The notes under the pieces are model-generated. The model did no database searches. It saw nothing but the letters and a program-made list of their open reading frames with translations, and was not told the DNA's origin. Made by a program: the position numbers and the translations under genes. Of a stretch of DNA of 64,000 bases, positions 1 to 64,000 are shown in pieces. The stretch's first letter is position 1. Each line of letters begins with the position of its first letter. Origin of the DNA: Erodium maritimum (taxonomy: Eukaryota; Streptophyta; Magnoliopsida; Geraniales; Geraniaceae); NCBI GenBank assembly GCA_963921825.1, contig OY997593.1, positions 49,398,039 to 49,462,038 of the forward strand, written 5' to 3'.

Positions 1-660
1 GGTCGGAGACGATCGGTTTTCGGTGATGGACAGATTTTTGCCCAACCCTACTTACCAGGGACCCCTCCCAGGGCCAGTCCCTAGAGCATTGAATTTCTTT
101 CGTCATTCACCCTGTAAAGACGAAGACGGATTAAATAAAAAAGACCATTTGATTAGCCAGATCCATAATCGAGAGAGGGGTCGAGGGCGGTGTGGTGGTG
201 GAGGCCATGGAGGAGGCGGTTTAAGAGACGACGACGACGACTTTAGAGGGTGCGGTGGTGGAGACTAGGGAGAAGGACGCACCGGTGGCGGCTTCAGCGA
301 AAACCATCGGCGTTGCAGAGGGGTGTCGAATAGAGTCGAGAGACACGACGTTGGTGGAGGGAGGGATCCAACGTCGCGGTGGCTAGAGGCGGCTCGAAGG
401 GAGCCCTAACAGGAAGAGGTGATGACGAACAAAGCCGGGAGACACGTCGTTGGTGGCGGGAGGGAACCAACGTCGCGGTAGCTAGAGGCATCGCGAAGGG
501 AGCCCTAACAAGAAAAACCTTAGCCGATTCACAAGGAGAGGCGCAGGAGAGCTGATGTCTAAAGCAAGACTACATCGAACGAGTAGGAGAAGAGGGACTA
601 TGGAAGAAACCATGGCCGCCATGGCCTTAGGCGGCGTTGACAGAGAGAGAACCTTAGGTT
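1..660 (-). other. GC-rich retroposon-like sequence, unclassified
   Basis: This stretch is GC-rich, full of CGACGA and CCACC runs, and has no convincing reading frame. Read on the minus strand it looks like the CG-rich leader of a plant non-LTR retroposon, starting near 655 after a run of T. Positions 57-82 are identical to 25908-25933, inside the retroposon upstream of the FHA gene, which suggests the two are related. The left end lies outside the window, so neither a tail nor a target duplication can be checked. The family assignment is inference; the shared 26-bp block is seen directly. Confidence 0.3.
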
Positions 661-739
661 TTTTTTAGGAATTGTCGGTTCACTACATAAATAAGGTTAA
701 ATCTTCACAATTACATGTTTTAGATGTTTTTAGTCTGAT

Positions 740-1482
740 CTAACAAACCGATCTATTACAAAAACATAACATAATCCCTACAGTACTTAACACCAAAACC
801 AATTTCTTGGCAAGCTTCTTCTTGGCATTAACATATACCTTCATCTTCAGTACCATCTCTTTAAGACTTATTTTTTGCTCCAACAGATTTTGGTTATCAT
901 CTTCTAATTGTTTAATCTGATCATACAACAATGACAACAACTTCCCTCCCCTGAACACATGTGTTTTGTATTAATCCAGCGAAATAATTTGCATTTCGAC
1001 TAATTCTATAACAAAACAAATGTTAATACTTGCTTAATATATTATATTTTACTTGTTTCAATTTATTTCCCTATTTCACAAATTGAAGCACATCCATTGC
1101 AAGCCCTAATTCGAGCTTCTGTAAAATCCCCAAATTACAAACCCTATTTCACGCTTCTGTAAAATCTCTAAATTACAAACCCTTATTCAAGCTTTGTAAA
1201 AACTCCAAATTCAAACTCTAATTCTGACTTTTGTAAAATGCCCCCACATTTAGACCCTCATTCTAACTTCTATAAAATCCACTGAATCAAATACTAAATA
1301 CTGGAAATTGAAACCCTAAAAAAGAAAAAAAAAACACTTACCGCGAAGTTCCCACAATCAAAAAAATTCCTTCTAGGATTTGTCTTCGTGGTTGATGTTC
1401 ATACAAGTGTAGGAACCCCACAGTAGCACACCGTTTCTTTCTAAGGTTTCCGACTCCGTCTAATGATTGCACCTTCTCCATT
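740..1482 (-). pseudogene. GRF-type zinc-finger protein relict
   Basis: The two parts resemble small plant GRF zinc-finger proteins, which have an N-terminal zinc-binding module, a coiled coil and a C-terminal membrane helix. Upstream part (about 1482-1340): a start codon at 1482, then in a shifted frame CYCGVPTLV and NFFDCGNFA, ending at a plausible GT donor. Downstream part (about 1010-740): a plausible acceptor, then SKCKLFRWIN, which resembles the C-x-F-F-x-W end of the GRF module. A separate frame then gives a coiled coil (QIKQLEDDNQNLLEQK) and a hydrophobic tail ending CFCNRSVC and a stop. About two extra bases before the first cysteine pair, plus frame changes in the second exon, make this a pseudogene. 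GRF domains are known to bind nucleic acid in some proteins; no function is claimed here. Confidence 0.55.
985..1345. repeat. degenerate ~45-bp tandem repeats in the relict's intron
   Basis: Between the two exon remnants of the GRF relict a unit of about 45 bp recurs four or five times. Each unit carries a version of CTTCTGTAAAATC followed by AAATTACAAACCCT. The copies are diverged and AT-rich. Nothing coding is seen. Confidence 0.5.
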
Positions 1483-1791
1483 ATAGACGATGTCGTTCAC
1501 CAGCTACACCTTCTCTTTCGATTTCCTGAGTCGTCAATTTCATGTAACCACTAAGTATAATAACTTAACAGACTTTAAAAACAAACTCAAAGACAATCTC
1601 GCCATTTACAAAAAAAAAAAAAAGATCAGCTACCGGTTTGTTGTTTTTGAAAGTTAAATGTAACTTTTAGAAATCCGCGTATAGTGTGTAACTACTTTAT
1701 ATTATCCTATTTATTTTTACTTGAAAAGATTTGAATATAATCAACTTGACTTATTATTAATATGATTTTATTTACAAAAAACTTATAGTAA

Positions 1792-2647
1792 GGGTTAATT
1801 ACAATTACATACGCTTAATTTGACATGATTATCTGATATATACCCTCATGTTTTTTTTTAAAAAAACTGATGCATTCCCTCATGTTCCAACGTTAGTTTA
1901 TTTTAATTGTATAAAATAAATCATTATTTTTAATATAAAAAAATATTTTTTAATTTTAAATAATCATTTTTTGAAATTCAGTTTGTATTTAAAAGTTAAT
2001 TATTATTGAAAAAAAATCAAATTTTAATTAAAAATAATTTTATTTTATTTTTAATAAAAATCAGTTTTATCTAAAAATAATATTTTTTGTTTAGAAATAT
2101 TTTATTTATATAAAATTTGTCTTTTAAAATAAATTTTGGGTTTTTTAAAATAAAAACTAAGTTTTATATAATTTTAAATATTATAATATGATTAATATTT
2201 TTTTATAAATAAAACCATATTTTATAATAAAATTTGGATATTCAAAATAAAAGAAATTATTATTAGTAAATAATTATTTTATAAAATAAAATAATATATT
2301 TAAAATAAAATTTGAATTTTTTAAAATAATATTTTATTTTTATAAATAAAACTGTAATTTTAAAATAAAAAAATCAAATTGATTTTTTATAAATAAAAAA
2401 CCGATTTTTCCAAAATAATTATTTTAATAATTCAGATGTTCAAAAATATAATTTAATAATTCTTATTTTCGTAATTAAGGGTGGTTTGGGCATTTCTGAA
2501 AAAGTGAACATTAATATGGATGGAAATTTGGACGGAAGAGGCATATCGTTAAATGTGAAAACATGCGGGTATGCATCATTTAAAAAAAAGATGAGAGTAT
2601 GTATCAGATAATAGTGACCAGTTAAGGTATGTAATTGTAATTAACCC
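1792..2647. mobile_element. MITE with ~90-bp terminal inverted repeats
   Basis: The left end GGGTTAATTACAATTACATA reappears inverted at the right end (2627-2647). The match continues about 90 bp inward through ATTATCTGATA, ATACCCTCATG and TGATGCAT blocks. The roughly 850-bp interior is very AT-rich and non-coding. The end sequence and length suit a non-autonomous Mutator-like element. I found no clean 9-bp duplication, so the superfamily is uncertain. Confidence 0.7.
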
Positions 2648-4170
2648 AAAAAAACACACTAAAACGTACAAAAATTGATTATACTCGATACTATTTTAAA
2701 AAACTAAAAAAATACATTCTAAAACCGAGTCTATACCTTAGGAGTAAGGCGTTGATGTCTCACGACTTCACATTACTCAAACTTACCAAACAAATTGGGA
2801 AGCTGTATCATTCCTAATCTCACTCTCAAATACTGTCACACTGATTTCAATTTATTTTCAAATTCGAGAGTAAAAAAGAACGAAAGAAAATACAGAGCTG
2901 CTGTCAATAATAAGGGTGGTCGTCTGACATAGCTCACGACCAAGGTTGTGGTCACGCTTGAAAATAAGCTATATAATGCCTGTTTTGTTAAGGTTTAATT
3001 ATATTGACCTACCCCGAACTATGTATATTTAACGGATAAATACCCCCAAAAAAAAAAAATTCGTAACGAAACATACTCCGAACTATCCATTTGCAACAAC
3101 ATCCAAAATTCCATCCATTTTTTTCTTCTGAAATTCTGAAACTGACCGTAGTGTTCCAACCTTAAAACCAACTCCAATCCTAAATCTATCTTTATTTTTA
3201 TATACTTTTTAATCAAATTGAATTATGTTTTAATTAATCATAATTATTAAAAAATAAAATATTATAATATTTTTTTTGAAAAATTATAATTATAATTTTT
3301 AATGATATTAATAATTTTAATTTTTACTAATTTTCATTATATTTTTTAATCATTAATCTTTATTTTTAAATTCAATAGTTGTTTTAGTTTTCAGTAATCA
3401 ACATTTTTATTACTGCTTTTTAAGATATTAATCGTATGAGGAGAAATCAAATAGAAAGCACCTCTTAACGTAGGAACCGTGAGAACCCATCCAAGCCATC
3501 CATTTTAAGAACGGATGGATGAGATGCAGTTGAGTTGTTGACTTGTTGACTACAAAACACATCACTTTTTAGTAAGTGGTAGGGACGTTTTAGTAAAACT
3601 ATCATATTACTTTTTTGTACCAATTCACTAATTTAATGTTTCCCGATTCGTTTGAACTCTGATTGGCTTCAAACTTGCGCCAATAATTTTGTTTTTTCAA
3701 AAGAATTTCTATCAAGATCAGTCACGAATATATTTTGAAACACGATTTTTTTTATTTTGGGGCTGATTTATAAAAAAAAATTATATCTGGGTAATATTTA
3801 TCAACACTTTACACTTGTTTTATCAACACTGGACACTAGGTTTATCACCTCATTTTTCAAAACTAAACATGATTTAATTTTTCCCGCTTCGTTTGAACTC
3901 TGATTGGCTTCAAACTTGCGCCAATATCTTTGTTTTTTCAAGGGCTTTCTATCAAGATCAGTGGTGAATATGTTTTAAAGTAAGAAAAAATAAATTATTT
4001 CGGGGATGATTTAAAAAGAAATTATGTCTGGGTAATTTTTATCAACACTTCACACTGGTGTTATCAACACTTTACTCTGGTTTTATCAACACTAAACACT
4101 AGTTTTATCACCTCATTTTCCAAAACCGAACATGATTTTTATCACCACATCATATGTTTTTTTATGACCA

Positions 4171-4199
4171 CTAGGTGTGAGCACCGCGCGATGCGCGGT
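4171..4199 (-). other. candidate Helitron 3' terminus (hairpin + CTAG)
   Basis: On the minus strand a perfect 7-bp stem (ACCGCGC, 3-base loop, GCGCGGT; 4199-4183) is followed 8 bases later by CTAG (4174-4171) and then T. That is the known Helitron 3' rule: a GC-rich hairpin shortly before CTRR, with insertion before T. It sits in strongly AT-rich DNA. If real, the element extends to higher coordinates. I could not find a 5' TC end, so this stays a candidate. Confidence 0.4.
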
Positions 4200-4891
4200 A
4201 TATTATTAGATAAATTATACGTTTTTCTATAGGTCAATCCAGGCTCAAATAATTGAGCAAAATCGAACCTAAACAACAATACATGAAAGTAAGTGAAATA
4301 AAATATCGGAGAGTTTAAAATGTAGTGCATTTTAATTTTTTGTACCACGGTCTAACAATCACAACATGCCAATTGACGGTAAAGATAAAATCGATAACTG
4401 AATGTACGTTCAACAATCATATTACAATAGTACTACTTTAAGTTGTTGTCGACACTATTGGATAAACTCATAAAACTTAAGGCACCCTCAAGTTTGTAGT
4501 AACCATACAACTATACTGACTGGAGCGACATAATTTACTATTGCTCTTCTGTCATGACTCATGAGACAACTTATTTTAACACTGATGATGAAAACCGCCC
4601 ACATTTTATCCAGATTAAACACTTGAAATAAAAGTATTGATATTCCATTATGTGTCAAAACAAATATGTAAACCATCTAGTTCTTAACAATCAACAAAGG
4701 TTATTATTTGTTAGTAAGCATAATTATAGTCTAATCAATAAATATTACAAATTGCAAAAATCGAGAAGCATAATCACAATCTAATCATTAACTACTACAA
4801 ATTGCAAGATAGTGTGAAAAAAAACTCGGTTTTAATTCAATCGGAGATGAATAGCAAGCATTGCTAACACTCATGCATACAAGTGGCATAC
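4200..4891. other. AT-rich non-coding stretch
   Basis: No gene-like frame, tRNA or clear repeat is recognised here. It may be the body of the candidate Helitron whose end lies at 4171-4199. The stretch ends at CATAC, the target site of the solo LTR that follows. Confidence 0.5.
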
Positions 4892-7800
4892 TGTCACGCC
4901 CCAATTTCAGTAGACCGAACTCGGGACGCGAACGTTTAAAATAAGAAAACACTTTGAAACCATTTCCATTAAAACACCTTACAATAACAGTTTAGTTCAA
5001 CAAAAGGATAATTACAACTCAAAATAAAACGTCCCACAAGCGGACAAAAAGGCGAGGTGTCCGTCGCTAGACTAAAAAGACAAAACCCGGACTCCGCTCC
5101 TAGCTCCACAAGCTTCGAGAGCTCACCTAGTCCGTCCCACGAACAGTACCTGTAGGAAAAGCAACTAGGGGTGAGCGTTCGCTCACCACCACGGATAACA
5201 GACTGACTACGGCATAATTAGCAGACAATGCCGTTAACACCAACAACAAACTCAACCCCGGGGATCACTGTCCCCAACCCAAGTACTCTGACTGACAAAC
5301 ACCCACGGTGACCTTCCTCGAATGACTCGCCACTCAAACACGTAAGTAGACACGACACAACGATCACGACCTCTTCCAAGGACTCAAGGAACTACGCAAC
5401 ACCAAACAAGATCACAAGGATCGCACACCAAATAAGATCACAAAGGATCGCAAACCAGCTGCTCAGTAACATCCCTCGCTCATGCGCTTTGCTGAACCAC
5501 TCAGGCCAGGCGGTTGACCTGTCTCACTAACCTCTCTCACTCGTGCGCTTTGCCGAACCACTCAGGCCAGGCGGTCGACCTGTCTCACTCACGCACTTTG
5601 CCGAACCACTCAGGCCAGGCGGTCGACCTGTCTCACTCACCTCTCTCACTCACGCACTTTGCCGAACCACTCAGGCCAGGCTGTCGACCTGTCTCACTCA
5701 CGCACTTTGCCGAACCACTCAGGCCAGGCTGTCGACCTGTCTCACTCACCTCTCTCACTCAGGCAACCACAATCACAGTCACAAACACCAACACAAACAC
5801 AAGCAAGTTCGACGACACAGGCACTCAAGGCCACTCAAGACACCTCAACAATCAAGACTCGGGTCCAACAACCCCACGGGCACTCACTGCCACTCAAGAC
5901 ACACCAACGATCAAGACTCGGGTTCAACAACCCCACGGCACGCACGGTCACCCCAAAACACCGAAACGACAACACGGGCTCTCATGGCCACCCAAGACTC
6001 AGCAATAAATAACACGGGCTCTCAAGGCCACCCAAACACCAAATTAAATAACACGGCTCTCATGGCCACCCAAACTCGATAATAAATAACGCACAACAAC
6101 CTCCGGCATAATCGATGCCTCCAACAGTCCTAAGATCACTAGTTTCACAAACAACCTCCGGGCATGATCATATGCCTCCAGTACTCCTAATATCAACAAG
6201 TTCACAAACAACCTCCGGGCATGGTCATATGCCTCCAGTAAATCAATTATCGCTAAGTTCTCTGTTCCTACGACACTACTAAGTGTCACATGCTTTTCTC
6301 TTAAACGCTACAATCCTGTACCATGCATTTCTAATAATTACTACAATCCCGTAACATGCTTTTCTAATAATCGATAACCTAGATAACCCACGACACCCCG
6401 GTGTCACATGCAATTCTACTATTAACTTTCCCTAGTCAGGGCCGAGATCCGGCTACTTTTCCCTACCTCAACTGAAGAGCACCCGTTACGCTTCCTAGCT
6501 GCAGACGTTCTGGCTCGCTACCTCCGGGCTTCACTTCGATCGAAGCCGAACTCTAAAGATAACACGAAAGTCATAAATTAAAGACGGTTCCACCGTTAAG
6601 TTAAAGATTACGATTTGTCCAGTTTAAATCCGACATTTGTCCTTTGAACTTGAGGGGGATAAAAGCGGGGTCACAGCGAATCGGGTTTGAGTACCCGAGC
6701 ACCGAAACCGGTGCATGCGAGGCACGGTCCCAACGCACGAATCCCGAGGTCCGATTCAGCGGTCCGCTCTTGTTCCTTTTTAAACCCGAAAAGTAGTCCA
6801 TTTTACCCAGAGTTCCAGAGTCGTTCCCAAAACCGATTAATAACCCTTTTTCACAACAGAACGGTTTTTATTTTAAAACGAATTCCCTTTTTATTTCAAA
6901 TCTGATTCTATTCCGATCTTTGAGCCCAAAATGAATTAGGTTCGGTTTTTGAACAACCGTCCCTAAATCCCGTTTACGACTTAGATTCACAACTCCTCGA
7001 TTTAAACCGTTTTTAAAACCGAAACGCTTTTAAATTCCTTTTCATTTTAAAACCTTATTCCTTAAGTTTGATTTTCCGTTTTACAACCTTTTCTTTCCAA
7101 AACTGTGATTTCGATTTCAACCGAAGCAGGTCCAAAATCCATCTTTTACTCCAATCTGATTTAATTGTTTCCCTTTTCGATTCAAAAACCGTTCCAAATA
7201 TTAATCAATTCCATTAGCAGGTTTAATCAAATATTAATCGATTTCATTAACGATTTAACCAAATATTAAACGATTTCATTAACAATTTTAACCCTAAACA
7301 GATCCAAACTAAATCGAAAAAGGTTTTATTTCATTTTCTTTGTTTGTTACAACAAAACCCGATTTACAGTAGTTCGAAGACGGGAAATAATAGAGGTTCG
7401 GTTTCGAACCGGTCGACCGCCGGCGAGGGCGGCGTCGGCCGGGGCCTAACCGTAGAGAAGGGACGGCAAGGGCGGCGGCTGGCTCGGGACGAAGGCGGGA
7501 CGAGCTCGGGCTTGGTCGTGTCCCAGGCGAGCTTGTCTCGCCGGAGATCTGGAGAGGGAGGTCGGGTGGTGGCCGGATCTGGACGGAGGCGAGCGTGAGG
7601 GGCGGAGTAGGGCGGCGGCTCGGTGGTGGCGCGGTGAGGACGGCGTGGAGTCGAGAGGGACGGTGGTGGCCGAGCTCGGTGGGTTCGGCTGAGACGGGAA
7701 GGAGAGAGGCAAGGGAGGTGGAGGGACGCGGTGAGGGAGTGGCCGGAGGTGGAGGGAGGTCGGGACGACGGCGTGGTCGTGGGGAGGGGGTTTCGAACCA

Positions 7801-8161
7801 GAGGAGGGAGAGGGTCGGGAACGGGAGAGGAGAAGACGAAGCAGAAGGAGTGGGGGGGGGGGGGAGAGGGGAGTGGCCGGAGGTGGTGGAGGTCGCCGGA
7901 GCTGGTGAGATGTCGCCGGAGATCGAGAGAGAGGATCGGGAGAGGAGAGCGGCGAGGGAGATAGGAGGACGAGGGGGATTAGGGTTTGAGACCCCTTTGC
8001 TTCGGTTTTATACCGAAGCCCTATGTGGGCTTGGCTCACATGGGCCTCAGGCGGGCCTGAGCACGGGTCAGGCCTGGTCTGGCCGGGTCTGCAGCTTGGG
8101 CCGGGTCTGGTCCGACCCGGTCCGACCCAATTTTTTTTTTTTTTTTGAAGCGGGTTTTACA
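4892..8161 (-). mobile_element. solo LTR, family A (Gypsy type), minus strand
   Basis: The plus strand begins TGTCACGCCCCAATTTCAG and ends GCGGGTTTTACA. It is flanked by CATAC at 4887-4891 and 8162-8166, an exact 5-bp target duplication. No internal region, primer site or coding sequence is present, so this is a solo LTR of about 3.27 kb. It shares its end (GAAATTGGGGCGTGACA on the minus strand) and tandem arrays with the LTR at 10218-16897. The part near 7400-7990 is very GC-rich and codes for nothing recognisable. It is a fossil left by LTR-LTR recombination. Confidence 0.88.
5480..5760. repeat. ~48-bp tandem array inside the LTR
   Basis: Five units carry TTTGCCGAACCACTCAGGC followed by CAGGCGGTCGACCTGTCTC. 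Some are separated by an extra CACTCACCTCT spacer. A second array of diverged units with CTCATGGCCACCCAA lies at about 5820-6080. Both are features of the LTR family: the other family A copies have matching arrays on the opposite strand. Confidence 0.75.
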
Positions 8162-8166
8162 CATAC

Positions 8167-9331
8167 ACTTAAAGCATCGATCATCTGCATATGCAAGAAG
8201 GCTCGCCATTTTGTAACAAAGCTCTTCAATTCAATTTGGTTACCGTAGAATAGGCTTGCATTTCAGTCAACTCAATTGTGAAGTGTTAGTTGAGCAAGCT
8301 TCGGGTCACCTATCTTCACAAAAAAAGGGATAGCCTCTATAGTTTTGTCCTTCTTTGACTCACTGAGAAAAATCTTGCATCAAAATATTGAACAACCACT
8401 ACCATTTTTAGTTATACTATTAATCAATTAACAGAAATTGTTAACAAAGGTAAAAATTAAAATGACAATTAATATAAGTTTGTATAAAAAGGACAAGTAT
8501 AATAAATAAATAAAAAGAAGTAGATGAATGCAAATGCAGAATTAAAATCACAAAATAGTGCAATCTGGTTGAACACCTGAATGCAAACTGTATGCAGAAT
8601 TCAAGTCTCTGGTTCTTCCCATTCTCTAAGTACGTAGTCCAACTCCCAATATAAGTAGAAAAAATCAAAACCTATCAATGCTTGGACACCTAAATTTGGC
8701 TCAAAACCGTCAGAACATGAAACTAAATTACCCAATCAATGGTGTGTGCAACGGAAAGACCAGAGACTTGAACAAAAAAAACACATATGCATAGCATCGC
8801 AGACTCACAAATCACGCACCATATACCATTCCAAAATCAAAATCAAATCTAGAAGTTAGGTAAGAACTTACGGAGAGGAAATCAGAGATGATCGGAGCCG
8901 AACTCTTATACAAAACCGGATGACCCGAAACTCTTCCTCTTCTTCATCCGCCTTCGTGGCTCGTCCATTCCCATGTCAATTTCAACATCTCTGATCCAAT
9001 CCATTGATCCACGAACAGTACTCGGGTGAAACTCTCTATCAGAGTTGAACTCGTTTCTATTGACTTCTACTTATGACAATCGCAATCAGAATCGGCCCTA
9101 ATATACCAGAAACGCATCAGATATGAATTGAGAGAAGGGAAAAACGAAACGGCCGAGCATTGAAAGTAATTTAAACCTAGGAACTAATTAAGAGGGCTTA
9201 GAGGGATTAGCACCATTGTGGACGGTTTAATTGCACATTGATAGAAGGATAACAACAGGAAAAGTTTAAGACTCGTAACAGACGAACGCCAAACTGAAAA
9301 AGGAAGAGGGAGCCGAGTCCGAACATACTTA
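8167..9331 (-). other. possible captured gene fragment with intron-like boundaries
   Basis: Minus-strand sequence at about 9170-8876 resembles a 5' exon: a short frame starts at about 9004 (MDWIRDVEIDMGMDEPRRRM...) and runs 32 codons, then a GTAAG donor-like site lies at about 8876. AT-rich intron-like sequence follows. A second exon-like piece (SWTTYLENGKNQRLEFC) lies at about 8650-8580. No domain is recognised and no complete frame exists. Its position between the arms of a long-TIR element makes transduplication of host gene pieces plausible, but that is inference. Confidence 0.3.
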
Positions 9332-9509
9332 GAGCATCCACAACCGTGAGATGTTAATAAAATAAAATTTTAATTTTAATTTTACCTTAGCATTTCTCCA
9401 TTGCAAACAAAAAATTAATCATCACTAAAAAGTATTATCTCTTTTCCACGTGGCACTTGTTTTTCTCTCCTTAAGTGATGCTAAGATAATGCTAGAGATG
9501 TGGATGCTC
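9332..9509. mobile_element. small MITE with TTA target duplication
   Basis: The ends GAGCATCCACA and TGTGGATGCTC are perfect inverted repeats. They are flanked by TTA at 9329-9331 and 9510-9512. The 178-bp interior is AT-rich and non-coding. A TTA duplication is the signature of PIF/Harbinger (Tourist-like) elements, though the terminal sequence alone does not prove the superfamily. Confidence 0.75.
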
Positions 9510-12099
9510 TTAGAGCCAAGAAGTGAGATTTTTAGTAATTATAGAACGTCACGTCAGCTGCCATGTCAACTGTTAACTTTGCTATTATATATTATAAGAT
9601 TAAGAACTAGATTTATCAACATAAAACACTATGTTTATCACCAAATTACATGTGTTTTATCACCTCATCACATGTTTTTTTATCAACACTAAACTCTAGT
9701 TTATCACACTTATTATCAAAATTGAACACGTTTTTTATCACCTCAGTACATGTTTTTTTTATATCAACATTTAGCACTAGTTTGATACCCCGATATAAAA
9801 CATTTATTAGTGAAAAGTTATCAACACTCAACATTATTTTTATCACTCCGATATAAATTTTTATTTTCGTGCTTCAAAATATATTCATGACTGATCTTTA
9901 TTTAAAGCCCTTGGAAAAAGAAAAATATTGGTGCAAGTTTGAAGCTAATCGGAGTTGAAACGAAGCAAGAATGATTAAGTTAGTGAATTGTTGAAGAAAA
10001 AAATGGACACTTGTCCACATGGCACCATGTTATTACAAATATCCTCTTGCTTGTGTGAGAAATGATGAAAGTGGCGTGTATGTTAGGTGTAATTGGGGTG
10101 ATGATGTGGCGTCTTGGTGAATGTTGGATCATATGTGTGGGTGGATAAGATGGGTTCTCATGGTTACCAGGATAAGAGAAGTTTCTAGCCTATTTCTCCT
10201 CCTAATCATATAATACTTGTAATAACCACTTCCGGTCAACGCTAGTCAAACCTGCGAAAAACAGGAAAATTTAAAAATTTTGAGCAGACACTGAATTGAA
10301 CTGGAATTGGACCCCGAGGGTCATACCGGACTTAAGTTGACCCCGATATCGACCAAAGTGAGTTCCAGGGGACTCAGGGCAACTTTCTGATCAATTTGGG
10401 AAATGTTGACTTTTCGCTGGAAAAGTCAACCGAGCGAAGTTTTGGTCCATTCGAGGACCGTTTTGGATCCAAAAAGCTTATCCGTCGTCGCAGCGGTCTT
10501 AGTTGAGCCGTTTCCTTGTAGCCCGCCAAGTTTCATAATTTTTGGGAAAAAGTGCCCGTTCGGGGCCCGAAACGTCCGATTTCCGTGAATCTGATTGGAA
10601 AATATCTAGTAGATATTTTTCAAAAGGTGTGGGACCCACCTTGCCACTTGTCCAACAAGTGGTGGTGTTAGTTTGGGGGGGAAAATGAGTGGTGGTGCCT
10701 TAAGTGTGGCCGACCACATATCAAAAAAAAAGGAAAAAAAGAAAATGAGTTAGTTGTTTTAGAAAGAGAAAGAAGAGAGAAGAAAGGGAGAGAAGGAGAA
10801 GAAGAAAAGAGAGGAGCTAGGGCTTGGAGGGTCATTATTCACGTCTTCAACCTTTGGATCGTCTCAACGTTCCAAGAATCGGGCTCCCCTCGTCTTCCTC
10901 TACGGTATACACCAAACCGATCTTCGATTTGTCAATTTCTAAATTTAGGTTTTGGTTTGAAACTATTAGTTTAAGGTTGTTTTGATGTTGGGAGAGTGTT
11001 GGAGACGTTTTGGAGGTGTTTGGAGGGGAAATTTGACGTTTTCCGGTGACCGGAAGCTCGGGAGGAGCTCCGGCCACCGTGGGTGGTGGCCGGCCGGCCA
11101 TGGGGTGGCTGGCCGGCCATGGGGTGGCTGGCCGGAGCTGGGACCAGCCACCACCATGGTGGCCGGGCCCCAATTTGAACCCTAGGGCCCACGGCCAAGT
11201 TGGGCCGGGTGGGGCCCATGTGCTCTGGTGCTCGGGTTTAGTGTTCGGGTGGTTTAGAACGTTCCCCGAACCATTTATCCACAACCGAATCGAAAATTGG
11301 AATTAAAATGCGAAAGTTGTAATTATCGGGTTTAGAAACTTTAAACGTCATTTAATTGACTCGGAAGTCGGAATTCGATTCCGTCAAGTGCATTGGGACC
11401 CGTGAATTATTCTAAGACCGTAGAAACGAAAACGGGAATTTTTGGAGCCCCGGAAGGGCATTTCCAAAACCCGGGCAGATTCGCCATGTCGGGCGAATCG
11501 GGCCTTTATGGGTCCAATATCGACAATGTCGAGTATTTGGGGAGTTTGGGAGTGATCGACATTGTCGGGGTTACTTTTGGGCGTCAGGTTTATTAAAATT
11601 CAGCATTATGCCTGCAAGCTTAAAAGCGTTTAAAATTGTGTTCTTTTAGATCGTGCTGCAGACCGAGGGAAAGGAAAGCTAGGCGAGTGACTGAGATCAC
11701 GCCAGAGCTTGTTGGTTGGCTTTTGGAGAACACGCACGAGGTAGGGAAAAGTAGCCGGATCTCGGCCCTGACTAGGGAAAGTTAACAGTAGAAATGCATG
11801 TGAAACTTGGGTGTCGTGGGTTAAGTAGGTTATCGAATATTAGAAATGCATGTGACATTTGGGTGTCGTGGGTTAAGTAGGTTATCGAAGGTTGGAAATG
11901 CATGTGACACTTAGTAGTGTCGTAGGAGTAGAGAACTTAGCGTTGTTAGAATTACTGGAGGCATATGACCATGCCCGGAGGTTGATTGCGAACTTATCGA
12001 GATTAGGAGAACTGGAGGCATATGACCATGCCCGGAGGTTGATTGTGAAACTGTTGATATTAGGACTGTTGGAGGCATTGGTTATGCCGGAGGTTGATT

Positions 12100-12503
12100 G
12101 TGTATTTGGTGTCTTGGGTGGCCATGAGAGCCCGTATTTTACTGTTGTGTCTTGGGTGGCCATAAGAGCCCGTATTTTACTGTTGTGTGTCTTGGGTGGC
12201 CATGAGAGCCCGTATTTTACTGTTGTGTCTTGGGTGGCCATGAGAGCCCATACTTTACTGTCGTGTCTTGGGAGGCCGTGAGTGCCTGTGGGGTTGTTGA
12301 ACCCGTGTCTTTACTGTTGGTATGTCTTGGGAGGCCGTGAGTGCCTGTGGGGTTGTTGAGCCCGTGAGTTACTGTTGGTGTGTCTTGGGAGGCCGTGAGT
12401 TCCCGTGGGGTTATTGAGCCCGTGAGTTACCGTTGGTGTGTCTTGGGAGGCCGTGAGTGCATGTGGGGTTGTTGAGCCCGTGAGTTACCGTTGGTGTGTC
12501 TTG
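12100..12503 (+). repeat. 58-bp tandem array, left part
   Basis: Units read GTTGGTGTGTCTTGGGAGGC, then CGTGAGTGCCCGTGGGG, then TTGTTGAGCCCGTGAGTTAC, with a clean 58-bp period in the last few copies. Earlier units (CTTGGGTGGCCATGAGAGCC) are more diverged. The array is interrupted at 12504 by the gag-only element and resumes at 15872-16090. It belongs to the LTR and is not a CRISPR array, because the units are contiguous with no unique spacers. Confidence 0.8.
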
Positions 12504-13169
12504 TGTCACGGGACCACAAGACCTCTCTTTGATCCGTGCGGCTCACAACCCTACACAAGCCTTTTCCTAGGCTTTGTAAGCGATGTGATCAGCCTTCAAA
12601 CGTGCGGAAGCGTTTTGATAAGTGAGCAAACGAAAGAGCAACAAAAAGAAAGGTAGAAGACAAGAGATTGGTGCTCAAGAGGGAGCGATTTTCTGGTTTT
12701 ATATATGAACAAAACAAAGAGAAAAGTGAGTGAGTTTAGAAGGAAAATCAGCCCTCTATATATACTAGTACAAGAGATCTATATAAGGCAACAAGAATAA
12801 ATGAGATTCCTCTTTAATGCCATGGTCTCCTCTTGGTCAAAGACTATCCCTTGATCCTTGCCAAGTCTTGTAACTCCCATTGACCCTTGATCCTTGCCTC
12901 TTGTCCCCGCCATCAAGATGGGCGCCAATCATGGCCATGTCAAGGCTGGTCGCCCCTTGACCATGCCAACCGATCAGCACCCCTTCTCGGCCTGAACCAT
13001 CCTCGCCCAGGTCTCGGCCCAGCTCGCCCTCGCCCACGTCTCGGCCCGGCTCTCCCTCGCCCATGTCTCGGCCTGACTCTCCCTCTCGGCAACCAAATGG
13101 GACCGAGCCCACCTCGTCCCTAAGTGCACGGCACCAGCCCAAGTCCGGGTCTTCATCTGGTCCGTGACA
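12504..13169 (-). repeat. left LTR of the gag-only element, inverted
   Basis: Reads TGTCACGGGACCACAAGACC at its left end and TGGTCCGTGACA at its right end. Its first 200 bases match the reverse complement of the last 200 bases of 15030-15871: shared GATCCGTGCGGCTC, TTTTCCTAG-CTTTGTAAG and TTGGTGCTCAAGAGGGAGCG. Its right end matches, inverted, the start of the other LTR: shared GGCATGGTCAAGGG, CCTTGACATGGCC and AATTTGGTGGCC-like blocks. Confidence 0.8.
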
Positions 13170-13220
13170 TCAAGTGGTATCAGAGCTCCGGTTCAAGAAC
13201 AAGTTAAGGTCGAACAAAAG

Positions 13221-15521
13221 ATGGTTATGGAGGTGGAAGCTAGCGGTCGTGATGTGTACCAAGTGAACACCAAAAAGCTAAGTAAGTCCCGTGAACAATC
13301 TTCTCATTTTATTGATTTTTCTTTCGAGGAAAAACTTTCTCTTTTGAAGGGTGTTGTGGAAGGGAGGATTGGGTTCACGGAGTCCAACAAGCACATCTTG
13401 CTTGGAGGACGAAGTGGACAGCGTTTGGAGGAGAAACAAGAAGGCTTTCGTGGGGATAGGCCTAGGAGTGGCATGGGGCCATCCGAGAGAGGTTATCCCA
13501 AAAGGAAGTGCTATCATTGTGACAGACCTCACTCGCGGAGAGATTGCCCAACCTTGAAGCCTAAGGAGGTCGTGCCGGGAACGCAAGAGGCAACTTTGAA
13601 AGTGGGGAAGCTTTCAAAGGGTGTAGCGCAGGAAGGACGACCAAGGAGAGATGTTCCGGTGGAGAAACCAGCAAAACCGGGTAATTCTAGTCTCCTACCA
13701 TTGAGGTGTTTCATTTGCGATGGCTGTCACTTGATGCGTGAATGTACGAGGAGAGATGTTCCGGTCGAGATGCCATCTTTGTCATGTTTAGTTTGCAGAG
13801 GCTCACATTCGATGTTTAATTGCCCGAACAAGCCTAACTTGAGATGTAGAGCTTGGGAGGACGCGCCGGAAACGCAAGAGGCAACTTGGAATGCGGGGAT
13901 GCTTCCAAAGGTTGTAGCGCAGGATGGGCGACCAAAGGGGGTAGATTCCATGGATGTGGAGACCGAAGCAAACGAAGTCCAGATGGAGACCTTTGAGGAA
14001 GAGGGTGCTTCGGACTTGGACATGGACTTTGAGGCAACCGAGGAGGTGGGTCTCAAAGAGCTCAATGGGCGTTCAACCATGGTGATGGTGAACGAAGTGG
14101 CAACCCAAGTGGAGGGGAAGCCATGTGAAATCCCGACCGAGGGAAAGGTCACAAGAGGTAATGTAATGCAAGTTGATTCAAGCTTTGATTATGATTCCTC
14201 TTCTTCTACCTTTCTTGGAGATGCACGGGATAATGGGGAAACGGTGGAAGTTCCTACCTTGGTGGGGGAGCTTTTGGACGAGTCCAAAGACATGTCGTCT
14301 TGTGGGCTGCCCAAGAAGCTACCACCAAGGCTTGACAAGGATGATGTCAAGGATCTTTTACCGGTGGAACCTTCGAATGATCAAGCAAGGAACCTTTGTG
14401 GGGACTTGTTGGGACCATTGGAGGTGACGACACTTGTAGCCAACGATGGTGGGGCAAAAACCAGATTGGATGTGACCAAGAGGAAGGTCATCCAAAAGGT
14501 AAAGTCGCGCACCATGAGGGTCAAGTGGTTGAGGGTGTTGAGGAGGGACGACAACTTCTCAACGAATGTGCACAAGAAGAAGAGTCGTGTGTTGTTGGGT
14601 CTCTATCATAGGCATTACGCGAAGGTAGATCCTTTGGGTCGGGCCAAGCTATTGGGTGCTATGATAGAGGGTCGCAACTTACATGGGCCTTCTTTAGAGC
14701 ACGATCTTGAAGGGCGTCGAGTTGTACAAGAAGAGGCGAAAGGGTGGCATGATGAAGATGGCATCCATAGTTCGTACTTCGTTGGGACAACAAAGGGGCG
14801 AATTCAAGAGAACCATGGAGGTAAAGTGCTTGAGTCAATTAATTCATATTTTGATTCTAAGCATTGTTCTTCTTCTACATTTCTTGGGGTCACCATGGGC
14901 GACAAAGGGGTGAAGAAGAAAGGGGGAACTTCCATGTTGGGAGACAACCACAAAGCGAAGAAGGGCAACCGAGCATGGAGCAAGGGGAACCCGAGCATCG
15001 GGGCGATGCTTCATTTTGGTGGGGGAGGATGTCACGGACCAAAAATCAGCATGGTCCTTGACACGTGCATGGCGTATGATGGGGCCGAGAGGAGCTTGGA
15101 CCATGGCATATGCATGGCACGTATGGGCAGCGAGATGGACTCGGTCCTTGATATGGGCATGGCACATGGGGGCAGCGAGCTTAGCATGTGCATGACATGT
15201 GACGGAGGCAAGGTGGACTCGGCCCAATTTGGTGGCCAAGAGGAAGAGCAAGGCCAAGGAATGGGTACGCAACAAGGTTGGCATGGTCAAGGGCCGAGAA
15301 GCCTTGACATGGCCAACTTGGACGTTTGGCATGGTCAAAGAAGACTTGACATGGCCAAGTGGGACGCATGCCATGTTGGCGGGGACGTGTGGCACGAATC
15401 AAGGAGGAAGACGCCATGTGGGCGCCACATGGGCGTGGGGACAAAAAGGAGGAGAATAAGGGATTGGAGATCAAGACTTATTCACTTGCCTTTGAATTTG
15501 AATTTGAATTCAAATTCGTAA
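13221..15521 (+). CDS. gag-like protein with three zinc knuckles
   Basis: The open frame runs from 13164; the first ATG is at 13221, because the upstream codons overlap the primer site. Numbering from 13164, three cysteine-histidine knuckles lie at residues 116-128 (CYHCDRPHSRRDC), 182-194 (CFICDGCHLMREC) and 208-220 (CLVCRGSHSMFNC). All have spacing C-X2-C-X3-H-X4-C, one residue shorter than the usual retroviral C-X2-C-X4-H-X4-C. A module with QEAT, a GKL/GML motif, VAQ and GRP occurs twice (about 141-160 and 239-258). The middle is acidic, the C-terminal half basic. The last 490 bases of the frame lie in the right LTR, so the natural end is uncertain. A nucleic-acid-binding gag role is inferred from the knuckles and position. 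No protease or polymerase domain is present. Confidence 0.6.
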   Translation: MVMEVEASGRDVYQVNTKKLSKSREQSSHFIDFSFEEKLSLLKGVVEGRIGFTESNKHILLGGRSGQRLEEKQEGFRGDRPRSGMGPSERGYPKRKCYHCDRPHSRRDCPTLKPKEVVPGTQEATLKVGKLSKGVAQEGRPRRDVPVEKPAKPGNSSLLPLRCFICDGCHLMRECTRRDVPVEMPSLSCLVCRGSHSMFNCPNKPNLRCRAWEDAPETQEATWNAGMLPKVVAQDGRPKGVDSMDVETEANEVQMETFEEEGASDLDMDFEATEEVGLKELNGRSTMVMVNEVATQVEGKPCEIPTEGKVTRGNVMQVDSSFDYDSSSSTFLGDARDNGETVEVPTLVGELLDESKDMSSCGLPKKLPPRLDKDDVKDLLPVEPSNDQARNLCGDLLGPLEVTTLVANDGGAKTRLDVTKRKVIQKVKSRTMRVKWLRVLRRDDNFSTNVHKKKSRVLLGLYHRHYAKVDPLGRAKLLGAMIEGRNLHGPSLEHDLEGRRVVQEEAKGWHDEDGIHSSYFVGTTKGRIQENHGGKVLESINSYFDSKHCSSSTFLGVTMGDKGVKKKGGTSMLGDNHKAKKGNRAWSKGNPSIGAMLHFGGGGCHGPKISMVLDTCMAYDGAERSLDHGICMARMGSEMDSVLDMGMAHGGSELSMCMTCDGGKVDSAQFGGQEEEQGQGMGTQQGWHGQGPRSLDMANLDVWHGQRRLDMAKWDACHVGGDVWHESRRKTPCGRHMGVGTKRRRIRDWRSRLIHLPLNLNLNSNS

Positions 15522-15871
15522 TCAAAGCTGATTTGAAATCAAATCAAATCTTCTTTGATTCTCCTTGATTGTTGTAGATAGTTGCCATACATAGCTCACT
15601 TGTAACTAGTATAAATAAGAGGCTTATGAGCCATTGTAAATCACTTACACCTTTTGTACTTTCACTCATAATACAATCAGAAAATCGCTCCCTCTTGAGC
15701 ACCAATCTTCTTGTCTTCTACCTTTCTTTTGTTGCTTGTTCGTGGCTCATTCCCTAAGACGCTTCTGCAACGTTGAAGGCTGATCGCTTTGGCTTACAAA
15801 GTCTAGGAAAAGACTTGTGTAAGGAGGCGAGCCGCACGGATCCAAGAGGGTGGTCTTGTGGTCCCGTGACA
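15030..15871 (+). repeat. right LTR of the gag-only element
   Basis: Begins TGTCACGGACCAAAAATCAG directly after a purine-rich tract and ends TTGTGGTCCCGTGACA. A TATAAAT-like box at about 15610 and an AATACAATC stretch at about 15670 could be its promoter and polyadenylation region, by position only. It is 842 bp, against 666 bp for the inverted left copy. Confidence 0.75.
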
Positions 15872-16090
15872 GGGAGGCCGTGAGTGCCCGTTGGGTTGTT
15901 GAGCCCGTGAGTTACTGTTGGTGTGTCTTGGGAGGCCGTGAGTGCCCGTGGGGTTGTTGAGCCCGTGAGTTACCGTTGGTGTGTCTTGGGAGGCCATGAG
16001 TGCCCGTGGGGTGGTTAAGTCTGTGTTTTACTGTTGGTGTCTTGGGTGGCCATGAGTGCATGTGGAGTGTTGAACCCGTGTTGTTGCTCT
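15872..16090 (+). repeat. 58-bp tandem array, right part
   Basis: The 58-bp array interrupted at 12503 continues here for about four units, starting GGGAGGCCGTGAGTGCCCG. Joining the two flanks gives the array consensus with one extra G, so the interrupting element left no 5-bp duplication. Confidence 0.8.
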
Positions 16091-16164
16091 TTGTTGAACT
16101 TTTCTTGTGATTGTGATTGTGTTTGCCCGAGGTTAGTAACCCGACTTCGTGTCGGGGAGTGGTG

Positions 16165-16320
16165 TGGAATTCAGCAGGTTACGAGCATTCTTTGGCTGGC
16201 CTGATCCGTGCTCGAGTCTCGACAGGTTACGAGCATTCTTTGGCTGGCCTGATCCGGTTCGAGTCTCGGCAGGTTGTGAGCATTATTTGGCTAGCCTGAT
16301 CCGTGTTCGCGTGATTGAGG
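16165..16320 (+). repeat. three ~55-bp repeats within the LTR
   Basis: Three near-identical copies of CAGGTTACGAGCATTCTTTG followed by GCTGGCCTGATCCG. They lie near the 3' end of the family A LTR. The opposite-strand family A copy has its own tandem array at the corresponding place (5480-5760). Confidence 0.7.
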
Positions 16321-16960
16321 GAGGTTACTGAGCAGCTGGTATGCGATCCTTTGTGATCTTGTTTGGTGTGCGATCCTTTGTGATCTTGGGTGTTGCGTGG
16401 TGGTCTTTTGAGTCCTTGGAAGAGGTCGTGATCGTTGTGTCGGGCCTACCTTACGAGTCCGAGTGTTGAGTCGGTCGAGGAAAGTATCAGTGTGTGGGTG
16501 TCAGTCGGGTTACTTGAGTTTGGGGACAGTGATCCCCGGTATTGAGTTGGTTGTTGGTGTTACCGGCATTGTCTGCTAAGTATGCCGTAGTCAGTCTGTT
16601 ATCCGTGGTGGTGAGCGAACGCTCACCCTAGCTGCTTTTCCTACAGGTACCGGTCGTAGGTTGGACTAGGTGAGCTTCTGAAGCTTGAAGAGCTAGGAGT
16701 GGGATTCTGGGTTTATTTGAGTCTAGCGACGAATACCATACTTTTGTCCACTTGTTGGGACGTGTTTTAAGTTGTAAATATTATTTTGTTGAACAAATGG
16801 TGATTTTTAAAGTGTTTTAATGAAAAAGGGTTCAAATTGTTTTATTGTTTTAAAGGTTCACGTCTTGAGTTCGGTTTACTGAAATTGGGGCGTGACAATA
16901 CTAAAATTGAAAAGTAAAAAACTTTATCTAAACAAAAATTAAACAGAACCCACGTGTATC

Positions 16961-17530
16961 TAGGGGTGGGCAAAAAAAACCGAAACCGTTAAAACCAACC
17001 ACCACCAACCGCAAACCGCACCGAAAAAACTGAAACCGGAAAGTTAACGGTTGATTGCGAGTTCTTGATGATCGAACGGAAAATTTAACGGTTGGTTGTG
17101 AGTTCTTGAAACGCCAAACCATCGGTTAACCAACCAAACCGTTACTGTTCATCATATACATGTGTCTTCATAATAACCACTGACCTGATATAGATGAATG
17201 ACCCATGAGCACTCCTTTGTGGCACACGGATTACTAACATAGAACACGATGACTTATATGTAATTTTTCTTTTGTTTTAGCGAATGTAGTAATATGTTTT
17301 GGCTTGAAATAGAAATAGTGTGGTTATTGGTATCTAAATTTGTACTTACATGTGGTAAAGTGGTTGGTTGGTTATAACTACTAATCAACCGGTCAGTGAA
17401 CTAGTTGGTTTCACTGTAAAAAAAAATTGGTTTTAGGTTGGAGCTGATTCCAAGATATGTCAAACCGATAATATCGGATTAGGTTCATAAAAGATTCTAT
17501 TGGGTGGTTAACCACCGATGCCCACCCCTA
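16961..17530. mobile_element. hAT-type MITE
   Basis: Starts TAGGGGTGGGCA and ends TGCCCACCCCTA, the usual plant hAT terminal sequence. It is flanked by an exact 8-bp duplication CGTGTATC (16953-16960 and 17531-17538). The 570-bp interior is rich in AACCG and GGTTGGT motifs and has no transposase. It sits in what remains of the outer Mutator-like MITE. Confidence 0.92.
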
Positions 17531-17538
17531 CGTGTATC

Positions 17539-18278
17539 AGTGTCTCCTCTTTTTATCTTCATAAATTACAACAAGAGTCCCACGAAAAGTAATTCTGTGT
17601 CCTGCTTATACCCAAAAACTTTTCACAATTTTTTGTTTTTTCAGCCCAGAAATCGAGTTCTCCAAACAGTAAGGTCCTGCAAAAAAAAAAATTCCTTTGT
17701 AGATCTGCAACCAATTCGCAGATTCGGTGCTTATCTCAATTGGGTCAAAGATATGAGTTACGATTCGGTGTTTCCAGTATAGTTTTTTTTTCCCCAAAAT
17801 CCTTGGGTTTCTTGAGAGGAGAATTTTGGTACAGTGTTGTGAAACAATAAATCTGTATGTGTAGTCTTAAAGATTTAATTAGTAAACTTTGATGATAAAA
17901 AATAATCAATTAATAAAATTCGTTTTAGATTTATCAGAAAAAAGAATCTAATATAAAAACAAAACAAAAATTTATAATAAAGTATTTTAAAAACATTTTT
18001 TTCTGGTTTGCAGTATATATTTTAAAATCTGATATACAAATAATAATTCATTTATTTCTGGTTTAATAAAAAAAAAACAAGTTTGAGTTTGAATGATATA
18101 ATAATAGTTGAAGATAATATCGACATTTGAAAAAGAAAAGGATGGAAAATTGGAAGGAGAAATAGATGTTACATAGTGTTAGTTCGAAATATATTTTCGT
18201 TACAAAACAAGTTTAGAATATTTATCCGTTAAACGTACATACTGTACATACTTCGGAGTAAATCAATATAATTAACCC
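17539..18278. other. right arm of the outer MITE, non-coding
   Basis: AT-rich sequence ending in the right terminal inverted repeat of the outer element (about 18120-18278). Part of it (17540-17800) is less AT-rich and could be a gene remnant, but no domain or complete exon is recognised. Confidence 0.45.
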
Positions 18279-18896
18279 TTTTGTAATCTAGTAATATATT
18301 AGTTACTGATTTTGTTTGTTGATAATAAAATGTATTTTTTGTTAGCAATGTAGAATATTAATTTCGATTCTCTGCATTTCAGAGGGAGTAGACAAACAGC
18401 AAATATATACCCTTCAGCATTCCAAGGGGTAACAGTAACAGCACCTTGGATAGACTATTTGAATAAATCATGAGTTTTTGCAAAAATAAGCTTGAATATC
18501 ACATTTACAGCGACAAAATTTATGTAAACATAGTTGCATTTGGCCGTAGAGGTGAAAAAGGAAATGCATTAGACAAGTAGTGTTACTCGTCTCTGTCAAT
18601 TGATTACTTGTGGCTGCTTATGCACTAGATTAAACGAAAGAGTGGAATTTGGTTTTTTGCCCCCAAGCCATGGTGTAGAAATGGTATCGGGAATTTTTTC
18701 TCAGAGACGTGATTATTTAGGAGCAAATATGCAGTACTATCCAAGACAATTGGGCCATAATCTTTTGCAAATAGGCAATACCTTGACATCCACAAACAAG
18801 CATTTTGCTGATGGTATTGGTGAGTTATTACATACAAAAAAAAGACATAATGAAGAAAGTAATTTACCAGAAAGCACGGTAAAAAGAGCGCCTTCC

Positions 18897-21800
18897 TTAT
18901 TGGGTATTGCTTTGCTTCCCATTCTCCTTCAGAAATCGCTTTACAAGACCTTCGTTTATCTCAAACATGAATGGCATTCCCCTTATCTGCAAATTCACCA
19001 CCCATCATATCTAACCTCACCCTCAATCAAAGGGAGACACATTAAACACCTCTTACTTAGCCAAAACCTACAATTTCACTACCCCACCGTGCAAAAATAT
19101 AATTAGTACCAATGACAGGACCTTAACAATTAAGCGACTGAACGATTACTTGTGGCCATAATAACAGTAAAAGGGCTACTAATGAAATGAGGAAAACTAG
19201 AGTGGATTCAAGCACAAGTGATATACAAACAAAAATCAAGTCAGGAGAACAAGGTTCAACATCAGATAAGTCCGTAGGTTTAAGTAAATGTGCAACCTGA
19301 CGCTTCTGTCGACAGTGGCTTTCTCATTATAATAATAAAAAAAATTAAAAAAAATGAACAGAATGAAAAGTTGAAGACATAAATGCAAATTTGTAAATAT
19401 ACCTCAATCAAAGAACTAGAAAATAAGCTTAAACTCTGTCCACAGGCTATTTCCTTGCTGTTCAGTGAGATTGGACACTTCCCAAGATTTTTTAGAAAGA
19501 AAAATCCTCCTTTGTCCATCTTTATTATTGCCTAAAGAGATTATATATGAAAAGATTAGAATATTCATATCCTCTCACACCCAAAGTTCTCTGAAGAACA
19601 ATAATCAGAAAGAGATATCTTAATATGATTGTATGGTTAGCAAAGGCAGGTGTTATGAGCAATTAGAATACTATAAGTACGTTTCAAAAAAAAAAAATAC
19701 TATGAGTACAAGTCCCTGCAGATGAAGATAACTTGCCTAGTCAACAGTATACGCAAGTCTAGGTTCCTAAGAGCTAACTGAAAAAGTATACTCCAAAGTT
19801 ACTGAAATTTGAAAAGTATGTCCCTTTGTTTTTTTATTTGAAAAGTAAGCCCATCTTTGTCAAACTACTGAAAATACTCTTCCTTTTTTGAAATTATTTT
19901 TCCATATATATGCCTCAACTCATTTCTTCCTTCTTCTCGGCATAAACACTCAGAACCTCTCTCCCTCTCACTCCCCAGCTTTCTGTAAGCATATATATGA
20001 CTCATCTGTTCCTTTTATCAGCAATGAAGAAAAAATATTATTTCCAACAACATTCCAAGAAGAAAAATAGAGCCACAACAAGTAGAGATTGCCAAGTTCT
20101 CGTGCTTTTGTTGCTCCCTCTCTTCTACCATCCGATGCCTATTCATTCCTAACATGAAATGCCTAATCTATCTACAGAGATTATAATTACCTACCACAAC
20201 CCAAACTCTTTTAATGTTGGCTAGTAACAAAAGGGAGAATGAAAAATGTATTTGAACTACTTAACTGTTGCCATAGCTGCAATATTTTTCTCTTTAAGAA
20301 CTCTCTTCTTCGTTTAAACTGTCTTTTTCATTTCTGAATTTTGTAGGATTTTTTTGGGCTTTGTAGGACTTTATTGGAAATATTAAGTTAAAAAAATAAA
20401 AATATATAGAAGAACAAAACTAAGCTGAGTGTGAAAAAATAAAATTATTGTCTAGTGTCTAGTTGGTACAGAAAAATAAATATTTGGAAGCTAGTATGAT
20501 AACTATGTAAAAAGAAGATGGAAGATGAAAAGGTGGAAAGGGGAAGAGTAAAAAAATATCAAAAAGTGTGAGTCTAAAAGTAAGGGTATTTTTGGTGGTT
20601 TATCAAAGACAAGCATACTTTTCAAATAAAAACACAGAGGGATACTTTCCAAATTTCAGCAACTTTAGAGCATACTTCTTTCAAATTACTCGCTCCTAAT
20701 CCTAAAGTATCTCTCATAGAAAGTATATGTGAGGTTTAGACTTCTTCATAAACTATTGGTCCCTCCCATAAACAACTTAGTTAGGCTTTTAGGTTGGAGT
20801 GAAGTTTTATACTAAGGTTGGCCATACTAAATCTTTAAGACTTAGCAACCTTCACAACCAATGTTTTTGTGCTGCAACCAACATACACTACATGAATAAA
20901 AACAAGCACTAGTAGTGCCCCTTTCACACTCCTGACATCCATATTCTGCCTTGAAACAAAAAGACAGAATATTTTGCACATATGTATGCAGAACCATCTA
21001 TTTTTATCTCTGGGGTTTGGAGAAAAATTAATGAAAAAGATACATGCTTTTCTCCCATTATAATCATCCAACTCATCAGCCATAGGGTTCGTTGCCCACT
21101 GTTATAAATGGTAAAAGGTGCAGGGTGTTCACCTAGGCATGGAGCTTTGCGTAAGGCACACCTATCCTGCTCCAACCATGAAGGAACATGGTGCGGCTAG
21201 GCACAAGGTTTCTCACAGATAAGACAGAGTTATCTAATGCCCCGATACTAAAAGTGCAGATTTGCAAATCATTGAAACTACAAGCTTTTTTCACTCATCA
21301 TACCATCTTCGTCCCACATCAAAATTCATTTCCTTCAATAGTTCTTTTAACTTCCACAATTCACAGTAAACCATGTGTAATATTCTCATGCAAAAGAGGG
21401 AAATGGCATAGAAAATGATTTCTGATAACAAAAAAGAGCACGGGAAATGATAAAATGTTACTTTCAAAGTCTAAAATAAAATAATGGGATGATACTGTCA
21501 TTATGAATTGTTCAATAATGCAACCAAAGCATATCTCACCTGTCGTCGAGATATTTTATTAGCACATACTTCTCTTCCCAAGTCAATGTCAACTACCACA
21601 TCTTCTGTTGCTCTACCAAGTAACACCTACAATCGCATGGTACTGAATTTGTTATTAAGCAAATTATTATATGTTTGTCAACTTAACAATATCAACTTGT
21701 TCATAAGGGTTAGGACACATCCATTTACCATTGACATGTAAATTAAGATCGAAATGAACCTTATTATCAATAAGGTTGAACAAATTTCTAGAAATTATAG

Positions 21801-24800
21801 TGCCTACTTTTGTTCTTTCAGAACCATGCTATTCATTCAGTATTATAAAAATAAATAACCTAATTGGCTTTTAGCCCTGTTATAATGTTTAAGCTAATTG
21901 TTATGATAGTTAATAAAAATGTGATTTGTCAGTTACTACTGTTGTTGTTACTGTTCTTAAAAAGTCATTCTAGCCAGCTCTAAATTCGTAAGTTAAGACT
22001 TCATAGCATCGATTTACCTCATGTTTCCTGATATAGTACTTAGTTTGGCGGCCAATCAAAACAGCAAATGCTCCATGAAATGCAATTTCCCTTTTCATAC
22101 AAGCATGGAAACCCTGCTCCAGCCTTATTATTGCCCTTCGAGTGTCCTCATGCTGATATTTTGAAACTGTGGATAGAAAAATTAATTAAATAACCTACAC
22201 ACCACATAAATGAAGTGATATATAAATACATTTCTGTATGTAATTTGCAGGGGATTGATGTAGGATTGGAGTCCTTTATTTAGAAACTAGTTAGCATTGC
22301 ACTCCTTGTATCAAGACAAAAATAGATTAAATATCACGTTGAAGCACGTGAACAAGGGTCATAACATACAAATTTATGAAGGAAAACAGGTCTAAATTTC
22401 CACTCACAAAGCAATAGATAATCATTATCTTAATCAATTCTAATCATATTACGGTCCCTGTACCACTTAACATTCACCTTAAAAAGGTCAAGTACAATGA
22501 AGTAGATAGTATACTTTATGGAGACATTGAAATGAGTAAGCAACAAGCCAAATCTACAGGCATAATTAGTTAAAAACTACTCATTGAATTAATACTAGTG
22601 AGACAAAATACCTTTTTCAGTGGAATCCAAATCCAGATCATCTGGATCCAAATCCATCTCAAGTATCTATAAGAAAGCAAAACAAAATCACGGCATCAGT
22701 AAAAAAAAAATATTTAAGCATTATGAACTATATAAAGCTTGTCCAATTACATTACCATTGCTTCAACATCGGAAAAATAAGATAAATCATCATCACTTTC
22801 AGCAGCTAGCTCTTCCTGATCTGCTGTTGAAGAGTTAACCTCAGGTTCCGGGGGAGCAAAATCTTCAACATATGGCTTCTCTGTGAGACAACCATTTGAG
22901 TAATGACCAGGATGCTTTGCAAGTGTGATTTTTGTAATCTCTTCCATCGTTGTTGCCGGTATGGAAGCAACATTCCCTGCATTGTTCTGACTGGGGCAAC
23001 CACCAGCAATACCTGTTCTCGTAGATACCATATGTTGGGTGTCATTATAGTGAAACTCGGATTTAAGCCCACAATCAACCACTTGATTTCTACACATTTC
23101 AGGAAATACCCGTGATTCCATTGCCTGAGAAGATACATGTCTAGGGGTTTTATCTTCCATCTGCATAAGACAAGATACTCTTTCTCTAGGCTTTTGATTA
23201 CCTGAGGAATTTTGCATACCGTTACATGGAGGGCTTTGTTGTGCTGCATGGGGAACTGCTGATGAAGGAGAATGTTTATGAAAAATAACATCATCATTGC
23301 ATGGAATTTCTGTGTCCTCAGTGTTCAGTGTGCAGCAAATAATACCATCACACAGTTCAGGGAATTGAAGATTTGAAGCCAGTGAAGGTGAAAGCATTTC
23401 TGCCTCTGCTACATGTCCAACACTGTATTGAGGCTCGTTGTTATCGCATGACTTTCCAAGACATGTACCGGAAGGATCCATGAAATATGTATCCAAACCT
23501 ACTGATGTCACTGGTTCCACTATACTAGGTACTTGACCTTTACTAGCATCTGCTGGAGAGGTCAACAAAAGTGAGCCCAGACCATCTTTAAAAAACTTAC
23601 CAATCACGTCTTTTCCATCTTCCATCAGAAGAATTTCATCATCGTTTGTGAAGTCCATAAGAGAATTGGAAAGCACTTCGAGATAACCTTCTGTAGTTGC
23701 ATCGTCGCTCTTTAGTTCAGTAAATGGTTCTTGGTTATCCAAGTATCCTTCTCGGTTATCCATATATCCTAACTCACTTGTGTCCATTACACAACCATTA
23801 GGTGGAAGTGCAAATATATCTCCTGTCTGTAGATCGTTCTCTCTGTCACCAACATCAACTGGCAAAACAGGTTCAGATATGGCATCAGACTCTTTCCATA
23901 TTGGAATATCAGGTAATGGAGATGAAAACTCTAAGTTGTGAAATGGTGCATTGCAATCTGTTATTGGAGAATTTGAGACCTGTTGTTCCCCAAGTTTATT
24001 TACTGTGTAACTGTCAAAAGTGGAACCAAGTTTCCCCCCTGATCCATCAGCTTCAGACAGGCACATAGGCTGATCTTTAGGTTGTTGACCCAACTCTTCA
24101 TGCCCAGAACTACCAGGTAGAGACATATCGGCTCCAATAATTTCTCCATGCACATGTTGTCTATCGATATGAAAGTTTTCTTCAGCTGGGTTTGGGAGTT
24201 CCGTATGGAAGATGGGGGCTGCACCCTCACTGTCTGTGCCACCAACAGATAGCGTTTCTGGAAAACCGTTATGCATTACACCCAAAGTTGATTCCTCCAG
24301 GCCGAAGGGGTTTGTGATTGGATTTTCAAGTATGCAACTTACAGATAGAGGTTCGTCTCCATCTTCATCAAAATTGCCATTACTGGGTGCAATAAGAAAA
24401 CTCAAGTCCATGGAATTAAATGGTTCGTCGGATATTCTCTTACGCATTGCATGGTACCGTTTACGGACACTTACAGATTTTCTCTTGGCAGGCATGACAT
24501 TGTTATCTTTAGAATTTCCAAATTTATTGGATTTTGATGGAAGGGTTGAAGCACAATGCTCAAACTCAGTCATCCGCGAAGAAGCTTCATCAGAAACAAC
24601 TGGATCATAGAGGATAGAAAGCCACCGTTCTCGCAATTCTCGCACTGTAAATCTCCTAGAAAACTGCACTGCACCTTTAGCAAGTGATTCCAAGGAAGCA
24701 CCAGCCTACAAAAAAAGGATTCACGGGTACAAATATAAACAATGGTACCAGCTATTCTCTGCAGTCAAAATGTTGGGCAAGATATAAAATCTTCATAAGC

Positions 24801-25406
24801 AACGAGTTGCAATACAATGATAGAATAAGATATCAAGACATCCCAAAACCTAATAAATTGACAGCCCAGAACACTAGGCACAAAGAAATATACACAGAGA
24901 CATATTCAGCCTGGGACAGGGTTTTCATTGGCATGATGCTGCTTCTGCCACCAGTGTGAAGTAATCCTAAACCTAAATATGATAGGCCAATTCCTTCTCT
25001 TCTGACTTATGTTTTTGAACAAACTTACATCTACATAATTTCTTTCCATAGCTCAGCATAAAGAAACAAAATCAAACATTAGAAAATATAAATAAGTAAA
25101 TGAACACCTAGACTAATTAGCTCGTACAGCTCCGGAAATAAAACTAAACAAATAGATTCAGAAAGAAAAGGAGCACTCTCCCTCCATTGGTTCCTCAATT
25201 GGAGAGTTGTTTCTGCAATGAAGACTAGAGGAATTGAAATCAACACGGACATAGATAGAGGTCCTTGGATTGAAGCAACAGAAGGTTATTAATCAGAGAG
25301 AAACGGCGAAAAAGGAAAGGAGGGGGCAAAGCGATACCTCGACGGCGTTCTTCAGCAAGAGGTCGTCCTCTGCAGTCCATTGAGGAGTCGGAGCCAGAGC
25401 TCCCAT
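18897..25406 (-). CDS. EMB1967: FHA-domain MCRS1-like protein (EMB1967-like)
   Basis: Seven exons with GT-AG junctions, all in phase: 25406-25338, 24705-22756, 22666-22612, 22166-22018, 21626-21540, 19531-19403 and 18986-18897, giving 842 codons and ending SNTQ. The start MGALAPTPQWTAEDDLLLKN is the only ATG that reads into the N-terminal MCRS domain. Residues 1-60 (WTAEDDLLL, RFTVRELRERWLSILYDP) and a basic KRKSVSVRKRYHAMRKRI segment match the MCRS1 N-terminus. The long acidic middle, almost all in exon 2, looks disordered. Residues about 722-823 form a split FHA domain: AFAVLIGR, LLGRATEDV, KISRRQ, FFFLKNLGKCPISLN, RGMPFMFEIN. The last FHA signature residue is Q rather than the usual H, as in animal MCRS1. 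MCRS1 is known from chromatin complexes such as INO80; the Arabidopsis relative is an embryo-essential gene. The gene looks intact. The identification is from memory of the family, not a search. Confidence 0.88.
19779..20683. mobile_element. long-TIR MITE inside an intron of the FHA gene
   Basis: The left end TGAAAAAGTATACTCCAAAG and the right end (inverted, TGAAAGAAGTATGCTCTAAA) match. The similarity continues about 110 bp inward: GTTACTGAAATTTG, AAAAGTATGTCCCT and TTATTTGAAAAGTA blocks. The interior is AT-rich and non-coding. It lies wholly in the intron between exons 5 and 6, so the coding sequence is untouched. No clear target duplication was found. Confidence 0.7.
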
Positions 25407-28399
25407 TCTTGTTCTTTTCCTCTCAAGTCTCAACAGCAACAGGGTGCGTGTTTGTTCAGTGGGAAAAAGAAGGAAAAACCTCAGGAATCTGGAAACGAAG
25501 CAGAGCAGGGGTTTTAGAAATAAATACGCCTACTATATTAGAACGTCGTATATACTCGCTGGAAAATTATTTGGTGGGTCAGGTGATGTCACGGAATGCG
25601 CATAAAAATACCAATTTCTAGCTTTATACTATACGGCAACTCTTTCAAATACATATATACTTTTGAGCGAAAGTTGCAACTTTATTAATGAAAATCCATA
25701 TATTGATGTTTATCGAGAAACATATTCTCCGCTCACGAAAAAGACAGATTTAAAGAACAATGATTTGTTGATCCTTATAATATCATAACTGTTACAGACG
25801 GTATTTTAACGCCTCATAGATAAAGACAGAATACGAAAAAAGGGAAGGGGTACCAGAGATCCTGAGGGACCTCAACAATGGTGGAGGTGGGAGGCAAAAC
25901 ATCGACTAGGGACCCCTCCCAGGGCCAGTCCCTGATGCTCAGTCGGTGCATCATTCCTCTTGACGGGGACGTTTCCCCGCCTTTGTCTGGTCAGCCCAAA
26001 TTTCTCCAACTATTGGCCTTCTGAGTGTATCACCCGGTCCTTGCCGGATCCTCTCGTGTACAAAAGACCACCCAGAGAGGCCTATCGTACACGAATGTTC
26101 AATGTACAAGGTGGACGAGCGTAGACCCGGATTAGGTATCAGATCCGTGGTTACGCTGGTGTCCATACCTCGAGATAGCCCAATCTTAGGTATCAGATCC
26201 ATGGTCAACGGGAAAGAGGTGCCTCCCTGCTCTCCCGATTCCACTGCTAGGGCATCCCCTCTGTGAGCCTCGGATGACAACTGCTCCACCTGAGCCAACG
26301 AGGGTATCAGACCCAAGTGGGGGCGAGGCCCTTTCGCTGGGTTATATCGCAATAGTCCTTTTCGGTAGGCCATGGTATGTAGATAGCGGCTCTGGTGCAG
26401 CTCCCCGGCCCTCACCCGTGGAACTTCCTTCGTCTTATCTTCAGGGTAAGCTTGCCTATTGCATCCTAGAGACCCTACTGAGACCAGCGGTGTCACGCCC
26501 CAAATCCGGTTTTGACCGGACTCGAGACGTGAACTTAAAATAATAATTAATTAGAGTAACTCAAAGGCAATAAGTTTTAAAATAATACTCTGAAATCCAA
26601 CAAAATGATAAAATGAGTCAACAACTCATAAAAACCAGTAATAAAGTAGTTATATACAAGGTGGAAAGTACGTCTAACTACAATAAGCCACCCGGATCCT
26701 CCAGGAACTCCCGAGTCCCGAAGCAATCTCTAAGTCTACTGACCAAGGAAACCTGTACAAACAGTAAACATGAAAGGGGTGAGCTTACGCTCAATATGAA
26801 AAAGCCGTAAAGTGAAAGACATCCCCGCTTGGCAAGAAAAGACAATTTGTACAATTATCCAAATGCCCGATTAGTACGATTAACCAAAGCCAACGTCATA
26901 ATCAAATATCAACAAGAATTGCAATGCTTAATAAAACGGTAACTCAAGGATATCAAAGGAGAGACAGTTTATTCTTTAATAAAAACAACTAAAGAAAGCA
27001 CGTAATAACGTCACATAGGTAACTTAAACCGAAATACTCTGCTCCACATTTGGTCAATGTATCATGTCGGATTGCCCCTCGGTCCAGGGGAGACACATAT
27101 CGTCGAGACTACCGGAAACATCCCTAAGGGGACACATAACATCGGAATTCTCGGAAATGTCCCCAACGGACCATAGATCATCGGGGTGAAGTAAAATGTC
27201 CTCCCAAAAACGCTCCCGCAGGAACGCATACCCTAGAGGTGAAGCAACAAGTAAACAATCCCCTCAGGTAAACAACCTCACGTCATACCGGAATTCCCTT
27301 CGGCCTGGACGTCTTCCCGAGATTCGCATCGGGGTTACCACAGTACCGGAATTCCCATCGGTCTTCCCGGGATTCGCATCGGGGTTACCACAATCCTTAG
27401 GCCTAGGTACTACCCTACACCGGCATTCCCCTCGGTGTAGGTACCATACCGGAACACAACCCCTCTTAGACCACACATCAAGGAAATAACACGCAACATA
27501 AAGACATAGTACAACCACATCTTAGCAACCCAATAATCTTATCACAACACGCCACAAGGAACTCACATTAACAATCACGCTTACCGGCATAACTTACCAA
27601 CCACGTTCCATCGGTCTATCACTCACCCGATCATACCATTAGGCACAATCAACAATCACTCAATCGATCATAACACGGATCAACCATCCACGTACAATCA
27701 TCATAGTTCATCTAGTTTAGTATGAATCTTATATTAACCTACATACGGAACATGCATCAATACTAAGGACGAACAATCATCAATAAGTACATTCAACAAG
27801 CAATCCTAAGGCTCGACATGGCCATTCTACCAGCACGGCAATTTCCCAAAGTATTGAAAGCGATTAAACTAGTGAATCACATCCTACATGCATACTAGAC
27901 TCTTCCGGTTATTAATATAATTGAAAGTGGCTATTCTAGTGAATCACATCCTATATGCAAACTAGGATCTTTCCGGTTCTTATTATCCTATAGGCATACT
28001 ATTAACAATCTTTAAAAGTGGAGTTAGTACTTTTCCCTACCTCGAATCTCCAATGCTCAAATACTCCTAGCTGTTGACGTCCTGGCTAGCTTCCTCTCCA
28101 TCTTCTCCCGTGATTCCCAAGGTCTCCTCCTTCGTCGAGCTCGGGTCCAAGGTCTTGGATCACAAAAAAATTCGTGAATTAGGATTAATCCACAAAAGCT
28201 TAAAGATGAAAACGCTCCCGAACTACCCTAAAAGGACTTGGTTATAGATAACCGTCCTAAAGGTCGAATTCCAACAAAATGGGCCCAAAGGCCCAAAAAC
28301 GGGTCTGTCACGGTTCGGGTCACGGATCCGTGAGCTGAACCGTCGCGGTTCCCCCCACGGAGCCATGACAGACGTCGTCACGGTTCCTGTCACGGAGCC

Positions 28400-31300
28400 T
28401 TAAGAACCGCTCCCGGTCAACACCAGTCAAATCAGCGAAAAACAGGAAAATTTAAAATTTTGGGACAGACACCTAAATGAACCTAAATTTGACCCCGAGG
28501 GTCATATCGGACTTAATTTGACCCCGATATCGACCAAAGTGAGTTCTGGGGGACTCAGGGCAACTTTTTGACCAATTTGGGAAATGTTGACTTTTTGCTG
28601 GAAAAGTCAACCGAGCGACGTTTTGGTCCGTTCGAGGACCGTTTTGGATCCAAAAATATTAGTCGTCGTTACAGCGGTCTTAGTTGGGCCGTTTCCTTGT
28701 AGCACGTGAAATTTCGTAATTTCTTGGAAAATGGACCCGTTCGAGGCCCGAGACAGCCGAATTTCACGAATCTGACAAAAAAATATCTACAAAGATATTT
28801 TGTAAAGAGGTGGGACCCACTTGCCACTTGTCACACAAGTGGTGGTGGTTGGTATTTTGAACAAAACAAAAAGGAAATGAGTGGTAGTTTGTAAATAAGT
28901 AGTATTTGGTGTTTTTAAAACAAAATAAAAGGATTGGTTGAGAGTGGTCTCGGCAAAAACAGAAAAAAGAAGAGAAATAGAGAGAGAAAGAAGAGAGAGA
29001 AGGGGAAGGATAGAAATAAGGGAAAATCTTGGGTTTTTGGAGATTGCCAACGATCCGAACGACCGATCGGTCGACTCAACGACTGCGGATTCGAACTCCC
29101 CTCGTCATTCCCTACGATGAGAACCCGTCTTTTTCTCGTTTTGGAACGTTTGAATTTTAGGGTTTGAGTTTAAATGGGTTGATTAAGGTTGGGTTTTGTT
29201 TAAGTTTGGTTTAAAGATGAATGGTTGAGGTTTGAGGTTCGTTAGGAACGTTTTGGGGCGAAAAGGAAATTTCCCCATTGTGGCCGTGTGGGACCCACTT
29301 GGACGGGCCTCGGGTTTTTCGTGTTCGGGTGGTTTTGGACGATCCCCGAATCGATAATTCACACCCAGAACGAATTATGGGATTAAATCGTGGAAATTGG
29401 AAATTTCGGGTTTAGAAACTTTAAACGCGAATTAAATCGCTCGGAAGTCGGAAATTGATTCCGTCGATTGCGTTGGAACACTTGAATTATTTTAGGATCG
29501 TAGAAACGAAAACGGGAATTTTCGGAGCCCCGGAAGGGCGTTTTCCGATCTCGGGCATATTCGCCGAGCCGGGCGAATCGGGCCCTTCCGGACCCTTTGT
29601 TGACAATGTCGAGTAATCGGAAAGTTTGGGAGTGATCGGCATTTTCGGGGTTGCGTTTGAGCGTTAAGTTCATTAAATTCGGGTTTCACCTGCTTATTTA
29701 AAAAGTGTGTTAATTTGTGATCTTGTTAGATCGTGTCGCCGACCGCGGAAAGAGGAGGCTAAGCGGGTGACTGCGAGCATGCCGGAGCTTGAGCGTGGAT
29801 ATTTGGAAAGCGTTACGAAGTAGGGAAAAGTAGCCGGATCTCGTCCTTGACTAGGGAAAGTTAACAGTAGAAATGCATGTGACACCTAGTGGTGTCGTAG
29901 GATGAGTAAGTTTATCGAACACTAGAAATGCAGGCGACACTTAGTGGTGTCGTATGATAGGTGAACGTATCGAACAATATAAATGCATGTGACACTTAGT
30001 AGTGTCGTAGGATAAGTGAACTTATCGAACAATGGAAATACTGGTGGCATTTGATTGTGCCCGGAGGTTGATTGAATTGTTTGTGTTTGTGGGTGGCCAT
30101 GAGTGCCTGTGGGGAGTTGAACCCGTAGAGTACTGTTTGTGTGTCGTGGGTGGTCAGGTGTGCCTTTGGGGAGTTGAACCCGTATTTTACTGGTTGTGTG
30201 TCATGGGTGGCCATATGTGCCTTTGGGGTGTTGAACCCGTATTTTACTGTTTGTGTGTCATGGGTGGCCATGTGTGCCTGTGGGGTGTTGAACCCGTATT
30301 TTTACTGTTTGTGTGTCGTGGGTGGCCGTGTGTGCCTGTGGGGTGTTGAAATCGTATGTTTCTGTTTGTGTGTCGTGGGTGGCCATGTGTACCTATGGGG
30401 TGTTGAACCCGTATGTTATTGTTTGTGTTTGTGGGTGGCCGTGAGTGCCCGTGGAGAGTTGAACCCGTATTGGTTGACTGACTTGCCGAGGGGTAGTTAG
30501 TTGTGTTGTCGTCTTTTCTTTCTAGTTGCGGGGTATTGCGTGTTATTTGGTTGTGACTGTGATTGCATGGAGGTTGGGGGCCCGCCTGACAATAAAGGGG
30601 TCCCGTGGTCGCGCGCGTGGGGGTTGGCTAGCCTTCCGACTAACCATCGGTAAAGTTGTGCATTCTTCTGCGATAAAGGGGTCATGTGGTCGCGCGCGTG
30701 GGGGTTGGCTAGCCTTCCGACTAACCATCGGTAAAGTTGTGCATTTCTTCGGCGATGAAGGGCGGCTCCCCTTCCGACTAGATATCGGAAAAGTATCGTT
30801 GAATATATCGCTAACCGGTCGACCGCCTGGCCCGACTGCATTCGAGGAAAGTTGCGTGGGACAGGCTCAAGCCCAGCCGGTTAGCAACCGGCACTGAGTA
30901 GCTGGAGTGCGATCCTTTGTGATCTTGATTGTTGTGTGCGATCCTTTTTGATCTTGGGTGTTGTGTGGTTTTCTTTTGTGTCTTTGGTGGGGGTCGTAAC
31001 CGCTGTGTCGGGTCTACATTACGCGTCCGGGTTTGAGTTGGATGGGGAAAGTAACAGTTTTCGTGTGACAGTCGGGTTACTTGAGTTTGGGGATAGTAGT
31101 CCCCGGTGTTTGGTCTGTTGTTGGTGTTTCCGGCATTTTCTGCTAGTATGTCGTAGTCAGTCTGGTATCCATGGTGGTGAGCGTTCGCTCACCCCTAGCT
31201 GCTTTTCCTACAGGTACTGGTCGCGAGACGGACTAGGGGAACTCTCGAAGCTTGAAGAGCTGGGAGTGGGAGTCCGGGTTTTTGGGAGTTTAGCGACGTA

Positions 31301-31437
31301 CGCTTTTTTTTGTTCGCTTGTTTTGGACGTGTACTCAAAGTGGTAATTTTAAGCGGTTTATTAAAATGTTTGAAAACTGTTTTATTGTTTCACCGTTCGC
31401 GTTCCGGGTTCGTTTCTACCGAATTCGGGGCGTGACA
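28400..31437 (+). mobile_element. solo LTR, family A, nested in family B LTR
   Basis: Starts TTAAGAACCGCTCCCGGTCA, close to the family A start at 10218, and ends CGAATTCGGGGCGTGACA. It is flanked by GAGCC at 28395-28399 and 31438-31442, an exact duplication. Length is 3038 bp, with no internal region. It carries the family A tandem array at about 30090-30480 (seven or so units of 57-60 bp with GTGTGTCATGGGTGGCC) and a duplicated block with CGCGCGTGGGGGTTGGCTAG (about 30610 and 30690). Confidence 0.87.
30090..30480 (+). repeat. 57-60-bp tandem array in the nested family A LTR
   Basis: About seven units share TACTGTTTGTGTGTC, GGGTGGCCATGTGTGCC and TGTGGGGTGTTGAACCCG. The array is homologous to the 58-bp array at 12100-12503, which confirms the family assignment. 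Units differ by several bases each. Confidence 0.75.
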
Positions 31438-33073
31438 GAGCCGTGACGTCTGGTACTGTTCATCCGTCTGCTTCCTCCAGCTTCGGGTTTTCACGATTTT
31501 AACCCCCAAAACCTTCATGGATGACCTTCCAAAGCTCCAAAAACAGTTCCTAAACGTCTCTACTTCGAAACCCAACATGGGTGTTCATTAAAACTCCACA
31601 AAAACAACTTCAATTCATCAACAAAACTCCTTTTCACTCCAAAATCATCATCCAATACTCCAAACTTAAAAACCCAACCTTTGCTCATCAATTTCTTCAA
31701 AACCCATGAACCAAAAATGTTCAAAACGAAAAAGGATGATGGATTTACCTTGAGGTTGAAGATTAGATGGAGAAACAAGGAAAAATGGAGAGATTTGGGT
31801 CACAAAAAGGTTCAATACCCCTCTTTTCTTCTTCTCCAAGCTTTGAGAGCTTCTTCTTCTTTCCCTTTTGGTGAAATTCGGCCAACACTAGTTGTTTGGC
31901 TAAAATGCTCCCAATTTGGGTCATATACCCTAAAGGGAGAAGCCCCAAACTACCTCCAAGCTTACAAGTCTTCCATGCCCATTCATTTAGGGGTAAAATG
32001 GCCAATATGCCCTCTTTCTTATCACCCAAACCAAAAGGGACACTTGTCCAAAAGGGGACCACATTTCCTCTTAGAAATTTCAGCACAAAGGTTTTAACTT
32101 AAATTAGTCCTTAATTAAGTGAGGTTTGACCCGGAATTGACCCACAGTTGACTTTTCACAACTTACAGTCAAACGAAAGGAAACGGCCCAATTAAGCTAA
32201 CCGTAACGACGACTAAGCCTTTTGTGCCCCGGAAAGGTCCCGGATGACTTCCGGAGTCATCGGTTAACTTTTCCGGCCGAAAGTCAAACTTTGTCAAAAA
32301 ACACCGGTTCGACCGGGATCGACCGGGGGCGGTTCTTACAAGCGAGGAGGACGGAAAGAGGCTCGAGGTGCCCAAGGTCCACCCTATCCTTTAACACAGT
32401 CATGGTGAGTAGCGACCATGGAGGAGGACACCGTCATTCTATGTAGAGTCCTATGGCCAAGAAAAGATCGGTGTGCCCTAACCTCCATCGTGGTGGCCGA
32501 GAACACAATATCTTCTCTAACCACCTCCATACCCGGGGAAGATAGGGAGTATGGAGGCGCGACCATAGGAAATCGAGGCGGGGTCTGTCGAAACCTCGGG
32601 GGTCGTAGGTGGTGTGCAACCCTAGAGAGCACGCCGCCCGGGAAAGGATTCGGAGTAGGGTTATGGAAAGATTGTGATGCCGGCGATCTAGGATTTGATG
32701 GTGAAAGGACAGGGCTATCGCGTGAGGAGGAAGCTACCCAGGAACAGCGCCCGAGCCTTCCCCAGCTCGACTTCAGAACTGTCGACGAAGAAGCTTCTGG
32801 AGTAGGCCATGGTAGCACTAGGAGCATAGACGGAGGACAAGAGGGAACCATAGCCATTAGTTCGGCCTGCCTATCGATGACTTTTATCCCCAGCACCGTA
32901 TACGGTCTGCGAGGGACAAGACAACACAAGGATAGTACCGACAAGTATTGCGGCGCTAGGCACAGATGGAGGTGCGGCAGCGGGCATGGCGGCGGCGAGG
33001 GTAGATGGGAGACCCATATCTTGTAGATGGCTAGGGCTAGGAGAGGATCTCAATTGCAGAGAGAGTTTTTCAA

Positions 33074-33076
<3 letters not shown>

Positions 33077-33154
<78 letters not shown>

Positions 33155-33158
33155 TATT
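33077..33158. repeat. (TA)n microsatellite
   Basis: About 80 bp of alternating TA with two TACA interruptions. It begins within the right copy of the 17-bp target duplication of the neighbouring retroposon. The YIYIYI-type frames across it are meaningless. Confidence 0.95.
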
Positions 33159-33209
33159 TTACCATTAAGAATAAACTCTTTCATGACGTCAGACGGACGA
33201 GGTTATCAT

Positions 33210-33933
33210 CAGGGCTATGCAAATATCCAATCGTCATTGAAAACCGATCATTATCGGTCGTCGTCTTTATTACTGGAATCACCCGAACCGATGTCGCCGA
33301 TAATAGTTGTGGTTAAAAAAATACCAACCCGACAATATTTTGGGTAGGTACGGTTTTTTATATTCTAAATCGATAAAGAACTGACCGACTGACTTTTAAT
33401 TTCATAAACCTATTACAATAATATCATAAATGGCATTTGATGTATTAATAAATTTATTCGATTTTAAAGATCAAAGTTTATTTGATTTAATGAACTTGAA
33501 TTCAAATCATTTTACTTGAATAAACATACATTCTAATACTTTTATTTATTGTATATGGCAACTGGCGTGTACTTCACTTAAAGGTTTTTTTTCAAGAATA
33601 TTGAAAAAAAATTTAAACATGTTTTTCTTGATGAAATAGCTTAATAGAAAATTACCAATAATAGTTGATTGTATTTTTGTTGTAAATTGGTTTATTTTTT
33701 TAGTTGTTTCATAAATCGATGTGTTTTCTATGTTGGGCTTTAATTGAAGGTCCCAAAGAAAGTTTAATGGGCCGGTTAAAACTCGTAACCGGGCGGCTCC
33801 GTGACAATCTGTTTTCAGGTTTCTTGTTGGAACCCGATACTAGTACCGGTTATGAATTTCAGATAACCGGTCCTTCCGGTTTGGGTTGCGGATAATAGAA
33901 ATATTTTCGAGGACCGGTCGATGCCCACCCTTA
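33210..33933. mobile_element. hAT-type MITE, degraded ends
   Basis: Flanked by an exact 8-bp duplication GTTATCAT (33202-33209 and 33934-33941), the hAT length. The right end TGCCCACCCTTA is a close match to the TGCCCACCCCTA end of the MITE at 17530. The left end CAGGGCTATGCA is more diverged. The interior is AT-rich with AACCGG and ACCGGT motifs and no transposase. Confidence 0.78.
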
Positions 33934-33941
33934 GTTATCAT

Positions 33942-34220
33942 AACGGAGAATAGAGTTTTTTTAGAGAGTATTTATTGTTTGTCTAATACAAGAATGTATA
34001 TAAGTGTATCGAACAATAGTTGTGTCGCCATGTATACAATGAGCTGACAAGTCAATATAAAGCCTTATTCGCTGATCTTGTTATAAAACTGTGTTTGGTA
34101 TCTCGACTTGAAATAAAAGACTAGGAATGTCCTAGATAATGTTCCCTATAGGGGAAATGGAGGGAGGGTCCAGTCAGTAACGGATCCAGCTTTTAGAATG
34201 AGGGGTCACCAAATATTTTT
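33942..34220. other. short non-coding spacer
   Basis: No gene, RNA or repeat recognised between the hAT MITE and the long-TIR MITE that follows. Confidence 0.5.
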
Positions 34221-34639
34221 AGGGTAAATTACAAATACCTACCCCAAACTTGTAACGCTTAACTGATACATACCCTAAAATTTTTTTAACTGATACCTAC
34301 TCAGATGTTTAGTTATACAACAAATAGCCCAAGTCGTCAGCTAAAATGACGAAAATACCCTCAACTACACTTCAATAATTATTTTTAAAAATATTTAAAA
34401 ATAACTTTTGTTATATATATATACTTATTAAATCACTTCAATTTTATTTAAAAAATCATTTCAGTTTTATTTAAAAAAATTATATAAAAAATCATTGAGG
34501 GCATTTTCATCATTTTAGTTGACGGTTTGGGCTATTTGTTATAGAACTAAACATCTGAGTATGTATCAGTTAAAGAAAAACTTTAGGGTATGTATCAATT
34601 AAACGCTACGAGTTTGGGGTGGGTATTTGTCATTTACCT
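34221..34639. mobile_element. MITE with ~110-bp terminal inverted repeats
   Basis: The left end AGGGTAAATTACAAATACC is mirrored by the right end (inverted, AGGTAAATGACAAATACCC). The match continues through ACCCCAAACTTGTAACG, AACTGATACATACCC and CAGATGTTTAGTT blocks, so most of the 419-bp element is one large inverted repeat. This makes it a potential hairpin RNA if transcribed. The ends resemble those of the 1792-2647 MITE. Confidence 0.8.
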
Positions 34640-35185
34640 TTTTTTTAATGATAATTAACATTAGAAATGTATTATAATATTAATGTCCTATAAAAAATAC
34701 AATAATGACTACTACTACATACTCTGACGTGAAAGTGTTATATTTTGAAAATATTATAAAATATTTTCATCATCAATACAGTAAACGAATATTTTGTTCA
34801 TGTATATACGATTATAGTATCAATATACATTAGTTTTTTTAATCATTTGGATTGATGGAGTCAACTTTTCTTTTGAAATATCTCTCCGTGAATATAGTTA
34901 TTTTGTAGATAATAAAACTCAAATTGATAATTATTCACCTTATAGGATAACTTAAATATGATTACACTTAATTCCAAAAAAAATACAATCTCGCAAGCTC
35001 TCATGAGCTCTACTAGGATTTTCCTTTCTACTATGGTTTCCTTCTCTTCTAGGGTTTCTTTCGAGTTGCCTCTACCTCAGCAACAATCGACCTCCCGCCT
35101 CGGAGCCCCCCGACCTCCCTTTATTGGATCATCTCTCATGATCAACCCTCGTCGTCTCTAAAGCCGCCACATTACTAACCACCCC
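34640..35185. other. non-coding stretch, short unrecognised frame
   Basis: AT-rich. A 67-codon frame at 34958-35161 (+) contains a serine-rich stretch but has no recognised domain and no clear gene context, so it is not called a gene. Confidence 0.4.
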
Positions 35186-35189
35186 TTTG

Positions 35190-35420
35190 TGCTTCACATA
35201 CCACATTATACACCATTTAAGGACATAAACCACATTACTAGGACATAAACCCCAGTATTTTGAAACATAAGCCACATTTCTAATACATAAACCCAAAGTA
35301 CTAGAACATAAACCTTAGTACGAGGACATACACCCCATTACTAGGAAATCAACCTTAATAGCCACATTACTAAGACATAAAGCACACTATTAGGACAAGA
35401 TCCCCATTACTACAACATCA
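35190..35420. repeat. degenerate ~20-bp tandem repeats
   Basis: About ten diverged units of the type ACATAAACCACATTACTAGG lie just downstream of the DUF1985-type relict. A loosely similar set (GTTAAATTGCAGAATAAA) lies upstream of it at about 36590-36720. They may be part of the same decayed element. Confidence 0.55.
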
Positions 35421-36570
35421 ACCCAGTATTAGGACAAGAACTACAAAATAAATAAATAAAAACACATTTCAACATATCCGACAATTCAAATCTAAATCTA
35501 AATATACGTAAATTGCTAACCTTAGGCTTAGCCATGTCCAATGCCTTTTTCACTGCATCGGAAGATGGAAGTCTACTATGCGTCTTGGCCCATCTACATA
35601 TCCTCCGCAAATGATTTCTATTGGGATGAATTACACCAAGGACACCGGTTAATGCGGGCATGCATTCTAATGCTAATATCTGCGTACACACAACAAAATT
35701 TGAGAGAAGTTCTATGTACATAACTTAAAAACAATTCCATGTGAGAAATTGTGCCAATGTGGTTACCGTTATGGTATACACAAAACTAGAATATGCCCAT
35801 GTGACATCTTTCTTATTTCCCTTAGTAACACCATGTGCATCAGCTTTACTAACCACCCCTTTGTGCTTCACATACTTCAACACAGACTTAAAGGAAATAG
35901 TTTCCCAAGGGTACTGGTTGAACTTCTCCACGACATCAATCAATGACATAGATCTTTTATCGATTACGTGTCGAATCTGTCCTTAAGGGTCAAAACTCCT
36001 CCAACAAGCAACAACAACGACACCTTAATGATATTCATGTCAACTACATTAGGATGGCCCTTTTGTAAGAAGTCATCAACTAACTCCTTTAATTTCTGTT
36101 TCATGTTTTTTGTATTAGCTGGAACATTCGGGAAGTGTTTCTTCAAGAATATTGAATCCACGTAATTTGTTTTTGAAACCCCTTTAGTGGGAATTCCTCC
36201 ACAATGCAACCAAGTTATAAGAGCATATTCCTCCAAGGAAAATCTCATTGGCGTCCCATTAATTACAAACCACCTCTCCGATAATCTGTTGACATCGGTT
36301 TCTCTAAACAGAAGCGCCCACAAGACTATAGATGAAAAATCTATATATACGTCCACCATGAGACCAAAATGAGTTCTTCTCAATTCATTGAGATGCATAT
36401 CATTATCCTGCAACCTTTTTAATTGAGTCTAAATGGTCCTTTCCATTGAAACTGGTTGACTTATGCTAGATATCTTCCCTTCAAAACGGGAGTCCTTGGT
36501 TAATAATGGCTTTATCCGAGGGAATTGTTGTGGTTCACTAGAGCTTTCCATTTCTGAGTTGCAGAATACA
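35410..36570 (-). pseudogene. DUF1985-domain protein relict (ULP1-transposon type)
   Basis: Minus-strand pieces in order: a start at about 36549 (MESSSEPQQFPRIKPLLTKD), then after an in-frame stop the core at 36413-35964 with LNELRRTHFGLMVDV, LLFRETDVNRL, RWFVINGTPMRFSLEEYALI and TWLHCGGIP. In another frame (about 35949-35760) come VEKFNQYPWETISF and WAYSSFVYTI, and at about 35690-35520 QILALECMPALTGVLGVIHP. This order matches the DUF1985 domain found beside ULP1-like proteases in plant Mutator-like and related elements. At least one stop and two frame changes separate the pieces, and no protease domain is left. A short exon may precede it near 37020 (MFDSTSSTTPIHIN). Whether this was a transposon gene or a host gene cannot be told. 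Confidence 0.65.
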
Positions 36571-37263
36571 AACCCTGATACTAGTAATAAAATATGATAC
36601 TGAGTTAAATTGCATAATAAAACTCTGATCATGGGTTAAATTGTAGAATAAAAATAAAAATACTAGGGCTAAAATCTCGATATTAGGTTAAATTGCAGAA
36701 TAAAGAATCCGATACTCGGAATAAATTTCAGATATTGTGCACCGGTAACACATGGGGTACCTCAACATACTGTACGATACCACCAATCTTTAATTCTGTT
36801 TTCATGTACATACATTACACGATATACATATGAACTAGGAACAATGAACAACCATAAACCCTAACCCGACTACACATGCACAATTTACACAAAAAATTAA
36901 ATAAGATGAGAAAAGAAGGTATCATTCTGTACCTAGGTCATGGATGAGCCTGGTAGCTCCATTGGGTTCTCGGCGCCAGTGATGCTCGTTCTCGGAGAAT
37001 TGATGTGAATGGGTGTTGTAGAAGAAGTCGAATCGAACATAGTGGCGTTCGAGAACAAGTTGAAGAAAAAGAAGATGAAGAAGCCAGATATTGGGGTTTT
37101 CGATTTACGATCTTAGGATCGATTGGATTGACACTTAGAGGGAAAGTTTATTAGGTGTAATTGAAGTAAGGGTACATAGGTAATTTCACTCGCTTAAAAG
37201 ATTAATGCATAAAAAACGAAGTGGAAATTTGGGTAATATATAAGAAAAAGAAAGGAAAAATTT

Positions 37264-39137
37264 GGGGTTTTTTTAATTTTTGATAAGCTCGAACATTTAT
37301 TAAAAAAGAGACACTTTCGAAGGAGGAAAGGGTCTAAGAGGTTTGAGACCAAGCAACGATTACAAGGGAGCTCCAATAAGGGGAGCCAAAAGGTCACGCC
37401 TTTTCTTAAAAAACGAAACAAGGAACAAAAACAGACATAGTAACTCTGCCACTCCTCGCCTCCCAAAATTAGAGACGAATCGTCGAATCTTTTTTCTTTG
37501 AAGCCAATGCACGGACTTTAGTCCATGCGCCGGTCCCAAGAAACGAATCTACAACTTGAGGTTTACCAGTACGATCTTGTTCAACCTGTTTCCCAACGTC
37601 GACGAGACGAACAATTCTTTCCCGATCCAAAGAACGACCCCTTGGTTTACACTGTATAGTATAAAAATCCGATAAGTGTTTGGGAGGTCGACTCTCCCGT
37701 TTCGGCGGTTTAAGTAAGACCTCCTTCCAAGGACTACTCTTTGAGGGACCACTAATCTCACCTGGGGCAACCATCGGGCTACCGTTATCTTGAATCGGGC
37801 TGCTGGTTGCCTGAAACGAATCACATATTGCTTGAAACAGGTGGGTTGCTTGATTCGTGATAACGACTACGGACTGACCAGCCAAAGGTGGGGTGGAATT
37901 GGTTAGGCTCAACTTCTAGCCCAACCACTTGCTCATCAGGAACTGACCCAAGCGTGGTAACTTAATCTTCCCCATGCACAACTCGTGATACACTACTACA
38001 ACCTACAGTTTCACCACACAAATCTTCATTGTTGAGCCTCTGTTGCACTAACTTCACATGGTCCATGTGATCCGTGTCCGACATAGTAACCAAATCCACG
38101 ACATGTGAAACATCTTCGGCGTGATCGCAGCAGAGTCCCCAACGATCGGATCCTCAACAAACGTGATCTGATCCTTTTCCGCGATCTTTGCCTCCGGAAT
38201 AGATGCAGCAATTGAATTCGAATTCAATTCTACGATCTGAACAAGCCCGAGATCCTCGATCCGGAATCCAGAAATGGCGCGTTGAGAATCACCAAACTCC
38301 GCCGCTTTTATGAACCCGATCAACTCTGTCGTGCCATACAACATATGATCATATAGATGAGGAACAGAGATCACAATGCTCTGTTTTTTATCTCACCTGA
38401 AACCTACTTCACCTTGCGACACCGAGAAAAAGCAATGAACAAAACATATCCATTATACTTAAAGCCCTAAAGGCTAGCAATGGCTTGAGCCGCCGCCTCC
38501 ATTGAACGAAATCGCACAAAACCAAAGTACTGCCCTTTGCGTTTTGGCCGATGTGGATCCGATGTGGATACAATTTCACCAAAAACTCCCAACGCGTTTT
38601 GAACCAGAGTCCTTGGTTACAAATGGCAGGTTGCAAAGGAATACCTCATCTGTTTGGAGGATGTAACCTGATGATTTGGTGGGTCTTGAACGGGCAGATC
38701 CTACTGCAGCGTCACCTACCGACTTGGGTGGACGGGGTTCAGCAAATCCATTCACCACAACGTCTTTTTCTTCGGGCTAACACACACATGACCTTCCTTG
38801 TCTTTAGACACTGCTTCTTGAGAGGATTCTTTCGCAGGAGCCTTCACCGAGAGGGAAACAGAGTCCTTCTTAACCATGGCCGACTGTGAAACCGGAGAAT
38901 GTTTACGCCGACGTCGAACACAACCCCTCTGCTTTGCTTTTTAAACAAATCATAGGGCTTCTTCCCTGGCCCTTTCCTAGCGGAACGCTCAATCAAACGG
39001 GCTAAAGGAACCTTCTCTTTAGACATGTTATTCCCAATTATTTGGCAATACTCACCATACATTGTTATCAACACTGAACAGAATTGGAGAAAGAAAGCAT
39101 AGACGGAGACGCCATCAATCTAAAAATCTATTAATAG
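37264..39137 (-). mobile_element. LINE-type retroposon with RRM-containing ORF1 relict
   Basis: On the minus strand a decayed ORF1 starts near 39024 (MSKEKVPLARLIERSARKGP) and ends at 37469 (KKKDSTIRL). In between is an RRM: the RNP2-like VFLCNLPF (about 38660) and, in a shifted frame, RNP1 KGQYFGFVRF (about 38518), followed by SMEAAAQAIASL. An RRM in ORF1 is known from BNR-type plant LINEs. ORF1 is followed by a 3' end with AATAAATG and TTATCAAAAATTAAAAAAAC (37300-37265). No endonuclease or reverse transcriptase is present, so ORF2 is missing. Several frame changes and stops break the ORF. Flanks AGGAAAAATTT and AGGAAAATTTT may be a target duplication, but they are AT-rich. Confidence 0.6.
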
Positions 39138-39559
39138 GAAAATTTTGAAGTTAGGTACGGATAATAACATAAATTCACAGTGTAAGTACTTAAAACTAAA
39201 ATAAACAACTTGATGCCAAAATATGGAGGTCATGCTCTTACACAACCTTCAAAATGAGATCATTTAGCTATTTACCCCCAACAAAACATACTTCCGACAA
39301 TTTAACCAATTACCCCAACAAAACATATGTTTTGAAACAATGATAATATGAATCCCCTAACGGTCAGAAACTTTGCTCAGATTAATTTGTTCATCGGAAA
39401 AATACAAGAAGATGATGATTAATACACACAGTCGTGTACAGAAGCAAACTCACAAATCGAATAAAGTTACACGCTTAATTATTGACTCCAAATTCAGTGG
39501 AAGTTTAGAGAAACAGAAAATAAGTGGATCGATGAAGGATGGAGCTCAAATGAACATTG

Positions 39560-41176
39560 CTACTCGAGCAATGGGTAAGTGGTGAGATCAGGGGCTGCAG
39601 CTCCGTTGTGCAGATTGGGCGAAAAGCGCAAAGCATAAATGCGAGCTCCAATCATGGAATCGTATTCCCCTCCATCATCTACCAACCCGTAATCCTATTC
39701 ACAAAATTATTTATATACCAATCAAATTAATTACAAAGTTTATTAAGCAAAAACAGCATTAGATATAAATACTTACAAATTCGTGCATCAGTTTCCTGTT
39801 TATTTCTTCTGAATTCCTCACCTGCAACCAATAAAATAAACGAAAAGCTTTGCTGATCAACCAAATTGAGAAAAGATGAGATAGAGCCAAATAAAACTAC
39901 AAAAACATATTTTAAATTTAATTACTGGCTTAAGGTATAAGTACCTTCTTCTTGTGAGTATCAATCTGATTGGAAAGAACTTTATACTGTCAATGAAAGT
40001 TCAAACGAAGGAAAGAATTAGAATCACTTGTAAAATATATGCGATAAAATGTAACGTCTTACACCTAATTGTTAATAGGTCTATGAACTCGATCGAAAGA
40101 GAGAGAAATACTTAATAATTAGCATTAGCATACATGGTTAGATGTAGATGAGCGTGCAAAAGAAAGATTCATTATAAACAAGTATACAAGTATTTCCCTT
40201 TTCAGATATAGATGTAGCTTATTTCAAATATATAACAAAGTGTGTATCCTATAAAATAAGCAAATAATTTAATCTCTAATATTACAAGTTTCTTCATAAA
40301 AAAACGGGGAAAGTTTGTTTTGAAAATGAGCTGAGATAAAATTGTGCATGTCAGAATCTTGATCTGAACAATACAAGAAACAAGTAGAGTAGAAATGTCA
40401 GGAAACCCTAGATTAATTAGATAGTAATTAATGTATAGAAATAATAAAAAAGTAAGACCTTGCGTTCCCGAATAATCTTGACAGAGCTTTCCACGTCTTC
40501 TTCAAGAGCGTGAAGTTCCTGAAACTCCAAATCGTTCAAACATTCACCAAATCTCTGCCTAAAATCACTCAAAAAAATCAAGTTAAAACCCAAAAAGATT
40601 AAACCAAGTATGAATAAATAAAAATTAAATTAAATTAAAATTCCTCGAGCACATATATTAAATAAATCATCACCTAATCTCAGTCCTCAGGTTCCTGTTC
40701 ACCTCCTTGAGCTGCTTCAAGTTGTCCTGCATTTTCTGCTCATCACAAGCATACAGATCACAAACAAACATGTAGAAAGATCAAATTATTAAGAGGTAAA
40801 AAAATATAAACATACCTCGTAGTGGGTTCTCCAGAGATCGATCCCCAGAATCTTCTGGTACTGATCGAACAGTGCCTTTGTTCTATTAATTAAAAATGAG
40901 AAAAATAATGTATAAATAAATATGTAAGTAAGGAATTAGGGTTAGGGTTTAATAAGGAGAATTGGGAAGAGGGTATATATATATGTACGTAATGGAGGGG
41001 GTGATGAACTCGTGGAGCTTGTTGGTGCTGGAGAACATGATGATGGAGACCTTGGCGTCGCAGAGGACGCTGAGCTCGTTGGCCTTCTTGAAGAGGCCGT
41101 TCCTACGCTTGGAGTAGGTCACTTGCCGGTTCGTCGCGTTCTCGATCCTCTTGATCTGAATCTTCCCCCGAGCCAT
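39560..41176 (-). CDS. AP3: B-class MADS-box protein, APETALA3/DEFICIENS type
   Basis: Seven exons, GT-AG junctions: 41176-40989, 40882-40816, 40735-40674, 40558-40459, 39986-39945, 39821-39777 and 39694-39560. Their lengths (188, 67, 62, 100, 42, 45 and 135 bp) are those expected for AP3 genes; the product is 212 residues. The MADS domain (1-58: [35 protein letters not shown]) is followed by the I region ([14 protein letters not shown]) and a K domain ([37 protein letters not shown]). The C-terminus has a PI-derived motif ([10 protein letters not shown], 188-197) and ends DLTTYPLLE (204-212), a variant of the euAP3 motif DLTTFALLE. AP3 proteins act in the nucleus as heterodimers with PISTILLATA to specify petals and stamens. 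The euAP3 ending separates it from TM6-type paralogues. The frame is intact; the C region is a little shorter than in most relatives. Confidence 0.95.
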
Positions 41177-42186
41177 TTTCAGATCCAAACTCCACCACCA
41201 ACAACTAGAGAGTAGAAACTAGAAACTAGATAGAAAGAGGTGCCCGAAATGGAAAGTGGTGAGATAGAAACGCGATAAGACAGTAGAGTGTTTGGCATAA
41301 ATCATGGTTTTGTGTCTTTCAATGTGGCCCAGAACCACATCCATCCGTCCATCCATCAATCTTACTTTCCGTCCAACGGTAGACAGTTTTGGGTAATAAG
41401 TTGACGAGTTAGGGTTGGTCTTCGAAAGCTAAACAACTTCCTTCCCAAAATACAACTACCTACAGTTATTACTATTTACTAATAGCACACCCAACTCAGT
41501 CTCAGTAGTCTGTGTCAATATTACTGAGCTATTCTATGGTGCTACCTAATTGTCTTGTGGATCATATAGGAGTGCGGTTATTAGGGAGTTCAAAACCCTA
41601 TTGGTAGCCGTGGCCTAGTCGCCCATATTTAAACATCTTTCATGGATTTATTCTCTTTATCAACCAGAAATAACAATGTACCTACTAACATAGTTAAATT
41701 AGGTGACTCAACTTATCATCACTTTCTATTTTTATTTGCTATAATGCACCTTTTTTTAAAACTTTGAACGGGACATTGGAATTAGATATTGGTAATAAAA
41801 ATACGCTGAAGTGGGTCCATGTCACTCACATACACGAGAAGAACAAGCTGTCCAGTAAACTGTTTTGTTCGATATTCACTTAACAAACTTAAGTTGTACT
41901 ATCCCTATTTTTACTAAAAGGGTTATACAGTTCTTAATAACTAATCCCAAAAGAATGAGTTATCAAGGATAGATTAATATATTTGGTCGAATATATGTTA
42001 CTACTTAGGTTATGTTTGTTTTGATAAGTCATGCATTTAGGTTTTATTCTTTAAAAATCTAAATTAGTTATTGTTTTTTAGAATTGTTGTATGATTATTA
42101 TGTGATTATATTAGTGTTTCTCTAATCCGAGATGAACAATTGGTTGTATGTCAGTAGAATGAAATTAATCATAGTTCTTTCAAAAA
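41177..42186 (-). promoter_or_regulatory. upstream region of the AP3-like gene
   Basis: About 1 kb separates the AP3 start codon from the next retroposon. It should hold the promoter. I looked for CC(A/T)6GG CArG boxes, the MADS-binding sites used by AP3 for autoregulation, and found no perfect one. Calling it a promoter region rests on position only. Confidence 0.4.
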
Positions 42187-42199
42187 AAATTAATCATTA

Positions 42200-43657
42200 T
42201 TTTTTTTAATCAACGAAAGAAAATATAAATTAAACCCCTCACGAAGTAAAAGAGGAGTACATGAAAGTCTAGCTACATATCAGAGTGTGACATCAAAAAC
42301 CATGAACAAGTTCGAGCATTAATATGACATCACAGTCTCAAAAGAATCCCAACAAGGGGAGTGAACAGTGAAACAAGATTTTACAATAAAAATGTCTAAA
42401 TACCCAAATTTTACAACCTTTAAGATCAGAACAATGAACTAGGTCTAAAACCCTGATTTTCCTACCATGAAGCACAAAGGAGTAAAAAAACAACGGAAAC
42501 TCTAAAACCAACTCACAACAACTGTACACCACCCAGTAAACCGACCACCAACCAGAACACCTCAAACTTTTACCAACACTTGATGTAGCAAGTACCTCAT
42601 CTCATCGGTGCCCCAACCTAAAAGTTAGGAAGTACATCGATATGCCGATGGACAAAACCGCAAACGACAGAGAAAAGTCGGGGGCGTATAACCCTTAATA
42701 CTAAAATCCCTTAGCATAAGAATATGCAAGGCTTTGAACAAAGGCACTGAGGACAATGCCCCTCGTCGAAGGCCAACACCTATAAAACCAACGAGTCCCT
42801 ATCAAAAGAGGAGGGGAAACAGCGAAGACCAAAACAGCTCTAAGACTAAGAGACAAGTAGTGTATACACAATAAATTAAGTAGGTAAAGGAGGTGGAGTG
42901 ACAAGCCTTGCCCAACGGGACCACGAGAATGGGAGAAGCACCTCCAAACAGAGGTCTGGTCACGAACCCGCTACGAGAAGGTCAACACACCAACAAAACA
43001 AACCCGACTTCCACAACACAATAAGGCCGGACCCCCTCGCCTTTGCCGACAACGAAGGCAGCGAACCAACCTTGTAGAGGAACATCGGTTGAAGCTCCAA
43101 AGGGCAGATCTGAGTCTAGAAGGACCAGATCTACAAACTCCGATAAAGGAACGTTCACCGGAACACGACCACCATGAGCAACCAAAGCTAGAGAACCAAG
43201 CCGAGAAGAGGGGAAGAGACGGACGGGGAGAGAGGAAGGGGCCGAAACGGAGAATCGATGACGCATGGACAGAGAGGCCCAGACCGACAAAAACTATATC
43301 TACATCCCTAGAACCACTGCAATAACGGCAACCGCAAGTAGCGAGGCTGAGACAGGACCTGACCAAAAAAAACAACTAACATCGACCAATGACAAGATTG
43401 TGGATGTGAACGATCAAGAACCCGAGGTGAGAAGGTCGAATAGAAGAGAAGAGCAGACGGTCGATGGAAAGAGAAGAGCAAGGGGGACAAATAGAGGGAG
43501 GGGAAGGTGACCTACCGACGACATCCATGACCAGAGACCATGGCGTCGCCGGTAAGAAACACGAGGCACAAAAGGGTCGGCGACTAAGGTTTGAAGGTTG
43601 GGGGTCGAAGGTTTAGAAAGATAAAAAAGTATACTTACTACTCCTTAAGTAATCACC
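42200..43657 (-). mobile_element. minus-strand retroposon, unclassified, no reverse transcriptase
   Basis: Flanked by an exact 13-bp duplication AAATTAATCATTA (42187-42199 and 43658-43670). On the minus strand the 3' end reads TTTCTTTCGTTGATTAAAAA, the tail type of plant LINEs and their dependents. The body is about 1.46 kb; its 5' half is GC-rich. A 102-codon minus frame (43290-42985) and overlapping frames have no recognised domain. It lacks endonuclease and reverse transcriptase. Confidence 0.65.
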
Positions 43658-43767
43658 AAATTAATCATTAGTTGAATGAAATTGTAGAATGAAAAGTCGA
43701 ATATCATATACATGTTGCTGAACTCGTTGAATATGATAACAAGAATGGTACACAGTGGTAGGTGTTT

Positions 43768-44990
43768 TTTTTAGATTAAACGAGAGGATATTATAGATAA
43801 AAAGTGTTCACAACCAAAAAAAAAAATACTTAACTGATATAAAAGAAAACGAGTTCCCAACAATGGAGGACCTCAACAGAAAAGTAAAGAGCTCAAGACA
43901 CCAAACCGTCTCACTGGGATGTTTGGAAGAGGGTATTGCGGTAGCGTCTGATGACACCGATATAGTGAGTCCAAAATAGAATCTAGGGTAGAGCAGACCC
44001 ATTGCCGGAGAGAAACTATGGTGGACTAAGTATTCTCCTAGGATTTCAGTGTGCGTCCTCATCCTTGAAATGATAAAAGCAAGGCTCCAAAATGCGGGAA
44101 TGCTGACCTCCGAGTAGGTAGGAAAATACCTTGCTAGTTCTTGATGGAGTCTTTGCCGCCTTACGTCTAGAGGGGATGTGAATCCGGTCGACCCCACTCT
44201 GAACCACCTCGACTTCATTTGGCGATGCAAGTGTGCTTAGAGCCCCCCGTCACTGTGTGTGATGCTCCTGCCGAGTGAGTGGAACCTTCTAATTCCTCCT
44301 CACCTTCCTCCCTTTCCGGGTGCTTTCTCCTAGCCGAGACTGATGTAGTGGACAAGTACCGTGGGGAAGTCTCCTAGTGATCCCTACTCCATCCCTGGTG
44401 GTCCTTCCTATCGGTGGTTGATTATCTGGTTCTTCACGACCCGGACCTGAGCCATTGTTCATGGCTTGCTCCTTTATTGTATTGGTGCCACCAAGGCAAA
44501 GAGGCGGGTTGGGACTCCTGAGCATCCACCTAGATATGTCCAATTTATCCTCGGGATTGGTTTCCCATGACGGGTGCTCATTAGGGCCGTGTGAGGGTCA
44601 GTTGGGGACCTCAGTGAGGGGCCCTTGCTCCCTTCTTCGAAGGGGAAATATGGGAATAGATGGCGCGCACAACTACATCTAAAACAATGACCAAGAAACC
44701 GTTCATACAATACATGGAGGATGGTACACACCTGGGACTTATAACTAGCTCTAAAGAGGGACTCGGATATCCACATGAATCCGAATGCGCATGAAGTCAC
44801 CCCAACACATCCCATCTACATCATCATCCACGGCTAGACAAACACCCAATGGCCCTCCCAGCCGAAATCCCACTCCTTTGTTCCATTCTCCAATCGGGAG
44901 GTTAAAAATATGAGCCTAAACCGAGAAATGTGTAAAAAGCATATATCCCGGTCTCATATGAGCTCGAAGTACCGTAAAGATGACAAGGGA
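43768..44990 (-). mobile_element. LINE ORF1, distal part, cut by the chromovirus
   Basis: Minus-strand continuation of a plant LINE ORF1. Just after the insertion point: FNLPIGEWNKGVGFRLGGPL and CWGDFMRIRIHVDIRVPL (about 44905-44765), the second half of a DUF4283-type domain. Then YERFLGHCFRC-CARHLFPY (about 44710-44640), a zf-CCHC_4-type knuckle, and a basic tail ending about 44289. Stops and at least one frame change interrupt it. A LINE-like 3' end with CCTCTCGTTTAATCTAAAAA lies at about 43790-43767. No ORF2 is found between them. The other half of the domain is at 62334-62607. Confidence 0.65.
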
Positions 44991-45452
44991 GTTTTTGTAA
45001 GAACCGCCTTCGGTCAACGCCGGTCAAACAGAAATCGGGAAGAGTTGACTTTTCACCGAAAAAGTCAACCGACGACGCCAGGGGTCGTCCGGGACTTATC
45101 CGGGACCCAAAAAGGTTAGTCGTCGTTACAGGGAGCTTAATTGGATCGTTTCCTTGCAAATGAGGGTTTTCGTAAAAATGTCAAAATCGGGCCGAACGGG
45201 TTCGATATTTGAAATATCGGATTATTAAAATATCTTTTGAGATATTTTGGAGAGAGAGTGGTCCTCACTTGGACACATATCACTAGCCTTGTGGAAGAGA
45301 GAAAATGGGAGGAGAGAAGACCTCTTTACCCTTGCTTTAAAGGCTAGAAGACAAATTGGAAGGGTACTTTTGTCTTTTAACAAAAGTAGGTCTTTATTGA
45401 GCATTTAGACATGTGTGGCCAACATTTGCAAGAGAGAGAGAAAGAGAGCTAA

Positions 45453-45547
45453 GGAAGAAGAAGAAGAAGAAGAAGAAGAAGAAGAAGAAGAAGAAGAAGA
45501 AGAAGAAGAAGAAGAAGAAGAAGAAGAAGAAGAAGAAGAAGAAGAAG
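45453..45547 (+). repeat. (GAA)n microsatellite in the 5' LTR
   Basis: About 30 GAA units. It has a counterpart at the same place in the 3' LTR (60223-60306). Poly-lysine, poly-glutamate and poly-serine frames across it are not genes. Confidence 0.97.
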
Positions 45548-46407
45548 GTTTTTCCCCATCATCCAAGCCTTGTTTCTTCGATATTTTTACATATTCTTCA
45601 ACCTCTTCTTTTCCCATTTTGTTGAGTTTGAAGTTATGAGTTTTGTTGGGGATGGATGAACTAGTATGAATGTTAGTGGATTTGAGTAGAAATGATGGAA
45701 AGTTGGAGATTTGTGGTGGAAATTTAGTGGGCCTTGGTAATTTTGAGAAACCCTAATTTGTTCTTGGAGAAATTGATGAGATTGAGATTGGATTTTGCTG
45801 AAATTGGTTGAAACTTGGGGAAATTGGAACCTAGAACTTGCTAGGAGTGTGTTGAAGAAAGGAAAGAAAAAAAGGGGAAAAACTCGCTGGTTCATAGCGG
45901 ATCCGTGGTGTCTCCTATAGTGGAGCCTACCACAGCTTCGTGGGTTCCCCTATAGCGGAGCCTACCACGGCTTCGTGGTTTCCCCCGTAGCGGAGCCTAC
46001 CACGGCCCCGTGACTCACCCGTAACGGAGAATGTCACGGCTCTGTGACCCACTCCGTGATAGAGTAGAAATGGGCCATTCCGAGCCCATTTTGATGATAT
46101 CGGGTATTAAGGAAGTTAATTAATGACCGTACTTGTTGGGGGTACATTAGGGTGTTAATTTCTCTAATATCGACTTTGGGTTGTTTTTGAGACTTGCGTG
46201 ATTTCGTTATCTTAGATCTTATCCTCGATCGCGGTGAAGGATGGCACTAGACGGTTCGTCGCATATTGGAGTGGATTGTGTTTGAGGTAGGGAAAAGTAG
46301 CGAATACTGGTATGAATTAGGAAATTTACTAGTAAATGCATGTGGGCGCCTAATGGTGTCCGCAGGTTATGAATTCTCGATATAATATAGATTTGCATGT
46401 GGGTCCC

Positions 46408-49400
46408 TGTCACACCCCAAATCCGGTTTTGACCGGACTCGAGACGTGAACTAAACTAAAAAAAAAAAAAAAAAAAAAGTAAATTTGAATAACATAAATT
46501 GCCGGAATTTAGTTCCAAATCACAATAACAGTGTCGCGAGTCAAACACTCAAATCCAAATAAATAAAACGCAGTTTAGTTCATAAACAGGAATAGTACGT
46601 CTCTACTACAAGACAAACCGCCGGAATCTCGATGAGCTCTCGAGCTCTGAGACGTCCTCTAAACCGACTCACCATCGAAACCTGTAAGACAGAAAAAAAA
46701 ACAAAGGGGGTGAGCTTACGCTCAGTAGGAAAAAGTAGTAACAGGAAAGGTCTTCCGCTCCGTCGCCAAAGTTACTCGATTCATAACACTTATTAATAAA
46801 CGACACAACAACAGAAACCAATAGGAACACAACATTATCGATAATAGATCCAAGATAAAGAACCATATAAACAGTACGACATTCTTCTACGACCTCGACT
46901 ACAAACGTCACCAAACCCGACATCATACGAACATGAGAAAAGGACACCGAGCGGTTCTCAACACCCAACCCTGGGACATTATACTACTAAGATCACTACG
47001 AACGTTACTCAGATCTGATATCACACAACATAAGACAAGTACCCATGACAATCCAATCACCACGCACAACACAACAAATACATCACACAGTTCGTTGTCG
47101 AACACCCGTAACGTTAACACTCGAGTCACACAAGAATCACATAACAGGCATAGGTAACCACAGCGTGCCAAACTAGTCAACACCCATAGTAAATCATTAG
47201 CAACCATACACACAGTAAGTGTCCAATAATACGCCGGATCACACAGCACGACTCAACCATATCGTACCGGAATATACCATCGGTCTAGATGTCTTCCCGG
47301 ACACACAACATCGGGGTGAAACAATATACCGGAAACGCACATCGGTCTTCCCGGAAACGCACATCGGGGTAAACAAGCAATACAACATACCAGAATGCAC
47401 CATCGGTCTTCCCGGAAACACACGTCGGGGTAAATCACATAACAACATACCAGATCGACACACACCTCGGTCGGGTAACAATTCACAACGCACAATACCA
47501 TACCAAACATATTACACCGAACTTATCATACCGTCGAAGCTTACCGCCATAACTTACCAATCGCACCACATCGGTCTATCATTCACCCGATCATATCACA
47601 AGAAAACCATTCATATCAAATTCATCACATTCATTCAACCAATCATATCACGAGGCAACCATTCATATCACACTCATCACATTCATTCAACCAACCATAT
47701 CACGAGACAACCATTTATATCACAATTCATATAACATACCATGATTCTTAAAGTAATCGAAGAAGATACTATACGTTGACATATAAGGACGATTAACCAC
47801 AATCAAACACAACCAACTCACAATCCTAAGGCCCGACATGACCACATGTGATTCTACAGCACGACAATTCCCATAATTGAAAGACGGTTATTCTAGTTAA
47901 TCACATCCTATATGCAAACTAAGACTTTACCGGTTATTACGTCCTATATGCATACTATTAACATTCTTTAAATAAAAGCGGTAATTACTACTCTTCCCTA
48001 CCTCAAGTGCTTTCCAAACGCTTAGTCACACGAACACCTAGTAGTCTCTTCCTCCGAGCTCGAGAATAAAGTCTAGGATCATAAATTAATACTATAATTA
48101 ATAAACATTCAAGGTCGGTTTTAATATAAAATACCTAAACTAACCCCAATTTCTCAACTTATCAAAATGGGCCCGGAAGGCCCACTTTGGCCGGAAACGG
48201 GAAAACGTCCCTCAGGACTCCGAAAATTTCCCTTTTCGTAACTATCAATCATAATTAATTTACTTGTTCCAACACACTTGACGGAATTAAATTCCGAGCT
48301 CCGAGCGTCCTAAATTCGCAATTAAAGTTTCCAAACGTTTTTCCCGAAATTTCATGAATCACATCCATAATTCGTTCCAGGTGAGAAATTAACGTCCCGG
48401 GGTTCACCCAAGACCGTCCAAGTACGAAACCACCAAGTCCCGGCCATGTGGGCCCCACGGCCACAAATGGCTGTGGGTGGCCGGACCGGAACGGGCCGGT
48501 CACGGTCCAAAAGGGCCGACTATGGGCGGTCCTCCCTTTGTCCGACTATGGCCGATCCTCCCTTCCTCCGATAGCCGGATTCCGGCGACCGGCAGGAGCT
48601 CCGGCGAACTCCCGGTCGCCGGAAAAATACTTCCTTTCTCCTAACAAGTTCCTAACTAGTTCTAGGTTCTCCACGACACCAATATTAAGCTCTAGATCTT
48701 CAAATTTCACCTCAAACACTCCAAAGTTTCAAGACTCATGGTGGGTTTCATCAAAAACACAAAACCCCAAATGATTTCCACATAAATCATCCATTTTCTT
48801 CTCATAAACAAACATCTAACAACAATAACTCAAAACTTAACCATTTCATGCAATTTCTATGGAAACCCATAACTACAAATTGATTGAAAGTAGATTGTTA
48901 GAGCTTACTTACATTAGAAATGGATAGATGAAGAGGATTAAGAGGTTTTTGAGAAGATTTGGTGAAGAAATGCCACTGAAGGAGCTCCCTTTCTCTTGCT
49001 TCTTCTTCAAGCTTCAATGGAGTTTTCTCCTTTCTCCGTTTAGCTAAGGGGTTCGGCCAAGGTGAGTGAAATGCTGAATTTGTTGCCCCATGTGGTCTTA
49101 TCCTCATGGTGGAAATGTCTCTTTCGTCCTTTAGCCCCTCTCTCTCTCCTTTGTCCTTAAGTGGGGACCAATTGGTCTTTTCTCCCACTTTTCTTCCCCT
49201 CCAAGCTAACATGGACATGTGTCCATGTGGGGACAATCCCTACCCAAAATATCTCAGCTCATAATATATTTATTCGTTAATACTCCAAAATCGACCTAGT
49301 TTGACCCGAGTTTGACTTTTTCACAAAAGGTGTCACTTGAAAGGAAATGACCCAACTAAGCTAACTGTAACAATGACTAAGCTTTTTGGGTCCCGGAAAG

Positions 49401-49503
49401 GTCCTGGATGGCTCCCGGAGTCATCGGTTAGCTTTTCCGACAAAAAGTCAACTTTCGCCAAAAATCACTGGTTCGACCAGGATCGATCGAGGGCGGTCTT
49501 ACA
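46408..49503 (-). mobile_element. solo LTR, family B, nested in the chromovirus 5' LTR
   Basis: The plus strand begins TGTCACACCCCAAATCCGG and ends CGAGGGCGGTCTTACA. It is flanked by GTCCC at 46403-46407 and 49504-49508. The uninterrupted site GGGTCCCTGGTTGGG is present in the 3' LTR at about 61190, which proves the insertion. Length is 3096 bp, with no internal region. It is a fossil solo LTR, younger than the chromovirus. Confidence 0.93.
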
Positions 49504-50641
49504 GTCCCTGGTTGGGCCCATAGGTTTGTGGACTTGCCGTGCTGTAGAATTGCATGTGGGTACTTGGTTGTACCCGTAGGTTGTGTGTGTTCTGTGATCG
49601 TCGTGACTTGTCTATTGACTCATGTTGTGTTTGTGTGATTGACCTGTTGCACATTTGAAGTGTTGAAACCGCGTTTGTAGCGAATAAGTTGTGAATTGAA
49701 TGATGCGCGCGATGCAATATTTTCCATGTGATATTTGGCTGTGATTGTGATTGTTCTGGTGATACCTGGACGAGCTGTGCCCGAGAGGTGTGTCATACCT
49801 TTCGATGCGCGACCGGTAAAGTGCAGCGGGCTGTGTTTCCCGCGAGGTGTGTCGTACCTTCCGGCACGCGATCGGTAAAGTGCTGAGGCTTGATATTCCG
49901 CGTAGAGGTGTTTTCACCGCCTACCGACTAGCACTCGGGAAGTTTGCGCTTATTCCGCGAGGAGGTCGACCGCCTGGCCCGACTGTGTATCGGGGAAAGT
50001 GCGTGGGGCAGTGCCAGGCCCAGCGGGATTGCTACCGGAAACTGAGCAGAAGGTGTGTTGATCCTTTGTGATCTTGGGTGTTTGTGTGTGTGCTCAATGC
50101 AGTATTGTGTGTGTTTGCATTTGATTGTTGTAGATATGACTGGTGTCATGTGACTTCCTGTGTGAAATGGAGAGTTAAGGTATGGATGTTGAGTATTGAC
50201 CTTGTGACGGTTGGGTGTCATGTGGGAGATATGCATTCCCCTAAGTTTGAACTGGGCGTTGATAATTGTTTTACCTGTTTTAAACTGTTGGTTTGTTGAT
50301 GATTTACTAGTATGCCTTGGTCAGACGGGTATTCGTGGCGCTGAGCGAAATGCTCATCCCCTTTACTACTTTTCCTACAGGTTGGTCGTGAGTTGGTTAG
50401 AAGGACATCTCGAAGCTAGGGAGCTCAGAGCGAGAGTCGGGGTTTTGGGAAGTATTTAGAGATGTACTCCTTTTGTACCAAACTTATTTATTTTTGGACT
50501 TGAGCGTATGAATCATTTTATGTCAATTTATGTTGTTAAAGAGCATTTGGGATGATATTTTTGGTTTTAAAACTGTTTCCATTATGAATTTCTGGTTCAC
50601 GTCTCGAGTCCGGTCAAAATTGGATTTGGGGCGTGACAATT

Positions 50642-50652
50642 TGGTATCAGAG
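50642..50652 (+). other. primer-binding site of the chromovirus
   Basis: TGGTATCAGAG starts three bases after the 5' LTR ends and is complementary to the 3' end of plant initiator tRNA-Met, the usual primer of this group. It fixes the orientation and LTR boundary. Confidence 0.85.
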
Positions 50653-50923
50653 TCTGGTTTTCAAAACTTCGGACCGTACCTCAACTAGGTGGGTAGAGTT
50701 GAGTCATTAGGTTTTCCGTAGTGTGTCGATTACGCAATTCGGAAAGGTTCTACGCGTAGACTCGTGATGACGTGAGTCACGGTTCAGTGGAGTGGCTTAG
50801 TGTGATCGTTGTCTTGATTGGTTGACAGTTTTGGATTGATCGTTGTCTTGATTGGTATGGTCGCGGGTTGAGTGCTTTGTGCATGATTAATTTGAATGTC
50901 CCGCATACACGGATGGTTAGTAA

Positions 50924-51856
50924 TGTAAGAATCGCTCCTGGTCGATCCCGTTCGAACCGGTAAAAATTCTGGCGAAAGTTGACTTTCGGCCGGAAAAGTC
51001 AATCAATGACTTCGAGGGTCATTCGGGACCTTTCCGGGACCCAAAAAGCTTAGCCGTCGTTACGGTTAGCTTAGTTGGGTCGTTTCCTTTCAAATGACTA
51101 ATTTTACGAAAAAGTCAACTTTCGGTCAAACTAAGCCAAATTAAATACTAAGCCTAATTAAATTATTTGAGCTGGAGTTTTATTAGTTGGAAGTGGTCCC
51201 TACATGGACACTTGTCCATATTAGCTTGAAGGGGAATAAAAGGGGCTAAAAAGACCTTTTGACCCTTATTAGTTGGTCTTGAGAGGATAAGAGCAAGTGG
51301 CACTTTAGGGACTTCACCCTTAGGTTAAATGACTCAATTTTGGACCAATTCAGCTCATTTTTAGTGTGGTGGCCGAAATCTACAAGAGAGAGGGAGAAGA
51401 AGAGCTTCCATTGAAGCTTGAAGAAGAAGCAAGAGAAAGGAAGCTCCTTTAGAGCCATTTCTTCACCAAATCCTATCAAAAGCATCACCATCTTCATCAT
51501 CTCATCATTTCCAAGGTAAGTAAACTCTAACAATCTACTTTCAATCAATTTGAAGTTATGGGCTTACATAGAAATTGCAAGAACGTGTTGGGTTTTGGTT
51601 TAATTGTGGTTAGATGATTGTTTAGTGAAGAAGTGGTGAAGGTTTTGGTTAGAAATCAATTGTTTGTTGATGTTTGGAGGCAAACCATTATGAGTATTGA
51701 AGTTTGAGGGTTTTGGTGACTGATTTTAGAGTTTGATGATGTTAGAAATGGAGTTTTTGAAGTAGATTTTCGTGGAAACGAAGTTGGGGAAGAGGGAGTT
51801 TGATTCTGCCCAGATTTGGTACGGGAAGGGCCTCTTGTTGGGTCTCGAGGTAGGGT
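50924..51856 (+). mobile_element. family B LTR fragment in the chromovirus leader
   Basis: Starts TGTAAGAATCGCTCCTGGTC, matching the minus-strand starts of the family B LTRs at 32341 and 49503, and shares with them the GGTCATTCGGGACCTTTCCG region. Only the first part of the LTR is recognisable before Copia sequence begins at about 51857. It is a fossil fragment; the exact junction with the Copia element is uncertain. Confidence 0.65.
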
Positions 51857-54738
51857 TGGTGATGAACCAACTCGCAGCGGAAAATCAAGGAAAACCAAGA
51901 GACGATTAAAACCATGAAACAACTAACAAAGAATGGATTCACAAGAGAAAAATTCAGCACTATTTCTTACCAAAACAAGAACACCGGTTAACGAATGATT
52001 GGCTTGAGTCTCCAAGACGCCTACGTATACACATGGGAATCAAAGCCACGTAGTTCTTCTCTTTGAGGACTCAAGAACACAAAAATGGAGGTGGAAACTA
52101 GCCAAACCCAAAATGGTAGGAGGAGGGAGAGAAAAAAGTTGATTCCCATTTGTGTCTTGCATTTGTTATGTTGAAAAAAGAGGATTTAAACATAACAAAC
52201 CGCATACTTGTCTAAATAAAGGCATGAGACTAGCATGGTGACAAGTAAGGTGTAAATAGGACAAAGTATGGCAAGACAAGATTGGGTTAGGTGGTGAATC
52301 ACCAACACCTTAATCCTTGTCTTGCTTAATTAGTACTAATTAATCAAGACTTGATTAATTAGTTCCATGGGCCTTGGTTGCATGGGCCTTTCATGGGCCT
52401 CTTGGAACATGGCCCGTGGCCATTTCCAACGAGCTCCCGTGATTCGCTCAGCGCCTCCAAGCCTTTCATACCGGAAATGTCCAACATTATCCGACGCGAC
52501 CAATCCTAAGACTCCAAGCCTTGTCTCGATCCGTAAAGTCCTATTCACTTACGGGCACATGACCCAAAACCCAGTTTTGGTCATGTCTTGAGACAACTCC
52601 CTTTTGGCCATTCTCCATAAAAGTGTCAATGAGTTTCATCCTCCGGTGTGACCCTTAGGTTTATGCATGTCAATAGATCAACATAAAATCCCATTTTACT
52701 TGATCCTATTTAAGTGGCAACTAACAAGACTTTAGTATTGCCTGACACTGCATAACGAATTGACCCTGTCGATTCTAACCTTTCCGTCGTCCCTGTCATT
52801 ATCCTTTTATCTCCGATATCCTGATTGAGATAAGGCATAGAGCCGTCATCCATATTATTCTCAATCATTGTTCCTTGATATGTGAGATGACTAAATATCT
52901 GATACCCAGTATCATGTGCATGGTCATGCTATTCTTTCAGTCACTCTCGATCAAGCGGCCGAGAACCGATATCTTTCTCATACCTTAGTATGAGGGATAA
53001 ATCCCTTAGCCGTCTTTCGTGTCACTCATGTAGCCCGTCCCCAAGCCAATCTTGGCCGTTATGGAAGCCCTGTTACGGACAACGTTAGGCTCAGGTCAAA
53101 CTCAGTTGTTGACTACATAGCGATCACAAAGACTCCTTGGTCTAAGGATACATGACAAGCTACGACAATGAATATGTTCATGACTTGATCTATGACACAT
53201 ATTCATGTCGGGTCGTCCAATATCATGTCCCACATGATATCTATGATCAGACTCCGGAATCCCATTCCAATGACTAACAGAACGTAAGCCATAAAGAGCC
53301 ATCTTTCATACTAGTCGCTTCTAGTAAAGCTTTGTTGACTAGGGACCCATCCAGTGTGATCTATCTCGATCTATGGTTCTATTCGTATGGTGGGCATATA
53401 GCCGCTTTAATTTTATTGCTAACGATGATATATACATTTGGACATTTAGGATTGAACTACGGGCACTAAGACTAACAATCTCCCACTTTCCCTAGTTCCA
53501 ATCTCAACTCCAATATGTCCCTATCGACTTTACGTGTCTAACATGTTTAGGCAGCGACAGTGCCTTAGTCAAAGGGTAGGCTATGTTATCATCTGTTGCA
53601 ATATAGGTTATCTTCACTTCACCTCAGTTCAGTATTTCTCTGATTAGGTGGATACGTCGTAGTACATGTTTGGATTTGTTATGCGATCTGGGCTTTTAGC
53701 TTGCACAATGGCCCTTGTGTTGTCGCAAAATGGATTCACCGGGCTGGATGGGTTTTTAATTACACCCAACCCTGCCGTGAATTTCCAAATCCACATAGCC
53801 TCCTTAGCTGCCTCTGCAGCATCCATGTACTAGGCCTCTGTTGTAGATTCGGCAATGGTATCTTGCTTTACGCTCTCCCAGCTAAAGCTCTACCATTCAG
53901 CATAAACACATATCCTGACTGACTTCTAAAGTCATCTGGATTTGTCTTGGAAAACTAGCATCTACTCATCCTTCGACATCTAGTTCAACATCATTTTTCC
54001 CCTGGGTTAGACTGATGTCTACTGGTACAACATAAGGCTTACGAGACATCCGGTCTCATACATGTCATGGCATATATGATCGATCCTACCCCCAGGCGCA
54101 TAGGATTCTCATCATCTTTTTCAGCTCATCAGGTGTCTTAGGACACCGAGTCTTGCTGAGATGAATGCCATGACTAGTGGGTAAGAGTCCTTTCTTTGAA
54201 TCGAGCATTAAGAACCTACTCAATGCCTTGTTCACATAGGTTCCCTGACTTAAATACAAGACCCTTTTGGTGCGATCTCTACATATCTTAATCCTTAAGA
54301 TATAAGAAGCATCGCCTAAGTCCTTTATTGAAAAACGCTTTCTCAACCAAGCTTTAATCTCGTGCAAGGTTTGGATGTCGTTTTCAATGAGAACCAGAAA
54401 GGTAATCTTGCTCCCACTAGCCTTCTTATAAACGCAAGATTTATCCTCGTTCTTGATTAAGCTAAATCCAATTACAGCTTCATCAAAACGAAGGATCCAA
54501 CTCCGAGAAGTTCGTTTCAATCCATAAATGGATTTCAACAACATATAAATCTTTCCCTTATTCTTCGGATCATCAATACCATTGGGCCGAGACATGCAAA
54601 CGTACTCAGTCAAATTTCTATTAAGGAAAGCGGTTTTGACATCCACTTGCCATATCTCGTAATTATGATACGCAATTATGTTAAGAAGAATTTGGATCGA
54701 TTTTGACCATAGCCACTAGGGAGAAGGTTTCCTCATTG
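51857..54738 (-). mobile_element. partial Copia element, minus strand
   Basis: Minus-strand parts in order: reverse transcriptase (about 54738-54090, with YEIWQVDVKTAFLN, IYMLLKSIYGLKRTSRSW and IKDLGDASYILRIKI), RNase H (about 53830-53640, with EAAKEAMWIWKF and CDNTRAIVQAK), purine tract (53492-53478, GGGAAAGTGGGAG), then the 3' LTR (53477-51857, TGTTAGTC...TCATCACCA, about 1.62 kb). Gag, integrase and the 5' LTR are absent, and what remains is broken in several places. It is a fossil within the chromovirus leader. Confidence 0.8.
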
Positions 54739-54916
54739 TGCGGGTTTTCTTTATTGTGTTAAAACTAGTTGTGGTTGGGCTAAGTATAGACATAATGTTT
54801 TGTTCGAGTGCGATCCTTGCGAATCGTGTGTGAACGTTAGTACCTTGAGCGCGTCGCCTTCATGCGAATTTATGAATTGAACGTGTGCGTATATCCGTGC
54901 AGCGGATATCGACGAC

Positions 54917-56113
54917 ATGGAGAGTGTGCCTGTACCACGAGGTAGGAGAGGCAGACCGGCTGGGGCACGAGTACAGCCGCTTGCCATCGAGCCGGCAGGG
55001 GCAGTGGGTGTCCAGAGTGCTCCCACCGAGGAGTTTGGGGCTTCCGCCCAGGGTCCCGTCGGTCGCAGATCCGGCTACGGCGACTGCTCTAGGCGAGCTG
55101 ACTCGCACTGTACAGAGCTTAGTGACGATCTTGGCCCAGATTGAAGCCGCGGCTCCGGCTTTGGAGACCGTACCTGCTGCCGCCGCAGTTGTTCCAGCGA
55201 GGCCTATTCAGGCCGAGGGCCAACCCATGCGCTGAGAGATTTTCTGAGGCTCGACACGCCTACGTTCTCCGAGGAGCCAGACCCCGATGTTGCAGAGAGG
55301 TGGCTGGACCAGATTACCCGGAACCTGGACACATCCGGCATCGTGGATGATCACACGAGAGTGACCTTCGCGGTTCATCAGCTGAGGGGTGATGCCTTCC
55401 ACTGGTGAAGGCGCGTGCAGGACAGGTTCGGGGACGATTATCTTACGTTCCGGGAGGTATTTCTGGAGCAGTACTTTCCGGAGTCAGCCTATGAGGATCG
55501 ACACCAGCAGTTCCTGGAGCTGCGACAGGGCGAGAGGACAGTGGCAGAGTATGAGGCTAGATTCACAGCATTGTCCCGCTTTGCACCAGAGACGGTGATG
55601 ACTGAGGCGAGCCAATGCAGACGGTTCAAGGGGGGACTCAGTGCTCCGATTCTAGATCGAGTCACCGCCCTGAGGATTCGGGTGTACTCCGAGTTGGTGG
55701 GCACGACGTTAGCCATGTAGCGACGTTTCAGGGAGGCCGCAAGGGCCCAGGAGATTCGGCAGCGACCGAGCAGCTTCCTTAGACCGTCCGAGATCCGGGA
55801 CCCGAGGCGGCAGAGGACAACATGATTCTTCCGACCAGAGGCTCAGCCAGGCGGGTCGAGACCGGCAAGATCGATGGCATCATTTGGGCCCGCTGCGTCA
55901 GAGCGGAGGCCAGTGTGTTATCTATGCCACCATCCGGGTCATCTGAGCGGGGAGTTCCCGAGGGGTGGGAGTCCCGTAGCTCGTCCAACGAGTAGTCAGA
56001 CCGGGCTGGAGAGGAGGCCGAGTAGCGGCGAGTTCAGGTGCTACCGCTGCGGCCAGCACGGGCACATTGCTATCAGCTGCCCCGAGCAGGACGGAGGGAC
56101 GTCGGCACAGTGA
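54917..56113 (+). pseudogene. chromovirus gag region
   Basis: Recognisable gag parts: a basic start (VPRGRRGRPAG), the retrotrans-gag core (FREVFLEQYFPESAYED, FLELRQGERTVAEYEARFTA) at about 55440-55600, and a zinc knuckle CYRCGQHGHIAISCPEQ at about 56037-56087 with canonical C-X2-C-X4-H-X4-C spacing. Gag would form the particle that packages element RNA. The region is broken in several places. Confidence 0.8.
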
Positions 56114-56379
56114 CCACAACGATCGCATACAGGACAGTCACCTTAGTTGCGTTTGCGTCAGACCCAGCCGCCGAGGTTCCCGCGGCCGACTACGAGCGTG
56201 CCAGCCCCGAGACAGTAGTCGAGGTCCACACAGCCGGTGGTCCTTCCACCACCTCCGAGGCAGAGATCGCAGACTTCACAGGGTAGAGTGTATGTGATAC
56301 CGACTCTCGAGCTGAGGGACGCCCTGCTGATCATGAGACCACTCAAGGTACGTGCTTATTATATAATTCCTGGGCATCG

Positions 56380-59300
56380 TTTTTATTTGATACTGGGGCG
56401 TCGCACTCTTTTATTTTTTCGACTTTTGCTGAGACGTTAGGGCTAAAAGTGGAGCCTTTGAGTCCACCCTTATGCCTCGACACCCCGATTACGGGTGATG
56501 TGGTTTTGACTAGTGTATGTCGTGCGTGTGAGATTAGAGTAGCTGACCGTCCTTTTCTTGGTGATCATCTTGTGTTTAACATGACGAACTTTGATGTGAT
56601 TTTGGAATGGATTGGCTGGCGAGATACGAGGCGTCTATCGACTGCTATCGGCGACAAGTGACGATGGTATCGGGAAACACGCCAGTTACGTGTATACTGG
56701 GCAGTAGGAGCGGAGTTCTCCTATCAGCACTATCCGTCGGGGAGGGAGTGCCGACCGTGCCGAGCCGAGGGCTGCCATGAGTAGTGTGTGAATTCCCTGA
56801 GGTCTTCCCCGAGGAGCTAACTGGGTTGCCGCCAATTCGCGAGGTCGAGTTCGGGATTGACCTGATGCCAGGGACGGCACCGATAACTATGGCATCGTAC
56901 AAGTTCACGCTAGCAGAGTTGACCGAGCTGAAGCGTCAGCTCGAGGAACTCCGGGAGAAGGGGTTTATCCGTCCGAGCACATCGCCGTGGGGAGCGCCAG
57001 CACTCTTCGTGAAGAAGAAGAGTGGAGCGCGTAGGATGTGTATAGACTACCGGAAGTTGAACCGGGTCACGGTGAAGAACCGATACCCGATACCGTGGAT
57101 CAACGATTTGTTCGACCAGTTGAGAGGGGAGAAATGCTTCTCGAAGATCGATCTACGATCCGGATACTACCACTTGTGAGTTCGGGAGGAGGACATTGTG
57201 AAGACCGCATTTCGGACGCAGTATGGGCATTACGAGTTCTTGGTGATGTCGTTTGCGCTGACGAACGCACCTGCAGCATTCATGGATCTGATGAACAGTA
57301 TCTTTTGGCCATTCTGAGATCAGTTCGTAGTGGTGTTCGTGGACGACATCTTGATCCACTCATCGAGCGAGGAGGCGCACGAGGAGCATTTGAGGATGGT
57401 TCTAACCTTGCCGCGCACACATCAGTTGTACGCCAACCTAGAGAAGTGCGAGTTTTGGCTCGCTGAGGTGAAATTCCTCGGACACGTTGTGTCCCGTGAG
57501 GGTATACTGGTCGATCCGGCGAAGATCGACGGAGTTTCGAAATGGGCGCGACCCACGAGCGTCTTCGAGATCCACAGCTTCTTGGGTTTGGAAGGTTACT
57601 ACAGACGGTTCGTCCAGGACTTCACACGCCTGGCCGCGTCGATGACTTCCCTGACGCGCAAGGGAGTCGGGTTTGTGTGGACTGATGACTGTGAGCGCTC
57701 CTCCACAGAGCTGAAGGCTCGTCTGACTACCGCTCCAGTGTTGATAGTGCCGGAGCGCGGGATTGGGTATGATGTTTACTGTGATGCGTCCGGTGAGGGA
57801 CTGAGTTGTGTGTTGATGCAGTCAGGTAAGGTAGTTGCCTATGGCTCCAGGCAGTTGAAGACGCATGAGCGCAACTGCCCTACCCATGACTTGGAGTTGG
57901 CGGCGGCCATTTTCGCGCTGAAGAACTAGAGACATTACTTGTATGGCGAGAGATTTCAGGTGTTCACGGATCACAAGAGTCTCAAGTACATCTTTTCCCA
58001 GCGAGACCTGAACATACGTTAGCGATGACGGATGGAGCTACTAGAGGAATACGACTTCGAGCTACTCTACCATCCGGGCAAGGCGAATGTGGTTGCCGAC
58101 GCCCTGAGTAGGAAGTCGAGGCACTGCCTCGCTAGCATATCAGTCCGAGAGTGGGACATGATGAGGGAGTTGGGCACGTTTGGGCTTGAACTGGATGAGG
58201 TTACTGGTGGCGTGGCTATGTGTTCATTGGTGGCTCAGCCCACACTACTTGCGCAAGTATTAGAGGCGCAGTCTAAGGATGCCGAGGCGACAGAGATCCG
58301 GGAGAGGGTTATCAGCGGTGTCGACGGAGAGGGCTGGGAGTATGGTGCTGATCAGGGGTTGCGGTACCGAGGAAGGTTGTATGTGCCGCATGGCTGTAAA
58401 GACGACTTGTTGAGAGAGTCTCATCATTCGCGTCTTACGATGCACCCGGGGGGCACTAAGATGTATCGAGATATCAGGCGACAGTTTTGGTGGAGCAGGA
58501 TGCGGAGAGCGGTTGCAGAGTTCGTATCGAGGTGCCTCATTTTTTGTCAACAAGTGAAGGCCGAGCATCAGCATCCCGCTGGATTATTGCAGCCACTGTC
58601 GATTGCACAGTGGAAGTGGGAGCACATCATGATGGACTTCGTGAGTGGTTTGCCGAGATCGCCGAGGGGACATGATGCAGTTAGGGTGGTGGTCGATCGG
58701 TTGACAAAGTCGGCTCACTTCCTAGCCATGAGGATGACTGATACCGTTGACGCTTTGAGTCGCCTGTACATCCGTGAGATTATCCGTCTCCACGGGGTCC
58801 TAGTGTCGGTGGTGTTCGACAAGGATCCTCGTTTCACTTCCAGGTTTTGAGAGAGTCTGAGACAGCATTGGGGACAAAGGTCCTACTCATCATAGCGTAC
58901 CACCCACAGACAAACGGCCAGTCAAAGTGCAGGATTCAGATTTTGGAGGACATGTTACGGGCCTGTGTGTTAGACTTCAGAGGGTCATGGGAGGACCACC
59001 TACCGTTAGCCGAGTTCGCCTACAACAACAACTTCCAGGCTAGTATCGGAATGGCACCGTTCGAAGCGTTGTATGGGAGGCCGTGTCGATTGCCCGTATG
59101 CTGGGCAAAAGTGGGGGATAACAGTTTACTTGGTCCGGAGCTGGTCCGAGAGACGACCGAGAAGGTCGCGCTGATACGTGAGCGGTTGAGAACAACGCAG
59201 AGTCGACTGAAGAGCTATGCAGATAAACGACGCCGACCTCTCGAGTTCACAGTCGGTGATCATGTATTCCTGAAGGTGAGTCCGAAGAAGGTAATGGTAC

Positions 59301-59653
59301 GATTTAACCGCGGTGGAGGCAAGTTAGCCCCGCGGTATATCGGGCCTTTCGAGATCTTGGGCAGAGTGGGAGCCGTTGCGTACCGCCTCGCATTACAACC
59401 GCAGCTTGGGAATGTCCATAACGTCTTCCACGTTTCCCAACTGCGGAAGTATAATGCGGACCTCTCCCACGTCATTGAGTGGGCAGACATTAAGGTAGCC
59501 GAGGATGTCTCTTATGAGGAGCAGACGGTTAGGATATTGGATACACAGGAGCAAGTCTTGCGTGGCAAGACTATCCGACTCGTACGGGTGTAGTGGCGGC
59601 ACCACGGAGAAGAGTCGACCTGGGAGCGTGAGGAAGAGGTTCGCGCAAAGTAC
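56380..59653 (+). pseudogene. chromovirus pol region
   Basis: Domains in order: aspartic protease (FDTGASHSF-type site at about 56390), reverse transcriptase (about 56870-57420, with [31 protein letters not shown] and [11 protein letters not shown]), RNase H (about 57765-58100, with [20 protein letters not shown] and HPGKANVVADALSR), integrase (about 58420-59120, with WWSRMRRAVAEFV, HPQTNGQS, WEDHLPLAEFAYNNNFQASI), then GPFEILGRVGAVAYRLALQP and the chromodomain-like WEREEEVRAKYP. The order and ending identify a Gypsy chromovirus. It is broken in several places. Confidence 0.9.
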
Positions 59654-59725
59654 CCCAACCTGTTCGATCCCTGAGGTACGTTCGTTTTTAAAATCGCGGA
59701 CGAAATTCCTTTAAAGGGGGTAGAT

Positions 59726-62328
59726 TGTAAGAACCGCCTTTGGTCAACGCCGGTCAAACCGGAAGAAATTGGCAAGAGCTGACTTTTCGCCGAAAAAGTC
59801 AACCAACGACGCCAGGGGGTCGTCTGGGACTTATCCGGGACCAAAAAAGCTTATTCGTCGTTATGGGGAGCTTAATTGGATCGTTTCCTTGCAAATGAGG
59901 GTTTTCGTAAAAATGTCAAAATCGGGCCGAACGGGTTCTATATTTGAAATATCGGATTATTAAAATATCTTTTGAGATATTTTGGAGAGAGAGTGGTCCT
60001 CACTTGGACACATATCACTAGCCTTGTGGAAGAGAGAAAATGGGAGGAGAGCATACCTCTTTACTCTTGCTTTAAAGGCTAGAAGACAAATTGGGAGGGC
60101 ACTTTTTTCTTTTAACAAAATTAGGTCTTTATTGAGCATTTAGACATGTGTGGCCAGCATTTGCAAGAGAGAGAAAAAAGAGAGCTAAGGGAGAAGAAGA
60201 GAGCTAAGGAGGAGGAGGAGGAGGAGAAGAAGAAGAAGAAGAAGAAGAAGAAGAAGAAGAAGAAGAAGAAGAAGAAGAAGAAGAAGAAGAAGAAGAAGAA
60301 GAAGAAAGGAGGTTTTTTCCCCATCATCCAAGCCTTGTTTCTTCGATATTTTTACATATTCTTCATCTCCTCATCGTTTCCTACGGTAAGAACCCCTTCT
60401 TTTCCCATTTTGTTGAGTTTGGAGTTATGGGTTTTATTGGGGATGGATGAACTAGGATGAATGTTAGTGGATTTAAGTAGAAATGATGGAAAGTTGGAGA
60501 TTTGTGGTGGAAAATTAGTGGGTCTTGGTAATTTGGTGAAACCCTAATTTGTTCTTGGAGAAATTGATGAGATTGAGATTGGATTTTGCTGAAATTGGTT
60601 GAAACTTAGGGAAATTGCAACCTGGAACTTGTTAGGAGCGTGTTGAAGAAAGGAAAGAAAAAAGGGGAAAAACCCGCTGGTCCATAGCGGATCCGTGGTG
60701 TCTCCTATAGTGGAGCCTACCACAGCTTCGTGGGTTCCCCTATAGCGGAGCCTACCACGGCTTCGTGGTTTTCCCCGTAGCGGAGCCTACCACGGCCCCG
60801 TGACTCACCCGTAACGGAGAATGTCACGGCTCTGTGACCCACTCCGTGATAGAGTAGAAATGGGCCATTCCGAGCCCATTTTGATGATATCGGGTATTAA
60901 GGAAGTTAATTAATGACCGTACTTGTTGGTGTACATTAGGGTGTTAATTTCTCTAATATCGACTTTGGGTTGTTTTTGAGACTTGCGTGATTTCGTTATC
61001 TTAGATCTTATCCTCGATTGCGGTGAAGGATGGCACTAGACGGTTCGTCGCATATTGGAGTGGATTGTGTTTGAGGTAGGGAAAAGTAGCGAATACTGAT
61101 ATGAATTAGGAAATTTACTAGTAAATGCATGTGGGCGCCTAATGGTGTCCGTAGGTTATGAATTCTCGATATAATATAGATTTGCATGTGGGTCCCTGGT
61201 TGGGCCCATAGGTTTATGGACTTGCCGTGTTGTAGAATTGCATGTGGGTACTTGGTTGTACCCGTAGGTTGTGTGTGCTCTGTGATCGTCGTGACTTGTA
61301 TATTGACTCATGTTGTGTTTGTGTGATTGACCTGTTGCACGTTTGAAGTGTTGAAACCGCGTTTCTAGCGAATAAGTTGTGAATTGAATGATGTGTGCGA
61401 CGCAATATTTTCCATGTGATATTTGGCTGTGATTGTGATTGTTCTGGTGATACCTGGACCAGCTGTGCCCGAGAGGAGTGTCGTACCTTCCGATGCGCGG
61501 TCGGTAAAGGGTCGAGGGCTGTGTTTCCCGCGAGGTGTGTCGTACCTTCCGGCGTGCGATCGGTAAAGTGTTGAGGCTTGATATTCCGCGAAGAGGTGTG
61601 TTCTCCGCCTACCGACTAACACTCGGGAAGTGTGCGCTTATTCCGCGAGGAGCTCGACCGTCTGGTCCGATTGTGTGTCGGGAAAAGTGCGTGGGGCAGT
61701 GCCAGGCCCAGCCGGGTTGCTACCGGAAACTGAGCAGAAGGTGTGTTGATCCTTTGTGATCTTGGGTGTTTGTGTGTGTTGCTCAATGCAGTATTGTGAG
61801 TGTTTGCATTTAGTTGTTGTAGATATGACTGGTGTCATGTGACTTCCTGTGTGAAATGGAGAGTAAAGGTATGGATGTTGAGTATTGACCTTATGACGGT
61901 TGGGTGTCAGGTGTGAGATATGCATTCCCCTAAGTTTGGACTGGGCGTTGATAATTGTTTTACTTGTTTTAAACTGTTGGTTTGTTGATGCTTTACTAGT
62001 ATGCCTTGGTCAGACGGGTATTCGTGGCGGTGAGCGAAAATGCTCATCCCCTTTACTACTTTTCCTACGGGTTGGTCGTGAGTTGGTTAGAAGGACATCT
62101 CAAAGCTAGGGAGCTCATAGCGAGAGTCCGGGTTTTGGGCAGTATTTAGAGATGTACTCCTTTTGTACCGAACTTATTTATTTTTGGACCTGAGCGTAGA
62201 ACTCATTTTATGTCAATTTCTGTTGTTAAAGAGCATTTGGGATGATATTTTTTGTTTTAAAACTGTTTCCATTATGAATTTCCGGTTCACGTCTCGAGTT
62301 CGGTCAAAACCGGATTTGGGGCGTGATA
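59726..62328 (+). repeat. 3' LTR of the chromovirus
   Basis: Begins TGTAAGAACCGCCTTTGGTC after the purine tract AAAGGGGG and ends CGGATTTGGGGCGTGATA. It is about 2.60 kb, without insertions, and includes a GAA run at 60223-60306. It supplies the uninterrupted version of the site where the solo LTR landed in the 5' copy. Confidence 0.92.
60223..60306 (+). repeat. (GAA)n microsatellite in the 3' LTR
   Basis: About 28 GAA units after a short GGA run, matching the one in the 5' LTR. The two runs differ in length and in the flanking GGA units, so they have changed since insertion. Confidence 0.97.
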
Positions 62329-62333
62329 GTTTC

Positions 62334-62607
62334 TGAATCCCCATGGTTCCCCTGTCAGTACTGGAGCTCGTTCTCTAGCCGTCTTGAAGAAGAAAGCCAC
62401 TACTCCGTCCTCTAGAGGTCTGGCTTCCATTTGTCTCATCTCCCACAAGTCCTCCATCGAAGCGACCAGTGACTTCCAAAAAATGAACGAGTGGTAAAGA
62501 CCTTTGCAGCAAGGGCATATGCAAAGTTTTTCCCCCATCCACAAACCTCCTGGGGGGGGGGGTACAATCACCTCCCTAATCCTTAGGTTCCCCATCGTGC
62601 ATCCCAA
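62334..62607 (-). mobile_element. LINE ORF1, proximal part (DUF4283-type)
   Basis: The minus-strand frame reads MRQMEARPLEDGVVAFFFKT and ARERAPVLTGEPWGFRNY. This is the first half of a DUF4283-type domain, whose family pattern is roughly LFLFQF, then a charged stretch, then VL-GGPW-F. It stops at the chromovirus boundary, and the second half of the domain lies on the far side at 44990. The frame also runs about six codons into the 3' LTR, which is not meaningful. Confidence 0.65.
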
Positions 62608-62879
62608 ACAGCCTTTTCCTCGCGAGTTGTTTGCTCACATCTCAAAACCTTGACCGGGCAAACATGAAGGGCCTCATGATGAATGTCTAACACCATGATG
62701 GCCTCGTCATCAAGGACCTTTAATGGGGGATATCGAGCTTCTATTTCACTTCTCTGGTGAAAAATGATTGGATCCTATATGGGAAATCGTGGTCCTATAA
62801 GCGGTCACCTTTCATTTTGGAAGACATCCACCTCCGTATTAATTTGACTACCCTCTTATTCTCCCATCTCTAAATATGG

Positions 62880-64000
62880 GTGAGAGTATTCAATCTCCCT
62901 TGGCGGATTCACAATGTGAGGTTGGCAAACCTCCATGAAGTAACTAAGTGTTTAACAATTGAATTGCCCAGGCTCCATTCACTACAACACAATCCAATTG
63001 GATTTCCATACCATCCGGTCTATGCTCCGATATATACGATGCCCCTCTAATGTTACATATCTCAATCCACAATCATCCATACCTTCTAGGAACCCCGTTA
63101 AGAACCATTCAGGGTAAGGATCCCCTTAGCCACCATATCTTCATTTCCCATAATATTTATGATAATCTCCGATTACCATCCAAGGTCCATCCTAACGTCT
63201 CGCTAAGGTCTTCAAGAGATTCTAAGTTTCTGGGCATTGATCTCGTTTTGGGTGACCATAGATGCATGTCACGAGAAAAAACGGACCTTGCTCCTTGTTA
63301 TATAGAACATCAATGTAATTATTTCCATATGTTAATAATTTTCTTCCTCTTTCTTCCTCTATAACATCACTACACCCCCACTGGCTCCTCTATTCGGGAC
63401 CACCTGGAAAATCTCCATTCCCACATTTCTTTTAATTCCCTATACCACCTGAATATCAACTTTAGTTTCATATAAAAAAAAACTAAATCGAGCTTCTTTT
63501 GAATTATAAATTCGATGATGAACTGTTTGGCCCCAAGGTTCCTAAGCCCTCGTAGTTCCACAATATGACAATCATTGTGCTTGGCGGGGCTGCTTATCAG
63601 CCCTCACCAATACTATTGAGACGCCATCTTCAAGAGCAGGATTCTCCAACCCAAATTCCCTCGTTTGATCCTCACACTCATTGTTTCTCTTCTTACTCCC
63701 AACCCCCATACTACTTGTATTTTCTGTATCTGTCTCCATGAGACCCACTTGTCTCCCTTTGTTCTTCCATTTTGGTGGCCTCTTCTCCTTCCTGACCTCC
63801 CATTCCTTTACTCCTCCACCCTCTTGTACCAGACTATTCTTAGCATCCTTTTTCTCCACTGACCATACACCTTTCAAACTTATCCTTTTCCTTCACTTTA
63901 TCCTTCTCATTCACGGCACAAATAATGGTTGTGCCTCCCAAACCACCCTTTTGAATAACTACACCCTCCCGTGGTGTAGGGTTATCTAGTTCATGAATGG
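62880..64000 (-). mobile_element. LINE fragment: ORF1 end and ORF2 endonuclease
   Basis: The minus strand carries the C-terminal part of an ORF1 (63877-63572, basic, ending DKQPRQAQ). Its stop codon overlaps the ORF2 start: ATGA at 63575-63572. ORF2 begins MIVILWNYEGLGTLG, the decayed form of the L1 start MI-LSWNCRGLG. In other frames it continues QKKLDLVFFYMKLK, FFLVTCIYGHPKRDQ, GPWMVIGDYHKYYG and LTGFLEGMDDCGLRYVTLEG, all from the endonuclease (about 63500-63020). Remnants such as TSWRFANLTL follow to about 62900. No reverse transcriptase is present. It contains several frame changes and stops. It extends beyond the right edge of the window. Confidence 0.7.

Follow-up and report, generated by a model that had tools for sequence, protein, structure and literature searches.

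A probable chimera of two sister LTR retrotransposon families, with LTRs facing opposite ways, at a satellite hotspot of Erodium maritimum

Introduction

A short retroelement in the genome of Erodium maritimum has a primer binding site (PBS) and a polypurine tract at the edges of its two long terminal repeats (LTRs), as LTR elements do, and yet these repeats face opposite ways. Is this a family that moves with inverted LTRs, an element whose left LTR was flipped, or the product of two copies that recombined? All three readings had been put forward in the original prediction, made from a stretch of 64,000 nucleotides (contig OY997593.1, positions 49,398,039 to 49,462,038 of the forward strand) that is called the window here; coordinates given without a contig or locus refer to it, and the element itself is called the window copy.

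Structure of the window copy

The two repeats had been correctly delimited, the left one at 12504-13169 (first bases TGTCACGGGACC, last bases GGTCCGTGACA) and the right one at 15030-15871 (first bases TGTCACGGACC, last bases GGTCCCGTGACA), and their inverted arrangement is real. In a self-blastn of 12004-16400 they are similar solely as reverse complements, with minus-strand matches of 300 columns at 81% identity (E value of 6e-60) and 40 columns at 92.5%, and a repeat scan of the copy gave six inverted pairs. The left repeat had been said to match the right one along its length; the reverse-complement similarity stands, but only ca. 290 bp on the U5 side plus one 40-bp block can be aligned by blastn, and a forced global alignment gives 69% identity over 582 columns.

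The PBS, TGGTATCAGAGC (13175-13186, plus strand), presumably of the initiator-methionine tRNA type, adjoins the left repeat, and the polypurine tract, GGTGGGGGAGGA (15018-15029, plus strand), stands directly before the right LTR, both as described originally. In other copies, the U5 end of an LTR adjoins the PBS and the U3 start adjoins the purine tract, so it is the left repeat that lies backwards, with its U5 end at 12504 and its U3 start at 13169. A normal LTR-PBS joint reads CCCGTGACA followed by AGTGG. Here there are three extra bases, TCA (13170-13172), that are missing from other PBS sites; after the left tip GGTCCGTGACA comes TC and then AAGTGG, the U5/PBS edge of the family that we call A below. 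This TC is the complement of the GA lying between the purine tract and U3.

Both flanks consist of a 58-bp satellite detected by TRF (12263-12503 and 15872-16080, plus strand). The left flank ends in CTTG (12500-12503), and the right flank begins with GGGAGG, without the CTT of the CTTGGGAGG found in the satellite unit, i.e., a target-site duplication is missing. The satellite belongs to a longer repeat unit that occurs three times in the window (4892-6470 on the minus strand, 10220-16765, and 28401-31332), once inverted.

Family identity of the two LTRs

Sequence comparison points to two sister families, A and B. In an identity matrix with 11 other A-type LTR sequences, the right LTR scored 97 to 98% against ten of them and 95% against the remaining one, from C2. 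The left LTR had 68 to 70% identity to the 12 A-type sequences, the right LTR of the window included (579 to 582 columns), vs 84 to 89% to five of the six B-type LTRs and 80% to the sixth (B_C9c), which is aberrant. As a genome query, the right LTR gave full-length matches at 93 to 98% (48 match rows from the best 40 of 644 candidates), and the left LTR gave five other full-length matches at 92 to 93%, the rest being lower or partial (45 rows from the best 40 of 637 candidates); since the best 40 candidates were scored, diverged relatives could escape these searches. The best matches of the internal region (13170-15029, plus strand) were at 92 to 94% over its positions 2-1774, with many more partial rows at 79 to 96%. 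The right LTR, in normal orientation on the plus strand, and the internal region thus belong to one non-autonomous family, A, and the left repeat is an LTR of family B in minus orientation. The window copy therefore consists of B LTR (minus), A internal region, and A LTR. The proposal that the element flipped its own 5' LTR is not supported, because the LTRs are from different families (the left one reaches 93% identity to B copies). The idea that two copies recombined is supported and can be sharpened to copies of two different families.

Direct LTR pairs were 99.2 to 100% identical in five A elements (L015, L018, L019, L023, and L024; L numbers designate genome loci) and 97.9 to 99.1% in four B elements (L039, L045, L046, and L047), with 89.1% in another (L040). 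Nine of these ten pairs fall within 97.9 to 100%, and the two LTRs of the window copy are far lower (69%, 582 columns). PBS and purine tract at the LTR edges are present in family A, and direct-LTR B elements with their own PBS and polypurine tract, the latter identical to that of the window copy, were found at L039, L042, L045, L046, L047, and L049. At L040 (C6:63187500-63196000, positions 1887-6531), the CCTG duplication is intact and yet the LTRs, both B-type, are just 89.1% identical.

Tandem A elements with common LTRs and a period of ca. 2.87 kb were found at C5:45955805-45965282 and C1:68526059-68535513. At L017 (3820-5556) and L018 (3622-5358), two A LTRs are just 53 bp apart, with one CATG duplication around both, and the 53-bp spacer contains the end of the internal region. 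A 12-kb copy at C5:30.40-30.41 Mb was considered as an autonomous partner and rejected; it is an A element with a nested insertion on the minus strand, copia-like from the reading of its frames.

Coding capacity

The internal region falls within an open frame of 785 amino acids (13164-15521), in which we recognized three CCHC-like boxes by eye. No Pfam domain of any kind was detected in this frame at E values up to 10, and no capsid domain in either of the two family-A frames searched (window and L015); the sole Pfam match of the L015 frame was eIF3g, at an E value of 7.9. The B frame of L045 contains Retrotrans_gag (4.8e-13) and an aspartyl protease (4.9e-11), and no pol domain was found in it. 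The window frame aligns with this gag-protease frame at 39% identity over 414 columns, downstream of the B capsid, and further alignment places a GASDL stretch of the window frame opposite the DTGASDL of the B protease. Family A, we infer, derives from a gag-protease element and has lost the capsid. The label "gag-only," given originally to the element, is a loose one; the frame has the three CCHC-like boxes but no Pfam gag domain, and a capsid domain is detectable in B but not in A.

LTR-PBS junctions across the genome

The inverted LTR/PBS junction has one exact occurrence in the 763-Mb genome, the window copy, and allowing 0 to 30 bases between the tip and the PBS still recovers this one only, vs 267 occurrences of one exact form of the direct junction. 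The patterns tolerated zero mismatches, so these counts are lower bounds and diverged relatives could escape; among the first direct junctions in contig order, all but one were at 67 to 70 Mb of contig C1 and hence are not independent. A direct LTR end precedes the PBS (CCCGTGACA, then AG, then TGGTATCAGAGC) in 15 of 15 sites of L003 to L016 besides the window's own (L009), some of the 15 being one place seen in overlapping loci. The same holds for all six PBS sites of the B loci and for the single one of L049, i.e., 22 out of 22, and the TCA is missing in each of these sets (15/15, 6/6, and 1/1).

Target sites and the satellite hotspot

Both families integrate with 4-bp duplications, mostly of the form C-N-N-G. 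In a first set, a duplication was found in 10 of 23 boundary rows (CATG, CTTG, CAAG, and CCTG), two CATG rows with identical flanks being probably one duplicated segment; the other 13 comprise two with a single flank, one with a truncated 3' LTR (C2), and ten with one boundary placed at a polypurine tract, a PBS, or an internal LTR edge. In a second set, there were duplications in 9 of 11 rows: CGTG (twice, with identical flanks), TTTG, CCTG, CATG, CAAG, CTTG, CATA, and CAAG, of which TTTG and CATA are the exceptions to the C-N-N-G form. The remaining two rows are L046, one base off (CTTA/CTTG), and L044, which has one flank only.

The CTTG site of the 58-bp satellite that surrounds the window copy serves A and B alike as a target. 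Searched in one orientation, GTGTCTTG stands directly before an LTR end in reverse at 10 places, the window included, one of them with a variant base. Right-hand ends followed by GGGAGGCCGTGAG were found at five places, with the full CTTG in three, the CTT missing in the window, and A in place of CTT on C9 (L043/L049). An A element with a truncated 3' LTR occupies the same satellite site at L026 (C2:41120000-41127500). At position 8389 of L049 (C9:23990500-23999000), the right joint of a B element with direct LTRs, the 5' one interrupted by ca. 2.5 kb of other sequence, reads CCCGTGACA-AG-GGAGG, without a full duplication, and resembles what the joining of an unprocessed U5 end would leave. 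Since this element has direct LTRs, a faulty joint on the right is not confined to the window copy. Insertions also occur close together. At L045 (C8:44289500-44298000, positions 1675-6422), a B element (plus) and a solo B LTR (minus), with CAAG and CTTG duplications, lie in opposite orientation 62 bp apart, which is one 58-bp unit plus 4, and outside the satellite, at L017, a B LTR (plus) ends 35 bp from an A element (minus). This site preference, mostly for C-N-N-G and with recurrent hits at one position of the 58-bp satellite, may in the long run matter more than the flipped LTR.

Origin of the window copy

The window copy has the PBS, internal region, and 3' LTR of a non-autonomous family-A element, with an inverted family-B LTR replacing the 5' LTR. 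Very probably it is a single chimera, in which an A and a B element were joined at the satellite hotspot. Joining after integration is more likely than before, and deletion between neighboring insertions has about an even chance of being the actual route. On this view, B inserted on the minus strand and A on the plus strand, a few satellite units apart, and a deletion, helped by the 8-base CCGTGACA that both LTR tips contain, then brought the U3 tip of the former against the U5/PBS edge of the latter, taking out the 5' LTR of A and the intervening sequence. Having no proper 5' LTR, the product would not be expected to regain direct LTRs through the normal reverse-transcription cycle. We favor this route because of the prior provided by plant complexes (PMC1950507) and because the hotspot is able to give neighbors in opposite orientation. 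However, a plain microhomology deletion should leave CCGTGACA followed by AGTGG, and three extra bases (TCA) are found instead; the right flank, moreover, has no CTT, as an expected duplication would require. No intermediate was found; the pairs at L045 and L017 are tail-to-tail rather than head-to-head as required. Because of the additional bases and the almost exact edges, a joining before integration is a serious though less probable alternative. In that case, an A cDNA with a single LTR and an end at the PBS would have been ligated to a B LTR cDNA, at a U3 end where two bases had stayed unprocessed, and the product, now flanked by U5 ends, would have been inserted at CTTG with a faulty right joint. 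Both breakpoints are 1 to 3 bases from the would-be natural cDNA ends of A and B, as these follow from the reverse-transcription cycle, the TC past the B tip is the complement of the GA between purine tract and U3, and the missing CTT and the similar joint of L049 at the same site fit too. But the TC amounts to two bases, which a chromosomal full-length B element yields as well, L049 has its right-flank defect without an inverted LTR, and the terminal branches (0.026 for the left LTR and 0.015 for the right) lean weakly to two ages, a lean that subfamily sampling confounds. That the cDNAs came from two co-packaged sister families and were joined end to end in opposite polarity before the faulty insertion at the satellite target is a tentative proposal, slightly more doubtful still; if true, the copy would preserve an intermediate of reverse transcription as a fossil.

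An in-place flip through the short inverted tips (TGTCACGG/CCGTGACA), which are indeed present, would now need a starting element with unlike LTRs, B-type on the 5' side and A-type on the 3' side. Unlike LTRs do occur, as L040 illustrates (89.1% between intact CCTG duplications), though both of its LTRs are B-type, and in the loci inspected no A element had a 5' LTR of type B. A flip would keep the target duplication, whereas the window copy has no right CTT and has gained TCA; with two rare steps required, we consider it unlikely. A mobile family, DIRS-like or other, that spreads with inverted LTRs would account for the general layout, in which a gag-derived frame is enclosed by inverted terminal repeats, but is highly improbable. 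Just one copy was found, the 22 other PBS sites all come after direct LTR ends, the terminal repeats derive from two families, PBS and polypurine tract are canonical, and the frame has zero Pfam domains. The possibility of such a family, raised in the original prediction, is thus contradicted by the single inverted junction against 267 direct ones of one exact form, and a false lead is removed. The chimera reading suggests how preference for one position of a satellite may bring sister non-autonomous families near enough for fusion.

Comparison with known systems

Family A has the direct LTRs of non-autonomous LTR retrotransposons, and the window copy is the exception. TR-GAG elements are short non-autonomous LTR elements with a PBS, a polypurine tract, and a gag-derived frame, and encode a gag protein. 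The elements described here resemble them in being short LTR elements with a PBS, a polypurine tract, and a gag-derived frame, and the B frame searched (L045), in which no pol domain was found, codes for Retrotrans_gag plus aspartyl protease. Unlike TR-GAG, family A shows no detectable capsid domain in either frame searched (window and L015), and neither frame encodes a recognizable gag protein; in the window copy, a direct 5' LTR is missing as well. DIRS-1 encodes a tyrosine recombinase, contains an internal complementary region, and in full-length form has inverted LTRs (PMC5633606). The window copy shares with it a coding region between inverted LTRs. However, no recombinase domain was detected in its internal frame, and the inverted LTRs occur in one copy rather than in independent ones; membership in DIRS was rejected.

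Complex LTR retrotransposon insertions of plants offer a close parallel. In Sabot and Schulman (2007; PMC1950507), the vast majority is ascribed to recombination between adjacent independent insertions and few to template switching, with 20 recombinant complexes and 2 template-switching ones in the table. The words "inverted" and "opposite orientation" have 0 occurrences in its main text. As in those recombinant complexes, two elements are fused into one structure, the parts come from two different elements, and there is no matching flanking duplication, a weak mark here since the parents share a target site and L049 has the same defect. The complexes described there have three LTRs, one of them common, whereas the window copy has two unlike LTRs facing opposite ways. 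It is an unusual variant of a recombinant complex and not a new kind of element.
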